DNA of 64,000 bases, taken from NCBI RefSeq assembly GCF_016598595.1, contig NZ_CP066786.1, forward strand, positions 1-64,000, in the 5' to 3' direction. Source of the DNA: Martelella lutilitoris (GTDB taxonomy: Bacteria; Pseudomonadota; Alphaproteobacteria; Rhizobiales; Rhizobiaceae). Shown piece after piece: positions 1 through 64,000 of this stretch. The notes under the pieces were generated by a model. The model made no database searches, had not been told where the DNA came from, and was given only the letters and a program-made list of their open reading frames with translations. Every line of letters starts with the position of its first letter. Position 1 is the stretch's first letter. Made by a program: the position numbers and the translations under genes.

Positions 1-147
1 ATCCTCAATAACGGCGAGAACGAGGGCGATGCCACCGCAGAATGGATCAAGGCCAATCCGGACGCGCTCGACGCCTGGCTGGAGGGCGTGACCACTACGT
101 CCGGCGAGCCGGGACTGCCGGCGGTCAAGGCCTCTCTCGGCCTTTAA
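1..147 (+). CDS. C-terminal end of glycine betaine/choline ABC transporter substrate-binding protein (partial)
   Basis: An open frame enters from the left edge and ends at TAA 145-147, giving the last 48 residues of a protein. The segment ends with tryptophan- and glycine-containing residues (WIKANPDALDAWLEGV), which resemble the end of OpuAC-type betaine/choline binding proteins. The assignment rests mainly on position: the next two genes encode a ProW/ChoW permease and a ProV/ChoV ATPase, and the binding protein normally leads such operons. The periplasmic protein would capture a quaternary ammonium compound for the membrane complex. The N-terminus and signal peptide lie outside the window. 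Confidence 0.75.
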   Translation: MLNNGENEGDATAEWIKANPDALDAWLEGVTTTSGEPGLPAVKASLGL

Positions 148-153
148 AGGCAC

Positions 154-192
154 AAAGGGCCCGGAACGGCGACAGGCGTTTCCGGGCCTTTC
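154..192 (+). terminator. Hairpin between binding-protein and permease genes (attenuator or terminator)
   Basis: AAAGGGCCCGGAACG at 154-168 pairs with CGTTTCCGGGCCTTT at 178-192, apart from one bulge, around a 9-nt loop. It starts 6 nt after the stop codon of the binding-protein gene and about 100 nt before the permease start. A hairpin here in a binding-protein/permease operon usually lets more of the binding-protein message accumulate than of the downstream genes. The T-run is only TTTCC, so partial termination or 3' end protection is more likely than complete termination. Confidence 0.6.
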
Positions 193-293
193 CTTATCAT
201 CTTCATCTATGATGCGATCCGTCGCCCGGCAAAGGCGGCGGTGCGGCCATGGTCAAGACCGTGGCCATTGGGGGACAAAGAAGGAGCAACCTC

Positions 294-1136
294 TTGCACT
301 GGCTGACAGACTACAAGATCCCGCTCGGGCGCTTCGCCCAGGATATCTTCGACTGGCTGCAGATCCATGGCGGCTGGTTTTTCGACGGGCTCGCCGACAT
401 CATGGGCTGGCTCATCGACAGGCTTCTGTGGCTCCTGCAGGCGCCCGGGCCGATCGTCGTCGCCGTGGTCGTCACAGCCTTTGCCTACTGGCTGCAGCGC
501 AACTGGAAGGTTTCGCTTTTCGTCTTTCTCGGCTTCCTGTTCATCATCAACCAGGGCTATTGGGAAGAGACCACGGAAAGCCTGGCGCTGGTGATTTCCT
601 CCTGCATCATCTGCATGGCGATCGGCGTTCCGATCGGCATCTTCACCGCCCACCGGCCTCGTTTTTATCAGGTGCTGCAACCCGTTCTCGACCTGATGCA
701 GACGCTGCCGCCCTTCGTCTATCTCATTCCGGCGATCATCTTCTTCGGCATCGGCATGGTGCCGGGCCTGCTGGCGACCGTCATCTTCGTCATCCCCGCC
801 TCCATTCGCCTCACCCATCTCGGCGTATCCTCGGTGCCGAAGCCGCTTCTGGAAGCGGCAGATGCCTTCGGCGGCACGCCCTGGCAGAAGCTGACCAAGG
901 TCGAGCTCCACCATGCGCTGCCGCAGATCATGGCGGGCCTCAACCAGACCATCATGCTGTCGCTCTCGATGGTCGTCGTCGCGGCCCTTGTCGGCGCAGA
1001 CGGTCTCGGCGTGCCGGTGGTGCGCGCGCTCAACCAGGTCAATCCCGCGCTCGGTTTCGAAAGCGGCTTCGTCATCGTCGTCGTCGCCATCATTCTTGAC
1101 CGGGTTCTGAAGATCGGAGGACGCAACAATGGCTGA
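294..1136 (+). CDS. choW: Glycine betaine/choline ABC transporter, permease (ProW/ChoW family)
   Basis: A 280-residue inner-membrane permease with several hydrophobic segments, at roughly residues 40-60, 75-95, 100-130, 150-180 and 225-260. The cytoplasmic coupling loop near EAADAFGGTPWQKLTKVELH matches the EAA loop of BPD-type permeases. I chose TTG 294 because AAGGAG at 281-286 sits 7 nt upstream and the resulting start (LHWLTDYKIPLG) resembles ChoW proteins. An in-frame ATG at 249 would add 15 residues but has no visible ribosome site. The gene overlaps the ATPase gene by 8 nt, which indicates translational coupling. Betaine, choline or proline betaine are the likely substrates; the sequence does not decide between them. 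Confidence 0.9.
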   Translation: MHWLTDYKIPLGRFAQDIFDWLQIHGGWFFDGLADIMGWLIDRLLWLLQAPGPIVVAVVVTAFAYWLQRNWKVSLFVFLGFLFIINQGYWEETTESLALVISSCIICMAIGVPIGIFTAHRPRFYQVLQPVLDLMQTLPPFVYLIPAIIFFGIGMVPGLLATVIFVIPASIRLTHLGVSSVPKPLLEAADAFGGTPWQKLTKVELHHALPQIMAGLNQTIMLSLSMVVVAALVGADGLGVPVVRALNQVNPALGFESGFVIVVVAIILDRVLKIGGRNNG

Positions 1137-2163
1137 TGCGGTCGTCTTTGAAGATGTGAATATCGTGTTCGGCGACAAGCCGGAAATCGCCCTGCCGCTG
1201 ATGGATGCCGGCAAGGACCGCACCGAAGTGCAGCAGGAGACCGGCCAGGTGCTTGGCGTCCACAATTGCTCGCTCACCGTCGGAGAGGGCGAGCTTCTGG
1301 TGCTGATGGGGCTTTCGGGCTCGGGCAAATCGACGCTTCTGAGGGCCGTCAACCGCCTCAACCCGGTCTGCCGCGGCCGCGTTCTCGTCAATGACGGCAC
1401 GCAGATGACCGACGTGACCTCGGCCGACAACAAGACGCTGCGCCATATCCGGCTGCAACGGGTCTCCATGGTGTTTCAGCAGTTCGGCCTCTTGCCCTGG
1501 CGTAATGTCCGCGACAATGTCGCCCTCGGCCTCGAATTTGCCGGCCTGAGCAAGAAGGAGCGGCTGGAAAAGGCCGAGGCCCAGCTTGAGCTCGTCGGGC
1601 TAAAGGACTGGGGCGACAAACTCGTCAGCGAACTCTCCGGCGGCATGCAGCAGCGTGTCGGTCTTGCCCGCGCCTTTGCCACCGAAGCGCCGATCCTTTT
1701 GATGGACGAGCCGTTTTCGGCGCTCGATCCGTTGATCCGAACGCGGCTGCAGGACGAGCTGATCGAATTGCAGCGCAACCTTAAGCGCACCATCATCTTC
1801 GTCAGCCATGATCTCGACGAGGCGTTCAAGATCGGCGACCGGATCGCGATCATGGAAGGCGGGCGCATCGTTCAGTGCGGCACGCCGTCGGAAATCGTGC
1901 GCCGGCCGGCCGACGCCTATGTCGCGGATTTCGTCGCCAATGTGAACCCGCTCGGCGTGCTGCGCGCCGCCGATGTGATGAGCGATGACCAGGCGCCAGA
2001 CGGCGCCCATCCCATCAACCTCAACACCAAGCTGGCAGACATGATGGAGGCACTCGGCAAGGGCGCGACCCTGAGCGTGGTCGACGGCGACGGCAAAACC
2101 GTCGGCAGCGTCCGCCCCTCCAATGTGGTGACCGCACTCAATCCGGCGATACCGCTCGGATAA
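1129..2163 (+). CDS. choV: Glycine betaine/choline ABC transporter, ATP-binding protein (ProV/ChoV family)
   Basis: A 344-residue ATPase that energises import through the upstream permease. Walker A is GLSGSGKST (about residues 63-71), the signature is LSGGMQQRVGLARA and Walker B is ILLMDEPFSALD. The D-loop and the switch histidine (FVSHDLDEAF) are also present. The extended N-terminus before Walker A is typical of ProV/OpuAA proteins and not of sugar ATPases. The C-terminal part, after about residue 265, is a short and apparently degenerate CBS-like region, smaller than the tandem CBS pair of E. coli ProV (about 400 residues). It is the last gene of the operon, followed by a terminator at 2193. 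Confidence 0.92.
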   Translation: MADAVVFEDVNIVFGDKPEIALPLMDAGKDRTEVQQETGQVLGVHNCSLTVGEGELLVLMGLSGSGKSTLLRAVNRLNPVCRGRVLVNDGTQMTDVTSADNKTLRHIRLQRVSMVFQQFGLLPWRNVRDNVALGLEFAGLSKKERLEKAEAQLELVGLKDWGDKLVSELSGGMQQRVGLARAFATEAPILLMDEPFSALDPLIRTRLQDELIELQRNLKRTIIFVSHDLDEAFKIGDRIAIMEGGRIVQCGTPSEIVRRPADAYVADFVANVNPLGVLRAADVMSDDQAPDGAHPINLNTKLADMMEALGKGATLSVVDGDGKTVGSVRPSNVVTALNPAIPLG

Positions 2164-2175
2164 AGCTCTGGTAGC

Positions 2176-2219
2176 TGTCTGTTCAGACAGGAAAAAGGCG
2201 CTCCCTGGGGCCGCCTTTT
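2176..2219 (+). terminator. Terminator downstream of choV
   Basis: Two consecutive hairpins follow the choV stop. CTGTCTG/CAGACAG lies at 2175-2190. AAAAGGCG (2193-2200) pairs with CGCCTTTT (2212-2219), giving a GC stem with a T-run. It closes the betaine operon and, because the stem is flanked by A and T runs, could also serve the convergent minus-strand WavE gene. Confidence 0.7.
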
Positions 2220-2243
2220 GTCATTGCGTGAAAATCATCGCGG

Positions 2244-3236
2244 TCACCGCGGCATCAGGAAGAATTCGAGCACGCCGGTGCGGATCTTGCGGCGCTTGAC
2301 CTTGCTCTTGAAGGGCAGGGAAATCATGTTTCCGATCAGGCGACAGACCTTGTAGGGGCGATAGTAGCGATCGATCATCTCGCGCTCGCTGTCATGTTCG
2401 GGCACGACCGCCGTGGGGTCGACATGCTTCTGGTATAATCCGATCCATTCATTATGCGTATAGCAGGTCCTGAACGAATTGGGATGGACCTTCATGAAGA
2501 AGGTCGGCTTCGACGGTTCGAGATTGAACTGGTCGAAGGACAGGAAGACGAAATTGGAGGCGAAATATTTCTCGGTTGCCTCCACGGAGGCTTCGTTTCC
2601 GTCATTGTAGTGCGCGCACGCCACCTCGCGCCCGGCATTGCGAAGGGCATTGACGAAGATATGCTGCTCGGGCGTGTAGCGGTTGTAGCGCTTGCTGCCC
2701 GTGTCCCAGAGCGCCTCCTCCTCCGTCATCAGCGGCACGTCGTAGAGCTTTCTGATGTCCTCGGTGAGACCGAAGAAGGCAAGGTCGGACGGGTGGAAGG
2801 GAAACCGCAGCCGCGAACGCGGATTGCGCGAGAAATAGCTGCAGGCCAGAAGCTTGTGCGAAAAAAGCGCATAGGCTTCGTCCCGCCTGGGAAAGGCGTC
2901 GAAGAACTGCAGGAAGTCATTGCCGGTCAACCGGAAGTCCGTGCGGATGCGGAAGCAGTATGGCGTCGCCACCCGCTCCAGGCCGGCGCGGTTGCCGACA
3001 ATCTGCCGGTTGACATTGTTGGCCTTTTCGCCTGGCTGGTCGGAATAGTAGAAAAACCCCGGATCGTCACGGAGCACCACCTCGTCACAATCGAGCCCTT
3101 CGACATCCGCTTCCTTCCAGGTCGACAAGATGATCTTTGACCCCGGAAAAAAGCGCCTGACGGCAGCGAAGCTGTCGCGGACAAGCGGTTTGTCCACGAC
3201 GCCCTGAAACAGAAATGTGATCTCTTTTGTGTCCAT
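2244..3236 (-). CDS. WavE-like lipopolysaccharide/polysaccharide biosynthesis protein
   Basis: A 330-residue cytoplasmic protein that resembles the WavE family of LPS-synthesis proteins. It has the N-terminal pattern ITFLFQGVVDKPLVRDSF, FPGSKIILSTWK, then NNVNRQI and a central RIRTDFRL with RTD as a likely metal/nucleotide-sugar site, followed by a conserved EQHIF. The family is predicted to be glycosyltransferases, but the exact reaction is not known. It lies 162 bp downstream of the cupin gene, the last of five overlapping genes with nucleotidyltransferase, phosphatase and GDPD-like functions. It may transfer the unit those genes make. The basic C-terminus (KSKVKRRKIRTGV) could contact the membrane. 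Confidence 0.72.
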   Translation of the reverse strand: MDTKEITFLFQGVVDKPLVRDSFAAVRRFFPGSKIILSTWKEADVEGLDCDEVVLRDDPGFFYYSDQPGEKANNVNRQIVGNRAGLERVATPYCFRIRTDFRLTGNDFLQFFDAFPRRDEAYALFSHKLLACSYFSRNPRSRLRFPFHPSDLAFFGLTEDIRKLYDVPLMTEEEALWDTGSKRYNRYTPEQHIFVNALRNAGREVACAHYNDGNEASVEATEKYFASNFVFLSFDQFNLEPSKPTFFMKVHPNSFRTCYTHNEWIGLYQKHVDPTAVVPEHDSEREMIDRYYRPYKVCRLIGNMISLPFKSKVKRRKIRTGVLEFFLMPR

Positions 3237-3398
3237 TACCGAATGACCTGTGTGCCTACCAAACGCGAGCGCCCCTAAACCCGTTCCCCGTCTGCGACAC
3301 TTGCCTCCTCCACATGCAATATGCGCGCCCCCAATGGGCCATGTCGAGCAGGCTCTTCACTGCGTCCGACCCCGCCCGCGGGCCGCACGCACGACTGC

Positions 3399-3731
3399 TC
3401 AAGGAGCGCCGCCTGGATACTTGTCATCGCTGGCGCCGGGAAGCTTCACAACCACATTGACGGTTCCGTCCTCAAGGCAGGCGAAGTCGGTTGCCTCGCC
3501 CGGCTCCATCACAACGATATCGCCGGCGCCGTATTCAACGCCGTTCATGGCGACGCGACCGGCGATGATGACCGTATATTCCGTGGCGATCTTGTGGTGA
3601 TGCAACGCCTCGCTGTCGCCGCGCCGATAGCGCTTGACGGCAACCTCGACGTCTTCGGTCCGGCACAGGCTCGGCTCGAAATCGCCGATGAACCAGCCCT
3701 TGACCATGTCTTCCAGCTTCGCCGTCCTCAA
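3399..3731 (-). CDS. Small cupin-domain protein
   Basis: A 110-residue single-domain cupin. HHH at residues 44-46 and E51 form cupin motif 1, and GAGDIVVMEPGEATDF (about 68-83) forms motif 2, although the usual motif-2 histidine is replaced. Such proteins are often sugar isomerases or epimerases, or small-molecule binding proteins. The gene overlaps the upstream nucleotidyltransferase-like gene by 4 nt (ATGA), so the two are probably co-translated. The context suggests a role in modifying or sensing the precursor made by this cassette; substrate unknown. Confidence 0.75.
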   Translation of the reverse strand: MRTAKLEDMVKGWFIGDFEPSLCRTEDVEVAVKRYRRGDSEALHHHKIATEYTVIIAGRVAMNGVEYGAGDIVVMEPGEATDFACLEDGTVNVVVKLPGASDDKYPGGAP

Positions 3732-4468
3732 TGCAGAAACGCCTCCCTGTGCTCATGCAGCTGCGAGATATACTGGGCGAGCTGCATCTCCGTCTTCACC
3801 GGATGGAACTGGTCGTTATCGATGAACTCGATCGCAACCTTCTTATGGCGCAGCACCATCTCGTTGATGGTCTGGCTGATGAAAAAAGCATCCTTGATCT
3901 TGCGGTCCTTGCGCACCACGCTCTGGGCGCAGAGCACGAAATCGCTGCCCCTGCGGAAATAATAGAAGCTTGCAAGCGCATGCTTGCTGACCGGCCGCTT
4001 TTCGGCAACCTCGCAGACGAAGCCGTCATCGTCCAGAAGCGCGAAGGAATAGCGCGGGTGGACCGAACGGAAGGAGACGACGCCGGCATCCGCCTTCTTG
4101 TCGCGAAATGCCTTGACGATCGCGGTAAGGTCCGCATCGATCAGTTCGTCCACGGCGACGAGAATGATCTCCTCGTCCTTGTCGATCTGCTCGGCGGCCA
4201 AGAGCGCCGTGCACACCGAGCCGGCGGTGGGGCCGGACACCTCGACGCATGCGCCGTTCTCCGCGCTCTGCGCGATCACATCATCGACATTGAACTCGTG
4301 AATATCGGAACTTCTGACGCAAAAGATGATCGTGCTCGGCTCAAGCGTCTGCAAGGCCGCGATCTGGCGTTCGAGAATGAGTTCCTCGTTGAACTCGGTC
4401 ATGTAGAGCGGATAGTGCTCGCCCTTGATGTCGAGGTTTTCGCCACCCATCAGAACCAAGATCTTCAT
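3728..4468 (-). CDS. Nucleotidyltransferase-like protein with degenerate signature
   Basis: A 246-residue protein with the fold pattern of sugar-nucleotidyltransferase/GT-A proteins. The N-terminus is MKILVLMGGENLD, followed by LILERQIAAL, and an acidic stretch VAVDELIDADL near residue 105 sits where the metal-binding aspartate normally lies. The usual GxGxR(L/F) loop is missing: GGENLDIKGEHYPLY replaces it. The protein may therefore use a different donor or have lost transferase activity. It overlaps the HAD gene upstream and the cupin gene downstream by 4 nt each. The paralogue two genes upstream (5744-6487) keeps the canonical loop. Confidence 0.7.
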   Translation of the reverse strand: MKILVLMGGENLDIKGEHYPLYMTEFNEELILERQIAALQTLEPSTIIFCVRSSDIHEFNVDDVIAQSAENGACVEVSGPTAGSVCTALLAAEQIDKDEEIILVAVDELIDADLTAIVKAFRDKKADAGVVSFRSVHPRYSFALLDDDGFVCEVAEKRPVSKHALASFYYFRRGSDFVLCAQSVVRKDRKIKDAFFISQTINEMVLRHKKVAIEFIDNDQFHPVKTEMQLAQYISQLHEHREAFLH

Positions 4469-5115
4469 GCTGCGGACCCCACGGATTTGCCGGCCGCCTC
4501 GATCTCGGCGATGCGCTGCTTGAGGCCCTTGTAGTTGACCTCGTCAACGTCCTTGACCGCCATCACATGGGCGCCGGAGGCTTCCGCCGCCTTCAGCCCG
4601 TTGGGGTTGTCCTCGACGATGAGACATTCCTTCGGATGGAGCTTCAGCATTTCTATCGCCTTCAGATAGATTTCCGGATCGGGCTTAGACCGCTTCACAT
4701 CCTGGTTGGAAAGCATGAAGTCGAGATAGGGCGTCAGGCTCGCCTTCTGCATCATCTGCTCAACGGTATCGCGCATTGAATTGGAAGCGACGGCGAGCCG
4801 GTAGCCCTCCAGCTTGAGCCGCGAAAGCGCGTATTCGTGATCGAAGCGCGGGCGGCAGCGCTCGACAATGATTTCGAGCGTGTAACGCTGCTTCATCTCG
4901 TTGATGAAGCCGTGCAGATAGGTCGGCAGGTTCTTGTCGATGGACAGGCGCTGCAGCTTCACCTTGGTCGGCAGCCCGTCATAGACGGTGGCGTGCTCGT
5001 GGCGCTCGATCGTGTAGCCGAACAGGCCGAGCGCCCGGTTGAGCGCGTCATAATGCCATTCCTTGGCCTCGATCAGCACCCCGTCCATGTCGAAAATGAC
5101 TGCCTTTATCGCCAT
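4465..5115 (-). CDS. HAD-superfamily phosphatase/phosphomutase-like hydrolase
   Basis: A 216-residue HAD hydrolase of the phosphoglycolate phosphatase/beta-phosphoglucomutase type. Motif I is FDMDGVL, with nucleophile D9 and acid D11. Motif II is VASNS, motif III is the lysine in KRSKPDPE, and motif IV is IVEDNPNG. The alpha-helical cap sits between motifs I and II. I chose ATG 5115 over the longer frame because a GAGGAGG ribosome site precedes it and this start overlaps the upstream stop by one nucleotide (TAATG). It probably dephosphorylates or isomerises a sugar- or polyol-phosphate intermediate of the cassette. Confidence 0.85.
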   Translation of the reverse strand: MAIKAVIFDMDGVLIEAKEWHYDALNRALGLFGYTIERHEHATVYDGLPTKVKLQRLSIDKNLPTYLHGFINEMKQRYTLEIIVERCRPRFDHEYALSRLKLEGYRLAVASNSMRDTVEQMMQKASLTPYLDFMLSNQDVKRSKPDPEIYLKAIEMLKLHPKECLIVEDNPNGLKAAEASGAHVMAVKDVDEVNYKGLKQRIAEIEAAGKSVGSAA

Positions 5116-5744
5116 TATCGTGCCTCCTCGAACGCGTCCTTCGCCTTTTCCGGCATGTCGGTGCACAAAAGAAGCGCTTCGCTATTGAGAGATTGGGCCG
5201 ATTTTATGATCGGCCACTGAATGCCGACGTCGCGCCGGTGAAGGTCGGCGGATACGACGCAGACGCGCTTTTTCTGCGCAATCAGCGCATCGATCAGGCC
5301 GGGACCGAACCAGTCGGAACGGAAGCAATCGAGCCAGACGCCATGGCTGGATTCCAGAAGCGGCGGATGCGGCTGCAGGTCGGAAAGGCCGGTAAAGACC
5401 GTCAACCCGTCTTCGATCTGGCGCACAAGATCCGGCAGCGACATGTCGAAAACGAAGTAGTTGCTGTGGCCGAAATCCTCGAGGATCGCCTTGATCTCCG
5501 CGCCCAGCCCGTCGGCCTTGATGTTCAGCGCCAGGGTCAGGTTGCGCCCGTCCATGATCTCGAGAAAGGCCGAAAACGGCATTTCGCCGCCCTGCGCCAT
5601 GTCATGGGCGATGACGATCTCGCCGTTGTGGTCCCTGAGATCGGTCTCCGTGCCGAAGCCGCGGTCGAAGGAACGGCGAAAGGCCGCCTCGGTGTTCTTT
5701 TCCGCGGCCGTCTCCCACAGGCCGCGATGGGACAGAATCTCCAC
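5115..5744 (-). CDS. Glycerophosphodiester-phosphodiesterase-like TIM-barrel protein
   Basis: A 209-residue protein that opens with the GDPD signature: HRG at residues 6-8, the acidic pair E33/D35 in FGTETDLRDHNG, and HD at 47-48. These match the catalytic histidines and calcium site of glycerophosphodiester phosphodiesterases. It is shorter than typical enzymes (about 240-300 residues) and has no signal peptide, so it is cytoplasmic. Its position between a nucleotidyltransferase and a HAD phosphatase, with 1-nt overlaps on both sides, points to polymer precursor metabolism and not lipid scavenging. It might handle a phosphodiester-linked intermediate; that is inference. Confidence 0.78.
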   Translation of the reverse strand: MEILSHRGLWETAAEKNTEAAFRRSFDRGFGTETDLRDHNGEIVIAHDMAQGGEMPFSAFLEIMDGRNLTLALNIKADGLGAEIKAILEDFGHSNYFVFDMSLPDLVRQIEDGLTVFTGLSDLQPHPPLLESSHGVWLDCFRSDWFGPGLIDALIAQKKRVCVVSADLHRRDVGIQWPIIKSAQSLNSEALLLCTDMPEKAKDAFEEAR

Positions 5745-6487
5745 TATTTCACCCTTTCGGAAACCGGATGTTTCAGAAAGAAGTCGAGATCCCCCGGTAT
5801 GCCCAGCCCGTACATGCCGTCATACTCCTTCCCGATGGAATAGTGCCCGATCTTCAGGCCGTCGCGAATCAAATAATTGTAGACTGGACAGATATAAAAC
5901 TCTCCGTTGATCCGCACATTGTCCTCTATCATTTTTTTCGACGCGCGCACCAGATCGCGGCCTTTTCTGAAATTGAAGATGCCGACGGCGGCATTGTCTG
6001 AGATCACCTTCTTTTCGGCGGTCTCGACAACGCGTCCCTCGTCCTCGCGCACGAAGGACCATTTCGGATCGTCGGCCTTCATGGTCATGATCAGGCCGTC
6101 ATAGCCGCCATCCTCCATGAAGCCGAGATAGGCATCGATGTCGGCATCGATATACTGGTCGGAATTGACCGTCATCACCGGCTCGTCGGTGTCGATCAGT
6201 TCCTCGGCCAGAAGCACGGTGGAGGCCTGTCCCTCGGTGACGAGATCGATGCCGATGATCTCGACATGTTCGGCCAACCCCTTGAGTTTTTCCTCAAGCC
6301 CATAGTCCCGGATATGGCCATTCTGGCAGATGAAGATGAAGCGATGGGCCACGGAAGGCGTGAGGTTTTCGACCACGACCTGAATCATCGGCTTGCCGTG
6401 CACCGGGATCAGCGGCTTGGGATCCGTGTATCCGGCATCGGCAAACCGGCTTCCCCGGCCGGCCATCGGAACAACTATATTCAGCAC
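5744..6487 (-). CDS. Nucleotidyltransferase (sugar- or polyol-phosphate) for surface polymer synthesis
   Basis: A 247-residue enzyme with the complete nucleotidyltransferase signature: PMAGRGSRF at residues 7-15, the basic loop DPKPLIPVHGKPM (about 22-34) and VNSDQYID with the metal aspartate near residue 110. It would transfer a nucleotide from an NTP (often CTP or GTP) to a phosphorylated sugar or alcohol. This form, with GY.DPKPLIPV, occurs in capsule loci. It is the first gene of the minus-strand cassette; the next gene starts within its stop codon. The promoter should lie in 6488-6775, but I did not identify one. Confidence 0.82.
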   Translation of the reverse strand: MLNIVVPMAGRGSRFADAGYTDPKPLIPVHGKPMIQVVVENLTPSVAHRFIFICQNGHIRDYGLEEKLKGLAEHVEIIGIDLVTEGQASTVLLAEELIDTDEPVMTVNSDQYIDADIDAYLGFMEDGGYDGLIMTMKADDPKWSFVREDEGRVVETAEKKVISDNAAVGIFNFRKGRDLVRASKKMIEDNVRINGEFYICPVYNYLIRDGLKIGHYSIGKEYDGMYGLGIPGDLDFFLKHPVSERVK

Positions 6488-6736
6488 GTCAACTCGCTTC
6501 CCGTCTCCATAGCCTCGGATCGCCCGCTTCGGGCCTTTGCCATCATAGCAGACTTATCCGCCCTGCCTTTTCAACATTGTTTACAAGTCTTCTCATGCGC
6601 CAAGACCCCTCTGGTCCGCCGCATCCCGCTACAGCACGCACTTTTACGTGGTAGCCGAAGCCTTCCCTGCCGACAACATGACACCGTGGCAAAGGCGGAC
6701 TTTTTCCGCCAAGACCGGAAATTATCAACCGGCCGA

Positions 6737-6765
6737 TTGACGAAAGGCGGATCATCCCCTAAACA
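6737..6765 (+). promoter_or_regulatory. Candidate sigma-70 promoter of the Gfo/CoA-transferase operon
   Basis: TTGACG at 6737-6742 is separated by 17 nt from TAAACA at 6760-6765. The -35 is good and the -10 is weak. Transcription would start near 6772, just before or within the palindrome at 6776-6793, which is a normal place for a repressor operator. It also lies in the divergent gap to the polysaccharide cassette. Confidence 0.4.
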
Positions 6766-6775
6766 TCAGATCAGA

Positions 6776-6793
6776 ATTTGGAACGTACCAAAT
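6776..6793. promoter_or_regulatory. Probable LacI-family operator (copy 1)
   Basis: ATTTGGAACGTACCAAAT is an 18-nt near-perfect palindrome (8 of 9 pairs) with a central ACGT. It lies between the candidate promoter and the ribosome-binding site of the Gfo/Idh/MocA gene. A second copy with 15 of 18 identical bases lies at 18913-18930, before the second GMC oxidoreductase, and a LacI-type regulator is encoded at 20718. Even-length palindromes with a central CG are typical LacI-family operators. Confidence 0.65.
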
Positions 6794-6807
6794 CGGGAGG
6801 AGATGGT

Positions 6808-7809
6808 ATGAAATGGGGTCTCATCGGCGCCAGCACGATCGCGTCAGAGCACATGATCGGCGCAATCCGGGCGCAGTCGGGCCACACGGTCGAGGCGGTC
6901 TTGTCCTCAGACGCCGCGCGCGGTCAGGATTTCGCGACCCGCAACGGCATCCCGCATGCCTTTTCCAATCTTGAGGCGCTTCTGGAACACCCGGGTATCT
7001 CCGCTGTCTACATCTCCACCACCAACGAGAAACACGTATCGCAAGCCATGGCCGCCTTTGCCGCCGGCAAGCATGTGCTGTGCGAAAAGCCGCTGGCGCT
7101 CAGTGTCGATGACGCAGCGATGATGGTCGAGGCAGCAAAAGGCGCTGGCCTCGTGTTTGCCACCAATCATCATCTGCGCTGCTCCGGCGCTCATCTTGCC
7201 ATTCGCCAGATGATTGCACGGGGCCGCCTCGGCCGCGTCCTGTCGATGCGGGTGTTCCATGCCGTCAGCCTGCCGGAGCATCTGCGCGGCTGGCGCATCG
7301 ACAATGCGGCGGCGGGCGGCGGCGTCATCGCCGACATCACCGTCCATGACGCAGATACGGTGCGCTTTCACCTCGGCGAGGACCCGAAGACCGTTGTCGC
7401 CCAGGCGGTTTCCTCCGGCCTCGGCCGGGGCGTGGAAGACAGCGTCATGTCGGTCTGGACCATGCCTTCGGGCATCATGGTGCAGAGCCATGAAAGCTTC
7501 ACCCACCCCTATGCCGGTTCCGGCATCGAGATTCACGGCACGGAGGGTTCGCTTTTTGCCCAGGGCGTCATGACCCAGCGACCGACCGGCACAATCACGA
7601 TGACCGACAGGGACGGCACGCTCCAGCTCAACTACGATCGCCATGACCTCTACGGCTACGGCCTGAAGGCCTTCAGCCAGGCCATTGCCGGCCGCGGACG
7701 GCCCGCCGCCGATGGCGTCGACGGGCTGAAATCGCTCGCGGTTGCGCTGGCCGTTGCCCGATCGGCGCGCGAAGGCCAGGCCGTCGATGTGGACTACAAA
7801 GGATATTGA
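6808..7809 (+). CDS. Gfo/Idh/MocA-family NAD(P)-dependent dehydrogenase
   Basis: A 333-residue oxidoreductase. The N-terminal Rossmann motif is GLIGASTIA (about residues 4-12), CEKPLAL at 92-98 carries the catalytic EKP lysine, and the C-terminal alpha/beta domain includes GGVIADITVHDAD with a conserved aspartate/histidine pair. Such enzymes oxidise or reduce a ring hydroxyl of sugars, inositols or sugar acids. ATG 6808 was chosen because GGAGGAG lies 4-10 nt upstream; an upstream TTG frame runs through the operator. It is the first gene of a catabolic operon and is followed after 3 nt by the CoA-transferase gene. Confidence 0.85.
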   Translation: MKWGLIGASTIASEHMIGAIRAQSGHTVEAVLSSDAARGQDFATRNGIPHAFSNLEALLEHPGISAVYISTTNEKHVSQAMAAFAAGKHVLCEKPLALSVDDAAMMVEAAKGAGLVFATNHHLRCSGAHLAIRQMIARGRLGRVLSMRVFHAVSLPEHLRGWRIDNAAAGGGVIADITVHDADTVRFHLGEDPKTVVAQAVSSGLGRGVEDSVMSVWTMPSGIMVQSHESFTHPYAGSGIEIHGTEGSLFAQGVMTQRPTGTITMTDRDGTLQLNYDRHDLYGYGLKAFSQAIAGRGRPAADGVDGLKSLAVALAVARSAREGQAVDVDYKGY

Positions 7810-7812
7810 GTG

Positions 7813-9387
7813 ATGAAGAGCAAGGTCGTCAGCGCGGAAGCCGCCGTCAGCCGGATCGCAGACAATGCCGTGGTTTCGGTCTCGTCTTCCTCCGGTCTCG
7901 GTTGCCCGGACAAAGTGCTGGAAGCGCTCGGCGCGCGTTTCGAGGCAACCGGCCATCCCCGGCGGCTGACCACGCTGCACCCGATTGCCGCCGGCGACAT
8001 GTACGGCATCAAGGGTATAGACCATATCGCGCGCGACGGTCTCTTGGACCGGGTGATCGCCGGCTCCTATCCGAGCGGCGCCTCATCGCTGCCGATGCCC
8101 GAAATCTGGAAGATGATCGTCGAAAACCGGGTAGCGGCCTATAACGTGCCCTCCGGCATCCTGTTCGACATGCACCGCGATGTGGCGGCAAAGCGCCCGG
8201 GCGTGCTCACCCAGGTCGGCATAGACACATTTGTTGACCCTGAACTCCAGGGCTGCGCCATGAACGAGAAGGCTGAGGCGGCCCCGATCGTCAAGCGCGT
8301 CGATTTTGCCGGAGACATCTGGCTGCATTTTGACAATTTCGCCCCGGACGTGACGATCCTCAGGGCGACCACAGCCGATGAACACGGCAACCTCACCTAT
8401 GAGCATGAGGGCGCCTATCTCGGCGGCCTCGATCAGGCGATCGCCGCGCGCAACAATCGCGGCCTCGTCATCGCCCAGGTCAAGCGGGTGACGGCGGCCG
8501 GCTCTCTGCGTCCGCATGACGTGCGCGTTCCCGGCCATCTGGTGGATTGCATCGTGGTCGACCCCGACCAGTACCAGACCACCGAAACGCTCTATGACCC
8601 GGCGATTTCCGGCGAGATCATCCACCCGCTTGCCGATTTCGAGCTGGCCGAATACGGCGTCGAAAAAGTGATCGCGCGGCGCGCGGCGATGGAGCTCGCA
8701 TCCGGCCAGGCCGCCAATCTCGGCTTCGGCATCTGCGCGCTGGTGCCGCGCATCCTGCTGGAGGAGGGCCATGCCGGCGACGTCACCTGGGCAATCGAGC
8801 AGGGCGCCGTCGGCGGCATGCCGCTGACCGGCTTCGCCTTCGGCTGCGCGTCGAACGCCGACGCCTTCATGCCCTCGCCCAACCAGTTCACTTACTTTCA
8901 GGGCGGCGGCTTCGATGTCACATTCCTGTCCTTCCTCGAGGTGGACCGCAAGGGCAATGTCAATGTCTCCAAGCTCGGTAAGAAGCCTTATCTGACGGCC
9001 GGCTGCGGCGGCTTCGTCGACATCACGGCCAATGCCCGCAAGATTGTCTTCGCCGGCCTTTTCGAGGCGGCGGCCGGCCTCAACCTGACGAGTGAGGGCC
9101 TGTTCGTCGAAAAGCCGGGCAAGTTTTCAAAGATGGTCGAGGCCGTGGAACACGTCACCTTCTCGGGCGAACGCGCCAGGGAGAATGGCCAGGACGTGCT
9201 CTATGTCACCGAACGCTGCGTGATGCGCATCGGCGACAACGGCCTTGTCGCCACCGAGATCATGCCGGGCATCGATCCCGAACGTGACATCATCGCCGCG
9301 TCCGGCGGACGGGTCTCCGTCGCCGAAAACGCCACCAGCATGCCGCTGTCGCTGCTGTCTGAACGGAAGATGGGGCTCAAGATATGA
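7813..9387 (+). CDS. Acyl-CoA:acetate/3-ketoacid CoA-transferase (family I, fused alpha-beta)
   Basis: A 524-residue single-chain CoA-transferase of the propionate/acetate CoA-transferase (YdiF) type, with both halves fused. The N-terminal half includes SSSGLGCPDKVLEAL and the glycine-rich HP..AGD..G. The C-terminal half contains WAIEQGAVGG, whose glutamate (E329) matches the residue that forms the covalent glutamyl-CoA intermediate. The enzyme moves CoA from acetyl-CoA or a similar donor to a carboxylic acid. It is coupled to the dehydrogenase gene (3-nt gap) and shares the operon with an enoyl-CoA hydratase, so a CoA-ester stage of breakdown is likely. The acid substrate is unknown. Confidence 0.88.
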   Translation: MKSKVVSAEAAVSRIADNAVVSVSSSSGLGCPDKVLEALGARFEATGHPRRLTTLHPIAAGDMYGIKGIDHIARDGLLDRVIAGSYPSGASSLPMPEIWKMIVENRVAAYNVPSGILFDMHRDVAAKRPGVLTQVGIDTFVDPELQGCAMNEKAEAAPIVKRVDFAGDIWLHFDNFAPDVTILRATTADEHGNLTYEHEGAYLGGLDQAIAARNNRGLVIAQVKRVTAAGSLRPHDVRVPGHLVDCIVVDPDQYQTTETLYDPAISGEIIHPLADFELAEYGVEKVIARRAAMELASGQAANLGFGICALVPRILLEEGHAGDVTWAIEQGAVGGMPLTGFAFGCASNADAFMPSPNQFTYFQGGGFDVTFLSFLEVDRKGNVNVSKLGKKPYLTAGCGGFVDITANARKIVFAGLFEAAAGLNLTSEGLFVEKPGKFSKMVEAVEHVTFSGERARENGQDVLYVTERCVMRIGDNGLVATEIMPGIDPERDIIAASGGRVSVAENATSMPLSLLSERKMGLKI

Positions 9388-9429
9388 TTGCAGGCCACGT
9401 CGCATATTCTGCCGTCACCCCGGCCTCAA

Positions 9430-9456
9430 CAATCTCCCCCCTCAAGGGAGGAGATC
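9430..9456. repeat. Fragment of the bipartite palindromic repeat family
   Basis: AATCTCC...CTCAAGGGAGGAGAT is a small inverted repeat whose sequence matches the outer arm of the larger elements at 18709 and 43455. It lies in the 133-bp gap between the CoA-transferase and hydratase genes and looks like a decayed or solo end. Confidence 0.5.
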
Positions 9457-9520
9457 GGTGGGGGGACTTCGCAAGGCTCGTAGCCAAACCGCTGTTTTCA
9501 AGGACAATGGAGCCCGCCCG

Positions 9521-10288
9521 ATGAGCGCCATTCACCTGATCCCGCACGGACCCATCGCCGAGCTTCGACTGGATAATCCGGCGAAGCTCAATGCCTTCAC
9601 GCCGGACATGCTCGACAGTCTCGAAACCCATCTTGCGGCAATCGAGTCCGATCCGGCGATCCGCTTCGTCATCCTGACAGCCGAAGGCGATCGGGCCTTT
9701 TGCGCCGGCGCCGACATCAATGCCTGGGGCGATCTGTCGCCGGGCGATTTCGCCCGCTTCTGGGTGCGCGACGGGCATCGGCGGTTCGACCGGCTGGCGC
9801 GGCTTTCGAAGCCGACGATCGCGGCCCTTTCGGCCCATACGTTCGGCGGCGGTCTCGAGCTTGCCATTGCCTGCGATATCCGGGTGATGGCGCCGAAGGC
9901 GACGATCGCGCTGCCGGAGCCCAAGGTCGGGATCGTGCCCGGCTGGTCCGGCACGCAGCGCATGACGCGGCTTCTGCCGGAACCCGTGGTCAAGGAAATG
10001 GCGCTCTTTGGCCGGCGCATCGGGGCGGAACGCGCGACCGCGCTTGGCTTTGCCGCGGAGGTTGCGGAAGACTGCCGCGCCCGCGCCTTCGAGATCGCCG
10101 AAGCCGCGCTGGAGACCTCCGCCTATTCCACCGAAATCGTCAAATACATGATCCACGCGGGCGTGGGCGAAGACCGCTCCGCCATGGTCGAAACGCTCGG
10201 CAGCGGCATGATCGCCGCCTCCTTCGACAAGGCCGAGGGCGTTTCTGCCTTTCGCGAAAAACGCAAACCGTCATTCAAGGGCTGCTAG
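9521..10288 (+). CDS. Enoyl-CoA hydratase/isomerase family protein
   Basis: A 255-residue crotonase-fold protein. The oxyanion-hole segments are FCAGADI at residues 60-66 and FGGGLELA at about 108-115. A catalytic-type glutamate is seen in LPEPKVGIVPG (E133). The protein would hydrate or isomerise a CoA ester, such as the product of the CoA-transferase just upstream. ATG 9521 fits the family start. The aldehyde dehydrogenase gene begins 2 nt after the stop. Crotonases also include dehalogenases and C-C hydrolases, so the exact reaction is uncertain. Confidence 0.85.
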   Translation: MSAIHLIPHGPIAELRLDNPAKLNAFTPDMLDSLETHLAAIESDPAIRFVILTAEGDRAFCAGADINAWGDLSPGDFARFWVRDGHRRFDRLARLSKPTIAALSAHTFGGGLELAIACDIRVMAPKATIALPEPKVGIVPGWSGTQRMTRLLPEPVVKEMALFGRRIGAERATALGFAAEVAEDCRARAFEIAEAALETSAYSTEIVKYMIHAGVGEDRSAMVETLGSGMIAASFDKAEGVSAFREKRKPSFKGC

Positions 10289-10290
10289 AC

Positions 10291-11808
10291 ATGACCGACC
10301 TCACCATCATCCCCGCCGTCAACCACACGCCGGAACCGGTTTTCGTCGCCCGGCACCTGATCAACGGAAAATGGCAGGCATCCGCGAACGGCGAAACCTT
10401 TGAGCGCGCATCGCCGGCTCACGGGCAGACGGTGACGGAGGCCGCCCTTGGCGACGTCGCGGAGACGGAAGCGGCAATCGCCGCCGCCCGCACCGCCTTT
10501 GACGACGGGCGCTGGTCGCGCATTTCCGGCAAGGAGCGCGCCGGGATCCTGCTGAAGGTTGCCGCTTTCATCGAACGCGATCGCGATCGCATCGCGCTGC
10601 GCGAGACGCTGGAAAGCGGCAAGCCGATTTCCCAGGCGAAGGACGAGATCGCGGGCGCAGCCGACATCTGGCGCTTTGCCGCCTCGCTCGCCCGTACGGT
10701 TTCCGGCGACAGCCACAATTCGCTCGGCGACGACATGCTCGGCCTGGTGCTGAAGGAGCCGGTCGGGGTCGCTGCTCTGATCGCGCCGTGGAATTTTCCT
10801 TTCCTCATCGTCTCGCAGAAACTGCCCTTTGCCCTTGCCGCCGGCTGCACCGCCGTCGTCAAGCCGTCGGAACTGACGCCATCCTCGGCCGTCATTCTCG
10901 GCGAGCTTCTGATGGAGGCCGGGATTCCCGATGGCGTCGTCAACATCGTGCTCGGCTATGGCGACCCTGTCGGCACGACCATGTGCGAGAGCGAAGGCGT
11001 CGACATGGTGTCGTTCACCGGGTCCACCGCCGTCGGCAAGGCGATCGTGAGAGTGAGCGCCGGAACGCTGAAGAAGGTTTCGCTGGAACTCGGCGGCAAG
11101 AACCCGCAGGTGGTCTTCCCCGATTGCGATCTCGACGAGGCGGCCGATGCCATCGTCTTCGGCGTCTATTTCAACGCCGGCGAATGCTGCAATTCCGGCT
11201 CGCGCATCATTGTGCAGGAGGACATCGCCGAGGCGCTGACCGAAAAAGTGGTTGCGCTGTCGAAAAAGGTACCCTTCGGCGACCCGCTCGATCCGCGCAC
11301 CAGGGTCGGCGCGATCATTTCGGATGCGCATTTCGACAAGATCGACAGCTATGTCGAAGGCGCCAAAGGCGACGGCGCGGCGATACCCCTTGGCGGCGGA
11401 GCGCTTGCCGTGCCGGGGTTGTCAGGCCGGTTCTACGCGCCTACAGTCGTGACGAATGTCAATTCCACCATGGCTGTCGCACGGGAGGAGGTCTTCGGAC
11501 CGGTGCTTTCGGTCTTGACGTTTAGGACGATTGAGGAGGCAATCGCGCTCGCCAACAGCGCCGCCTACGGACTGTCTGCAGGGGTCTGGAGCAACGATGT
11601 CAGCACCTGCCTTGCCTTTGCCCGCCGCGTTCAGGCCGGCACCGTGTGGACCAATACCTGGATGGATGGATTTTCCGAACTGCCCTTCGGCGGCGTCAAG
11701 CAATCGGGCCTCGGCCGCGAGCTCGGCCGCTACGGGCTGGAGGAGTACCTGGAGGTGAAGACCGTGACGATGCGCATCGGACGCACGCGCGCATCCTGGG
11801 TCGACTGA
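10291..11808 (+). CDS. NAD(P)-dependent aldehyde dehydrogenase
   Basis: A 505-residue aldehyde dehydrogenase of normal length. The cofactor segment is APWNFP (165-170) with the NAD-loop FTGSTAVG (242-249). The general-base glutamate is E266 in LELGGK and the catalytic cysteine is about C300 in GECC. The end of the protein has the usual PFGGVKQSG motif. It would oxidise an aldehyde, perhaps one produced by the GMC oxidoreductases of this locus, to the acid that the CoA-transferase could use. That order is inferred from gene content. The gene directly follows the hydratase gene, so the two are co-transcribed. Confidence 0.9.
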
Positions 11809-11855
11809 GATCGCCGGCCGTCGTCAGGCGGCCTGCGGGGAGAGGAAATGACCAT

Positions 11856-11877
11856 CATGGCCGGCAGGCCGGCCATG
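11856..11877 (+). repeat. Perfect hairpin between aldehyde dehydrogenase and binding-protein genes
   Basis: CATGGCCGGC (11856-11865) pairs perfectly with GCCGGCCATG (11868-11877). The loop is only 2 nt, so in RNA the stem would open by two or three pairs. There is no T-run. It may stabilise the message or set apart the enzyme genes from the transporter genes. Confidence 0.55.
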
Positions 11878-11906
11878 GGGTTTCAAAACGCAAAGAGGAG
11901 GAGACT

Positions 11907-13163
11907 ATGCGTTTGAATTTTGCAAGAAGTGCAGCAATGCTCGCCATCGTGGCGGCGTCCGCGTCCGCGACATCGGTAAAGGCCGAGGATGTGGAGGTCC
12001 TGCACTGGTGGACGGCGGGCGGTGAAGCCGCCGCGTTGAACGTGCTCAAGGAAAATCTGCAGGAGCAGGGCATTGGCTGGCAGGACATGCCGGTTGCAGG
12101 CGGCGGCGGCGAACAGGCCATGACCGTGTTGCGCGCCCGGGTCACCGGCGGCAACCCGCCGGCCGCCGTGCAGATGCTCGGCTTCGACATCACCGACTGG
12201 GCCGCCGAAGGCGCGCTCGCCAACCTGAACGACATCGCCGCCGAAGAGAACTGGGACGAGGTCGTTCCTGCGGCGCTGCAGAAATTCTCCAAATATGACG
12301 GAGAATGGGTCGCGGCTCCCGTCAACGTCCATTCCACAAACTGGGTCTGGGCCAACAAGAAGATCCTCGACGAACTCGGCATCGAGCAGCCCGAGACCTG
12401 GGACGAGCTCGTTGCCGCGATGGACAAGGTGAAGGCCTCCGGCAAGACCGCCGTCGCCCATGGCGGCCAGGCCTGGCAGGACGCCACGATCTTTGACGCC
12501 GTGGTGATGGCGACCGGGGGTCCGGAATTCTACCAGGCCTCGATGGTCGATCTTGACCCGGACGCGCTCGGCTCCGACACGATGAAGGAGGTCTTCGACC
12601 GCATGACCGTGATCCGCGGCTATGTGGACGACAACTTCTCCGGTCGCGACTGGAACCTGGCATCGGCCATGGTCATCAATGACGAGGCCGCCTTCCAGTT
12701 CATGGGCGACTGGGCCAAGGGTGAATTCCTGAAGGCCGGCTTGACGCCGGACGAGGATTTCCTGTGCTTCCGCTTCCCCGGCACGCAGGACCAGGTGACG
12801 TTCAACTCCGACCAGTTCGCCTTCTTCCAGCAGGGCGACGAGCCGACGCCGGAACAGGCGGCGCTGGCCAAGGCGATCATGTCGCCGGAATTCCAGTCGG
12901 CCTTCAACGTCGTCAAGGGCTCGGTGCCGGCGCGCACCGACGTCTCGGACGAAGCGTTTGACGCCTGCGGCAAGAAGGGCATGGCCGATCTGGCCGCAGC
13001 CTCCGAAAGCGGCAACCTGTTCGGTTCGATGGCGCATGGTCACGCCAACCCGGCCTCCGTCAAGAACGCCATGTATGACGTGATCACCGCCCAGTTCAAC
13101 GGCGAGTACGACAGCGAAACCGCGACCGAGGAACTGGTCACGGCGGTGCAGATCGCGCAGTAA
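11907..13163 (+). CDS. CUT1-type sugar ABC transporter, substrate-binding protein
   Basis: A 418-residue exported binding protein. The signal peptide covers about residues 1-26, ending in SATSVKA with cleavage before EDVEVLHWW. The mature start ([19 protein letters not shown]) and the later tryptophans resemble the GtsA glucose/mannose-type binding proteins of the solute-binding family 1. GAGGAGGAG precedes ATG 11907. Two permeases and an ATPase follow, separated by 378 bp with a palindromic repeat. The ligand is probably a monosaccharide or small glycoside; the sequence does not identify it. Confidence 0.88.
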
Positions 13164-13279
13164 CGCGAGAGGCCGGGGGCGCCGGCGCGCCCTCGGCGTT
13201 CTGCTGCGATAGCTGGTCTGCCTGGGTACGCTTCCTCGTTTGCAGCGGAATTAAGTCCCGAGCCGAGCCGCTTGCGCCA

Positions 13280-13421
13280 ACTCTTCTCTCCCGCTGGCGG
13301 GAGAGATGCCCCGAAAGGGGCAGTGAGGGTGGCGCGACGGATCAGATCGTGAGGGCGTTCGCGGGGGTAGACTCCCCCTCACTGTCGCTATCGCGACATC
13401 TCTCCCCTCCGGGGCGAGAAG
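13280..13421. repeat. Bipartite palindromic intergenic repeat (copy 1)
   Basis: Two hairpin modules flank a spacer of about 45 nt. The left module is CTCTCCCGCTGGCGGGAGAG followed by GCCCCGAAAGGGGC. The right module is CTGTCGCTATCGCGACATCTCTCCCCTCC. GAGGG at 13325-13329 and CCCTCACTG near 13376 can pair across the spacer. The order and sequence match the copies at 18709 and 43455, so this is a dispersed family. It occupies most of the 378-bp gap at 13164-13541; nothing else is evident there. Confidence 0.75.
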
Positions 13422-13541
13422 ACTTGGGCTTTGCGGCAACGAGCCGACAAAGCTTTCACGGGAAGAGGCCCGCCAGCGCTTGCAGGGCTAACAACAACAC
13501 ATCGGCGAACCCTTTAGGCTTCGCCAACCCGGAGGATAGGA

Positions 13542-14444
13542 ATGGCTTCGTCTGCAGCAAGACGAGGGAGCGCGGGGGATTTCCTGCGTGACGCCCTGCC
13601 GAAAATCGTGCTCAGTCCGTCGCTGGCGATGGTGCTGATCTTCGTCTACGGCTTCATCGCCTTTACCGTCTATCTGTCGTTCACCGACAGCCGCATCCTG
13701 CCGAGCTATGATCTCGTCGGCTGGAAGAACTACATCAACCTCTTCCGGCTGAGGGCCTGGACGATCGCGGTCAAGAACGTCGTCATCTTCGGTGGGCTTT
13801 ATATCACCTTTTGCTGTTTCATAGGCCTGATGCTGGCGATCTTTCTCGACCAGAAGATCCGCGCGGAGGGCTTTATCCGGTCCATCTACCTCTATCCGAT
13901 GGCGCTGTCCTTCATCGTCACCGGCACGGCGTGGAAATGGTTCCTCGACCCCGGCATCGGCCTTGAGGCGGTGCTGCATTCCTGGGGCTGGACCAGCTTC
14001 CAGTTCAACTGGATCAAGTCGAACCAGATGGCGATCTACACCATCGTCATTGCCGCCGTGTGGCAGACCTCAGGCTTCGTCATGGCGATGTTCCTTGCGG
14101 GCCTTCGCGGCATCGACAACGAGGTGCTGAAGGCCGCCCAGATCGACGGCGCTTCCAACTTTTCGCTCTACCGGCGCATCGTCATTCCGCAGCTCCGCCC
14201 GGCCTTCATGTCGGCGATCGTCGTGCTCGCCCATATGGCGATCAAGTCCTATGACCTCGTGATTGCCCTGACCGGCGGCGGGCCGGGACGGGCCACCGAG
14301 CTTCCGGCAACCTTCATGTATTCCTACACATTCACCCGCAACCAGATGGGCATCGGTGCCGCTTCCGCCGTGATCATGCTGATGTCGATCGCCGCGATCA
14401 TGGTGCCCTATCTGTGGTCGGAACTGAGGGAGAAGCAGCAATGA
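13542..14444 (+). CDS. CUT1-type sugar ABC transporter, permease 1 (MalF-like)
   Basis: A 300-residue inner-membrane permease with about six hydrophobic segments (near 25-48, 82-105, 115-135, 168-190, 225-245 and 272-293). The EAA coupling loop is EVLKAAQIDGASNFSLYRRIVIPQLRP. It pairs with the next permease to form the channel for the sugar delivered by the binding protein. The stop overlaps the second permease start by 4 nt (ATGA). A typical ribosome site (GGAGGATAGG) precedes ATG 13542. Confidence 0.92.
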   Translation: MASSAARRGSAGDFLRDALPKIVLSPSLAMVLIFVYGFIAFTVYLSFTDSRILPSYDLVGWKNYINLFRLRAWTIAVKNVVIFGGLYITFCCFIGLMLAIFLDQKIRAEGFIRSIYLYPMALSFIVTGTAWKWFLDPGIGLEAVLHSWGWTSFQFNWIKSNQMAIYTIVIAAVWQTSGFVMAMFLAGLRGIDNEVLKAAQIDGASNFSLYRRIVIPQLRPAFMSAIVVLAHMAIKSYDLVIALTGGGPGRATELPATFMYSYTFTRNQMGIGAASAVIMLMSIAAIMVPYLWSELREKQQ

Positions 14445-15322
14445 GCTCGAATGCTTCCACACAGGTCGTCTCGACCGGACGCGGCGCGCGCTTCGTCATC
14501 TACACGATCCTCCTGATCTTCTGCCTCTATTACCTGCTGCCGCTTTACGTGATGGTGGTGAACTCGCTCAAGCCGCTTCGCGAGATTCAGGCGGGCGGAA
14601 TGATGAACCTGCCGGATGCCTGGACGCTCGAACCGTGGAAAAGCGCCTGGTCGACGGCGCAGATCGGCGTGCAGGCGACGGGCCTGAAACCCTATTTCAT
14701 GAACTCGATCCAGATGGTGGTGCCGGCCGTCGCCATCTCCACCGTGCTCGGCGCGCTCAACGGCTATGTGCTGACCAAGTGGCAGTTTCGCGGCCACAAG
14801 ATCATCTTCGGCCTTCTGCTCTTTGCCTGCTTCATCCCCTTCCAGATCGTGCTGATCCCGATGGCGCGCATTCTAGGCATCATGGGCATTGCCGGCTCCG
14901 TGCCGGGGCTGATCTTCGTGCATCTGGTCTATGGCATCGGCTTCTCGACGCTTTATTTCCGCAATTACTACGCCCAGTTCCCCGATGAACTGGTGCGCGC
15001 GGCTCAGATCGACGGGGCGGGATTCTTCACGATCTTCCGCCGCATCATGCTGCCCTCATCCGGGCCGATCGCGGTGGTCTGCGTCATCTGGCAGTTCACC
15101 AATATCTGGAACGACTTCCTGTTCGGGGCGTCCTTCTCCGACTTCAACAGCCAGCCGATGACGGTGGCGCTCAACAATCTCGTCCAGTCCTCCACCGGCG
15201 TGAAGGAATACAATGTCCACTTCGCCGGCGCGATCATGGCGGCATTGCCGACGCTTCTCGTCTACATCGTCGCCGGTCGCTACTTCGTGCGCGGCCTGAT
15301 GGCCGGCAGCGTGAAAGGGTAA
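14441..15322 (+). CDS. CUT1-type sugar ABC transporter, permease 2 (MalG-like)
   Basis: A 293-residue partner permease with six predicted membrane segments. The coupling loop is ELVRAAQIDGAGFFTIFRRIMLP. A MalG-type permease starts with a hydrophobic segment near residues 20-40 and ends with a membrane span and a short RGLMAGSVKG tail, as here. ATG 14441 was chosen for the 4-nt overlap with the first permease. The ATPase gene starts 4 nt after its stop. Confidence 0.92.
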   Translation: MSSNASTQVVSTGRGARFVIYTILLIFCLYYLLPLYVMVVNSLKPLREIQAGGMMNLPDAWTLEPWKSAWSTAQIGVQATGLKPYFMNSIQMVVPAVAISTVLGALNGYVLTKWQFRGHKIIFGLLLFACFIPFQIVLIPMARILGIMGIAGSVPGLIFVHLVYGIGFSTLYFRNYYAQFPDELVRAAQIDGAGFFTIFRRIMLPSSGPIAVVCVIWQFTNIWNDFLFGASFSDFNSQPMTVALNNLVQSSTGVKEYNVHFAGAIMAALPTLLVYIVAGRYFVRGLMAGSVKG

Positions 15323-15326
15323 AAGC

Positions 15327-16436
15327 ATGGGTTTTCTCAAGATTGATCACGTCACCAAGAGTTTTGGCGCGTTAACGGTGCTGCACGAGACGAATATCGC
15401 CGTGGAAGAAGGCGAGTTCCTGGTGCTCGTCGGCCCGTCCGGCTGCGGCAAGTCCACGCTTCTCAACATGATTGCCGGGCTGGAGCCGACCTCCAGCGGC
15501 GATATCTCCATCAACGGCCGGTCAATGAACGGCGTCAGGCCCGCAGACCGCAACATCGCCATGGTGTTCCAGTCCTATGCACTCTATCCGAACATGAATG
15601 TCGGCGAGAACATTTCCTTCGGGCTGGAAATGCACGGGGTGCCCAAGGCCGAGCGCGACAAGGCGATCGATCAGGTTGCCGACCTCCTGCAGATCAAGCA
15701 CCTCCTGAAGCGCAAGCCCGGCCAGCTTTCCGGCGGGCAACGCCAGCGCGTCGCCATGGGCCGCGCCCTTGTGCGCAATCCGGACGTGTTTCTGTTCGAC
15801 GAGCCGCTGTCGAACCTCGATGCAAAACTCCGCGTCGACATGCGCACCGAGATCAAGAAGCTGCACCAGAAGCTCGGCACCACGATCGTCTACGTCACCC
15901 ATGACCAGATCGAGGCGCTGACGCTCTCGACCCGCATAGCGGTGATGTTCGGCGGCCATGTGCAGCAACTCGGCACGCCGAAGGAGATCTACGACAATCC
16001 GGCCAACATGTTCGTCGCGGGTTTCATGGGCTCGCCGTCGATGAACCTGTTTCCGGCGAGGATCGTCGTCAAGAACGGAACGGCGGCGGCCGAATTCGCG
16101 CTTGCCGATGGCGGCACGGCGCATCTGCCCTTCCCCGGCGACGCCATGGCCGCGCATGATGGCCGTGACATCATTCTGGGTATACGCCCGGAAGCCGTCA
16201 CCGATGAACTCGGCGCCGACCGCTCCTCCAATGCCGTCCACACGATCAATGCCAGAATTGAAGTGACCGAGCCGGCGGGCTCCGACCTTTTCGTCGTCAC
16301 CCAGCTTGGCGGCAAGGAGGTAACCGCCCGGTTCCGCGCCGATGTCGAGGCGAAGCCGGGCGATACCTTCCCCTTCGCCGTCAACATGGAAAAGGCGGTC
16401 GCCTTCGATCCCGAAACCGAACAGCGTATCGGATAG
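15327..16436 (+). CDS. Sugar ABC transporter, ATP-binding protein (UgpC/MalK type)
   Basis: A 369-residue ATPase. Walker A is GPSGCGKST (about residues 36-44), the signature is [17 protein letters not shown], Walker B is [12 protein letters not shown] and the switch histidine is in VYVTHDQ. The C-terminal TOBE/OB region (about 240-369) is the MalK-type regulatory part. It drives the two permeases just upstream. The GMC oxidoreductase gene begins 3 nt after its stop, which ties transport and oxidation genes into one transcript. Confidence 0.93.
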   Translation: MGFLKIDHVTKSFGALTVLHETNIAVEEGEFLVLVGPSGCGKSTLLNMIAGLEPTSSGDISINGRSMNGVRPADRNIAMVFQSYALYPNMNVGENISFGLEMHGVPKAERDKAIDQVADLLQIKHLLKRKPGQLSGGQRQRVAMGRALVRNPDVFLFDEPLSNLDAKLRVDMRTEIKKLHQKLGTTIVYVTHDQIEALTLSTRIAVMFGGHVQQLGTPKEIYDNPANMFVAGFMGSPSMNLFPARIVVKNGTAAAEFALADGGTAHLPFPGDAMAAHDGRDIILGIRPEAVTDELGADRSSNAVHTINARIEVTEPAGSDLFVVTQLGGKEVTARFRADVEAKPGDTFPFAVNMEKAVAFDPETEQRIG

Positions 16437-16439
16437 GTC

Positions 16440-17924
16440 ATGAACCGTTCACCAGACGTGGTCATCATTGGCTCGGGCATGGGGGGCGCGACGCTTGCCG
16501 CTAGCCTCGCCCCGAGCCGAGCCGAGATCGTCATTCTGGAGCGCGGCGAACAGATCCCCGACGACGCGCCGGCGCGCGACCCCGACCGCATCTACAGGAA
16601 CAGCGCCTTCCGCTCCGGCGAGACCTGGCTCGACGGGCAAGGCAAGCGGTTCTCGCCCGGCAATTACTACAATGTCGGCGGCAATTCGAAATTCTACGGC
16701 GCGGTGCTGCTGCGCTACCGCAGGCAGGATTTCCAGGCGATGGAGCATGAGGGCGGCATCTCGCCCGCATGGCCGTTTCCCTATGAGGTGCTTGCGCCCT
16801 ATTATATGGCGGCGGAAAATCTCTACCGGGTGCGCGGCGATGCGACGAGCGACGCCACCGAGCCCGCCCATGACGGACCCTATCCCTTTCCACCGGTTCC
16901 CGACGAGCCGGCGATCGCCGCCGTGCGCAAAAGGCTTGGGAAAGCGGGCGTTCGCCCCTTCACCCTGCCGCTCGGCGTCGACATCGACACCTGGCTTTCC
17001 CATGGGGCAGATGGCTGGGATGGTTATCCCGACATTCGCTCGGGCAAGATGGATGCGGAAACCTGTGGGCTTTCGGCCGCATTGTCTCATGACAATGTGA
17101 CGCTCGTCACCGGTGCGCGCGCCACCGGGCTCGAAGCCGAACCCGGCGGGCGTCGCATTATCCGCGTCAGCTACGACAAGGACGGCGAAACCGTGACGCT
17201 CACCCCGCGCTTCGTGGCCCTTGCCGCCGGCGCGGTGCAGAGTGCGACCCTGTTGCTGAAGAGCGGGCTCGCCAATTCCTCCGATCAGGTCGGCCGCAAT
17301 TTCATGAACCACAATGCCTCGGCGCTGATCGCCTATGATCCGCGCTTTGTGAATGACAGCATCTACCAGAAGACCTTCGGCATCAATGACTGGTATTTGA
17401 GCGACGGGCACAACGGCCCGCCGCTCGGCAATGTCCAGCTTCTGGGCCGGGTGGTGCCGAAAATCCTGAAGGCCAGCGTGCCATCCCTGCCGATGGCGGC
17501 CTGCCGCCATATCTCGCGCCATGCCGTCGATCTCTATGCCATATCGGAGGATCTGCCGGACCCGGATAGCCGGATTGTCGTCAAGGGCGATGATATCCAG
17601 CTTATCTGGCGTCGTTCCAACATGGCCGCGCACCAAAAACTTGTCGAAAAGACGAAGAAGACGCTGAAGGCCGCCGGTTTCCCGATCGTGCTGTCGCGGC
17701 TCTTCGATGGCCGCGTGCCCTCGCATCAATGCGGCACGGCGCGCATCGGCAGCGATCCGAAAACGGCGGTGCTTGATCCTGATTGCCGCAGCTTCGACCA
17801 TGAAAACCTGTTCGTCACCGACGCCTCGGCCCTGCCGACCTCGGCCGCCGTCAACCCGGCGCTGACGGTCGCGGCGCTTGCGATGAAGGCGGCGGATACG
17901 TTGAAGAAGGAGCTTGGCGCATGA
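16440..17924 (+). CDS. GMC-family FAD-dependent oxidoreductase (1)
   Basis: A 494-residue flavoprotein. The FAD-binding N-terminus is VVIIGSGMGGATLAASLA (about residues 7-24). The C-terminal GMC segment includes SHQCGTARIGSDP and NLFVTDASALPTSAAVNPALT, with the active-site histidine in SHQCGT and the asparagine in NPALT. Members oxidise sugar or alcohol hydroxyls, including C3 hydroxyls of glycosides. There is no signal peptide or adjacent cytochrome subunit, so a cytoplasmic enzyme is likely. It overlaps the SDR gene by 4 nt and follows the transporter ATPase by 3 nt, so its substrate is probably the imported compound. Confidence 0.87.
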   Translation: MNRSPDVVIIGSGMGGATLAASLAPSRAEIVILERGEQIPDDAPARDPDRIYRNSAFRSGETWLDGQGKRFSPGNYYNVGGNSKFYGAVLLRYRRQDFQAMEHEGGISPAWPFPYEVLAPYYMAAENLYRVRGDATSDATEPAHDGPYPFPPVPDEPAIAAVRKRLGKAGVRPFTLPLGVDIDTWLSHGADGWDGYPDIRSGKMDAETCGLSAALSHDNVTLVTGARATGLEAEPGGRRIIRVSYDKDGETVTLTPRFVALAAGAVQSATLLLKSGLANSSDQVGRNFMNHNASALIAYDPRFVNDSIYQKTFGINDWYLSDGHNGPPLGNVQLLGRVVPKILKASVPSLPMAACRHISRHAVDLYAISEDLPDPDSRIVVKGDDIQLIWRRSNMAAHQKLVEKTKKTLKAAGFPIVLSRLFDGRVPSHQCGTARIGSDPKTAVLDPDCRSFDHENLFVTDASALPTSAAVNPALTVAALAMKAADTLKKELGA

Positions 17925-18682
17925 GCGGCAGGGTTGCGCTGATCACGGGCGGCCAGCAGGGGATCGGCCTTGGCATCGCTTCGGCTCTTGTCGAGGCGGG
18001 ATTCGATATCGCGATCGCAGCCGAGGCGGCGCCGGATGCGCCGGCCGTGACGGCGGCGCTGGAAAAGCTCGGCGGCAATGCCCGCTATTTCCGGCACGAC
18101 ATGCGTGATCTCGATCGCATACCGGCGCTTGTCGATGATGTCGAGGCGAGGATGGGGCCGGTGACGACGCTTGTCTCCAATGCCGGCGTTGGTGCGCCGG
18201 TCAGGGGCGACATGCTCGACCTCAAGCCGGAAAATCTCGATTTCGTCCTGTCGGTCAATCTGCGCGGCGCCTTCTTCCTGGCGCAGGAGACAGCGCGCCG
18301 CATGGCGGCGCGGGAGGCGCAAACGCCCCGGTCGATCATCTTCATCACCTCCGTCAGCGCCGACATGGTCTCGGTGGAGCGGGCCGAATACTGCATCTCC
18401 AAGGCGGGAGCGGCGATGATGGCGCAGCTTTTCGCCGCGCGTCTGGCGGCTGACGGCATTTCCGTCTTCGACGTCCGCCCCGGCATCATCGAGACCGGCA
18501 TGACGGCGGGGGTGAAGGACAAATACACCGCCCGCATCAAGGCCGGCCTCGTGCCGGCCGCCCGCTGGGGCACGCCGGCGGATATCGGTGCGGCCGTGCT
18601 GCCGCTCGCCGAGGGCCGCTTCGCCTTTGCCACCGGCACGGTGATCGCCGCCGATGGCGGGTTGTCGATCGCGCGGCTTTGA
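17921..18682 (+). CDS. Short-chain dehydrogenase/reductase (3-ketoacyl reductase type)
   Basis: A 253-residue SDR. The cofactor motif is TGGQQGIGLGIA (about residues 8-19), SNAGV is the structural NAG motif, and the catalytic triad is S-Y-K in FITSVSA and YCISK. The C-terminus ends with the usual AADGGLS. It would interconvert a hydroxyl and a ketone. Co-translation with the GMC gene (ATGA overlap) suggests that it acts on the same carbon skeleton, for example by re-reducing a keto product. Confidence 0.88.
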   Translation: MSGRVALITGGQQGIGLGIASALVEAGFDIAIAAEAAPDAPAVTAALEKLGGNARYFRHDMRDLDRIPALVDDVEARMGPVTTLVSNAGVGAPVRGDMLDLKPENLDFVLSVNLRGAFFLAQETARRMAAREAQTPRSIIFITSVSADMVSVERAEYCISKAGAAMMAQLFAARLAADGISVFDVRPGIIETGMTAGVKDKYTARIKAGLVPAARWGTPADIGAAVLPLAEGRFAFATGTVIAADGGLSIARL

Positions 18683-18708
18683 GGGCGGGGCTAACCCAGC
18701 GGTCTTCA

Positions 18709-18844
18709 TTCTCCCCCCTTGAAGGGGAGATGCCCCGACAGGGGCAGAGGGGGGTGAACACTTTCGGCGAGCACGGCGTCTGCGACTCATGCCCTTTACC
18801 CCTCTCTGTCGCTTTCGCGACATCTCTCCCTCAAGGGGGGGATT
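18709..18844. repeat. Bipartite palindromic intergenic repeat (copy 2)
   Basis: The left half reads CTCCCCCCTTGAAGGGGAG, ATG, CCCCGACAGGGGCAGAG, GGGGTGAA. After about 45 variable bases the right half reads TTTACCCCTCTCTGTCGC, TTTCGCGACATCTC, TCCCTCAAGGGGGGGA. The two halves are complementary over GGGGT/ACCCC and fold into one long branched hairpin. It matches the copy at 43455 closely in both halves and only loosely in the spacer. It fills most of the 281-bp gap after the SDR gene. Confidence 0.8.
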
Positions 18845-18912
18845 GTTTTTGGGGGCTTTGGTGGGCTGTCGTTCAGCCGGGGAGGCGATTACGGGCGAAG
18901 CGACAAGAATCT

Positions 18913-18930
18913 ATTTGGAACGTTCCTAAA
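18913..18930. promoter_or_regulatory. Probable LacI-family operator (copy 2)
   Basis: ATTTGGAACGTTCCTAAA contains the perfect 10-nt palindrome GGAACGTTCC and shares 15 of 18 bases with the site at 6776-6793. It lies 34 nt before the start of the second GMC oxidoreductase gene, which is itself directly upstream of the LacI-type regulator gene. It probably controls the GMC-lacI unit and gives autoregulation. Confidence 0.65.
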
Positions 18931-18963
18931 ATGATGTTAAATCCACCCTAGGGAGGAAAGTGC

Positions 18964-20544
18964 ATGGCCTATGATTTCATCATTGTCGGCGGCGGTTCGG
19001 CCGGTTGCGTTCTGGCAGCAAGGCTTTCGGAAAACCCGGAGGTCAACGTTCTGCTTCTGGAAGCCGGCTCGCGCGACAGCCACCCGTTCTATACGCTTCC
19101 CGCGGGCTTTGCGAAGATGACCAAGGGCATCGGCAGCTGGGGCTGGCATACCGTACCGCAGAAACACATGAACGGCATGTCGATCCGCTACACCCAGGCC
19201 AAGGTGATCGGCGGCGGTTCCTCGATCAATGCGCAGATCTATACGCGCGGCAACCGCCTCGATTACGACGAATGGCGGCAGATGGGCTGCACCGGCTGGG
19301 GTTATGACGATGTCCTGCCCTTCTTTAAAAAAGCCGAGGACAACGACACCTACGACAATGATTATCACGGCAAGGGCGGGCCGCTCGGCGTTTCCAAACC
19401 GGCGGCCCCGCTGCCGATTTGCGAGGCCTATTTCAAGGCGGCCGGCGAGCTTGGCATTCCCTTCAACGCGGACATGACCGGCGAGAAACAGGACGGCGTC
19501 GGTTATTACCAGCTGACCCAGAAGCACGCCCGCCGTTCCTCCACGTCCAGGGCCTATCTGGCGGAGGCCCGCACCCGCAAGAACCTCACCATTCGCACCG
19601 GCGTCGAGACGCGTCGTCTGCGCGTTGAAAACGGAAGGGTCACGGGCGTGGAAACGTCGAGTGGCGAAGTGATCAACGCCGCGCGCGAGGTGCTGCTGTC
19701 CTCCGGCGCCATCGGTTCCCCGCGGCTGCTGATGCTCTCCGGCATCGGCCCGAAGGGCCATCTCGGCGATGTCGGCATCGAGGCGGTGTTCTATCATCCG
19801 GGCGTCGGCGACAACCTGCAGGATCATCTCGACCTCTTCACCATTCTCGAATGCGCCGGCGACTTCACCTATGACAAATATGCCGAGCCCTTGTGGTCGG
19901 CCGTGGCCGGCCTGCAATATCTTTTGACCCGCAAGGGCCCCGTCGCCTCCAGCCTGTTTGAGACGGGCGGCTTCTGGTACGCGGAAGAGGGCGCGCGCTC
20001 GCCCGATATCCAGTTTCATCTGGGCCTCGGCTCCGGCATCGAGGCGGGCGTGGAGAAGATGAAGAACCCCGGCGTGACGCTGAATTCGGCCTATCTGAGG
20101 CCCCGCTCGCGCGGCAGCGTGCGGCTGAAATCCGCCAATCCCGCCGATGCGCCGCTGATCGACCCCAATTACTGGGCCGACCCGCATGACCGCGAAATGT
20201 CGATCCGCGGGCTGAAACTGGCGCAGGAGATCATGCATCAGAAGGCGCTTGCCCCCTTCATCAAGCGCGAGATGATCCCCGGCCCGGAGGTGACGACGGA
20301 CGAGGATTATTTCGACTATGCCTGCCGCCACGCCAAGACCGACCACCACCCCGCCGGCACCTGCCGCATGGGCAATGACGATCGCGCCGTTGTCGACCCG
20401 GAACTGAAGTTCAACGGTCTTGACGGCCTGCGCGTGGTCGATGCCTCGATCATGCCGACGCTGATTTCGTCGAACACCAATGCGGCGGCGATCATGATCG
20501 GGGAAAAGGCCGCCGACATGATCGCTCGCGAATACGGGTTTTGA
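18964..20544 (+). CDS. GMC-family FAD-dependent alcohol/choline dehydrogenase-like oxidoreductase (2)
   Basis: A 526-residue flavoprotein of the choline-dehydrogenase/alcohol-dehydrogenase branch of GMC enzymes. The FAD motif is IIVGGGSAGCVLAARL (about residues 6-21). The conserved GGSSSINAQIYTRG follows (about 80-93), the catalytic histidine is in HHPAGTCRMG, and SNTNAAAIMIGEKAAD ends the protein. It probably oxidises a primary or secondary alcohol to an aldehyde or ketone. GGGAGGAAAG lies just before ATG 18964. The LacI-like operator just upstream places it in the same regulon as the first part of the locus, although it forms a separate transcript. Confidence 0.88.
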   Translation: MAYDFIIVGGGSAGCVLAARLSENPEVNVLLLEAGSRDSHPFYTLPAGFAKMTKGIGSWGWHTVPQKHMNGMSIRYTQAKVIGGGSSINAQIYTRGNRLDYDEWRQMGCTGWGYDDVLPFFKKAEDNDTYDNDYHGKGGPLGVSKPAAPLPICEAYFKAAGELGIPFNADMTGEKQDGVGYYQLTQKHARRSSTSRAYLAEARTRKNLTIRTGVETRRLRVENGRVTGVETSSGEVINAAREVLLSSGAIGSPRLLMLSGIGPKGHLGDVGIEAVFYHPGVGDNLQDHLDLFTILECAGDFTYDKYAEPLWSAVAGLQYLLTRKGPVASSLFETGGFWYAEEGARSPDIQFHLGLGSGIEAGVEKMKNPGVTLNSAYLRPRSRGSVRLKSANPADAPLIDPNYWADPHDREMSIRGLKLAQEIMHQKALAPFIKREMIPGPEVTTDEDYFDYACRHAKTDHHPAGTCRMGNDDRAVVDPELKFNGLDGLRVVDASIMPTLISSNTNAAAIMIGEKAADMIAREYGF

Positions 20545-20614
20545 GGGCTTGCGGAGCATGCGCGGAGGAGGCAAGAAACAAACCTTGGCTGTGACGGACC
20601 TCCCGCTCTCTGTG

Positions 20615-20645
20615 TCATCCTCGGGCTTGACCCGAGCATGACGCT
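20615..20645. repeat. REP-like palindromic repeat (short copy)
   Basis: TCATCCTCGGGCTTGACCCGAG, with arms CTCGGG (20620-20625) and CCCGAG (20631-20636) around CTTGA. The same core occurs twice, in opposite orientations, in the element at 24214-24295. It lies in the 173-bp gap between the GMC gene and the LacI gene and may act as a weak hairpin. Confidence 0.7.
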
Positions 20646-20717
20646 GGATAGAGGTGCCGAGCAGAGATCAAAGCGTCTGCGGCCCTTGAACCCGGCACGC
20701 GACAAAGGAAATAGAAC

Positions 20718-21725
20718 GTGGCGAAACGACCGACGATCATTGATGTGGCCCGCCATGCGGGGCTTTCCAAGTCGACGGTTTCGCTCGTCCTGCAGAATTC
20801 GCCGCTGGTGAAGCAGGAGACCCGCAAGCGCGTCGAGCAGTCGATGCAGGCGCTGAACTATGTCTACAATCGCGCGGCGGCAAACCTGCGCGGGGCCGAA
20901 GCCGGGCTGATCGGCCTTGTGATCAACGATCTCAGAAACCCCTTCTTCGCCGAATTCGCGGCAAGCGCCCAGATGGCCTTTGCCGAACACGGCTTCGCCA
21001 CCGTGATTGCCAATACCGACGAGGATATCGCCATTCAGGACCAGGTGATCGCCTCGATGGTCGAGCATGGCGTTTCGGCGCTGATCATGTCGCCCGCCTA
21101 TGGCGATGACGGCGCTGTGTTCGAACGCATCGCGCGCGCCGGCATTCCCGCGCTGCAGGTGCTGCGCATGGCCAATGCCGATACGGCCCGCTTTCCCTTC
21201 GCCTCCCTCGATTACGAGGCCGGCAGCATCGCCGCCGCCCGTCACCTGGTTGAGATCGGCGCGAAGGATATCGCCTTCGTCGGCGGCCTGCCGGACAGGG
21301 CCGTCACCCATGAGCGCATGGCCGGCTACCGCGCCGTGATCGCCGAGACCGGCGCGGAGCCCTTCACCCTGCTCGGTCGGCCGACGCGGGCCTTCGGACG
21401 CGATGCGGCGCTGAAACTCTCGCACGATCCCCGCAGGCTCGATGCCGTGCTCTGTTTCAACGACCTTGTGGCGCTCGGCATGCTTTCGGGTTTTGCCGAA
21501 ACGGGCGTCGCGGTCGGGCGCGACATCGCGCTGATCGGCTTCGACGATATCGAGGAATGCGCGCTGGCCTTTCCCAAGCTCTCCTCGGTCCATTGCGATA
21601 TCGGCGCCTTCGGCCGCAACGCCGCCGCCACCATGCTCGCCTGGCTTGAGACCGGAGAGCGCCCGCCGGAAAAGGCCTTTTCCCCGGTGACCCTGACTGT
21701 CAGGGATTCCAGCGGCAGTCGATAA
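20718..21725 (+). CDS. LacI-family transcriptional regulator
   Basis: A 335-residue repressor-type protein. The N-terminal helix-turn-helix and hinge are TIIDVARHAGLSKSTVSLVLQ with RVEQSMQALNYVYN (about residues 4-50). A periplasmic-binding-protein-like ligand domain follows (about 60-335), with typical segments such as IGLVINDLRNPFFAEF and IGFDDIEECALAFPKLSSV. It is predicted to bind the two palindromes at 6776 and 18913 and to respond to an intermediate of the catabolic locus. The ligand is unknown. Confidence 0.93.
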   Translation: MAKRPTIIDVARHAGLSKSTVSLVLQNSPLVKQETRKRVEQSMQALNYVYNRAAANLRGAEAGLIGLVINDLRNPFFAEFAASAQMAFAEHGFATVIANTDEDIAIQDQVIASMVEHGVSALIMSPAYGDDGAVFERIARAGIPALQVLRMANADTARFPFASLDYEAGSIAAARHLVEIGAKDIAFVGGLPDRAVTHERMAGYRAVIAETGAEPFTLLGRPTRAFGRDAALKLSHDPRRLDAVLCFNDLVALGMLSGFAETGVAVGRDIALIGFDDIEECALAFPKLSSVHCDIGAFGRNAAATMLAWLETGERPPEKAFSPVTLTVRDSSGSR

Positions 21726-21911
21726 GCGCCCGCGTCGCCAAGTCGCACCGGCATTCCCCATCAAAATCGAACCCACCTGACGATGTGCAAGGCGGGAAGG
21801 CGCGAATCGGTTCATCGATGATCATGGCCGTAGCCACCACATGTTGAGGCTGTGTCGAGAAGGCATACCATATGCGGTGCGGCCATGATCTCAAACCGAG
21901 GGGAACCGATC

Positions 21912-23969
21912 ATGCCTGAAGCGCCTGCCGCGTTGGAAAAACTGTCCGCTGGAGCAGAGGAAAGGCTGCCGTCCTTCGTCGTCAAACGAAACGGCGCGCG
22001 GGTCGCGTTTTCGGCGGAAAAGGTCGAGCGCGCGATCGAAAAGGCGGGCGAGGCGACCGGCGCATTCGGCCCCGGCGAGGCGCGCAGGCTCTGCGACCAG
22101 GTGGTCAAGGTGATCAGCCACAGCGCGCTTGACGACGCTATCGAGATCGAGCGCATCCAGGACATCGTCGAGCAGGTGCTGATTTCGGCAAATTTCTTCG
22201 AGACCGCCCGCGCCTATATCGTCTACCGCGAAAAACATGCCAAGCTGCGCGAAAGTGGCAAGGTTGCCGTCGACGTCATTTCCTCGATCGATGAATATCT
22301 CGACCGCTCCGACTGGCGCGTCAATGCCAATGCCAATCAGGGCTATTCCCTGGGCGGGCTGATCCTCAATGTCTCCGGCAAGGTCGTCGCCAATTACTGG
22401 CTCTCCCATGTCTATGATCCGCAGATCGGCGCGGCACACCGCGCCGGCGACCTGCATATCCACGATCTCGACATGCTGTCGGGCTATTGCGCCGGCTGGT
22501 CGCTTCGAACCCTGATCACCGAGGGGCTGAACGGGGTGCCGGGCAAGGTCGAGGCCGATCCGCCGAAACATATGTCGTCTGCTGTCGGCCAGATCGTCAA
22601 TTTCCTCGGCACGCTGCAGAATGAATGGGCCGGCGCCCAGGCATTTTCCTCCTTCGACACCTATATGGCCCCCTTCATCCGCAAGGACGGCCTCTCCTAT
22701 GAAGATGTTCTGCAGTCGATCCAGGAGCTGATCTACAATCTGAACGTCCCCTCGCGTTGGGGCACGCAGACGCCCTTTACCAACCTCACCTTCGACTGGG
22801 TCTGCCCGGACGATCTGAAAGAACAGCGCCCGATCATCGGCGGTGAGGAAATGCCGTTCGCCTATGGCGAGCTGCAGGTCGAAATGGACATGATCAACCG
22901 CGCCTATATGGAGATCATGACCAAGGGTGACGCCAAGGGCCGGGTCTTCACCTTCCCGATCCCGACCTACAACATCACGCCGGATTTCCCCTGGGAAAGC
23001 GAAAACGCCACGCGGCTTTTCGAGATGACGGCCAAATATGGCCTGCCCTATTTCCAGAATTTCCTGAATTCGGATCTGTCGCCCAACATGGTGCGCTCGA
23101 TGTGCTGCCGGCTGCAGCTTGACCTGACGGAACTCCTGAAGCGCGGCAACGGGCTTTTCGGCTCGGCCGAACAGACCGGCTCGCTCGGCGTCGTCACCAT
23201 CAACTGCGCCCGCCTCGGCTTTACCCACAAGGGCGACGAGGCCGGCCTGCTGGCGCGCCTTGACGAGTTGCTCGAGCTTGGCCGCGACAGCCTCGAGATC
23301 AAGCGCAAGGTGATCCAGCGGCTGATCGACGAGGGGCTGTTCCCCTATACCAAGCGCTATCTCGGTACGCTGCGCAATCATTTCTCCACGCTCGGCGTCA
23401 ACGGCGTCAACGAGATGATCCGCAATTTCACCGGCGACCGTGAGGATATCACCACCGAATGGGGCTATGATTTCGCGCTGAGATTCCTCGACCATGTGCG
23501 CGAGAAGATCGTCTCCTTCCAGGAGGAGACCGGCCACCTCTACAATCTCGAAGCCACGCCGGCGGAAGGCACGGCCCACCGCTTTGCCCGCGAGGACGCC
23601 AAGCGTTTTGCCGGCATCATCCAGGCCGGCACGCCGGAAAACGCCTATTACACCAATTCCAGCCAGTTGCCGGTCGGCTTCACCGAAGATCCCTTCGAGG
23701 CGCTGACGCGGCAGGAAGTGCTGCAGAAGAAATATACCGGCGGCACGGTGCTGCACCTCTACATGGGCAGCCGCATCTCCTCCGGCGAGGCCTGCAAGGC
23801 GCTGGTCAAACGCGCGCTTACGAATTTCCGCCTGCCCTACATCACCGTCACGCCGACCTTCTCCATCTGCCCGACCCACGGCTATCTGGAGGGCGAGCAC
23901 GAATTCTGCCCGAAATGCGATGCCGAACGTCTATCGAAAAAACGCGCCACGCTGATGGCTGCCGAATGA
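21912..23969 (+). CDS. nrdD: Anaerobic ribonucleoside-triphosphate reductase, catalytic subunit lacking the glycyl-radical tail
   Basis: A 685-residue class III ribonucleotide reductase that makes deoxyribonucleotides without oxygen. It has an N-terminal ATP-cone (about residues 15-110, FVVKRNGARVAFSAEKVE), a 10-stranded barrel with radical/substrate cysteines (MCCRLQLD, VTINCARLG) and a C-terminal zinc knuckle (C653, H656, C666, C669 in CPTHGYLEGEHEFCPKC). The glycyl-radical motif that normally follows the zinc site is absent: the protein stops 16 residues after the last cysteine. The missing motif is encoded by the next gene at 23981. ATG 21912 is preceded by GAGGGGA. I saw no clear FNR-type site upstream. 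Confidence 0.92.
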   Translation: MPEAPAALEKLSAGAEERLPSFVVKRNGARVAFSAEKVERAIEKAGEATGAFGPGEARRLCDQVVKVISHSALDDAIEIERIQDIVEQVLISANFFETARAYIVYREKHAKLRESGKVAVDVISSIDEYLDRSDWRVNANANQGYSLGGLILNVSGKVVANYWLSHVYDPQIGAAHRAGDLHIHDLDMLSGYCAGWSLRTLITEGLNGVPGKVEADPPKHMSSAVGQIVNFLGTLQNEWAGAQAFSSFDTYMAPFIRKDGLSYEDVLQSIQELIYNLNVPSRWGTQTPFTNLTFDWVCPDDLKEQRPIIGGEEMPFAYGELQVEMDMINRAYMEIMTKGDAKGRVFTFPIPTYNITPDFPWESENATRLFEMTAKYGLPYFQNFLNSDLSPNMVRSMCCRLQLDLTELLKRGNGLFGSAEQTGSLGVVTINCARLGFTHKGDEAGLLARLDELLELGRDSLEIKRKVIQRLIDEGLFPYTKRYLGTLRNHFSTLGVNGVNEMIRNFTGDREDITTEWGYDFALRFLDHVREKIVSFQEETGHLYNLEATPAEGTAHRFAREDAKRFAGIIQAGTPENAYYTNSSQLPVGFTEDPFEALTRQEVLQKKYTGGTVLHLYMGSRISSGEACKALVKRALTNFRLPYITVTPTFSICPTHGYLEGEHEFCPKCDAERLSKKRATLMAAE

Positions 23970-23980
23970 AAGGAAAAATC

Positions 23981-24169
23981 ATGTCTGTGATTGAAAAAGA
24001 CATTGTCGCCGAAACCGAGATCACGCTTTGCGACGACGAGCGCCAGCCCTGCGAAATCTGGACGCGGGTGATGGGCTATCACCGCCCGGTTTCCTCCTTC
24101 AACCGCGGCAAGAAAGGCGAATTCGCCGAGCGCCGCTATTTCAAGGAACAGCGCGGTGAGCGGGCGTAA
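23981..24169 (+). CDS. Separate glycyl-radical subunit of anaerobic ribonucleotide reductase
   Basis: A 62-residue protein carrying the motif RVMGYHRPVSSFNRGKKGEF, which matches the radical-bearing C-terminus of ordinary NrdD (RV-x-GY followed by FN-x-GK). G32 would be the radical glycine. Cysteines C17 and C24 could add to the zinc site. The gene starts at ATG 23981, with AAGGA 7 nt upstream, 11 nt after the nrdD stop and in a different frame, so this is an independent gene and not read-through of one stop codon. Its end overlaps the activase gene by 14 nt. It should dock in the NrdD barrel in the way YfiD repairs pyruvate formate-lyase; that comparison is inference. Confidence 0.85.
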   Translation: MSVIEKDIVAETEITLCDDERQPCEIWTRVMGYHRPVSSFNRGKKGEFAERRYFKEQRGERA

Positions 24170-24968
24170 CGGGACGCAAGCAGGCGGGCGCCCTCCAATC
24201 TCCGCCCTCCCCGCGTCACCCTCGGGCTTGACCCGAGGGTCCATGATGCTTGCTCCGGGTGGCCTGGATCCTCGGGGCAAGCCCGAGGATGACGCACAAC
24301 AGAGGCCATGTGCACCGGACGCTCCGTCTCAACATGACCTGCGCATCGGCGGTTTCGAGCCGTTTTCCCTGTGCGACTGGCCGGGCAAGATCGTGGCCAC
24401 GCTGTTTCTGCAGGGTTGCCCGTGGCGCTGCCCCTATTGCCACAATCCCGGGCTGATCGATGCTTCGGCAGAAACCGGCTACACATTTGCCGGCATTCTC
24501 GATTTTCTCGAAAGCCGGCGCGGACTACTGGATGGCGTCGTCTTTTCCGGCGGCGAGCCGACGCTGCAAAAGGCGCTCGTGCCGGCGATGAAGACCGTGC
24601 GCGCGATGGGCTTTTCAATCGGCCTCCACTCCGGCGGCGCATACCCTGAAAGACTGAAGGACGCGCTTCGCCACGCCGATTGGATCGGCTTTGATATCAA
24701 GGCTTCGCGCCGCGACTACGACCGCATGACCGATACGCCGAAAAGCGGCGAGCGCGCATTCGCAAGCCTCAAGCATGTGAGGGCGAGCGGCATCGATTAC
24801 GAGGTTCGCACCACCGTGCATCCTGAACTTCTGAACGCGGCCGAGATTGCGGAGCTTGAGGCCGATCTCTCTCATTATGGCATTGACGAACACAAGATCC
24901 AGACCTTCCGCATGGAGGGAGTCGACCGGGATCGGCTCGCCGGCGCGCTTGAAAAGCGTCGCGCCTGA
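24156..24968 (+). CDS. nrdG: Anaerobic ribonucleoside-triphosphate reductase activating protein (radical SAM) with repeat-encoded N-terminus
   Basis: A 270-residue radical-SAM activase that would install the glycyl radical on the NrdD system. The 4Fe-4S motif CxxxCxxC is C88, C92, C95 (GCPWRCPYC), followed by SGGEPTLQ for SAM binding. The core, from RIGGFEPFSLCDWPGK onward, matches normal NrdG-like proteins. The first 65 or so residues are extra, and residues about 20-47 are encoded by the REP-like element at 24214-24295. GTG 24156 has AAGGA 8 nt upstream and overlaps the glycyl-subunit gene. Later in-frame start choices are ATG 24243 or 24246 inside the repeat; none exists close to the conserved core. 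Confidence 0.85.
   Translation: MSGRNGTQAGGRPPISALPASPSGLTRGSMMLAPGGLDPRGKPEDDAQQRPCAPDAPSQHDLRIGGFEPFSLCDWPGKIVATLFLQGCPWRCPYCHNPGLIDASAETGYTFAGILDFLESRRGLLDGVVFSGGEPTLQKALVPAMKTVRAMGFSIGLHSGGAYPERLKDALRHADWIGFDIKASRRDYDRMTDTPKSGERAFASLKHVRASGIDYEVRTTVHPELLNAAEIAELEADLSHYGIDEHKIQTFRMEGVDRDRLAGALEKRRA
24214..24295. repeat. REP-like double palindrome inside the start of nrdG
   Basis: CGTCACCCTCGGGCTTGACC...GGGTCCA (24214-24243) and TGGATCCTCGGGGCAAGCCC...ATGACG (24266-24295) are inverted copies with about 26 of 30 positions complementary. Each half also has its own CTCGGG/CCCGAG hairpin. The core is shared with 20615-20645. The element is read in frame as part of the activase N-terminus. Confidence 0.82.
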
Positions 24969-25137
24969 GCGGACCGGAAACTCCTTCTCTGGCGCGAAAT
25001 CCGTCATCGGCTCATTTTGGCCTTGATTGCCAACAATACTGAGAATCGGAAGAACAAGTCTTGAACGCTATAAAGAGCATTTCCATATAGCTTCTGTCGG
25101 CAGATTTTATGCCGTAACAAAGCGAGGAAAACTTGAG

Positions 25138-25569
25138 ATGAACGAGACCGCATTGCTGCGTCCGGCGTGGACGCCACTTACGATTGCCCTGATGGTAATC
25201 GGCTTTGTCGTCTTCTGGCCGCTGGGCCTGGTCATGCTTGCCTACATCATCTGGGGCGACCGGCTGAACATGCGCAAGGGCGACTGGAAACGCTCTGCCG
25301 AGCGGGCTTTCGGTTCCTGCAAGCGCAATATGCGCAATGCGGACTACACCATGAATTCGACCGGCAACGCTGCCTTCGATGAATGGCGCCGCAGCGAGAT
25401 GGAGCGGATCGAGGCCGAGCGCCGCAAGCTCGATGAGATGCGCGCCGAATTCGACCGCTATACCGATGAACTGCGCAGGGCGCGCGACCGGGAGGAATTC
25501 GACCGGTTCATGCGCGAGCGCGGTGGAAACTTCAATGCTTCCGGGTCGAACCCTGCGCCCGAAGCATAA
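25138..25569 (+). CDS. DUF2852-family membrane protein
   Basis: A 143-residue protein with one strong hydrophobic segment (about residues 13-38, LTIALMVIGFVVFWPLGLVML) and a charged C-terminal coiled-coil region (about 80-125, rich in E, R and K). This arrangement matches the alphaproteobacterial DUF2852 family, whose function is not known. ATG 25138 was chosen over an upstream start because AGCGAGGAAAAC precedes it and the family begins close to the membrane segment. A terminator follows at 25595. Confidence 0.78.
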   Translation: MNETALLRPAWTPLTIALMVIGFVVFWPLGLVMLAYIIWGDRLNMRKGDWKRSAERAFGSCKRNMRNADYTMNSTGNAAFDEWRRSEMERIEAERRKLDEMRAEFDRYTDELRRARDREEFDRFMRERGGNFNASGSNPAPEA

Positions 25570-25594
25570 GAGAGAATGACCTCCGATATCTTCC

Positions 25595-25632
25595 GGCATC
25601 GCCCTTTCCCCCGGGGTGGTGCCGTTTTTTTG
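25595..25632 (+). terminator. Rho-independent terminator after DUF2852 gene
   Basis: GGCATCGCCC (25595-25604) pairs imperfectly with GGGGTGGTGCC (25613-25623) and is followed by seven consecutive T. It separates the DUF2852 gene from the metallopeptidase gene. Confidence 0.75.
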
Positions 25633-25688
25633 TGCCTGCTTCTGGCGCGCCGGCGGGAAAACCGCTACGCCTCAGCCGATGATCCTCA

Positions 25689-26441
25689 ATGACGAGCCCT
25701 GACGTGGATAAACGCGCCAAACCCACGACGATCGATCTCGGCGGCAGGACGCTGCCGCTCAACCTGAAGACCAATGCGCGCGCCCGGCGGATGACGCTGA
25801 AGATCGAGCCCGGCGGCCATGCCGTCAGCCTCACGGTTCCGCCCGGTCTTGCCCGCCATGAGGTGGACGGTTTCCTGCGCCGCCACCATGACTGGCTGCT
25901 CGAACGGATGGCGCGGTTTGAAGGCCATGAGAGCCATATTGCCGATGGCGGAAAGGTGAAAATCTTCGGCGTTCCCCACACGATCCGCCACAGCGGCAAT
26001 CTGCGCGGCATCACCGAAGCCCGAAATGAGCCCCACGGCATGGTTCTGCGTGTCTCCGGCCCGGCCGAGAGCATCGGACGACGCGTCGCCGACTATCTGA
26101 AGAAGGAAGCCCGGCGCGAAATCACCGATCGGGTGAAGGCGCATGCGGCGGCCAGCGGCAAATCCTATGTCTCGATCTCCTTCAAGGACACCCGCTCGCG
26201 CTGGGGCTCCTGCTCGTCTGTCGGCAATCTCAATTTCTCCTGGCGCATCGCCATGGCGCCCCTCTTCGTCGTCGATTATCTCGCCGCCCATGAAGTGGCG
26301 CACCTGTCGGAAATGAACCACGGGCCGCGCTTCTGGGCGCTGTGCGAAAGGCTTTGCCCGCGAACGCCGGAAGCCCGACAATGGCTGAAGAACGAAGGCT
26401 CCTTCCTGCACGCCGTGCGTTTCGATGCGCCCTTTGCCTGA
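25689..26441 (+). CDS. YgjP-like (DUF45) zinc metallopeptidase
   Basis: A 250-residue cytoplasmic protein. The C-terminal part has DTRSRWGSCSSVGNL followed by the zinc motif HEVAHLSEMNH (H201, E202, H205, H211), which is the WLM/YgjP-type HExxH pattern. Two zinc histidines and the catalytic glutamate are therefore present. The physiological substrate of the family is not known. The N-terminal half (about 20-110) is the usual DUF45 beta-rich lead-in. It lies 43 bp before trpF. Confidence 0.85.
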   Translation: MTSPDVDKRAKPTTIDLGGRTLPLNLKTNARARRMTLKIEPGGHAVSLTVPPGLARHEVDGFLRRHHDWLLERMARFEGHESHIADGGKVKIFGVPHTIRHSGNLRGITEARNEPHGMVLRVSGPAESIGRRVADYLKKEARREITDRVKAHAAASGKSYVSISFKDTRSRWGSCSSVGNLNFSWRIAMAPLFVVDYLAAHEVAHLSEMNHGPRFWALCERLCPRTPEARQWLKNEGSFLHAVRFDAPFA

Positions 26442-26484
26442 TCAAGCCTTCGCAGCTCACCCCTGTTTGTGATAGAAAAGCGTC

Positions 26485-27147
26485 ATGAAAAGACCGGACA
26501 TCAAGATCTGCGGTATCCGCACGAAGGAAACGCTTGACCATGTGATTGCACGCGGTGCCAGCCATGTTGGTTTCATCTTCTTCGAGAAGAGCCCGCGCCA
26601 TGTGGAAGTCGATGTTGCTGCCGGCCTGATCGAGCATGTGCGCGGCCGGGCGAAGACGGTTGCCGTGAGTGTGAATGCCGACAACGAGTTGCTTGAGGAG
26701 ATCGTCTTCGGCGCGCGGCCCGACATGCTGCAGCTGCATGGCAAGGAAAGCCCCGATCGCGTGGTGACCGTCAAGGCGCTTTACGGGCTGCCGGTGATCA
26801 AGGCGTTTTCAATCCGTGCGCCGGAAGACCTTGCCTTTGCGCGCGACTACGAGGATGTCGCCGACCGCATTCTCTTCGACGCCAAGCCGCCGGAAAATGC
26901 CGTCCTTCCCGGCGGCAACGGCATTGCCTTTGATTGGCGCTTGCTTGCCGGCTATCAGACGACTATCCCTTGGTTTCTGTCCGGAGGCCTGAACGCGGAG
27001 AATGTGGGCACGGCGCTCACCGACATCCACGCGCCGGGACTTGACGTATCATCCGGTGTGGAAAGTGCGCCGGGCTTAAAGGATCCGGCCCGGATCGATG
27101 CCTTTTTTGATGCCGTCGACACGGCGCTTTTGCGCCGGACGGCCTGA
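26485..27147 (+). CDS. trpF: Phosphoribosylanthranilate isomerase
   Basis: A 220-residue TIM-barrel enzyme of tryptophan synthesis that converts phosphoribosylanthranilate to the carboxyphenylamino-deoxyribulose phosphate. [11 protein letters not shown] at the N-terminus carries the catalytic cysteine (C8). The phosphate-binding end is [11 protein letters not shown] with DVSSGVE. The last base of its stop is the first base of the trpB ATG, so the genes are translationally coupled. Confidence 0.95.
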
Positions 27148-28379
27148 TGGAGACTGACGTGAACGAGACGCCAAAACCAAACTCCTTCAAATCCGGCCCT
27201 GACGAGAGCGGCCTGTTCGGCATTTTCGGCGGGCGTTTCGTCGCCGAAACGCTGATGCCGCTGATCCTCGACCTGCAGGCGGAATGGGAAAAGGCCAAGA
27301 CCGATCCCGAGTTCAAGGCGGAGCTGACATCGCTCGGCAAGCATTATACCGGCCGTCCGAGCCCGCTCTATCACGCCGAACGCCTGAGCGAACATCTCGG
27401 CGGCGCGAAGATCTATTTCAAGCGCGAGGAGCTGAACCACACCGGCTCGCACAAGATCAACAACTGCCTCGGCCAGATCCTGCTGGCAAAGCGCATGGGC
27501 AAGACCCGGATCATCGCCGAGACCGGTGCCGGCCAGCACGGCGTGGCATCGGCCACCGTTGCCGCCCGCTTCGGCCTGCCCTGCGTCGTCTATATGGGCG
27601 CGACCGATGTCGAGCGTCAGGCGCCCAACGTCTTCCGCATGAAGCTTCTCGGCGCCGAGGTGAAGCCGGTGACTGCCGGTCACGGCACGCTGAAGGATGC
27701 GATGAACGAGGCATTGCGCGACTGGGTCACCAATGTCGACGACACCTATTACCTGATCGGCACGGCCGCCGGTCCCCATCCCTATCCGGAAATGGTGCGC
27801 GATTTCCAGGCGGTGATCGGCCAGGAAGCGCGCGAGCAGATCATGGAAGCCGAAGGGCGGTTGCCCGATCTGGTGATCGCCGCCGTCGGCGGCGGTTCGA
27901 ACGCGATCGGCATCTTCCATCCCTTCCTCGATGATCCGGACGTGAAGATTGTCGGTGTGGAAGCCGGCGGTCGCGGGCTTGACGGCGAGGAACACTGCGC
28001 CTCGCTGACGGCCGGCGCGCCGGGCGTGCTCCACGGCAACCGCACCTATCTGCTGCAGGATGCGGACGGGCAGATCAAGGAAGGCCATTCGGTCTCCGCC
28101 GGGCTCGACTATCCGGGCATCGGACCGGAGCATTCCTGGCTCAACGATATCGGCCGCGTTGATTATGTTCCGATCCTCGATAACGAGGCTCTGGAAGCCT
28201 TCCAGCTGATGACCCGGCTCGAGGGCATCATTCCCGCACTCGAGGCCAGCCATGCGATTGCCGAAATCGTCAAGCGCGCGCCGAAGATGGGCAAGGACGA
28301 GATCATCCTCGCCAATCTTTCCGGACGCGGCGACAAGGACGTCCACACGGTCGGCAAGATTCTCGGCATGGAGATGTGA
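27147..28379 (+). CDS. trpB: Tryptophan synthase beta subunit
   Basis: A 410-residue PLP enzyme that joins indole and serine. The PLP lysine is in HTGSHKINN, the serine/indole site includes [10 protein letters not shown], and the phosphate-binding loop is GGGSNAIG. Its length is normal for the family. It starts in the trpF stop codon and is followed by a small gene before trpA. Confidence 0.97.
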
Positions 28380-28384
28380 GGTCC

Positions 28385-28669
28385 ATGACGACGGGTTCGC
28401 GCGCGGAAACCATTGAGGAGATGTCGGAACTGGCGGAGGCCCTTTTCGACATTATCGAGGAGGAGAATGCGAACGTGCCGGATATCCGCCACGCCGTGGT
28501 GGAAGCACTGGCGCACCAGAACCTCTACAATATCGAGATGGCGGCGGCGCTTTCGGCGCTTTCTGAAGGCCGCAGGCCCGAAGCCGAACTGGACAGTCTC
28601 GTCTTGAACATGAAGGCGGTGCACAAATCGCTGGTCAAGGCGATCTCGGCCTGGAATGAAGCCGACTGA
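28385..28669 (+). CDS. Small acidic helical protein between trpB and trpA (unknown)
   Basis: A 94-residue protein with no family that I recognise. It is acidic (many E and D), has no membrane segment or cysteine, and looks largely alpha-helical (EEMSELAEALFDIIEEENA, then VVEALAHQNLYNIEMAAALSAL). ATG 28385 begins 5 nt after the trpB stop; an alternative GTG at 28376 would overlap that stop. The open frame keeps the codon bias of its neighbours and sits in the trp operon, so it is likely to be expressed. A role with tryptophan synthase is only a guess. Confidence 0.6.
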   Translation: MTTGSRAETIEEMSELAEALFDIIEEENANVPDIRHAVVEALAHQNLYNIEMAAALSALSEGRRPEAELDSLVLNMKAVHKSLVKAISAWNEAD

Positions 28670-28713
28670 CACCTGCCGACACTATCGCATCGAGGATGCC
28701 ACGGAGCTAGACT

Positions 28714-29553
28714 ATGACCGAACGCATGGAAAAACGCTTTGCAGCCCTGAAGGCCGAGGGCCGGCCGGCGCTGATCACCTATTTCATGGGTGGCGATCCC
28801 GATTTCGATACCTCGCTTGAGATCATGAAGGCTTTGCCGAAGGCGGGCGCCGATGTGATCGAGCTCGGCATGCCCTTTTCCGATCCGATGGCCGATGGCC
28901 CGGCGATCCAGATGGCGGGTCTCAGGGCGCTGAGGGGCGGGCAGACGCTGGAAAAAACGCTGGAACTGGCGCGACAGTTCCGCAAGCAGGATGCCGAAAC
29001 GCCGATCGTGATGATGGGATACTACAATCCGATTTACATCTACGGCGTCGAGCGCTTCGTTGAAACCGCGCTCGAAGCCGGGATCGACGGCCTCATCATC
29101 GTCGACCTGCCGCCGGAAATGGACAATGAGCTGTGCATTCCCGCGCTGGAAAAAGGTCTCAACTTCATCCGCCTCGCCACGCCGACGACCGACGAGAAGC
29201 GCCTGCCGACGGTTTTGAACAACACCTCCGGCTTCGTCTATTACGTCTCGATGAACGGCATTACCGGTTCGGCGCTGCCGGACCCGTCAAAGGTTGGCGC
29301 TGCGGTTTCGCGCATCAAGGCGCATACCGATCTTCCCGTCTGCGTCGGCTTCGGCGTGAAGACGGCAGAACATGCCCGCCTCATCGGCGCTGCCGCCGAC
29401 GGCGTGGTGGTCGGTACGGCGGTCGTCAACCAGATTGCCGGTACGTTGGATGCCAATGGCAAGGGCGGCAAGGACACGGTGGATGCCGTTGCCACCTTCG
29501 TGCGCGGGCTTTCGAGCGGCGTGCGCGACGCCCGCCTTGCAGCGGCGGAGTAA
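28714..29553 (+). CDS. trpA: Tryptophan synthase alpha subunit
   Basis: A 279-residue TIM-barrel lyase that releases indole from indole-glycerol phosphate for the beta subunit. The catalytic glutamate and aspartate are in [20 protein letters not shown] (E49- and D60-type positions). The phosphate loop includes [11 protein letters not shown] and GVVVGTAVV. It lies 44 bp after the small gene and 42 bp before accD. Confidence 0.96.
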
Positions 29554-29595
29554 ATCTGGCAAACCGCAGGCAATGCTATTCAGGAGGTTCATTTG

Positions 29596-30552
29596 GTGAA
29601 CTGGATAACCAATTATGTGCGGCCGCGGATCAACTCCATGTTCGGCCGCCGCGAAGTTCCCGAGAATTTGTGGATCAAGTGCCCCGAAACCGGGGCCATG
29701 GTGTTTCACACCGATCTGGAAGAAAACAAGTGGGTCATTCCCTCCTCCGGCTACCACATGAAGATGCCGGCACGGGCGCGTCTGGCCGACCTTTTCGACA
29801 ATGGCGCGTTCGAGGAACTGCCGCAGCCGAAGGTGGCGCAGGACCCGCTGAAATTCCGCGATTCCAAGAAATATGCCGACCGGCTCAAGGAAAATCGCGC
29901 GAAGACCGGTCAGGAAGACACGATCATCGCCGGCGCCGGAACGCTTGAAGGCCTGAAGCTCGTTGCCGTTGTCCATGAGTTCAAGTTCCTTGGCGGTTCG
30001 CTCGGCATGGCTGCCGGCGAGGCGATCATCCAGGCCTTCGACCGGGCGCTGAAGGACCATTGCCCGCTGGTGATCTTCCCCGCCTCCGGCGGCGCGCGCA
30101 TGCAGGAAGGCGTATTGTCGCTGATGCAGATGCCGCGCGTCACCGTGATGGTGGAACTGATGCGCGAGGCCGGGCTGCCCTATATCGTCGTGCTCACCAA
30201 CCCAACCACCGGCGGCGTTTCGGCCTCTTATGCCATGCTGGGCGACCTGCATATCGCGGAGCCGGGTGCCGAAATCGGCTTTGCCGGCCGTCGCGTGATC
30301 GAGCAGACCATTCGCGAACAGCTGCCCGACGGGTTCCAGACGGCGGAATATCTGCTGGACCATGGCATGGTCGACATGGTGGTCAAGCGCCACGACATTC
30401 CCGAGACGCTGGCGCGCGTGCTGAAGATCATGACCGGCGCGCCGCCGACGGCGACGGCAATGCTGGAAGCGCCGAAACAGAACGAGGCCATTGCCAACGA
30501 GACGCCGCACGAGCCCCTTGACAGCGGAGAGGCGCCGACGCCGCAGAGCTGA
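29596..30552 (+). CDS. accD: Acetyl-CoA carboxylase carboxyltransferase beta subunit lacking a zinc ribbon
   Basis: A 318-residue subunit that, with AccA, carboxylates acetyl-CoA for fatty acid synthesis. The crotonase-like core has [24 protein letters not shown] and [14 protein letters not shown]. The N-terminal zinc ribbon usually has four cysteines, but only C29 ([10 protein letters not shown]) remains; the other three positions are non-cysteine (T32, and IPSSG in place of the second pair). GTG 29596 was chosen over TTG 29593 because AGGAGG at 29582-29587 is 8 nt from it and the start ([10 protein letters not shown]) fits rhizobial AccD. Confidence 0.95.
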
Positions 30553-30722
30553 AGCGAAGGCCCATGGAGGAGGCGGCCGCACCTGTTCCTTTCCGGCATG
30601 GCCCGCGCAGCAGGAGAAACGGCCCCGGGCTTGAAATGCGGGGGCCGGTCGGTCTGCGCGAAACGACAGATGAAGCAGTGCGCAACTGATGAAAGCCTGG
30701 CGCACCGGAAATCGGACCAATC

Positions 30723-32066
30723 ATGGACAACCATTCCTTCGGCGCTGCCGAGCGTGTGATCGATCACCTGATGCAGCTGCATCCCAAGGGCTTCGATCTG
30801 TCGCTAGAGCGGATCAGGGTTCTTCTTGAAAAGCTCGGCAATCCGCATCTGGCCCTGCCGCCGGTCATCCATATCGCCGGCACCAACGGCAAGGGCTCGG
30901 CAAGCGCCTTTTCACGCGCACTTCTGGAGGCGGCGGGTCTTTCCGTCCATGTCCATTCCTCGCCGCATCTCGTGCGCTGGCACGAGCGCTTCCGCATCGG
31001 CGGACCCGGGGGCGCAAGCGGCTATGTCGATGACCAGTTGCTGGCCGAAACGCTGAAGCGCGTGGAGACGGCCAATGCCGGCGCCACGGCCACCGTTTTC
31101 GAACTGCTGACCGCGGCGACCTTCGTGCTGTTTGCGGAGATCCCCGCCGACGCGGTTATTCTGGAAGTCGGTCTCGGCGGCCGCTTTGATGCCACCAATA
31201 TCATCGACAAGCCGGCCGTCAGCGTCATCATGCCGATCTCGCTTGACCACCAGGCCTATCTCGGCGACCGGGTTGAACTGATTGCCGCCGAGAAGGCCGG
31301 AATCATGAAGCCGGGCGTGCCCGTCGTCATCGGCCAGCAGGAATATGAGGCCGCCGAGGAAGTGCTGATCGCCACCGCCGACCGGCTCGGCTGTCCGCTG
31401 CATCTCTACGGCCAGGACTACAGCGCCCATGAGGAACACGGACGTCTCGTCTACCAGGACGGCGACGGGTTGATGGACCTGCCGCTGCCCGCGCTTCCCG
31501 GCCGGCACCAGTATGCCAACGCGGCCGCCGCGATCTCCGCGGTCAAGGCCGCCGGCTTTTCCATTGACGAGCAGGCGGCGGAAAGAGCGATGCGCAACGT
31601 TTTCTGGCCTGCGCGCCTGCAACGCCTCCACGAAGGCGACCTGGTGACGGGAGCGCCCGACGGCAGCGAGATCTGGCTGGACGGCGGGCACAATCCCGGC
31701 GCCGGCGAGGTGATCGCCGAGGCGCTTGCCGGTTTCGAGGAGCGTGACCCGCGTCCGCTGTTTCTGATCATCGGCATGATCAACACCAAGGACCCGTTCG
31801 GCTTCTTCGAGCATTTCGCGGGGCTTGCGAATTATGTCTACTGCGCCCCGATCAAAGGTACGGAAGCCTTCATCGATCCCGTGGCGCTGGCCTCCTCGGC
31901 CGCCGATGCCGGATTGTCGGCCGAACCGGTTTCCTCGATCGGGGAGGCGCTGGCGGCCATCTGCCTGCGCACGCGCGCCGACCAGCCGCCACCCAGGATC
32001 CTGATCGGCGGCTCGCTCTATTTCGCCGGCAACGCGCTGTTCGAAAACGGCACGCCGCCGCTCTGA
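30723..32066 (+). CDS. folC: Bifunctional folylpolyglutamate synthase/dihydrofolate synthase
   Basis: A 447-residue Mur-ligase-type enzyme that adds glutamate to dihydropteroate or folate. The ATP loop is HIAGTNGKGSASAF (about residues 50-63). Further motifs are LEVGLGGRFDATN, LDHQAYLG and a C-terminal DGGHNPGAGEV. It is the last gene of the trp-accD-folC group and faces ahcY tail to tail; the shared terminator at 32086 separates them. The 170-bp gap before it contains a GGCCCCG hairpin near 30621 and no gene that I can support. Confidence 0.94.
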   Translation: MDNHSFGAAERVIDHLMQLHPKGFDLSLERIRVLLEKLGNPHLALPPVIHIAGTNGKGSASAFSRALLEAAGLSVHVHSSPHLVRWHERFRIGGPGGASGYVDDQLLAETLKRVETANAGATATVFELLTAATFVLFAEIPADAVILEVGLGGRFDATNIIDKPAVSVIMPISLDHQAYLGDRVELIAAEKAGIMKPGVPVVIGQQEYEAAEEVLIATADRLGCPLHLYGQDYSAHEEHGRLVYQDGDGLMDLPLPALPGRHQYANAAAAISAVKAAGFSIDEQAAERAMRNVFWPARLQRLHEGDLVTGAPDGSEIWLDGGHNPGAGEVIAEALAGFEERDPRPLFLIIGMINTKDPFGFFEHFAGLANYVYCAPIKGTEAFIDPVALASSAADAGLSAEPVSSIGEALAAICLRTRADQPPPRILIGGSLYFAGNALFENGTPPL

Positions 32067-32085
32067 CATTCCCGATTTCGGACGC

Positions 32086-32126
32086 AAAAAGGCCGCAGCG
32101 ACGTTTCTGTTCGCTGCGGCCTTTTT
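32086..32126. terminator. Bidirectional terminator between folC and ahcY
   Basis: AAAAAGGCCGCAGCGA (32086-32101) pairs perfectly with TCGCTGCGGCCTTTTT (32111-32126). The A-run on one side and the T-run on the other let it end transcription from both the plus-strand folC and the minus-strand ahcY. Confidence 0.9.
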
Positions 32127-32140
32127 CACCGTATCATTGA

Positions 32141-33541
32141 TCAGTAGCGGTAATGTTCCGGCTTGAACGGGCCTTCCGGCGTCACGCCGATATAGGCGGC
32201 CTGTTCCTCGGAGAGCACGGTCAGCTTGGCGCCGAGCTTGTCGAGATGAAGGCGTGCGACCTTCTCATCCAGATGCTTCGGCAGGACGTGGACGGTGTTC
32301 TCGTATTTGTCGCGGTGCTGGAAGATTTCCATCTGCGCCAGCACCTGGTTGGTAAACGATGCCGACATGACGAAGGAGGGGTGGCCGGTGGCGTTGCCGA
32401 GGTTCAGCAGACGGCCCTCGGAGAGCAGGATCAGCCGCTTGCCGTCGGGAAAGGCGATCATGTCCACTTGCGGCTTGATGTTGGTCCACTTGTAATTGCG
32501 CAGCGCGTTGACCTGAATTTCATTGTCGAAATGGCCGATATTGCCGACAATCGCCATGTCCTTCATCTCGCGCATATGTTCCAGGCGGATGATGTCCTTG
32601 TTGCCGGTTGTGGTGACGAAGATATCGGCGGTCGCAACGACGTCTTCCAGCAGCACGACCTCGAATCCGTCCATGGCGGCCTGAAGCGCGCAGATCGGAT
32701 CGGCTTCCGTCACCTTGACGCGGGCGCCGGCGCCGGAAAGCGAGGCGGCAGAACCCTTGCCGACATCGCCGTAACCACAGACGACGGCGACCTTGCCGGC
32801 CATCATCACGTCGGTGGCGCGGCGGATGCCGTCAACCAGCGATTCCTTGCAGCCATATTTGTTGTCGAATTTCGATTTGGTGACCGAGTCATTGACGTTG
32901 ATCGCCGGGAAGGGGAGCTGGCCAGCGCGGGCAAGCTGGTAAAGCCGGTTGACGCCCGTCGTGGTTTCCTCGGTCACGCCCAGAAGCGCATCACGCTGTT
33001 TGGTGAAGAAGCCGGGCGTTTCGGCCATGCGCTTCTTGATCTGGGCGATCAGCACTTCCTCTTCCTCCGAGCCGGGCCTGGAGAGCACGTCCTCGCCGGC
33101 TTCGGCGCGCGCGCCGATCAGGATATACATGGTGGCGTCGCCGCCATCATCGAGGATCAGGTTCGACTGGCCGCCGTCTGTCCACTGGAAGATCCGGTCG
33201 GTATAGGACCAGTATTCCTCAAGGCTCTCGCCCTTGACGGCAAAGACCGGCGTGCCGGTGGCGGCGATCGCGGCGGCGGCATGGTCCTGGGTGGAGAAGA
33301 TGTTGCACGATGCCCAGCGGACATCGGCGCCGAGCGCCTTCAGCGTTTCGATCAGCACGCCGGTCTGGATCGTCATGTGCAGCGAGCCGGAAATCCGCGC
33401 GCCCTTCAGCGGCTGGCTTTCGCCGAACTCCTCGCGCGCGGCCATCAGGCCCGGCATTTCGGTTTCGGCAATCTCCAGTTCCTTGCGGCCATAATCGGCC
33501 AGCGCGATATCGGCAACGATGAAATCTTCTGTGGCGCTCAT
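32141..33541 (-). CDS. ahcY: Adenosylhomocysteinase
   Basis: A 466-residue enzyme that splits S-adenosylhomocysteine into adenosine and homocysteine to keep methylation running. The NAD-binding loop is [11 protein letters not shown]. The substrate domain includes [29 protein letters not shown] and [11 protein letters not shown]. The C-terminus ends in HYRY, as is usual. ATG 33541 is preceded by CGGGAG; a longer frame up to 33559 has no better site. I looked for an SAH or SAM-II riboswitch in 33542-33639 and recognised none. Confidence 0.96.
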
Positions 33542-33639
33542 TGATAACTCCCGAGGCAAAAGGATGGTGCAGCGTCCGGCCCGATCACGCAGGCAACGCG
33601 CATTCTTCAGTTTGCATCGTTAGTAACAGCCCCGGAGGA

Positions 33640-33687
33640 AACTGACAAGAAAGACATAAAGATTTCTTTATGTCTTTCTTGTCAGTT
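33640..33687. repeat. Perfect 48-nt palindrome between FGGY kinase and ahcY genes
   Basis: The arms at 33640-33662 and 33665-33687 are exact reverse complements over 23 bp, beginning AACTGACAAG and ending GACATAAAGA, around TT. The stem is AT-rich, unlike the GC-rich surroundings. It starts 11 nt after the kinase stop on the minus strand, where it could act as a terminator or 3' end structure, and it lies upstream of ahcY. A T-rich tail after it is short (TTTCC). Confidence 0.9.
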
Positions 33688-33698
33688 GTATGGACAAT

Positions 33699-35273
33699 CT
33701 AACCTGCGGTGGCAAGCGTGTCCCGGCAAGCCTGCAGAATTTTGAGCCGGGCATATTGGCGATCATAGTAGTCGGCAAACGACGGATCGGGATCGGTCAA
33801 TTCCGCTGCCGCCTGCATCGCGGCGGCTGTGCTGCCAAGGTCCGGGTATAGTCCCGATGCTGCGCCGGCGTTGATGGCGGAGCCCAGCAGCACCACATCT
33901 TCCGTCGGCGAGATATGCACGGGAAGACCGGTCACGTCGGCGAAAAGTCTTGAAAGGAGAGGGTTTCTCCGGTGGCCTCCGGCAAGGTGAAGGCCGGTGG
34001 CGGGAATGCGGCTTTCGCCGAGATGTTCGAGGATCTGCCTGAGCGACAGGGCAATGGCGATCGAGGCACGCCAGTAGAGACGGCAAAGCCCATCGAAGGA
34101 TTTGTCGAGCGTGAGGCCGGCGATCATCCCGGTCATTGTCGGATCGGCAAAGGGCGAGCGGCTGCCGTGAAAATCCGGCAGGATGTCCAGCCCGTCGGCA
34201 AAGCCGGGGCCGTTCTCGGCAAGCATTTCCGTGATCCGGGCGATCACCTGCTGGTGGCGGTCTTCCGTCGCCGGTCCGCCCTCCGCGTGGATTTCAAGCA
34301 GATGGTTGAGTAAACCGCCGGTTGCAGACTGTCCGGCTTCGAACGCCCATTGGTTCTTATGAATTGCCGAAAAATATGGCCCCCAGAGGCTTTTCGCGAA
34401 GACCGGTTCGCCGCCCTGGCCGATAAGGCAACTCGAGGTCCCGCCAATCAGCGCGAATTCGCCCGAGGCCGCAGCCTTGTCCGCCGGAAGCGCGCCAAGG
34501 GCGCCGGCATAGGCATCGACCATGCCGGCCGCGACCGCGACATCGCGATCAAGCCCCAGCGCCTCGGCAGCCTGGGTCGACAGTCTGCCAACGGAGGCGC
34601 CGGGCGGGCAGGGCGCATGCGCGGCGCCGGCCTTTTCGGGAAGGTCATCAAGGCCGAATGTTCCGAGAAGCGTGCGCGGCCAGGGTGCGTCACTGTCGGC
34701 CCTGTAGAACCATTTTGTCACAAGCGTGGAGACCGAGCGCGCCGGATTGCCGGTGGCGCGATAGCTCAGATAGTCGGCGAGGTCGAAGAAGCCGCCCGCC
34801 CTTTGCCAGAGATCGGGGCGATTGCGTTTCAGCCACAACAGCTTCGGCACCTGCATTTCAGGCGAGATCGATCCGCCCGAATGCCGCACCGCCGGATCAT
34901 CGGTGGCGCTCAGCTCTTCCGCTTCGGCCTCGGCGCGGTGATCGAACCAGGCGAGCGTGTCGTAGGTCCCGGCCTCGTCCTCAAAGAGCGGCAGTGGCCG
35001 ACCGGATCCGTCGAGCAACACCAGCGAGCAGGTCGCGCCGAAGGCAAGCCCCGCGACCTGCTCGGGCCCGAGACCGGCCGCAAGCCGCGCGGCCCGCACG
35101 GCTGTTGCTGTCGTCTGCCAGATGTCTTCGGAAATATACTCTCCGCGCCGGGCGCCCGGACGGCGCAGCCTGAGCGGCTCCACCTTGCGGGCGAGCATGA
35201 TGCCGGTTTTATCGAAAACGCCTGCCCTGACGCTTGCCGTGCCGACATCGACCGCAATCACATGATCGCGCAT
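33699..35273 (-). CDS. FGGY-family pentulose kinase (xylulokinase/ribulokinase-like)
   Basis: A 524-residue sugar kinase of the FGGY family. VAIDVGT-type ATP motif is seen as IAVDVGTASVRAGVFD, the sugar-binding region includes WFDHRAEAEA, and the C-terminal FGGY/ATP motif appears as LHLAGGHRRNPLLSRL. These signatures fit the ribulokinase/YpCarbK-like branch more than classical XylB. It is the last gene of the sorbitol/mannitol operon; the gap to mannitol dehydrogenase is 164 bp. It would phosphorylate the ketose made from the polyol (for example xylulose from arabitol or a related pentulose). Fructose from mannitol would need another kinase. Confidence 0.85.
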   Translation of the reverse strand: MRDHVIAVDVGTASVRAGVFDKTGIMLARKVEPLRLRRPGARRGEYISEDIWQTTATAVRAARLAAGLGPEQVAGLAFGATCSLVLLDGSGRPLPLFEDEAGTYDTLAWFDHRAEAEAEELSATDDPAVRHSGGSISPEMQVPKLLWLKRNRPDLWQRAGGFFDLADYLSYRATGNPARSVSTLVTKWFYRADSDAPWPRTLLGTFGLDDLPEKAGAAHAPCPPGASVGRLSTQAAEALGLDRDVAVAAGMVDAYAGALGALPADKAAASGEFALIGGTSSCLIGQGGEPVFAKSLWGPYFSAIHKNQWAFEAGQSATGGLLNHLLEIHAEGGPATEDRHQQVIARITEMLAENGPGFADGLDILPDFHGSRSPFADPTMTGMIAGLTLDKSFDGLCRLYWRASIAIALSLRQILEHLGESRIPATGLHLAGGHRRNPLLSRLFADVTGLPVHISPTEDVVLLGSAINAGAASGLYPDLGSTAAAMQAAAELTDPDPSFADYYDRQYARLKILQACRDTLATAG

Positions 35274-35437
35274 CCTGCACGCTCCCCCACCTGTCAGTAT
35301 TTTCGCACAAAGTGGACGAGATTATTCGTTTCGTCAAACCTTCCGGCAGCGCGGGGCCGCGCCCCGCGAAGCCGCGCGCGTGACGAGAAGGAGAGGTGCC
35401 GGGCGCTTCGGGCCCGTATCGGTTTCAGCCGGATGGC

Positions 35438-36919
35438 CTATGCCAGGTCGCCGGCGATATAGCGTTTCAGCGTTTCAGCGGTTCCGACGGCCCTCAGGCT
35501 TTCAAGCGCCGCCGAAAAGCGCCTGCGGAAGGTGTCATTGTCGGCGATCGAACCAAAGATGGCGCGTTCCTGAAGGAAGATCATCGGATCCTGCCTGCTT
35601 GCAACCGCCGCCTTGTGCAGGCGGTCCGCGCTTTCGTCGTTGAAGCGGATTTCGCGGCCGCTGTCGGACGTGCCCTCGAAGTAACGGCACCAGAGCGCGG
35701 AGACCAGTGCAAGGCCGACCACGTCTAGACCCTTCTCGAGGCGGGCGGCGGTGGAGGGCAGGATGAATTTCGGCTGACGGTTGGAGCCATCCAGCGCCAG
35801 ACGCTCGATCGTGTCGCCGATCTTCGGATTGGCGAAGCGGCGCGCGATCAGCTCGTAATAGCCGGTGAGATCGGTATCGGGCACCGGCGGCACGATCGGA
35901 ATGATCTCGTCCTTTTCGAGCTTTTCGAGAAAGGCGGCGATCAGTTCGTTTTCCATCGCCTCGTGGACAAAGTGAATGTCGAGAAGCTCGCCCGGATAGG
36001 CGATTGCCGCATGGCCGCCGTTGAGGATCCTGAGCTTCATCAGTTCGTAAGGGCTGACGTCGTCAACAAAGGTGACGCCGACCTCTTCCAGCGCCGGGCG
36101 GCCGAGCGGAAAATCATCCTCCAGCACCCATTGCTTGAAGCCCTCGCAGAAAACCGGCCAGTTGTCCTCTATGCCGTAGTCCTCGCGCGTGATGTCACGC
36201 TCGCGCTTGCCGGTCGCCGGCGTGATCCGGTCGACCATGGCATTGGGAAAAGCGACATTCTCACGGATCCAGCCGGCGAAAGCGGGATCGGAGCGTTCGG
36301 CAAGGCCCGAAACCGTGGCTTTCGTCACCGCGCCGTTATGGGGAATGTTGTCGCAGCACATCACGGTAAACGGCGGTACGCCTTCCGCGCGGCGCTTCTT
36401 GAGACCGGCGATGATCAGGCCGAAGGCCGTCTTCGGCGTATCCGGATTTTCGCCGTCCGCAACGATTGCCGGATGCGTCGGGTCGAATTTCCCGGTGGCC
36501 GGATCGATGAAATAGCCGCCTTCGGTCACCGTCAGCGAAACGATGCGGATTGCCGGGTCGGCGAGCTTCTCGATCATTGCCGCATAGTCGGGCGGCGCGA
36601 TCATGTCGATCATTGCCCCGGTGATCGTCGCTTCGCTGGCATCGGCTTCCTGGTCCACCACCGTCGTCAGGCAATCCTGCGCTGCGAGCACCTCGCGCAT
36701 TTTCGTGTCGGAGGGCATGACGCCGGCGCCGACGATCGCCCAGTCGAGATCACGGCCGGTGTTGAACAACTGGTGCAGATAGACTGCCTGATGCGCCCGG
36801 TGAAAATTGCCGACGCCGAAATGGAAAATGCCGGCGGAAAGGTTGCCGCGGTCATAGGCCGGAATGGCCGCCTTGTCCGCGTGCTGATCAAGGCTTGCGA
36901 GGTTGAGGGGCTTGGTCAT
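35438..36919 (-). CDS. mtlK: Mannitol 2-dehydrogenase (polyol dehydrogenase family)
   Basis: A 493-residue NAD-dependent long-chain polyol dehydrogenase. N-terminal FGVGNFHRAHQAVYL matches the family signature (about residues 34-48). KLRILNGGHAAIAYPGELL includes the catalytic lysine. ATG 36919 gives the normal length for MtlK; the longer reading frame upstream is not supported. Members oxidise mannitol, sorbitol or arabitol to the ketose. It follows the smoK ATPase gene in the same direction after 55 bp. Confidence 0.93.
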   Translation of the reverse strand: MTKPLNLASLDQHADKAAIPAYDRGNLSAGIFHFGVGNFHRAHQAVYLHQLFNTGRDLDWAIVGAGVMPSDTKMREVLAAQDCLTTVVDQEADASEATITGAMIDMIAPPDYAAMIEKLADPAIRIVSLTVTEGGYFIDPATGKFDPTHPAIVADGENPDTPKTAFGLIIAGLKKRRAEGVPPFTVMCCDNIPHNGAVTKATVSGLAERSDPAFAGWIRENVAFPNAMVDRITPATGKRERDITREDYGIEDNWPVFCEGFKQWVLEDDFPLGRPALEEVGVTFVDDVSPYELMKLRILNGGHAAIAYPGELLDIHFVHEAMENELIAAFLEKLEKDEIIPIVPPVPDTDLTGYYELIARRFANPKIGDTIERLALDGSNRQPKFILPSTAARLEKGLDVVGLALVSALWCRYFEGTSDSGREIRFNDESADRLHKAAVASRQDPMIFLQERAIFGSIADNDTFRRRFSAALESLRAVGTAETLKRYIAGDLA

Positions 36920-36974
36920 TGGTTCTTTTCCGCTATTGGCATTTCGGTATTCGGTTGGGACGCGCGGCCGGCTG

Positions 36975-37976
<1,002 letters not shown>

Positions 37977-37987
37977 TGGTCTTGTCC

Positions 37988-38818
37988 TTATTTAACCGCG
38001 CCGAAGGTGAGCCCGCGCACGAGCTGCTTCTGCGAAAACCAGCCGAGGATGACGATCGGCGCGATGGCCATGGTCGAGGCGGCGGAAAGCTTTGCGTAGA
38101 ACAGACCTTCCGGACTCGAATAGGAGGCGATGAAGGCTGTCAGGGGTGCTGCCTTGGAGGCCGTCAGATTGAGCGTCCAGAAGGCTTCGTTCCAGGCAAG
38201 GATGATGTTCAGAAGAAGGGTCGAGGCAATGCCCGGCACCGCCATCGGCGTCAGCACATAGATCAGCTCCTTGCCGAGCGTCGCGCCGTCCATGCGCGCG
38301 GCCTCGAGGATCTCGCCGGGGATTTCCTTGAAGTAGGTGTAGAGCATCCACACCATGATCGGCAGGTTGATCAGCATCATCACCACGATCAGGCCGATGC
38401 GGGTGTCGAGCAGGCCGAGATCGCGGAAGATGATGTAGATCGGCACCAGCACGCCAACGGCCGGCAACATCTTGGTGGAAAGCATCCAGAGCAGCACGTC
38501 CTTGGTGCGGGGCGTGGGCGAGAACGCCATCGCCCAGGCGGCCGGCACGGAGATCAGAAGACCGATCACCGTGGAGCCGAGCGAGATCGCCACCGAATTC
38601 CAGAAATGATGGAAATAGCTGGAGCGCGCCTGAACCTCCACATAGTTCTCCAGCGTCCACTGGAAGAACAGGAAGGAGGGCGGCGAGGAAACGGCCTCGC
38701 TTTCCGTCTTGAAGCTCGTCAGCACCGTCCAAAGGATGGGGAAGAAGATGAGGAGCGCAACGACCCATGCGAGAAGCGTGAAGGCCAGTTTTTTCTGCGT
38801 CGTGACCTGGCGTGCCAT
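37988..38818 (-). CDS. smoG: Sorbitol/mannitol ABC transporter, permease 2
   Basis: A 276-residue MalG-like permease. Hydrophobic segments lie near residues 12-33, 75-98, 108-130, 142-160, 185-210 and 243-262. The coupling loop is [26 protein letters not shown] 38818 fits the hydrophobic start [15 protein letters not shown]. It begins 2 nt after the stop of the partner permease. The product forms the membrane channel with SmoF. Confidence 0.92.
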
Positions 38819-38820
38819 TG

Positions 38821-39693
38821 TCAGTCCTCCAGGTTCTTGCCGATCATCCGCACCAGGAAGATCGCAACGATGTTGGCGAGAATGACGGCGATGATGCCGC
38901 CGGCCGAAGCGCCGCCCACGTCGAACTGCAGAAGCGCCTGCATGTAGACGAGATAGGTCAGGTTGGTGCTTTCCGTCCCGGGTCCGCCATTGGTGGTCAC
39001 CAGGATTTCGGCGAAGACCGAAAGCAGGAAGATCGTCTCGATCAGCACCACCACGGTGATGGCGCGGGCCATATGCGGCAGGATGATGTAGATGAGCCGG
39101 TTCCAGGCGTTCGCGCCATCCATTTCGGCGGCTTCCTTCTGCTCTTCCGACAGCGACTGAAGCGCGGTCAGCAGAATGAGCGTGGCGAAGGGCAGCCATT
39201 GCCAGGCGACAATCAGGCTGATCGAGGTAAGCGGGATCGAGGACAGGAAGTCGATCGGCTGGATGCCGATGAAGCGCGCGAGTGACGCGAACAGACCGTT
39301 GACCGGGTTCATCAGCATGTTCTTCCACACGAGCGCCGAAACCGTCGGCATGACGAAGAAGGGCGCGATTACCAGAATGCGGACAATGCCCTGGCCGAAG
39401 ATCGGCTGGTCGAGCAAAAGCGCGAGCGCGATGCCGCCGACAACGGTGGCAAACAGCACGCCGCCGACCAGGATCAGCGTATTGCCGATCGCCTGGAAGA
39501 AGGCCGGGTCGGACAGGAAGAAGCGGTAATTCATGAAGCCGGCAAAACTCTCCGTTCCCGGCATCAGCAGATTGTACCGGAGGAAGGAGAAGTAGACGGT
39601 CATGGACAGCGGCACGATCATCCACAGCAAAAGCAGAATGACCGAGGGCGCCATCATCAGCCGCGCCGCGTTTCGGGTATGGGTCGTCGCCAT
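38821..39693 (-). CDS. smoF: Sorbitol/mannitol ABC transporter, permease 1
   Basis: A 290-residue MalF-like permease with an N-terminal membrane segment (LMMAPSVILLLLWMIVPLS, about residues 12-30) and five more. The coupling loop is EQKEAAEMDGANAWNRLIYIILP. It lies 200 bp downstream of the binding-protein gene, with two hairpins in the gap. The gap probably lowers its expression relative to the binding protein. Confidence 0.92.
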   Translation of the reverse strand: MATTHTRNAARLMMAPSVILLLLWMIVPLSMTVYFSFLRYNLLMPGTESFAGFMNYRFFLSDPAFFQAIGNTLILVGGVLFATVVGGIALALLLDQPIFGQGIVRILVIAPFFVMPTVSALVWKNMLMNPVNGLFASLARFIGIQPIDFLSSIPLTSISLIVAWQWLPFATLILLTALQSLSEEQKEAAEMDGANAWNRLIYIILPHMARAITVVVLIETIFLLSVFAEILVTTNGGPGTESTNLTYLVYMQALLQFDVGGASAGGIIAVILANIVAIFLVRMIGKNLED

Positions 39694-39789
39694 TTCGGTG
39701 TTCCCCGCTCGGTGAGGCAGGCCGGATTGGCGGCCGCGTCACATCTTCAAGGTTCCGCGCCGGTTTTTGGCCGGAATCGGAAATCAAAA

Positions 39790-39820
39790 GAGCCGCCGTC
39801 GGCAAAACGCGCGGCGGCTC
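39790..39820 (-). terminator. Attenuator-like hairpin after smoE
   Basis: On the minus strand GAGCCGCCG and CGGCGGCTC form a 9-bp stem (39790-39798 with 39812-39820), followed by TTTTGATTT. The hairpin and T-rich tail resemble an intrinsic terminator between the binding-protein and permease genes, which would give excess binding protein. Confidence 0.7.
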
Positions 39821-39850
39821 GCAAGAACAGTTCGGCAGAAAGGAAAAGGC

Positions 39851-39880
39851 GGGCGGCCGGACAACGGGTCCCGGCCGCCC
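39851..39880 (-). repeat. Second hairpin after smoE
   Basis: GGGCGGCCGG (39851-39860) pairs perfectly with CCGGCCGCCC (39871-39880) around a 10-nt loop, starting 13 nt after the smoE stop on the minus strand. It has no T-run, so protection of the smoE message from 3' decay is more likely than termination. Confidence 0.65.
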
Positions 39881-39893
39881 TCAGGAGGAAGTC

Positions 39894-41207
39894 TTATTTC
39901 GGGTAACCGGCCTTCATCATCTCACGCGAAGTGAGCTGCTGGGCGTTCGAAAGCGCCTGCTCGGCCGTGGTGTTGCCGGCAAGAGCTGCCGAGAACTGCT
40001 GACCAACCGCCGTGCCGATGCCCTGGAATTCCGGGATCGAGACGAACTGCGCACCGGTATAGGGAATGTCCTGAACCGAAGGCTTCTTGGTATCGACGGC
40101 GTTGATCGATTCCAGCGTCATCTCGGCAAAGGGGGCTGCCTTCTGGTAGTCCGGGTTCTCGTAGAGCGAGGTGCGGGTGCCGGGCGGGGCAGCGCGCCAG
40201 CCTTCTTCCTTGGCAACAAGATCGGTGTAGTGCTTGGAGGTTGCCCAGGCGACGAAGGCCTTGGCCGCATCCGCCTTCTGCGTCGAGGCCGGAATGGCGA
40301 GGTTCCACGACCACAGCCAGTTGCCGCGATTGCCGAGATCGCCCTTTTCCGGGAAAAGCGCGAAGCCGACCGAATCGGCGACCTTGGATTCATCCGGATC
40401 GGTGACGAAGGAAGCGGCGACCGTGGCGTCGATCCACATGCCGCATTTGCCCTGCTGGAACAGCGCCAGGTTTTCGTTGAAGCCGTTGGAGGAGGCGCCG
40501 GGCGGACCGTAATTGTTCATCAGGTCCAGATAGTCCGTCAGCGTCGCCTTCCATTCCGGCGTGTCGAACTGCGGCTTCCACTCCATGTCGAACCAGCGTG
40601 CGCCGTAGGAATTGGACATGGCGCCGAGGAAGGCCATGTTCTCGCCCCAGCCGGCCTTGCCGCGCAGGCAGATGCCGTAAATGCCGGCATCCTTGTCCGT
40701 CATGGCGGCGGCCGCCTTCTTGATGTCGTCCCATTTCGGCTCGGCCGGAATGGTCACGCCCGCCTTTTCGGCCAGATCCGTGCGGTACATCACCATGGCG
40801 CTTTCGCCATAGAAGGGCGCTGCATAAAGCGTGTCATCAATGGAAAGACCGCCGGCGATTGCCGGCAGAAGATCGCCCGCGTCGTAATCGGCGGGCAGAT
40901 CGTTGAGCGCCAGCAACCAGTCCTGTTTGGCCCAGATCGGCACTTCGTAATTGCCGATGGTCAGCACGTCGTACTGGCCGCTGTTGGTGGCGATGTCGGT
41001 GGTCACCCGCTGGCGCAGCACGTTTTCCTCGAGCGTGACCCACTCAAGATCGATATCGGGGTGCTGCGACGTGAAATCGTCGGTGAGCTTCTGCATGCGG
41101 ATCATGTCACCGTTGTTGACGGTGGCGATGGTCAGCGTTTCGGCCGAGGCAACGCCGGTCAGCGCCGCAAGCGAGCATGCGCCCAGAAGTATCGTGTGCA
41201 GTCTCAT
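39894..41207 (-). CDS. smoE: Sorbitol/mannitol ABC transporter, substrate-binding protein
   Basis: A 437-residue exported binding protein of solute-binding family 1. The signal peptide is MRLHTILLGACSLAALTGVASA, with cleavage before ETLTIATVNNGDM. The mature protein keeps the family features VWTLE-type helices and YGICLRGKAGWGEN. ATG 41207 follows GGGAGGAACG. It is the first gene of the transport operon and lies just after repeated ATTGCTCA motifs, which suggests control by the SorC-type regulator encoded upstream. Confidence 0.93.
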   Translation of the reverse strand: MRLHTILLGACSLAALTGVASAETLTIATVNNGDMIRMQKLTDDFTSQHPDIDLEWVTLEENVLRQRVTTDIATNSGQYDVLTIGNYEVPIWAKQDWLLALNDLPADYDAGDLLPAIAGGLSIDDTLYAAPFYGESAMVMYRTDLAEKAGVTIPAEPKWDDIKKAAAAMTDKDAGIYGICLRGKAGWGENMAFLGAMSNSYGARWFDMEWKPQFDTPEWKATLTDYLDLMNNYGPPGASSNGFNENLALFQQGKCGMWIDATVAASFVTDPDESKVADSVGFALFPEKGDLGNRGNWLWSWNLAIPASTQKADAAKAFVAWATSKHYTDLVAKEEGWRAAPPGTRTSLYENPDYQKAAPFAEMTLESINAVDTKKPSVQDIPYTGAQFVSIPEFQGIGTAVGQQFSAALAGNTTAEQALSNAQQLTSREMMKAGYPK

Positions 41208-41226
41208 ACTCGTTCCTCCCTCAGAA

Positions 41227-41296
41227 TTGAGCAATAGCTTACGATGTGAGCAATTACCCATCATTCATTGCAAAGTGTCAAGTGGGCGAATGCTCA
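41227..41296. promoter_or_regulatory. Operator region of the sorbitol/mannitol operon
   Basis: TGAGCAAT occurs at 41228-41235 and 41247-41254 on the plus strand, about two helical turns apart, and its inverse (ATGCTCA) lies at 41290-41296. On the minus strand a TTGACA hexamer (complement of 41276-41281) lies between the sites and could be the -35 of the smoE promoter. A SorC-type activator or repressor gene lies directly upstream (41416-42369), so these are good candidate binding sites. Confidence 0.55.
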
Positions 41297-41415
41297 TACT
41301 TTGGGCGGATGAAGTATCCATCTGTTTTTCAAGAAGAAATTCTCAGCATGATCGCAGCGCCACAACAGTGAATTGCTGCAGCGATGGCGACACGAGACGA
41401 CATATGTCGGAAAAA

Positions 41416-42369
41416 TTAGTCCTGCAGCAGAAAACGCGCCGCGTCCTCGTCGGTGATCAGGGCATTGATCAGGCGGCCTCGCAGCGCGCCGCGGATGGCG
41501 CGGTGCTTGGGCTTGCCGCGGGCCATGCCGAAGATGATCGTATCCTCGGTCGAGGGCAGGGGGATGCTGGCGACGCGCTGGTTGATCGGGTGATCGAGCA
41601 GCCTCCCGTCATCATTGAAAAGCCAGCCGCAGATTTCGCCGGCCGCACCGGCCGCCACAAGCTCTTCCATCTCGTCCGCGGTGAGAAAACCGTCCAGCAG
41701 CAACGGACCCCTCTGGCCAAGCTCGCCGATGCCGACAAAGGTGACGTCGGCCTTGCCGCCGAGCTCCAGCGTCGGTTTCACCAGCGGCTGGGCGTGGAAC
41801 AGGGCGCGCTCCTCCGGCGTCGACACCAGAACCGGCAGCGGCATGGGAAAGTGCCGCGCCTGGATGGCATCGGCCATCAGGAAGATGACGTTGTAATAGG
41901 CGGCCGAACCGTCGGGGCTGATATTGCCGGTGAGCGAGACGATGCGGTGTTGCGGACAGGCCATGGGCGGCAATTGCTCCACCGCCGAACGCAGCGTGCG
42001 GCCCGTGCCCATGGCAAGCACGGTCGGCTCGCTCCGCTTCAGCCAGCGTTCGATCTCGGCCGCGCCTTCCTCGGCTATGCCGGTCGGCGCCGTATCACTG
42101 TTCGGATCGCTCGGCACGACCTGCACCTGCTTCAGCCCGTAACGCTCCTGAAGCGCCGCCGAGAGCGCCATGCATTCGGCGATGGGGTGGTCGAGGCGCA
42201 CCTTGATCAGCCGCTCGGACATGGCAAGCGAGACGAGGCGCTGCGCGCTCTGGCGCGAAATTCCCATGGCGGCGGCGATCTCGTCCTGGGTGCGGCCGGC
42301 GACATAATAGAGCCAGCCGGCCCTTGCCGCCTCGTCAAGCCGTGACGTGCTGCCGGATTTTCTCGCCAT
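41416..42369 (-). CDS. SorC/DeoR-family sugar-binding transcriptional regulator
   Basis: A 317-residue regulator. The helix-turn-helix is RTQDEIAAAMGISRQSAQRLVSLAMSE (about residues 26-50), followed by the SorC sugar-binding domain with MGTGRTLRSAVEQL and VSLTGNISPDGSAAY. Such proteins sense a phosphorylated sugar or polyol. ATG 42369 was chosen because the protein starts right before the DNA-binding region; the longer frame is not supported. The position before smoEFGK-mtlK marks it as the operon regulator. Confidence 0.9.
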   Translation of the reverse strand: MARKSGSTSRLDEAARAGWLYYVAGRTQDEIAAAMGISRQSAQRLVSLAMSERLIKVRLDHPIAECMALSAALQERYGLKQVQVVPSDPNSDTAPTGIAEEGAAEIERWLKRSEPTVLAMGTGRTLRSAVEQLPPMACPQHRIVSLTGNISPDGSAAYYNVIFLMADAIQARHFPMPLPVLVSTPEERALFHAQPLVKPTLELGGKADVTFVGIGELGQRGPLLLDGFLTADEMEELVAAGAAGEICGWLFNDDGRLLDHPINQRVASIPLPSTEDTIIFGMARGKPKHRAIRGALRGRLINALITDEDAARFLLQD

Positions 42370-42543
42370 GGTCTCGTTCACCCCGCCTGGTTGACCCCTC
42401 GTCAATCTCGCGGGCCAGAATAGCCATGTCATTGCGGCCCTGCCAAGCCGGTCCTGCAAAAGCCGGTAAAATCGATTTGACGCCCCCGCCCGATCGTTGC
42501 ACGATCCCGCCCGTTCGAGGAGCATGCCAATAGCGAGGAAAAA

Positions 42544-43434
42544 ATGACAAAACGCATCGTTTTCACCGGCGGCAGCGGCAAGGCCGGCCGCGACGTGATC
42601 CCCTATCTTCTCGACAGGGGTCATGACGTCCTCAATCTCGATCTGGTCGCGCTCGATCATCCGGACGTCACGACGCTGATCACCGATCTGACCGACAGCG
42701 GCCAGGTGTTCAACGCCATGTCCATGCATTTCGGCATGGACCGCTATGAGAACGGCAAACTGCCGGAAGCACCCGACGCAGTCGTCCACTTCGCTGCCAT
42801 TCCGCGCGTGATGATCACGCCCGACAACGTCACCTACCAGACCAATGTGATCTCGACCTACAACGTCATCGAGGCGGCGATGAAGCTCGGCGTGCGCAAG
42901 GTCATCATTGCCTCCAGCGAGACCACCTATGGGGTCTGCTTCGCCGAGGGCGACCGGGATTTCCACGCCTTTCCGCTGGAAGAGGATTACGACGTCGATC
43001 CGCTCGACAGCTACGGGCTTTCCAAGGTCTGCAACGAGAAGACCGCGCGCGCCTTCGCGCTGCGCTTCGGCGCCGATATCTACGCGCTTCGGATCGGCAA
43101 TGTCATCTCGCCGGACGACTATGCCAGGTTCCCGGCCTTCCTCTCCGATCCGCCCTCGCGCAAGCGCAATGCCTGGAGCTATATCGACGCGCGCGACCTC
43201 GGCCAGATCGTCGATCTGTGCCTGAAGAAGGACGGGCTCGGCTTCGAGGTGTTCAACGCCACCAACGACACGATCACGGCCAACGAAAAGACGGTCGATT
43301 TCCTGAAGAAATACGCGCCGAACACACCGGTCACCCGGGAAATGGGCGATTACGAAGCGCCGCTTTCCAACCGCAAGATCCGCGAGGTTCTGGGGTTTGA
43401 GGAACAGCACGACTGGCGGAAATATGTGAAGTGA
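42544..43434 (+). CDS. NAD(P)-dependent epimerase/dehydratase family protein
   Basis: A 296-residue extended SDR. The cofactor motif is IVFTGGSGKAGRDV (about residues 5-18), HFAAIPRV is the structural motif and the catalytic tyrosine and lysine are in YGLSK, with SSETTYG as the serine region. It resembles uronate or aldose dehydrogenase/epimerases, but the substrate is not clear. It is divergent from the SorC gene (174 bp) and may belong to the same polyol/sugar unit. A repeat element follows it at 43455. Confidence 0.82.
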   Translation: MTKRIVFTGGSGKAGRDVIPYLLDRGHDVLNLDLVALDHPDVTTLITDLTDSGQVFNAMSMHFGMDRYENGKLPEAPDAVVHFAAIPRVMITPDNVTYQTNVISTYNVIEAAMKLGVRKVIIASSETTYGVCFAEGDRDFHAFPLEEDYDVDPLDSYGLSKVCNEKTARAFALRFGADIYALRIGNVISPDDYARFPAFLSDPPSRKRNAWSYIDARDLGQIVDLCLKKDGLGFEVFNATNDTITANEKTVDFLKKYAPNTPVTREMGDYEAPLSNRKIREVLGFEEQHDWRKYVK

Positions 43435-43454
43435 GGGCAGGGCGCTTGCCCTGA

Positions 43455-43592
43455 CAATCTCTCCCCTTGAGGGAGAGATGCTCCGACAGGGGCAGAGAGG
43501 GGTGAACCCTCTCGGGAAATTCGGAGTATGCGGCTCATGCCCTTTACCCCCCTCTGTCGCTTTCGCGACATCTCCCCCTCAAGGGGGGAGAT
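43455..43592. repeat. Bipartite palindromic intergenic repeat (copy 3)
   Basis: The left half is CAATCTCTCCCCTTGAGGG, AGAGATG, CTCCGACAGGGGCAGAGA, GGGGTGAAC. The right half is CATGCCCTTTACCCCCCTC, TGTCGCTTTCGCGACATC, TCCCCCTCAAGGGGGGAGAT. GGGGTGAA pairs with the TTTACCCC region of the other half. It is close to the copy at 18709. It lies between the epimerase gene and dnaQ, that is, at the edge of the accessory polyol block. Confidence 0.82.
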
Positions 43593-43638
43593 CGGCCAGC
43601 ACCTGATTTTGGCGACAGCCTGACCAGGCAGCCGAACT

Positions 43639-44352
43639 TCACGTTCCCGAAACGCTATGCCACAACGCCTTGTCGCCGATCTCGGCGAGCATTTTCGCGT
43701 GCGCCTCGGCCTCTTCCGCGTGGACGCGCGAGGGGAGCGGGCGGGGGCGGACGAGGGGGGGCAGCTTGCGCAAATTGCCGTCGCTGTCATATTCATCCGC
43801 CGAGCCCGCATTGACCAGGCGAAAGGCTGCCTGACGCCCGCCGGACATCTCGATATAGACCTCCGCCAGCAATTCCGCATCGAGAAGCGCGCCGTGCTTG
43901 GTGCGGTGAGCATTGTCGATCGAATAGCGCTTGCAGAGAGCGTCGAGGCTGTTGGGGCCCATCGGGTGCTTGCGCCGCGCCAGCGCCAGCGTGTCGACCA
44001 CCATCTCCTGGTCGATCGGCGGCTTGCCGAGCCGGCCGAGCTCAGCATTGATGAAGCCCATGTCGAAGGCGGCGTTGTGGGCGATCCAGCGGGCGCCGTC
44101 GAAAAAGGCCAGGAGATCGTCGACCACATCGGCAAAGACCGGCTTGTCCTTGAGGAACTCGTCCGAAATGCCATGCACCTGAAGGGCTTCCGGATGCACG
44201 GTCTTGCCGTCCGGATTGACATAGACATGGAAGGTCTTTCCAGTCGGGAAATGGTCGATCAGCTCGACGCCGCCGATCTCGATCAGCCGGTCGTCATTCT
44301 TGTCCATGCCCGTGGTTTCGGTATCGAAGATGATATCGCGCGTGACCTTCAT
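43639..44352 (-). CDS. dnaQ: DNA polymerase III epsilon subunit (proofreading exonuclease)
   Basis: A 237-residue 3'-5' exonuclease that proofreads for the replicative polymerase. The DEDDh motifs are FDTETTGMD (Exo I), HNAAFDMGFINAE (Exo II) and HRTKHGALLDAELL (Exo III). ATG 44352 was chosen over a GTG 3 nt upstream. It is 9 nt from the coaE stop, in the conserved order ppsR-maf-aroE-coaE-dnaQ. Confidence 0.95.
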   Translation of the reverse strand: MKVTRDIIFDTETTGMDKNDDRLIEIGGVELIDHFPTGKTFHVYVNPDGKTVHPEALQVHGISDEFLKDKPVFADVVDDLLAFFDGARWIAHNAAFDMGFINAELGRLGKPPIDQEMVVDTLALARRKHPMGPNSLDALCKRYSIDNAHRTKHGALLDAELLAEVYIEMSGGRQAAFRLVNAGSADEYDSDGNLRKLPPLVRPRPLPSRVHAEEAEAHAKMLAEIGDKALWHSVSGT

Positions 44353-44361
44353 CACCGCTCC

Positions 44362-44973
44362 TTAGTCTTTCTGCGCCGCGTCGTCCGCCGCCTTGTTCCT
44401 CAGCTCGGCAATGATTTGACCGACCGCCGTCCGCGCCTCGTCAATGCCGTGTCCCGTGTCGACAATATAGTCGGCCCGCGCGCGTTTTTCGCCATCGGCA
44501 AGCTGACGTTTGAGCACGGTTTCGAACTTTTCCACTGTCATATCCGGTCGCGCCAGCACACGTTCGCGCTGGATCTCGGGATCGCAGGTGACGACGAGCA
44601 CGTAATCAACGGCGCGATCGGCGCCGGTCTCGAACAGGAGGGGGATGTCGAGCACGGCGATCGGAGCCTCGTCGGCGCGCGCCTTTTCCAGGAAACGGTC
44701 GCGTTCTTCGCGCACCAGCGGATGCACGATCGCTTCGAGCTTTTCGAAATTCTCCGGCTTTCCGGCAAGCGCCTTGCTGAGGCGCGCGCGATTGATCACG
44801 CCATCTTCGGCAACGCCCGGAAAAGCAGCCTCGACCGGCGCCACGGCCCTGCCGCGATAAAGCGCGTGCACCACCTCATCGGCATTTTGCACCGGTATGC
44901 CGGCTTCGGTGAAAAAGCCCGCCGTGGTGGACTTTCCCATGCCGATCGATCCGGTGAGGCCGAGAATGATCAT
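44362..44973 (-). CDS. coaE: Dephospho-CoA kinase
   Basis: A 203-residue P-loop kinase that phosphorylates dephospho-CoA in the last step of CoA synthesis. Walker A is [12 protein letters not shown] at residues 5-16. DIPLLFETG is the typical substrate-site motif and [16 protein letters not shown] is in the expected C-terminal region. It overlaps aroE by 4 nt. Confidence 0.95.
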
Positions 44974-45830
44974 CCGTTCGCCTCAAGATCGGCGATGATC
45001 TCGTCCCTCAGCGCGGCATCCACTTCGGGCTTCCTGCCGAACCATTTCTCAAAACCCGGCACGGCCTGGTGCAACAGCATGCCGAGCCCGTCCGCCGTCT
45101 TCAGCCCGTGCGCCTTCGCCTGTTTCAGGATCGGCGTTTCGAGCGGCACATAGACGATATCGGCTACAATGGCGTTTTCGGAGAGGAGGCCGAAGTCAAA
45201 GTCCGGCACGGCGCCGCCCTTCATGCCGAGCGACGTCGTGTTGACGAAAAGGCCGGCGCCCTTCATCACCTCGGCAAGCCGGTCCATGTCATGCGCGTCG
45301 ACCCGCTCGCCAAGCCGTGCGGCAAGTTCGGAGGCCCGCGCCAGCGTGCGGTTGACGATGTGGATGTGGGAAATGCCGCGCTGTTTCAGCGCCATGACGA
45401 TCGAGCGAGCGCTGCCGCCCGCCCCCAGCATCACGGCCTTTTCCGCATAATCCCATCCGGGATGCGCCGCGTCGAGATTGCCGGTGAAGCCGAGGCCGTC
45501 CGTGTTGGCGGCATGAACGCGTCCGTTTTCGACCCACAGCGTGTTGGCCGCGCCCAGAAGCGTGGCATTTTCATCGGCTTCATCGGCAAGCTCGAAAGCG
45601 GCCATCTTGTGGGGGATGGTGACATTGCAGCCGACGAAACCGGCTTCGCCGGAGCGCAGTCGGTCGACAAAACCCGCGATTTCCCCCGGGGCCACGTCTT
45701 CGCGCACATAGTCCCCGGAAATTCCGTATTTCTTCAGCCAGTAGCCATGAACCAGCGGCGAGCGGGACTGGGAAACGGGATGGCCGATGACGCAGGCCCG
45801 CCGCAGATGGGTTTCACGTGAATCAGTCAT
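44970..45830 (-). CDS. aroE: Shikimate dehydrogenase
   Basis: A 286-residue NADPH enzyme of aromatic amino acid synthesis. [12 protein letters not shown] binds shikimate, CNVTIPHK has the catalytic lysine, NTDGLGF has the paired aspartate, and the cofactor loop is [12 protein letters not shown] 45830 overlaps the maf stop by 8 nt. A parS-like site lies in its first codons (45810-45825), which fits a gene close to the origin. Confidence 0.94.
45810..45825. promoter_or_regulatory. parS-like site at the aroE start
   Basis: GGTTTCACGTGAATCA matches the consensus TGTTTCACGTGAAACA at 14 of 16 positions and keeps the full TTTCACGTGAA core. It lies inside the first codons of aroE, about 1.5 kb on the left of the proposed oriC. 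ParB could bind it, although more weakly than the perfect sites at 52254 and 54249. Confidence 0.55.
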
Positions 45831-46428
45831 GCAGTGCTCCGAATTTGCGCAGGGCCGCCAGCAACTGAAGCATCGGCATGCCCAATATCGTGAAGAAATC
45901 GCCGTCGATCCGCTCGAACAGTCGCACGCCCGGGCCTTCCAGCTGGTAAACGCCCGAGGAAAACAGCACTTCGTCGGAAAGGCGCGCCAGATAGCGGTCG
46001 ATCTCCGCCTCGTCGAGCGGGCGCATGTGCAAGGCCGCCGTCTCGCAGGCCTCGAAAAGGATCTCGCCATCGCGGGCTATCGCGAAGGCGCTCATCAGGT
46101 AGTGCGTCTTGCCGGAAAGGCGCTTCAGATGCGCGCGCGCTTCCTCCCGGTTTTCCGGCTTGGAATAGGGGAGACCCTCAAACGCCATCACCTGATCACC
46201 GCCGATGACGAAGGCGCCCGGCGCGCGGCCCGCGACATCGAGCGCCTTTGCCCGCGACAAGAGGCCGGCAAGGAAATCAGGCGTCGCGCCGGTCTTAAGG
46301 AAAGGCGCTTCCGTTGCCCGTTCATCCACATGCGGGCGCATGCTGGAAAAGGCGATCCCCGCATTGGCGAGCAGCGCCCGCCTCGACGGACTGGTGGAGG
46401 CCAGGATAATCGCTTCGTTCTTCGGCAT
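45823..46428 (-). CDS. maf: Maf-like nucleoside triphosphate pyrophosphatase
   Basis: A 201-residue Maf/HAM1-fold protein. ILASTSPSRRALL (residues 8-20) is the substrate loop, with DERA, GGDQ as further conserved sites. These enzymes hydrolyse non-canonical or bulk nucleoside triphosphates. It lies between ppsR and aroE and overlaps the aroE start by 8 nt. ATG 46428 gives the usual length. Confidence 0.92.
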   Translation of the reverse strand: MPKNEAIILASTSPSRRALLANAGIAFSSMRPHVDERATEAPFLKTGATPDFLAGLLSRAKALDVAGRAPGAFVIGGDQVMAFEGLPYSKPENREEARAHLKRLSGKTHYLMSAFAIARDGEILFEACETAALHMRPLDEAEIDRYLARLSDEVLFSSGVYQLEGPGVRLFERIDGDFFTILGMPMLQLLAALRKFGALHD

Positions 46429-46458
46429 CGGCGCTTTCCTCTCGCGGCTCGGGCGTTG

Positions 46459-47280
46459 CTATTTCAGCTCGTATTTCAGGGCAAGAATGGCCGCCGCCGT
46501 CTCCTCGATCGAGCGGCGCGAGACATCGATGATCGGCCAGTTGTTCTGGGCGGCGAGGCTGCGGGCATATTTCAGCTCCTCGGCAATCACCGCGCGATCG
46601 GTATATTCGCTCTTGCCCTCGTCCGCGCCGCTGCCGAACTCGCGGAACTCGCGCACCTGGGAGATCCGTCCTGGCGAGGCGATCAGGCAGACGATCAGCG
46701 GACGCTTCGCCCGATAGAGGCTTTCGGGCAGTTTCATTCCCGGCACGATCGGAATATTGGCCGCCTTCACGCCACGGTTGGCGAGATAGACGCTTGTCGG
46801 CGTCTTCGACGTGCGGGAAATGCCGAGAATGACGACATCCGCCTCGTCATAGGTTTCCGGCATCTGCCCGTCATCGTGATCCATGGCGTAGTTCAGCGCT
46901 TCGATGCGGGCGAAATAGTCCTCGTCCAGGCTGTGCTGGGCGCCGGAGCGCCTCCGCGAGGCCGTGCCGAGATAGGACTGAAACACCCTGGCAACCGGAT
47001 CGAGAACATTGACGCAGGGCACATTCATGTCCCGGCACATTTCTTCCAGAAGTGCACCCAGTTCCTCATTGACCACCGTATAGAGAACGATGCCCGGCGC
47101 CTCGTCGATCGCCCTGAGCACGGCGAGCACCTGCTTGCGGCTGCGCACCAGCGGATAGACATGTTCGATCGGCTCATAGCCGCCGAACTGGGCGGAGACT
47201 GCGCGGCCGGTGGAGATCAGCGTTTCGCCCGTCGAATCGGAGATCAGATGGAGGTGAAAGAAGTTTTTGCGGTTTTCCAC
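46459..47280 (-). CDS. Pyruvate, phosphate dikinase regulatory protein (kinase/pyrophosphorylase)
   Basis: A 273-residue DUF299-type bifunctional serine/threonine kinase and pyrophosphorylase that controls pyruvate phosphate dikinase or PEP synthase. [12 protein letters not shown] near the N-terminus and the P-loop-like [15 protein letters not shown] are the family motifs. I chose GTG 47280 because it gives 273 residues, the usual rhizobial length, and has AAGGA 4 nt upstream; a longer frame runs into the oriC region. It is the first minus-strand gene next to the proposed oriC. Confidence 0.92.
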
Positions 47281-47690
47281 GATGTCCTTCGCCTCCTGTT
47301 CATAACGCTGGACAAAACGGGACGAATGCGAAGCGCCGATTTTGGCCTGTGGGTTGTCTTGCGATTTATCCACATATCCTTTTTCGTTGAATAGGTTCAA
47401 ACGCCGCTGTTGAAAACGGGGAAAAGAACGGTTTTCGCGGCAAAATTCCAGTGGTTTTGCACAGGCTGGCGAGCGCCATCGCAACAGGCCAAGGATTTGA
47501 ATCCATGAAATAATCCATGCGCATCCCCACAATTGCCATCAAGGCGGTATTTTAATCCCGCTGAAGACGGCCAAATGCGTGGAAAAGACTCATAGTCGCG
47601 GAAAATCCTTTAATCCTTGATCCTCACAGACTCTAAGAAATAAAAGGAATCCGAACATAAACAGATTCATTATTTGCAAGGGCTGTGGAT
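47281..47690. other. Proposed chromosomal replication origin (oriC)
   Basis: A 410-bp gene-free gap between the divergent ppsR-type gene and hemE, the known position of oriC in Caulobacter and Sinorhizobium. A perfect DnaA box TTATCCACA lies at 47366-47374. Weaker candidates are TTTTGCACA at 47455-47463, TGATCCTCA at 47618-47626 (8 of 9 against the Caulobacter G-box TGATCCACA) and TGTGGATAT at 47684-47692 (8 of 9 on the other strand). A W-box TCCCCA is at 47524. Five GANTC methylation sites lie at 47499, 47587, 47629, 47647 and 47664. The stretch 47596-47680 is AT-rich. Confidence 0.7.
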
Positions 47691-48716
47691 ATGGCGGAAC
47701 GGGCGCTGGAACGCGTGCTTGAGGGCGAAACCATCAACCCGCCGCCGATCTGGCTGATGCGACAGGCGGGCCGCTACCTTCCCGAATACCGGGCCCTGAG
47801 GGAAAAGGCGGGCGGTTTCCTCAACCTCTGTTACAATCCCGAATTTGCAACGGAAGTGACGCTGCAGCCGATCCGGCGTTACGGTTTTGATGCTGCTATT
47901 CTGTTTTCCGACATTCTCGTGATCCCGGATGCACTGAAATGCGGGGTTCGCTTTGAAAAGGGTGAGGGACCGCGTCTTGATCCGATCGAGGCAGACGACA
48001 TCGGGCGTCTGGAAGCCCGCTATGCGGCTGACACGCTTGATCCGGTAATCGAGGCGGTGGGACGCATCCGCGAGAACCTGCCAACCCAGACGAGCCTTCT
48101 CGGCTTCTGCGGCGCGCCCTGGACCGTGGCGACCTATATGATTGCGGGGAAGGGGACCAGCGACCAGGCGCCGGCCCGGCTTTTCGCCTATCGGCACAGG
48201 ACGGAATTCCTGAAACTTCTCGATCTGATCGCCGATCTTTCCGCCGACTATCTGATCCGGCAATTGAAGGCGGGCGCCGACGCGGTGCAGATTTTCGACA
48301 GCTGGGCCGGCGTGCTCGGCGAGGAGGATTTTGCCGATTTTGCCGCCGCCCCCGTTGCCCGTATCGTCAAAACGGTGCGCCAGGCCGTGCCGGGCGCGAA
48401 GATCATTGCCTTTGCCAAGGGCGCCGGCCACAATCTTTTGACCTACCGGCAGAAAACCGATGCCAATGCAATCGGCCTCGACTGGACCGTGCCGCTCGCC
48501 ATCGCCAAGGAGCTGCAGAAGGATGGTCCGGTGCAGGGCAATCTCGATCCACTGTCATTGGTTGCGGGCGGTGATCTGATGAAAGCGCGTGCGACCGCTA
48601 TTGTTGAAGCCTTGTCGGACGGTCCGATGATCTTCAATCTCGGGCACGGGATCACGCCGGAAGTGGATCCGGAAACAGTCGCTGCGCTCGTCATGCTGGT
48701 GCGCGGCGAGAAATAA
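47691..48716 (+). CDS. hemE: Uroporphyrinogen decarboxylase
   Basis: A 341-residue haem-synthesis enzyme that turns uroporphyrinogen III into coproporphyrinogen III. The signature [17 protein letters not shown] is near the N-terminus, with the conserved aspartate and arginine of the active site ([10 protein letters not shown] and [12 protein letters not shown]). ATG 47691 has AAGGG 8 nt upstream; an in-frame GTG at 47685 is less likely. The start overlaps a DnaA-like box, and the gene runs away from oriC. Confidence 0.95.
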
Positions 48717-48748
48717 ACCTTATAAAACAAATATATGCGGAGGAAATG

Positions 48749-49291
48749 ATGACGGAGCAGGGCGAAACGGGCAAGGTCGCGGGCAGGAAGTCGGCGAGCC
48801 GGGCAATGACGGCGCTGCTTCTGTTCCTGTTCGTCTGTCTCGGGCTCTTCGTCTTCCAGCGCGACAGTTTCTATCTCTGGGCGACGGCCATTCACGTGAT
48901 CGCGGTGATTTCATGGATGGCGGGCATGTTCTACATGCCGCGGCTTTTCGTCTATCACGCCGACAGCGCGCCGGGTTCGGAGAAGTCGGAGACTTTCAAG
49001 GTGATGGAATACCGTTTGATGAAGGTGATCATGAACCCGGCCATGATCCTGACCTGGATCTTCGGCCTTTATCTGGCCTGGGACGGCGGATGGTTCTCCG
49101 ATGGCTGGCTGCATGTAAAGCTTTTCGCCGTCTTCCTGATGTCCGGTGTCCACGGCTATTACAGCAAGGCGATCAAGGATTTTTCCGCCGACAAGCGTTC
49201 GACGAGCGCCCGGCACTGGCGGATCGTCAACGAAGCGCCGACCGTGCTGATGATCATTGCCGTGATTATGGTGATCGTTAAACCCTTTTAA
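48749..49291 (+). CDS. hemJ: HemJ-type protoporphyrinogen oxidase
   Basis: A 180-residue membrane protein with four or five hydrophobic segments (about 20-40, 48-68, 100-118, 125-145 and 160-178). The conserved histidine is in AIHVIAVISWMAGMFYMPRLFVYH, and YRLMKVIMNPAM is the second family motif. It oxidises protoporphyrinogen IX in haem synthesis in many alphaproteobacteria. ATG 48749 sits 5 nt after GGAGG; ATG 48746 is too close. It follows hemE by 32 bp. Confidence 0.92.
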   Translation: MTEQGETGKVAGRKSASRAMTALLLFLFVCLGLFVFQRDSFYLWATAIHVIAVISWMAGMFYMPRLFVYHADSAPGSEKSETFKVMEYRLMKVIMNPAMILTWIFGLYLAWDGGWFSDGWLHVKLFAVFLMSGVHGYYSKAIKDFSADKRSTSARHWRIVNEAPTVLMIIAVIMVIVKPF

Positions 49292-49488
49292 TCGTTTGAT
49301 AAATGGTTTGGCGCGTTTTCCGAGGCAAAAAAGCGTATTTGCTCTTGTAACGACACGGGCAAATCAGTATCTTCCAGCCGACCCATCCAAAAAGGCTGTG
49401 CAATAATACCCCTGCGCCAATCCGAATTGGCACTGCTCCACCAGTGCAACCGGCCTTTCGATCATCACAACAATTCACGGTTTACTTC

Positions 49489-50754
49489 ATGTCTCAAATG
49501 AAGCTTCAGGAACTGAAGAGCAAGACACCAACCGACCTCCTGGCCTTTGCCGAATCGCTCGAGGTCGAGGGCGCCAGCACGATGCGCAAGCAGGAGCTGA
49601 TGTTCGCCATTCTCAAAGTGCTGGCCACGCAGGATGTCGAGATCATCGGCGAGGGCGTCGTCGAGGTTCTTCAGGACGGCTTCGGCTTCCTGCGTTCGGC
49701 AAATGCCAATTATCTGCCGGGTCCGGATGACATCTATATTTCTCCCTCCCAGATCCGGCGTTTTGCGCTGAAGACGGGCGATACTGTCGAAGGCCCAATC
49801 CGCGGACCGAAGGAAGGCGAGCGTTATTTCGCCCTTCTGAAGGTCAACACGATCAATTCCGACGATCCGGAGAAAATCCGTCACAAGGTCCATTTCGACA
49901 ATCTGACGCCGCTTTATCCCGATGAACGGTTCAAGATGGAACTGGAGAATCCGACATCGAAGGATCTGTCGCCGCGCGTCATCGACCTCGTCGCGCCGCT
50001 CGGCAAGGGACAGCGCGGACTGATCGTCGCGCCGCCGCGCACGGGCAAGACGGTTCTCTTGCAGAACATCGCCCATTCAATCACGGCCAATCATCCCGAA
50101 TGCTTCCTGATCGTTCTTTTGATCGACGAGCGTCCGGAAGAAGTGACCGATATGCAGCGCTCGGTGAAGGGCGAGGTCGTGTCGTCGACCTTCGATGAAC
50201 CGGCCGTACGCCACGTTCAGGTCGCCGAAATGGTGATCGAGAAAGCCAAACGCCTGGTCGAGCACGGCCGCGACGTCGTCATCCTGCTCGATTCCATCAC
50301 CCGTCTCGGACGCGCCTATAACACCGTCGTGCCGTCTTCCGGCAAGGTGTTGACCGGCGGCGTCGATGCCAACGCCCTGCAGCGGCCGAAGCGCTTCTTC
50401 GGCGCGGCGCGCAATATCGAGGAGGGCGGTTCGCTGACGATCATCGCCACGGCCCTGATCGACACCGGCAGCCGTATGGACGAAGTGATCTTTGAAGAAT
50501 TCAAGGGTACCGGCAACTCGGAAATCGTGCTCGACCGCAAGGTTGCCGACAAGCGCATTTTCCCGGCGATCGATATCCTCAAGTCGGGCACGCGCAAGGA
50601 GGACCTGCTTGTCCCGCGTCAGGACCTGCAGAAGGTCTTCGTGCTGCGGCGAATTCTCGCGCCGATGGGCACGACCGACGGTATCGAGTTCCTGATCGAC
50701 AAGCTGAAACAGACGAAGAGCAATGCCGAGTTCTTCGAATCGATGAACACCTGA
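49489..50754 (+). CDS. rho: Transcription termination factor Rho
   Basis: A 421-residue RNA-dependent hexameric helicase that ends transcription. The N-terminal RNA-binding cold-shock-like domain is residues about 50-125, with GFGFLRS. The ATPase domain has Walker A APPRTGKT (about 181-188) and Walker [12 protein letters not shown], with the Q- and R-loop regions following (GALLE-type and GRAYNTV). I chose ATG 49489 ([17 protein letters not shown]), the usual start in this order. The 197-bp gap before it may carry the autoregulatory leader; I could not identify one. Confidence 0.96.
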
Positions 50755-50761
50755 GGACAAT

Positions 50762-50796
50762 CCAGGCCGGCTCGGGAGACACCCGAACGGGCCTGG
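50762..50796 (+). terminator. Hairpin downstream of rho
   Basis: CCAGGCCGGCTCGGG (50762-50776) pairs with CCCGAACGGGCCTGG (50782-50796) over 13 of 15 positions. The following CCTTCAGTTTC is a poor T-run, so it may be an imperfect terminator or a barrier for the rho message 3' end. Confidence 0.6.
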
Positions 50797-50938
50797 CCTT
50801 CAGTTTCATCCGCAGAATGCGGAGCCCTTGCCATAGCGTCCGATGTTCGGATCTCCGGTTCCGCAATGCAGTCGAATTCTGACTAAGCTATTGAAATATA
50901 GATTTATTTTCGATTTCCATCTGCCATAGGCGCGTGTT

Positions 50939-52249
50939 GTGCGATCGACCGATACCATCTTCGCTCTTTCAAGCGGCGCTTTGCCCTCGGGCGTTGCGGT
51001 GATCCGTCTGTCCGGCGCAGCGGCGTTTGATATCTGCGCCGGGATCGCCGGCCGGGTGCCGCCGGCGCGCCAGGCGCAGCTGATGACCCTCAAGGATGCG
51101 GAAGGTATTGCCCTCGACCAGGCGCTAGTTCTTGCTTTTGCCGGCCCGGCATCCTTTACCGGCGAGGATTGCGTCGAGTTTCATCTTCATGGCGGCCGCG
51201 CCGTCGTCAAAGCCATGCTGGACCGGCTCGCCGGTTTTCCCGAGACGCGTCATGCCGAAGCGGGCGAATTCACCCGGCGGGCCTTCGAGAACGGCAAGCT
51301 CGATCTTGTGGAAGCCGAGGGGCTTTCCGATATCATCGTTGCCGAAACGGAAATGCAGCGCCGGCTTGCGATGGAACAGGCTAGCGGCAGGCTGTCCGGG
51401 CTCTATGAGCATTGGGCTGAGGCGCTTACGCATGCGCGCGCCATGATCGAGGCCGAACTCGATTTTTCCGACGAGGACGACATACCGGGCTCGGTTTCCG
51501 CGACGATCTGGCAGGGCGTTGATGAGGTGGCAGCGCAGATACGCGAGCATCTTGCGGAGCTTCACACGGGAGAGATCATCCGGGACGGCTACCAGGTGGT
51601 GATTGCCGGGGCGCCCAATGCGGGAAAGTCGAGCCTTTTGAACGCCCTCGCAAAACGCGATATCGCGATTGTCACCGATATTGCCGGCACGACACGGGAT
51701 ATTCTTGAGGTTCATCTTGATATCGGCGGCTATGCCGTTCGCCTTTACGACACTGCGGGCCTGCGCGAAACCGAGGACAGGGTCGAAGCCGAAGGCGTTC
51801 GGCGCGCTCGTGCCTTGGTCGAAACCGCCGATCTCGTTCTGTCGCTTGCCGATATGACGGGCGGCGGCGCGCCTGAAATCTTTCCGGATCGCGACTGCCT
51901 ACTGGTGGGAACCAAGTCCGATCTTTCATCCGACAGGGACGGTTTTGATCTGGTGCTCTCGGCCGAGAGCGGTGAGGGGATCGATCGGCTAATTGCAGTG
52001 ATTTCCGATCGGCTTTCCGCGCGGGTCGCCGGTTCATCCCTGAGCCTTCCGGTGCGCGCGCGCCAGGCAGATTATTTGCGACTGGCGCTTGCGGCACTCG
52101 AAGAGGCTGTAGCGGCCCGCGAATTATCGCCGGAACTGCCATCGGAATCCCTCCGTCGCGCCGCCGAGGCTCTGGGTCGGATCACGGGCCGGGTAGATGT
52201 CGAAGATCTTCTCGACGTGATCTTTTCGTCTTTCTGTGTTGGCAAATAG
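50939..52249 (+). CDS. mnmE: tRNA uridine-5-carboxymethylaminomethyl modification GTPase
   Basis: A 436-residue GTPase that, with MnmG, modifies the wobble uridine of some tRNAs. The N-terminal folate-binding part starts DTIFALSSG. The G domain (about residues 220-375) has GAPNAGKS, GTTRD and DTAGLRETEDRVE. The C-terminal CVGK is close to the usual C[ILV]GK motif. The GTG start at 50939 has no clear ribosome site. MnmG follows after a parS site. Confidence 0.94.
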   Translation: MRSTDTIFALSSGALPSGVAVIRLSGAAAFDICAGIAGRVPPARQAQLMTLKDAEGIALDQALVLAFAGPASFTGEDCVEFHLHGGRAVVKAMLDRLAGFPETRHAEAGEFTRRAFENGKLDLVEAEGLSDIIVAETEMQRRLAMEQASGRLSGLYEHWAEALTHARAMIEAELDFSDEDDIPGSVSATIWQGVDEVAAQIREHLAELHTGEIIRDGYQVVIAGAPNAGKSSLLNALAKRDIAIVTDIAGTTRDILEVHLDIGGYAVRLYDTAGLRETEDRVEAEGVRRARALVETADLVLSLADMTGGGAPEIFPDRDCLLVGTKSDLSSDRDGFDLVLSAESGEGIDRLIAVISDRLSARVAGSSLSLPVRARQADYLRLALAALEEAVAARELSPELPSESLRRAAEALGRITGRVDVEDLLDVIFSSFCVGK

Positions 52250-52253
52250 ACCG

Positions 52254-52269
52254 TGTTTCACGTGAAACA
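52254..52269. promoter_or_regulatory. parS centromere site (perfect) between mnmE and mnmG
   Basis: TGTTTCACGTGAAACA is an exact 16-nt match to the alphaproteobacterial ParB-binding consensus. It starts 4 nt after the mnmE stop and lies about 3.4 kb before parB. ParB bound here would nucleate the segregation complex near the origin. Confidence 0.9.
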
Positions 52270-52357
52270 ATCTTGACTCGATCGGGGCAAGACGGCACAA
52301 CCACCGCCAAAACAAGGGTTCCGGCCAGCGGTCGTCGAGCCCGAACGGAGCTTTTTC

Positions 52358-54220
52358 ATGAGCGATCATTTTGATGTCATCGTCATCGGCGGCGGGCATG
52401 CGGGGTGCGAGGCTGCTTCCGCGGCCGCACGGAGCGGAGCGCGGACGGCGCTGATCACCCATAAGCGTGAAACGATCGGTGTGATGTCCTGCAATCCGGC
52501 CATTGGCGGACTGGGGAAGGGGCATCTCGTTCGCGAGATCGATGCGCTTGATGGGTTGATGGGCCGAGTCGCCGATGCTGCCGCGATCCAGTATCGGATG
52601 CTGAACCGGCGCAAGGGACCGGCCGTTCGCGGACCACGCAGCCAGGCAGACCGACGGCTCTATCGCGAGGCAATGCAGACGGCGCTGGCGGAGATCGGCA
52701 ACCTCGAGGTCATTGAAGGCGATGTTTTCGATATCGAGACCGACAATGGGCATGTCGTCGCGGTGACGACAGGCACCGGCCAACGCTATGGCTGCGGCGC
52801 CGCTGTGTTGACGACGGGCACGTTCCTGCGCGGGCTCATCCATATTGGTACGCGGAAGATCCCGGCCGGCAGGGTCGGGGAGGCACCGTCGCTCGGGCTT
52901 TCCGAGACGTTGGGCAGGCTGGGGCTTTCACTGGGCCGGCTGAAGACGGGCACGCCGGCGCGGCTTGACGGGCGCACGATTGACTGGGCGTCGCTGGATC
53001 GGCAGAAGGCGGATGATGACGCCGTGCCATTTTCCTTCATGACCGACGGCGTGAAGAACCGGCAGATTGATTGCGGCATTACCCGGACGACGCCGGAGGT
53101 CCACGCGATTATTTGCGACAATATCGGGCTTTCGGCGATGTATTCGGGGCAGATCGAAGGGGTGGGGCCGCGCTATTGCCCGTCGATCGAAGACAAGATC
53201 ATGCGCTTCGGCGACCGCGACGGACACCAGATCTTTCTCGAGCCCGAGGGCCTCGATGATCATACGGTATATCCCAATGGCATTTCGACCTCCTTGCCGG
53301 AGGACGTCCAGCATGCCTTTATCCGCGCGATCCCGGGGCTGGAAAAGGTGTCTATCCTTCAGCCCGGCTATGCGATCGAATATGATCATGTCGATCCGCG
53401 CGAGTTGAAGGCGTCTCTGGAGCTGAAGAAGATGCCCGGTCTGTTTCTGGCCGGCCAGATCAACGGCACGACCGGTTATGAAGAGGCGGGCGCTCAGGGG
53501 TTGGTCGCGGGGTTGAATGCCGCGCGGTTTGCCGGCGATTCCGAGCCCGTGATTTTGTCGCGGACCGACTCGTATATTGGCGTGATGGTTGATGACCTGA
53601 CGACGCGCGGCGTTGCGGAGCCTTATCGCATGTTCACTTCGCGCGCCGAGTACCGACTGACGCTTCGGGCCGACAATGCGGATGAGCGCCTGACGCCGCT
53701 TGCCATCTCGCTCGGCATCGCCTCGCACGCGCGTCGTTCGCGGTTTGATGCCTACTCTGATGCGCTGGAGCAGGCGCGGACGGCGCTGAAGGCGCGGTCG
53801 GTAACGCCGAATGAGGCCGCTGGCCATGGGCTCAAGCTCAACCAGGACGGCCAGCGGCGTACGGCCTATGATCTTCTCGCCTATCCTGGACAGGATTTCG
53901 ATGGGTTGATCGTCATCTGGCCGGAGCTTGGCGTGACGGAAGCAAAGGTTCGCTCCGCCATCGAGATCGAGGCGACCTATGCTGTCTATCTCGACCGGCA
54001 GGCCTCGGATATTGCCCAGGTGCGCAAGGATGAGGGCAGGGCGATCCCGGAAGATTTTGACTATGCGGCATTGCCGGGTCTTTCCAACGAACTCAAGGGC
54101 AAGCTGGCAAAGGCGCGGCCGGCGACGATTGCGCAGGCCAGCCGTATCGACGGCATGACGCCTGCCGCGCTTTCCTTGCTATTGGTGCGGTTGAAAGCCG
54201 GCCGCTCGGTCGCGGCTTGA
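52358..54220 (+). CDS. mnmG: tRNA uridine-5-carboxymethylaminomethyl modification enzyme (FAD-dependent)
   Basis: A 620-residue FAD protein that works with MnmE on tRNA wobble uridine. The FAD motif is [12 protein letters not shown] (about residues 9-20). The conserved [20 protein letters not shown] follows, and [13 protein letters not shown] is near the C-terminus. rsmG starts 8 nt after its stop. The gene order mnmE-mnmG-rsmG-parA-parB is the usual one near alphaproteobacterial origins. Confidence 0.96.
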
Positions 54221-54228
54221 GGTCAGAC

Positions 54229-54852
54229 ATGAAACTCAACGGTCAGACTGTTTCACGTGAAACACAGGCGCGCCTCGAACTCTTCGCGGCTCATTTCGAC
54301 AAGTGGGCAAAGTCGATCAACCTCGTGGCGCCGTCGACACGGCAGCAATTCTGGGACCGCCATGTCGCCGATAGCGCTCAGGTCTATCAGCTCTCGCCAG
54401 AGCCGAAGACGTGGATCGACATCGGCAGCGGCGGCGGTTTCCCTGGCATGATCACAGCCATCCTTCTGGCGGAAAAGGGTGAAGGCTGGGTTCATCTGGT
54501 CGAGAGCAACAACAAGAAGGCATCGTTTCTGCGCACGGCCATCCGCGAAACCGGGGCCCGGGCAAGCGTGCATGCGATCCGGGCCGAGACGGCGCCGGAG
54601 GAAGTTGAAAGCTGTGACGCCATGTCCGCGCGCGCCCTTGCTGACCTCTCGCTGCTGCTTGTATATGCCGCTCCCTGGTTTGATACAACGCCGGAATTCC
54701 GCGCCTTTTTCCACAAAGGCCGGGATTTTCGGCGCGAGATCGACAAAGCGCGTGACCATTGGGACTTCGATCTGGTAAAACATGAAAGCAAGGTTGAACC
54801 CGGCTCCGTGATCCTGGAAATATCGCGCCTTGCGTCGTTGTCGGCCTCTTGA
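54229..54852 (+). CDS. rsmG: 16S rRNA (guanine-N7) methyltransferase RsmG
   Basis: A 207-residue methyltransferase that modifies G527 of 16S rRNA. The SAM-binding loop is [11 protein letters not shown], and the N-terminal VSRET is the family start. ATG 54229 was chosen because GAGG lies 7 nt upstream; TTG 54217 is less likely. The codons of [10 protein letters not shown] contain a perfect parS site (54249-54264). The gene sits between mnmG and parA. Confidence 0.94.
54249..54264. promoter_or_regulatory. parS centromere site (perfect) inside rsmG
   Basis: TGTTTCACGTGAAACA lies wholly within the rsmG coding sequence and encodes the VSRET segment. It is an exact copy of the site at 52254. ParB must bind here while rsmG is still translated, so the codons serve two functions. 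Confidence 0.88.
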
Positions 54853-54869
54853 AACTGGCGGAATGGTCA

Positions 54870-55661
54870 ATGAATCGTAAAACGCGTGTTATCACGGTCG
54901 CCAACCAGAAGGGTGGCGTCGGAAAAACCACCACGGCCATCAATCTGGCGACCGCGCTTGCGGCTATCGGCGAGAAGGTTCTGGTGCTCGATCTTGATCC
55001 GCAGGGCAACGCCAGTACCGGTCTCGGTATCGAGCGCGATCAGCGGGAGTTTTCGGCTTATGACGTTCTGGTCGGCGACAAGACGATCGTTGAGGCTGCA
55101 ATCCCCACGGCCGTTCCGAATCTTGATCTGGTACCGTCGACACTCGATCTTCTCGGCTTCGAGCTCGAAATCGCGTCCGATCCCCGCAGGGTTTTCAAGC
55201 TCCGCGACGCGCTGGCCCAGTCGGATGTGAGCCGATATCGCTATGTCTTCTGTGATTGCCCGCCTTCCTTCAATCTCCTGACAATGAACGCGATGGGCGC
55301 TGCCCAGGCCATTCTCGTGCCGCTGCAGTGTGAATTCTTTGCCCTGGAGGGGTTGAGCCAACTGCTCGACACCGTGTCGGAAGTGCGCAGCACCATTAAT
55401 CCGGGACTCGAAATTCAGGGCGTGGTACTGACCATGTTTGATTCGCGCAACAATCTGGCGCAGCAGGTGGTTTCCGATGTGCGCGACTATATGGGCGACA
55501 AGGTCTACAAAACGCTGATCCCGCGCAATGTGCGTGTTTCCGAGGCACCGTCCTTCGGCAAGCCGGTTATCCTTTATGATCTCAAATGCCAGGGAAGCCA
55601 GGCCTATATTCAGCTGGCCTCGGAGATCATCCAGCGCGAGCGGGCAATGGCGGCGGCCTGA
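54870..55661 (+). CDS. parA: Chromosome partitioning ATPase ParA
   Basis: A 263-residue MinD/ParA ATPase that moves the ParB-parS complex to separate sister origins. The deviant Walker A is KGGVGKTT (residues 14-21), followed by LDLDPQGNASTGLG and the Walker B region FCDCPPSFNLLTMNA. ATG 54870 gives the normal length; no strong ribosome site is seen. parB starts 25 nt after its stop. Confidence 0.96.
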   Translation: MNRKTRVITVANQKGGVGKTTTAINLATALAAIGEKVLVLDLDPQGNASTGLGIERDQREFSAYDVLVGDKTIVEAAIPTAVPNLDLVPSTLDLLGFELEIASDPRRVFKLRDALAQSDVSRYRYVFCDCPPSFNLLTMNAMGAAQAILVPLQCEFFALEGLSQLLDTVSEVRSTINPGLEIQGVVLTMFDSRNNLAQQVVSDVRDYMGDKVYKTLIPRNVRVSEAPSFGKPVILYDLKCQGSQAYIQLASEIIQRERAMAAA

Positions 55662-55686
55662 GCGGCAGCATTGGAAGGTAAATAGC

Positions 55687-56568
55687 ATGAGCGAAGAAAA
55701 CTCCAAACGGCGGCTCGGCCGCGGACTTGCGGCGCTGATCGGCGACATCGAAAAGGCGGAGCCGACCGAGCCGGCAACGGTGCAGGTTACGGCGGATCGC
55801 CGGATCCCGGTCGAGTTCATCGTCCGCAACCCGCGGAACCCACGTCGGCATTTCGAGGAAGAGGATCTTCGCGATCTCGCGGCGTCTGTTCGCCAGCACG
55901 GTATCGTCCAACCGGTGGTCGTTCGCACCATTGGTGAGCAGCGCTTCGAAATCATCGCCGGCGAACGCCGCTGGCGCGCGGCCCAGCTCGCCGGTCTATC
56001 CGAAGTCCCGGCGCTCATCCGCGATGTCGATGACCGTACGGCGCTGGAAATTGCCATCGTCGAGAATGTGCAGCGCGCCGACCTCAATCCCTTGGAGGAG
56101 GCGAACGGTTACGAATTGCTGATGGCGGAACATGGCTACACGCAGAATGATCTCGGCGAAATCATCGGTAAAAGCCGGAGCCATGTCGCCAACAGCCTGC
56201 GTCTGCTGAAGCTGCCCGAAGGCGTTCGCACCATGCTGGCGGAGGGCGCTCTGTCCGCCGGCCATGCTCGCGCCTTGATCTCGACGCCGGATCCGCTGGC
56301 GCTGGCGCAGACGGTCGTGCAGAAAGGTCTGTCGGTGCGCGAGGCAGAAAAGCTTGCTCAAAAAGCGATTGATGGCGGCGGTCTCCGCGCCTCGCGCCCC
56401 GCCAAGCAGAAGAACGCCGATACGCTGGCGCTGGAACGCTCGCTCTCCGATCGTCTTGGATTGGCAATTACCATTGATCACAAGAACGACGGCGGACAGA
56501 TCAGAATCGCCTACAGTTCGCTCGACCAGCTTGACGATATTTGCCGGCGCTTGGAGCGCAACCCTTGA
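55687..56568 (+). CDS. parB: Chromosome partitioning protein ParB
   Basis: A 293-residue ParB CTPase that binds parS and spreads along the DNA. The N-terminal CTP-binding segments are GERRWRA and ENVQRADLNPLEEA. The helix-turn-helix region is TQNDLGEIIGKSRSHVANSL (about residues 155-175), and a C-terminal dimerisation segment follows. The stop is inside a terminator hairpin at 56568. Four parS-type sites lie within about 17 kb of it, on both sides of oriC. Confidence 0.96.
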   Translation: MSEENSKRRLGRGLAALIGDIEKAEPTEPATVQVTADRRIPVEFIVRNPRNPRRHFEEEDLRDLAASVRQHGIVQPVVVRTIGEQRFEIIAGERRWRAAQLAGLSEVPALIRDVDDRTALEIAIVENVQRADLNPLEEANGYELLMAEHGYTQNDLGEIIGKSRSHVANSLRLLKLPEGVRTMLAEGALSAGHARALISTPDPLALAQTVVQKGLSVREAEKLAQKAIDGGGLRASRPAKQKNADTLALERSLSDRLGLAITIDHKNDGGQIRIAYSSLDQLDDICRRLERNP

Positions 56569-56602
56569 AATTGTATCAGCACAATTTGGCATGATACAAT
56601 TT
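56568..56602 (+). terminator. Terminator overlapping the parB stop
   Basis: AAATTGTATCA (56568-56578) pairs perfectly with TGATACAATTT (56592-56602) around a 13-nt loop and is followed by TTTCTCTCTCTTTTTC. The AT-rich stem begins with the last base of the parB stop codon. It separates parB from the convergent holA. Confidence 0.75.
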
Positions 56603-56799
56603 TCTCTCTCTTTTTCAGTATGATGCAGAGGATTCGCCACGTCAGCGGCGTCTTGATGCGCATCAACAGTGACCCGCGCATCCGCCTCGTCATAAAAACA
56701 TCTTGCGGTCCCTTGCTGACTCGCGCATCGCGCCTTGCAAGGATCGCCCGCGAGCTGAATATCGGCTGCTGGTTTTCGAAGGTCAACACGTACCGCCCC

Positions 56800-56845
56800 G
56801 TTAGAGCGCCGTGCGTGCATTCTGACGCACAAAGGGCGCTCTAAC
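56800..56845. repeat. Rhizobial-type palindromic element with a two-part stem
   Basis: GTTAGAGCGCC (56800-56810) pairs with GGCGCTCTAAC (56835-56845). Inside, GTGCGT (56811-56816) pairs with ACGCAC (56825-56830). The core TTAGAGCGCC...GGCGCTCTAA is familiar as a dispersed repeat in rhizobial genomes. A second inverted pair, CGCATCG...CGATGCG (about 56862-56904), follows. Apart from the parB terminator and these, I see no gene in the 335-bp gap. Confidence 0.65.
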
Positions 56846-56903
56846 CTATTGAATCTACGCATCGTGCTTTCCGACAATCGATTCCGATTTTTGGGCCGAT
56901 GCG

Positions 56904-57944
56904 CTAGCCGCCGCGTCTGTTCGAACGCAGCGTCAGCGCCAGCAGCGTTTGCATCGCGATGCTCTCTTCGAGCGCCGGGTGGCGCCTCGTGTTCAGCACC
57001 GCATCCGAGAGCATTCTGAGCGCGCGTTCGGCGGCGTTTCCGTTCCAGGCAGAAAGCGCCTTTTCGAAGATCGGCTTGCGGCGAAAGAAGATCTGGCGTC
57101 CGTGGCTTTGCATCACCTGGCTTGCGGCGACGCGTTTGCTCTCCATCTCGGCCCGCATCTGGTCGAGCAGATGAAACTGGCGGATGCAGCCGTTGAGGAT
57201 CATGAAAATCGGCGTTTTGGAATGCGAGACCTTGGCCATGGCGTGCCTGAGAGCCGCCACGTCTCCAGAAAGCACCGCATCTACGGCATCATCGGCGGAA
57301 ATTGCGCTGGCATCGCCGATCACGGCGGCGACGTCTTCTTCCGTGATCATCTCCAGGCCGCGGCCGTAGAGCGCAAGTTTCTCGATCTCGTTGCGCGTCG
57401 CAAGTCGGTCACCGCCGATCATGGACACCAGAAGCTGCCGCGCCTGCGGCGTAATTCTCAGTTCCGCTTCGCCAAGCGTCTGATCGATGAGCGCATTGAG
57501 GGCCCGGGCGTCATCGGCATAACAGGGTATGGCAGCGATCTGCCGTGCGCTCTCTGCGGCCTTGCGCATGGCTGTTCCCTTGCGCAGGTCCCCGGCCTCG
57601 ATGATCAGATACGCGCTCTCGGGCGGGTTTTCCGAAAGCGTGTTGAGCGCGCTCGTGAGCGCCTTGTCATTGCCTCCCGCGCGCACCCAGACAAGCCGTG
57701 AGCCGCCGAAGAGCCCGATCGCGTTCACCTCGTCAACGATGCGTCCCGGATCGCCTTCAACATCGCCGATGTCGAGTTTCATCACCGAGAAAGGGTCGTC
57801 GAGCGGTACGCCCGATGCCCTGGCGATCAACCCGGCGCGCTCGCTGACAAGGCCACGGTCCGGCCCATAGACGAGGAACAGGCGATAACGCCCGGCGTCC
57901 TGCCGCAGAAATTCGTCGAACTTGTAGGACTTGATTTCCGTCAT
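56904..57944 (-). CDS. holA: DNA polymerase III delta subunit
   Basis: A 346-residue clamp-loader subunit that opens the sliding clamp. Family features are FLVYGPDRGLVSERAG near the N-terminus, a domain with GSRLVWVRAGGNDKAL, and the C-terminal helical bundle with MAKVSHSKTPIFMILNGCIRQF. ATG 57944 gives the usual length. Gene order parB-holA-lptE-leuS is conserved in rhizobia. Confidence 0.93.
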   Translation of the reverse strand: MTEIKSYKFDEFLRQDAGRYRLFLVYGPDRGLVSERAGLIARASGVPLDDPFSVMKLDIGDVEGDPGRIVDEVNAIGLFGGSRLVWVRAGGNDKALTSALNTLSENPPESAYLIIEAGDLRKGTAMRKAAESARQIAAIPCYADDARALNALIDQTLGEAELRITPQARQLLVSMIGGDRLATRNEIEKLALYGRGLEMITEEDVAAVIGDASAISADDAVDAVLSGDVAALRHAMAKVSHSKTPIFMILNGCIRQFHLLDQMRAEMESKRVAASQVMQSHGRQIFFRRKPIFEKALSAWNGNAAERALRMLSDAVLNTRRHPALEESIAMQTLLALTLRSNRRGG

Positions 57945-58032
57945 TCTTCCGCCGGTTCAGATCGCTTGCGCCGGGCCCCTCGGTCAATCGCCAAGGCCAC
58001 CCGGCCATGATAGCCTTTTCGGACGGGTTCGC

Positions 58033-58584
58033 CTATTCGGCAGGCGACTTGGGCAGGTCCAGCGGGGGTTCCTTGTTGAGGGCGATCGCGAGATCGGCAT
58101 TGATGATCTCGGCCACTTCCTTGGAGGCGCGCTGCTCGGCGTCGCGAATGGCCCTCAGTTTGGCAAATTCCTGCGAGGGAAAATCGAGAAGCGCGGTGGC
58201 CCGACGCCGGCCGGTCGCCAGAAGCTTGTTGTCCTCGCGGCGCCTCAGGGCGAAGTCGGCCGTCACGATGGTGCGCCCGGCGCTCGCCGTATCGGAACTG
58301 TCGTCCTGCAGGAGTTCTGAGGTCACGGCGAAGGCCGAGAGGTCGACGTCATACTTGGCATCGATACTTTCGCCCGCGCCACCGCCTGTGAGGAATATCA
58401 GCTCGTTGCGGACATATTGCGCAACCGGCGTCGTCGGAACGGAAAAGGACAGCTCGTGCATCTTCGCGTTCAGGGCGGTGCCCTCCGCCCCGCCATAAAG
58501 CGGTCGCACCTGGCACGAGGCAAGCGTGGCGACAGCGGTAAGCGAAAGGGCGAGCGCTCTCAGGCGTGATCTAGACAACAACAT
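58033..58584 (-). CDS. lptE: LPS-assembly lipoprotein LptE
   Basis: A 183-residue lipoprotein that plugs LptD in the outer membrane for LPS assembly. The signal peptide ends in the lipobox LASC, with C24 as the lipid attachment site, followed by [11 protein letters not shown] 58584 lies inside the leuS end: the two genes overlap by 14 nt. The gap to holA (88 bp) is short, so the three genes may be one transcript. Confidence 0.9.
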
Positions 58585-61201
58585 TCACGATCCTCTGCGG
58601 CACGACGATGATCTTGCGCGGCTCCTTGCCATCCAGCGCACGGACAACGGCTTCAAGCTCGAGCACCGCCGCCTTAATGCTCTCCTGATCGGCATCGCGC
58701 GCCACGGTCAACTCGGCGCGCTTCTTGCCATTGACCTGGACCGGCAGCATCACCTCATTGTCGGCGGTCAGGGCCTCGTCATGCTTCGGCCAGGCCGCCA
58801 TGGCGATCATACCCTCCGCGCCGAGCGTCTGCCAGCATTCTTCGGCCAGATGCGGCATCATCGGCGCAAAACAATGAGTGAGGAACAGGCTTGCCTGTTT
58901 CAGCGCGCCCTTCAATTCATCATCGGCCTTGTCGACCTCCGAAAGCGGCTGCGCCAGAACGTTCACAAGTTCATAGATGCGGGCGATGGCCTTGTTGAAG
59001 GCAAGTCCGTCAAGATCGGCGGCAACGGCCTTCAGCGTCTTGTGGGCGGCGCGCGAGATTTCCAGCGCCCTGCCGTTCTCGCCAGCCTTAGCTTCAATGC
59101 CCGCAAGGGCAGGGGCCGCCTCGGAAACAAGCCGCCAGATGCGCTGTACAAAGCGGAACGTGCCCTGAACGCCGGCCTCGGTCCAGACTACGTCGCGGTC
59201 CGGCGGGGAATCCGACAGCACGAAAAAGCGGGCCGTATCGGCCCCATAGGTCGCCAGGATATCATCCGGGTCGATGACGTTCTTCTTCGACTTCGACATC
59301 TTCTCGATGGCGCCGATGGCAACCTCTTCGCCGGTCTCGGTCAGGATCGCCTTGCGGGCGCCGTCCGTTTCCTCGATCGTCACATCGCTCGGCGAAACCC
59401 AGCGGCCGGAAGTGCCGCTGCCGCCGAGGCGATAGGTTTCGTGCACCACCATGCCCTGGGTGAACAGGCCCTTGAACGGCTCATCATGGTTCACATGCCC
59501 GGTTGCCTTCATCGCGCGGGTGAAGAAGCGCGAATAGAGCAGATGCAGGATCGCGTGCTCGATGCCGCCGATATACTGGTCGACCGGCAGCCAGCGGTCG
59601 GCAATGGCCGGGTCCGTCGGTGCGTCCTCATGCGGCGCGGTAAAGCGGGTGTAATACCAGCTCGAATCGACGAATGTGTCCATCGTGTCCGTTTCGCGCC
59701 GGGCATCCTTGCCGCATTGCGGACAGGCGACGTGGCGCCACGTGGCGTGACGGTCGAGCGGATTGCCGGGCTTTTCGAAATCGATGTCGTCGGGCAGTTT
59801 CACCGGCAGGTCGGATTTCGGAACCGGCACCACGCCGCAATCATCGCAGTGGATGACCGGGATCGGGCAGCCCCAGTAGCGCTGACGGGAAATGCCCCAG
59901 TCGCGCAGGCGGAAATTGACCTTGCGTTCGCCGCGCGGCGCGCCGCGCACGACATCGGCCTCGAGCTTCAGCGCGATCGCCTCGAAGGCTTCGTCCGTGC
60001 TCATGCCGTCAAGGAAACGCGAATTGATCATCACGCCGTCATCGGTGTAAGCCTCGTCGCCGATCTCGAAGGTCGCCGCATCGCCATCCTTCGGCATTAC
60101 TACTGCGGTCACCGGCAGTTCGTATTTACGGGCAAAGTCCAGATCGCGCTGGTCGCCGGAGGGGCAGCCGAAGATCGCGCCCGTGCCGTAATCCATCAGC
60201 ACGAAATTGGCGACGTAAACAGGCAGTTCCCAATTCTCGTCAAAGGGATGGCGCACGCGGATGCCGGTGTCGACGCCCTTCTTTTCTGCCGTCTCCAGTG
60301 CTGCCAGAGAGGTGCCGGCCCGGCGTGTCTCCTCGCAGAAGGCGGCAACCTTGTCATCGTGCTTGGCGGCTTCCTTCGCCAGCGGATGATCGGCGGAAAT
60401 CGCCATGAAGGACGCGCCGAAGATCGTGTCCGGGCGGGTGGTGTAGACCGTCAGTTCCTCGTGGTTGCCGGCCTTCTCCGCGCCGTCGGAAATGTCCCAG
60501 CGCACCATCATGCCCTCGGAGCGACCGATCCAGTTTTTCTGCATCAACCGCACTTTTTCCGGCCAGCCGTCCAGCGTGTCGAGCGCATCGAGCAGGTCCT
60601 GGGCAAAATCGGTGATCTTGAAGAACCACTGCGTCAGCTCTCGCTGTTCGACCAGCGCGCCGGAGCGCCAGCCGCGGCCTTCGATCACCTGCTCATTGGC
60701 AAGGACGGTCATGTCGACCGGGTCCCAGTTTACCTTGGATTGCTTGCGGTAGACGAGGCCCTTTTCCAGCATGTCGATGAAGAGATGCTGCTGGCGCTGG
60801 TAATATTCGACGTCGCAGGTGGCGAATTCGCGGGTCCAGTCGAGCGACAGGCCCATGGATTTCAGCTGGTTGCGCATCGTGGCAATGTTCTCATAGGTCC
60901 AGTCCTTGGGGTGGACCTTGTTCTGCATTGCCGCATTTTCCGCCGGCATGCCGAAAGCATCCCAGCCCATGGGATGGAGAACATTGTAGCCGCGCGCCCG
61001 CTTGTAGCGCGCCACCACGTCGCCCATGGCGTAGTTGCGGACATGGCCGATGTGAATGCGTCCCGAGGGATAGGGAAACATTTCAAGCACGTAGTAGGTC
61101 TCGCGCGGGTCGGCATTGTCGGTGACGAAGACATTGTCCTCGTTCCACTTCTTCTGCCAGTTCGGTTCGACTTTGCGCGGGTTGTAACGTTCAGAGGCCA
61201 T
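58571..61201 (-). CDS. leuS: Leucyl-tRNA synthetase
   Basis: An 876-residue class I synthetase. HIGH is at residues 50-53 ([14 protein letters not shown]) and KMSKS is near residue 630 (EKMSKSKKN). The editing domain (about 220-420, including [13 protein letters not shown]) is present. The C-terminal domain ends with [12 protein letters not shown]. It overlaps lptE by 14 nt and is divergent from the YggS gene with a 174-bp gap. Confidence 0.97.
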
Positions 61202-61375
61202 ATCGGTGCTACTCGGTCATTTTCTTGGTGATTTTGGCGGTGAGCTTCATCATGAAAGCGCCCCAGCGTCAAGTTAAACGGGCCGAATTGGCGGTATGGG
61301 AAAGCGGCATGGACCCGTTGCGGCGGCCCTCGCGTTTGCCATAAGGTGCGGCGGCGGAAAAAGGAGTTGAAACCG

Positions 61376-62047
61376 ATGGGTGTTGCCGAAAATCTCAAGG
61401 ACGTGCGCGCAAGGATCCTCGCCGCCGAGCACGAGGCTGAACGGCCCGAAAACGCGGTGACGCTGGTGGCCGTTTCCAAGACCCACGATGCCGATGTGAT
61501 CCGCGAAGCGATCGCGGCGGGGCAGCGGGTCTTCGGCGAAAACCGGGTCCAGGAAGCGCAGAAGAAGTTTCCGGCGCTGAAGGAAGAGACGCCGGACCTC
61601 GAGCTGCGCCTCATCGGGCCATTGCAGTCCAACAAGGCGGAAGACGCGGTGAAGCTCTTCGATGTGGTCGAAAGCGTCGATCGCGAGAAGATCGCCCGCG
61701 CGCTTGCCAAGGAAATCAAGAAGCAGGGCAGGGCGCCGAGGCTTTACGTGCAGGTCAATACCGGCAATGAGCCGCAGAAGGCCGGCATCGATCCGCGTGA
61801 GACGGAAAGCTTTCTCGATCTTTGCCGGGATGAGCTTGGGCTCGAGATCGAAGGCCTGATGTGCATTCCGCCGGCGGGTGAAAATCCGGGCCCGCATTTC
61901 GCCCTGCTGGCCGATCTCGCCAAGGAAAACAACGTGCCGAAGCTTTCCATGGGCATGTCCGGCGATTACGAGATCGCTGTCGCCTTCGGGGCTACCAGCG
62001 TGCGCGTCGGCTCCGCGATCTTCGGCGAACGGGATTATCCGGGCTGA
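61376..62047 (+). CDS. YggS-family PLP-binding protein (PLPBP)
   Basis: A 223-residue PLP-binding protein, a single TIM-barrel domain related to alanine racemase. VAVSKTHD contains the PLP lysine (K35), and GENRVQEA, RLIGPLQSNK and SMGMSGDYEIAVAFGATSVRVG are family motifs. It is thought to balance PLP and amino acid pools and not to act as a racemase. ATG 61376 is preceded by AAGGAG 9 nt upstream. Its neighbour is divergent leuS, and a parS-like site lies downstream. Confidence 0.92.
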   Translation: MGVAENLKDVRARILAAEHEAERPENAVTLVAVSKTHDADVIREAIAAGQRVFGENRVQEAQKKFPALKEETPDLELRLIGPLQSNKAEDAVKLFDVVESVDREKIARALAKEIKKQGRAPRLYVQVNTGNEPQKAGIDPRETESFLDLCRDELGLEIEGLMCIPPAGENPGPHFALLADLAKENNVPKLSMGMSGDYEIAVAFGATSVRVGSAIFGERDYPG

Positions 62048-62090
62048 GCGCCTTTCTCGAAGTCCCTGCACCGTCCGCCCGACCGACGGA

Positions 62091-62106
62091 TGTTTCACGT
62101 GAAAAC
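62091..62106. promoter_or_regulatory. parS-like site downstream of the yggS-type gene
   Basis: TGTTTCACGTGAAAAC matches 14 of 16 consensus positions, with the first 14 bases identical. It lies in the 70-bp gap between the yggS-type gene and the SDR gene, about 15 kb on the right of the proposed oriC. It is likely a weaker ParB-binding site. Confidence 0.65.
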
Positions 62107-62117
62107 CAGACTTGTCC

Positions 62118-62876
62118 TCACTTCGGCGTCAGCCGGTTTGCCCCGTCGAGGCGGATCACCTCGCCGTTGAGGTAGTCGTTTTCGACCGCAAAGACGACAG
62201 CATTGGCGAATTCCGCCGGATCACCGAGCCGGGCCGGGAAGGGGATCGTCGCGGCGATCGATTTCTGCGCCTCCTCCGGCAGGTTGTAGAGCAGCGGCGT
62301 GAGGAAAATGCCGGGCGCCAGCGTGTTGACCCGGACGCCGAAGCGGGCGAATTCGCGCGCCAGCGGCAGGGTCATGGAAACGATGCCGCCCTTGGAGGCC
62401 GCATAGGCCGCCTGGCCGATCTGGCCCTCGAAGGCGGCGATCGAAGCCGTGTTGACGATCACGCCGCGGCTTTCGCCAACCGGTTCTGCAAGCGACATGC
62501 GGTGGGCCGAAAGCCGGACGACGTTGAACGTGCCCATGAGGTTGACGCGGAGCGTGCGCTCGAAATCGGCTATCGGCATGGGGCCGTCGCGCCCCACCGT
62601 GCGGCCCGCCGTGCCGATTCCGGCGCAGCTCACAGCAATCCTGACCGTGCCATGGGCCGCCTCGGCCGCATCAAGCGCTGCCGTGACGTCGACTTCGCTG
62701 GACACATCGCCGACGGCCGCAATCCCGCCGATTTCGGCGGCGACCTTCTCGGCCGCATCGCCGTTCATGTCCAGCACCGTTACCCTGGCGCCTTGTTCCG
62801 CAAGCGCGCGCGCGGTTGCCGCGCCGAGCCCCGAACCCGCACCGGTCACCAGTGCGGCCATGCCTTCAACCTTCAT
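62118..62876 (-). CDS. Short-chain dehydrogenase (3-hydroxyacyl-CoA dehydrogenase type-II-like)
   Basis: A 252-residue SDR. The cofactor motif is LVTGAGSGLGAATARAL (about residues 9-25), SCAGIG is the NAG-type motif and the catalytic residues are in NTASIAAFEG and YAASKGG. It resembles type-II 3-hydroxyacyl-CoA dehydrogenases. It lies 2 nt downstream of the CoA-ligase gene on the minus strand, so it probably acts on the CoA ester made by that enzyme. Confidence 0.85.
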   Translation of the reverse strand: MKVEGMAALVTGAGSGLGAATARALAEQGARVTVLDMNGDAAEKVAAEIGGIAAVGDVSSEVDVTAALDAAEAAHGTVRIAVSCAGIGTAGRTVGRDGPMPIADFERTLRVNLMGTFNVVRLSAHRMSLAEPVGESRGVIVNTASIAAFEGQIGQAAYAASKGGIVSMTLPLAREFARFGVRVNTLAPGIFLTPLLYNLPEEAQKSIAATIPFPARLGDPAEFANAVVFAVENDYLNGEVIRLDGANRLTPK

Positions 62877-62878
62877 TC

Positions 62879-64000
62879 TCAGACCGCCTTTCTGCCTTGC
62901 GGTTTGCCCGCAATGATCACCTCAGGGCCGCCCGCATAAAGCGCCTCGACTAGGTCTGCCCGGTTGGCGAGCACCGCCCGCTGGTTGACCGAGCCCTTGT
63001 CGGTCACCTCGCCCGCATCCATGCGAAGCGGCGCGGTCAAAAGCATGGCGCGGGCGATGCGGTTCGAGGAGCCGGTGGCGTGACCGGCGAAATCCGTCAG
63101 AAGATTGCCGAGGCTCGCAAGCACTGTCGGATGGGCATAGAGCGCCGCGTCATCCATTTCGGCCCCCCCTTGGACAAGGCGTTCGATTTTCGGGCGGAAG
63201 GGCACGAGCAGGGCACCGAGTTCGAACTGGCCCTCGCCGGCAATCACCGCATCACGGATCAGACCACCCATGGCGTCGACCAGCTTTGCCCGCATCGCGC
63301 CGACGGCAACCCAGGTGCCGGTCTGGAGCTTGAAGTTCTCCGCCGTGCGGCCGTCGAAGAGATAGCCGCGCGCCGGATCGCCGGGAACGGCGGGGCGCAG
63401 TGCGTCGCCCATATTGTAGAAGCCTTCCTCGTCGAAGGCCTTTTCCGTCAGGTCCGGCCGCCGCCAGTAACCGGGCGTGACGTTTGGTCCCTTGAAACGC
63501 ACTTCCATCTTGCCGCCGGTGGGCACCAGTTTCATGGTGACGCCGCGCGCCGGAACGCCGCAATTGCCCGGCTCGTCCTGCGGCTCGGTCGAGAACATGG
63601 CGAACGGGCCGGTCTCGGTGGAGCCGAGCCCCGAACCCATCAGCGTAAAGAAGCCGGTGGAGCGTTCGGAAAGCGCGTTGAGGTGATGCCAGGTGTGGCT
63701 CGCCATGCCCGCGCCAGCATACATGATCATCTTCAGTTTCTTGAAAAAGGTGTCGCGCAGGACCGGGTCCTTCTCCATCGCCTCGCACAGCACTTCATAG
63801 CCCGCCGGCACGTTGAAATACCAGGTCGGCGAGATCTCGCGCAGATTGCGGATCGTCTCGGCCATGCCCTTCGGCGTCGGCTTGCCGGCGTCGATGTAAT
63901 AGGTGCCGCCATTGTAGAGCGCGATGTTGAACACCTTGTTGCCGCTGGCGACATGGTTCCACGGCGCCCAGTCGACGAGAACGGGCGGCTCGTCGCCGAG
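62879..64000 (-). CDS. AMP-dependent acyl-CoA synthetase, feruloyl-CoA-synthetase-like (partial)
   Basis: The last 373 residues of an adenylate-forming ligase; the frame is open to the right edge, so its start and the first P-loop motif lie outside. Visible motifs are LVDWAPWNHVASGNKVFN, YNGGTYYIDAGKPTP, MGSGLGSTETGPF (the A5-type glycine/acidic segment), YNMGDALRP and YLFDGRTAENFKLQTGTWV. The pattern fits feruloyl-CoA synthetases that activate hydroxycinnamates, but related fatty or aromatic acid ligases are possible. The SDR gene follows after 2 nt. Confidence 0.82.
   Translation of the reverse strand, partial: LGDEPPVLVDWAPWNHVASGNKVFNIALYNGGTYYIDAGKPTPKGMAETIRNLREISPTWYFNVPAGYEVLCEAMEKDPVLRDTFFKKLKMIMYAGAGMASHTWHHLNALSERSTGFFTLMGSGLGSTETGPFAMFSTEPQDEPGNCGVPARGVTMKLVPTGGKMEVRFKGPNVTPGYWRRPDLTEKAFDEEGFYNMGDALRPAVPGDPARGYLFDGRTAENFKLQTGTWVAVGAMRAKLVDAMGGLIRDAVIAGEGQFELGALLVPFRPKIERLVQGGAEMDDAALYAHPTVLASLGNLLTDFAGHATGSSNRIARAMLLTAPLRMDAGEVTDKGSVNQRAVLANRADLVEALYAGGPEVIIAGKPQGRKAV

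What the first reader, a model, noticed from the sequence alone, without database searches (positions are those of the whole stretch)
21912..24169. Glycyl-radical segment of anaerobic ribonucleotide reductase encoded by a separate small gene
NrdD ends 16 residues after its zinc knuckle. A 62-codon gene 11 nt downstream, in another frame and with its own ribosome site, carries RVMGYHRPVSSFN with the radical glycine. The activase overlaps that gene. The enzyme would need assembly of radical subunit, barrel subunit and activase. This is like the separate YfiD glycyl-radical protein for pyruvate formate-lyase. I do not know how widely the split is described.
Basis: partly seen in the sequence, partly recalled or inferred. 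Interest (0 to 1): 0.75.

Follow-up and report, generated by a model that had tools for sequence, protein, structure and literature searches.

The report
Anaerobic reductase with separate radical part
The oxygen-free enzyme that makes DNA building blocks is here encoded in two pieces, with its radical-carrying tip as a separate tiny protein; many proteobacteria share this, and the tiny gene also sits alone on predicted phage contigs, which suggests that the tip is a replaceable cartridge.

Summary
Observation confirmed. NrdD (21912-23969, 685 aa) stops 16 residues after its zinc knuckle; a 62-aa gene 11 nt on, in another frame, carries RVMG32YHRPVSSFN. It is no indel: by hand count, all 55 genomes with truncated NrdD have the small gene; 0 of 56 with full-length NrdD have a stand-alone copy. 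In 126 adjacent pairs the frames are 39/40/47, against a programmed frameshift; 5 of 55 are unlinked, 4 of 55 have a second copy; dN/dS is about 0.09; the split/fused state changed about 7 times on a tree. Best reading: an obligatory glycyl-radical subunit of class III RNR. (2) Of 100 IMG/VR contigs searched whole, 99 hold the small gene without nrdD: probably a phage-borne spare part for host NrdD, as T4 Y06I is for PFL. No biochemistry was done; ten searches of open-licence papers showed no description of the split.

The parts
21912..23969 (+). nrdD: class III RNR catalytic subunit without glycyl loop (685 aa); ATP-cone about 21975-22241, barrel, zinc knuckle
23868..23918 (+). zinc knuckle C653-x2-H656-G657 ... 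C666-x2-C669, retained in the barrel protein
   Evidence: C653, H656, G657, C666, C669 invariant in 41 aligned NrdDs (4 truncated, 37 fused)
23970..23974 (+). Shine-Dalgarno AAGGA of the small gene
   Evidence: sequence; over 126 adjacent loci 64% have at least 5 of 6 matches to AGGAGG against 7% of 466 control sites chosen by the same rule
23981..24169 (+). small glycyl-radical subunit gene (62 aa), motif ERQPCEIWTRVMG32YHRPVSSFN-GKKGE
   Evidence: NRDD 526-562; R21, R29, M31, G32, R35, N41, G43, K44, E47, R51 in 126 of 126 adjacent loci (the loci were picked with a pattern that itself fixes M31, G32 and R35 and allows only R or K at 29); dN/dS median 0.088
24074..24076 (+). codon of Gly32, predicted radical glycine
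   Evidence: the fused relative P0331 aligns its RVMGY glycine with the RIVGY glycine of TmNrdD (4coi), position 621 by counting on the printed alignment
24156..24968 (+). nrdG activase ORF (radical SAM); conserved part from about 24333; true start uncertain
   Evidence: TIGR02495 NrdG2 194.9 bits, residues 64-242
24206..24300 (.). palindromic repeat lying inside the 5' end of the nrdG ORF
   Evidence: its core found 22 times in the genome at up to 1 mismatch, 0 for the reversed control; the same or other sequences at the same spot in several relatives, none in two

Best explanation
The locus encodes a three-piece class III ribonucleotide reductase. NrdD supplies the ATP-cone, nucleotide sites, 10-stranded barrel with the catalytic cysteines, and the zinc knuckle. 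The 62-aa protein supplies the glycyl loop and C-terminal tail: it docks on the knuckle/barrel end so that Gly32 sits next to the cysteine loop. NrdG (radical SAM) makes the Gly32 radical. Separation makes the oxygen-labile radical part a cheap replaceable cartridge for a 76-kDa catalyst. The same logic would explain second copies and phages that carry only the small gene. Shown here: gene structure, conservation, co-occurrence, independence of linkage and frame, repeated split/fuse transitions, small genes on viral contigs without nrdD. Inferred: physical complex, radical on Gly32, replaceability, benefit to phages.
For: Profile divided between two ORFs. 55 of 55 genomes with truncated NrdD have the small gene; 0 of 56 with full-length NrdD have a stand-alone one (my hand count; four cases settled and one). 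Gly32 and nine other residues invariant in 126 of 126 adjacent loci, three of the ten by selection. dN/dS median 0.088. Own ATG and SD. Unlinked in 5 of 55, extra copies in 4 of 55. In G298 and G634 the small gene sits with nrdG, away from nrdD. Fused homologues carry the same segment in frame, and the tree needs 7 changes of state, at least 4 forced by well-supported branches. The NrdD model fits class III structures up to about the knuckle; apart from the N-terminus its longer low-confidence stretches are 134-147 (holding the conserved N140-A-N142) and 401-415 (just after C398/C399), which fits a missing partner. In PcNrdD the glycyl domain docks reversibly onto such a flap (PMC11226230, passages).
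Against: No biochemical evidence: no complex, radical or activity was tested. The AF2 alignment had only 41 sequences, so low confidence at the flap may reflect that. The recalled C. necator study attributes the radical to G650 of the long protein. The replaceability benefit is argued by analogy with YfiD. Fused relatives, some close (Acidiphilium-type, Actinomyces), show that the split is not needed for function. Most of the 56 genomes with full-length NrdD carry the distant E. coli type, so the close comparison is smaller.
Confidence: 0.92

Rival explanations
1. The two ORFs are one gene joined at translation by a programmed frameshift or stop readthrough, so the product is an ordinary fused NrdD.
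For: The gap is short in most loci, and in 39 of 126 the small gene is in the frame of nrdD with a stop between.
Against: Frames are evenly mixed (39/40/47 of 126) and 122 of 126 gaps lie between -16 and 160 nt (the others are -505, -52, 298 and 415); small genes have their own ATG and strong SD; 5 of 55 genomes have them unlinked.
Confidence: 0.02
2. Assembly indel or decaying pseudogene.
For: None for the window; one named genome (Massilia sp. H-1, L155) has a frame-broken nrdD and was dropped from counts.
Against: The same split in all 11 of 41 genomes that have NrdD, in 55 of 55 overall, with purifying selection.
Confidence: 0.01
3. The truncated NrdD uses another radical site (for example the knuckle glycine, G650 in C. 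necator H16), and the small protein is regulatory.
For: Recalled, not read: Siedow et al. 1999 (J Bacteriol 181:4919) report that G650A of the 76.2-kDa NrdD is null and propose G650 as the radical residue. The H16 NrdD computed here is 676 aa, 76,191 Da, with G650 in CPTHG650YL.
Against: The knuckle glycine is also invariant in 37 fused enzymes that have the RVMGY glycine as well; RVMGY aligns with the RIVGY loop of TmNrdD; the RVMGY glycine is kept in the small protein. A knuckle mutation could be null by structure.
Confidence: 0.04
4. The phage-borne copies are not spare parts but decoys or inhibitors that bind and silence host NrdD or NrdG.
For: They come without nrdD (99 of 100 contigs) and without nrdG over cut-off (0 of 50); phages do inhibit host enzymes (general knowledge).
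Against: They keep the pattern ER..CE.WTRVMGY.RP....N.GK..E (85 distinct cores; the loci were selected with WTRVMGY-type patterns, so part of this is by construction); T4 Y06I is a precedent for an activating spare part (PMC8683613, passages).
Confidence: 0.12

Closest known systems
Class III ribonucleotide reductase NrdDG (T4, T. maritima 4coi, P. copri 8p23, S. thermophilus 9d3x)
   Same: ATP-cone (in part of them), barrel, knuckle, glycyl motif, NrdG activase; sequence and model matches
   Different: these enzymes carry the glycyl loop on the same chain; here it is a separate protein
YfiD/GrcA (E. coli) and Y06I (phage T4), spare parts for pyruvate formate-lyase
   Same: small autonomous glycyl-radical protein activated by the parent enzyme's activase; a phage version exists; only the PFL cases are validated and others are speculated (PMC8683613, passages)
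   Different: NrdD-type glycyl segment (Pfam NRDD, not PF01228); in the bacteria it is obligatory (inferred), not a repair piece for a complete enzyme; the phage copies would serve RNR rather than PFL (inferred)
Split class II RNR NrdJa/NrdJb (Pseudomonas)
   Same: an RNR encoded as two polypeptides (PMC4860495 and PMC9669993, passages)
   Different: different class; there an IscU-like/zinc-finger part is split off, not a radical-bearing part
Phage nrdD genes in pieces (phiAS4, Lactococcus phage 949)
   Same: nrdD in pieces (PMC3653736, passages)
   Different: single cases ascribed to an intron or of unknown origin; not a glycyl-loop gene in the passages seen
PHROG phrog_4132
   Same: only PHROG matching the window protein at E<=0.01 (E 7e-8) and the better of two matching a phage copy (E 7e-11)
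   Different: listed as unknown function, 179 positions

Membership tests
Class III RNR catalytic subunit (NrdD) | NRDD barrel domain | tested here: met
   PF13597 570.4 bits; NF006126 1120.7 bits over cut-off 548; TIGR02487 459 over 326
Class III RNR catalytic subunit (NrdD) | zinc knuckle with four ligands | tested here: met
   C653, H656, C666, C669 invariant in 41 sequences; metal itself not tested
Class III RNR catalytic subunit (NrdD) | glycyl radical motif on the same chain | tested here: not met
   profile match stops at 530/562; the motif is in the next ORF
Class III RNR catalytic subunit (NrdD) | partner radical SAM activase | tested here: met
   TIGR02495 194.9 bits over 131.15
Class III RNR catalytic subunit (NrdD) | glycyl radical formation and NTP reduction | not testable with these tools
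   needs EPR and assay
GrcA/YfiD autonomous glycyl radical cofactor | PFL-type Gly_radical domain (PF01228) | tested here: not met
   small protein matches only PF13597 at E<=1; the genome's single PF01228 match is elsewhere, in an 813-residue frame
GrcA/YfiD autonomous glycyl radical cofactor | restores oxygen-cleaved enzyme | not testable with these tools
   biochemical property

The most novel reading that the evidence does not exclude
The glycyl-radical loop of class III RNR is a free-standing, exchangeable module: bacteria encode it as an obligatory subunit, sometimes far from nrdD or in two copies, and phages carry only this gene of mostly 44-90 codons to (re)activate the host's oxygen-damaged or limiting NrdD and so secure dNTPs. 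It would be the first spare-part system that I know of for a glycyl radical enzyme other than PFL, and dATP control through the ATP-cone could act by releasing the radical subunit.
Probability: 0.6. Interest if true: 0.87.

Novelty: new variant of a known kind. Interest (0 to 1): 0.79.

Why it matters
If true, a whole branch of an essential enzyme family works with its radical on a separate small protein, which makes the question of spare parts for other glycyl radical enzymes (raised in PMC8683613) testable with a natural two-piece system. It would probably correct a published radical-site assignment in C. necator H16, give a role to many tiny proteins now labelled simply as reductase or hypothetical and to a phage family of unknown function, and offer a simple handle (add or omit the small protein) for studying docking, activation and dATP inhibition of class III RNR.

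Tried and rejected
Programmed frameshift, stop readthrough, indel and pseudogene were considered and rejected (see rivals). My first classification of viral loci was wrong: fused NrdD queries hit the small gene itself, so all 80 looked linked; one search corrected it with core-only hits (77 without NrdD, 3 linked). Two of those three (L212, L264) were still such self-hits, as the whole-contig search shows. No FNR-type box lies near nrdD (8 matches in the window, 4.7 expected). A first tree with E. coli-type NrdD as outgroup was not used, because its branch is very long. The extra PF13597 hit in G569:C1 (L111) is a piece of another NrdD type (KCGEKTEVYSRVTGY), not a stand-alone small gene, and was not counted; G765 also has pieces of a second, distant NrdD. 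Folding the small protein alone was not obtained. phmmer of the 62-aa protein against PDB found nothing at E<=1. Two INPHARED searches found no stand-alone copy (three annotated matches, all NrdD, and one unannotated record not looked into). Dropped: L002, L013-L022 (overlapping views) and L155 (frame-broken).

Literature: ten full-text searches of CC-licensed PMC. In their listings and in passages of PMC11226230, PMC9531940, PMC3019208, PMC9669993, PMC4390871, PMC11528403, PMC2864759, PMC4860495, PMC8683613, PMC5645315 and PMC3653736 I saw no description of a split-off NrdD glycyl domain. 'split NrdD' had 0 papers. Subscription papers are not held, and I read no paper in full, so absence from print is not shown.

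Full report
THE OBSERVATION. The window encodes nrdD (21912-23969), then an 11-nt gap, a 62-codon ORF (23981-24169) and nrdG. Pfam's single NRDD profile is divided: the long protein takes positions 2-530 of 562 and the small one 526-562. The long protein also has an ATP-cone and ends 16 residues after CPTHGYLEGEHEFCPKC. The small one carries CEIWTRVMG32YHRPVSSFN. The activase ORF is NrdG2-type. The overlap of nrdG with the small gene is uncertain in this window, because the nrdG reading frame runs through a palindromic repeat whose core occurs 22 times in the genome. Names of near homologues point to Martelella.

NOT AN ERROR AND NOT A FRAMESHIFT. I searched PF13597 in 41 genomes (own and relatives), 397 of the phylum and 387 of the class; 11, 66 and 42 have a match. 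By my hand count of these tables 55 different genomes have a truncated NrdD, and every one has the small gene; in four of them (G221, G568, G701, G756) it was read from the locus, in G765. Of 56 genomes with a full-length NrdD none has a stand-alone copy; most of these have the distant E. coli-type NrdD, so the close comparison is smaller. G714 has only the small gene (incomplete assembly) and G322 only a weak partial match. In 126 loci where the two genes are adjacent, the small gene lies in frame 0, 1 or 2 in 39, 40 and 47 cases, and all 126 offer an ATG start (gaps of -505 and -52 nt are probably mis-called starts). A Shine-Dalgarno match of at least 5 of 6 is found in 64% against 7% of 466 control sites chosen by the same rule. 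Twelve near relatives give 66 pairs over 41 codons; in the 60 with dS above 0.05 the median dN/dS is 0.088, the highest 0.297.

INDEPENDENCE OF THE SMALL GENE. In 5 of the 55 genomes (G298, G509, G634, G656, G770) it is not next to nrdD; in G298 and G634 it lies with nrdG instead. Four of 55 (G482, G498, G643, G758) have a second copy. Among named records, loci without nrdD or nrdG around the small gene occur in Magnetospirillum fulvum (L139), Bacterium BMS3Bbin13 (L170, a second copy) and a Sutterella MAG (L198), each within 12 kb, and on the Allochromatium vinosum plasmid pALVIN01 by its annotation.

EVOLUTION. Fused relatives keep the same segment in frame, 8 to 22 residues after the knuckle: 120 of 120 listed homologues of an alphaproteobacterial fused enzyme, and 117 of 120 listed homologues of the Acidiphilium enzyme, the other three being truncated. 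A careful tree of 59 core sequences that I picked (39 split, 20 fused), made without the tail, needs 7 changes of state, at least 4 of them forced by well-supported branches (its bootstrap had not fully settled, the outgroup branch is long, and many deep forks are open). An Acidiphilium-type fused protein (P0243) and a truncated one (P0244), 86% identical, are sisters. The split is thus not one ancient event.

CUPRIAVIDUS NECATOR H16. pHG1 has the same split: NrdD 676 aa (76,191 Da), a 66-aa small gene named nrdD in its RefSeq annotation, and nrdG overlapping it. I recall, and could not read, that Siedow et al. 1999 reported a 76.2-kDa NrdD, showed nrdDG to be needed for anaerobic growth, found G650A null and proposed G650 as radical site. 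G650 is the glycine of the knuckle CPTHG650YL; the RVMGY glycine is G36 of the 66-aa protein. The C. metallidurans genome paper cites that work for essentiality in denitrification and names nrdDG as Rmet_5137 and Rmet_5139, with 5138 not named (PMC2864759, passages); the small gene is present in that genome (L124). A mis-assignment is likely, but rests on recall of the abstract.

PHAGES. The second copies L117 and L118 lie beside phage genes: tail protein and endolysin in both, integrase in L117. Two scans of IMG/VR found 169 and 160 relatives, of which the best 80 were kept each time, together 111 different contigs by hand count. In the first 80 loci no NrdG was found, and NrdD near the small gene in one (L214) once two self-hits are set aside. 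Of 100 contigs searched whole with PF13597, 99 have only the glycyl tail and one (L214) has NrdD; L246 has an extra weak stretch, E 2e-4. NrdG2 over cut-off: 0 of 50, with one weak match in L214's contig. The contigs may be fragments, and some are the same virus: 85 distinct 37-residue cores form 37 clusters at 80%. Of six contigs whose neighbours I checked with a few proteins each, five have clear phage-type matches (L237 tape measure, L219 terminase, L280 tail fibre, L234 terminase and Mu-type portal, L261 a phage RNA-binding protein family); L213 was inconclusive. The window protein and a phage copy match phrog_4132, unknown function. INPHARED gave no stand-alone copy, so none is yet seen in an isolated phage.

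MECHANISM AND NOVELTY. The best reading is an obligatory radical subunit in the bacteria and, with less certainty, a spare part in phages, parallel to YfiD and Y06I for PFL. PMC8683613 (passages) states that spare parts are validated only for PFL and speculates about other enzymes. Databases already label the small protein as reductase, so the parts are annotated; in ten searches I saw no paper describing the split. I file it as a new variant of class III RNR.

Noticed in passing
window 24206-24300: A palindromic repeat (core found 22 times in the genome) sits in the 5' end of the nrdG reading frame without closing it; relatives of the same genus have the same or other inserted sequences at this spot, or none, so it looks like an insertion hot spot.
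   Followed up: partly
G000:C1:2495124-2495444 (L292): The genome has one further glycyl radical domain (PF01228), at the end of an 813-residue frame.
   Followed up: no
L214 / G777:C1:15122-17137: The one viral contig with NrdD: its NrdD match is in two pieces about 400 bases apart in one 818-residue frame, possibly with an insertion such as an intein.
   Followed up: no
L155 (Massilia sp. H-1): nrdD is frame-broken in several places and the small gene is in frame with the last piece; sequencing error or decay.
   Followed up: no
L067, L068, L080, L107 (family f36): Divergent small-genome lineage whose small protein reads SRSMGFIRP instead of TRVMGYHRP.
   Followed up: partly
L127 (Sulfuricurvum kujiense plasmid): Split NrdD outside Pseudomonadota, sister to the fused alphaproteobacterial clade and upstream of napA: possible independent split or transfer.
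   Followed up: partly
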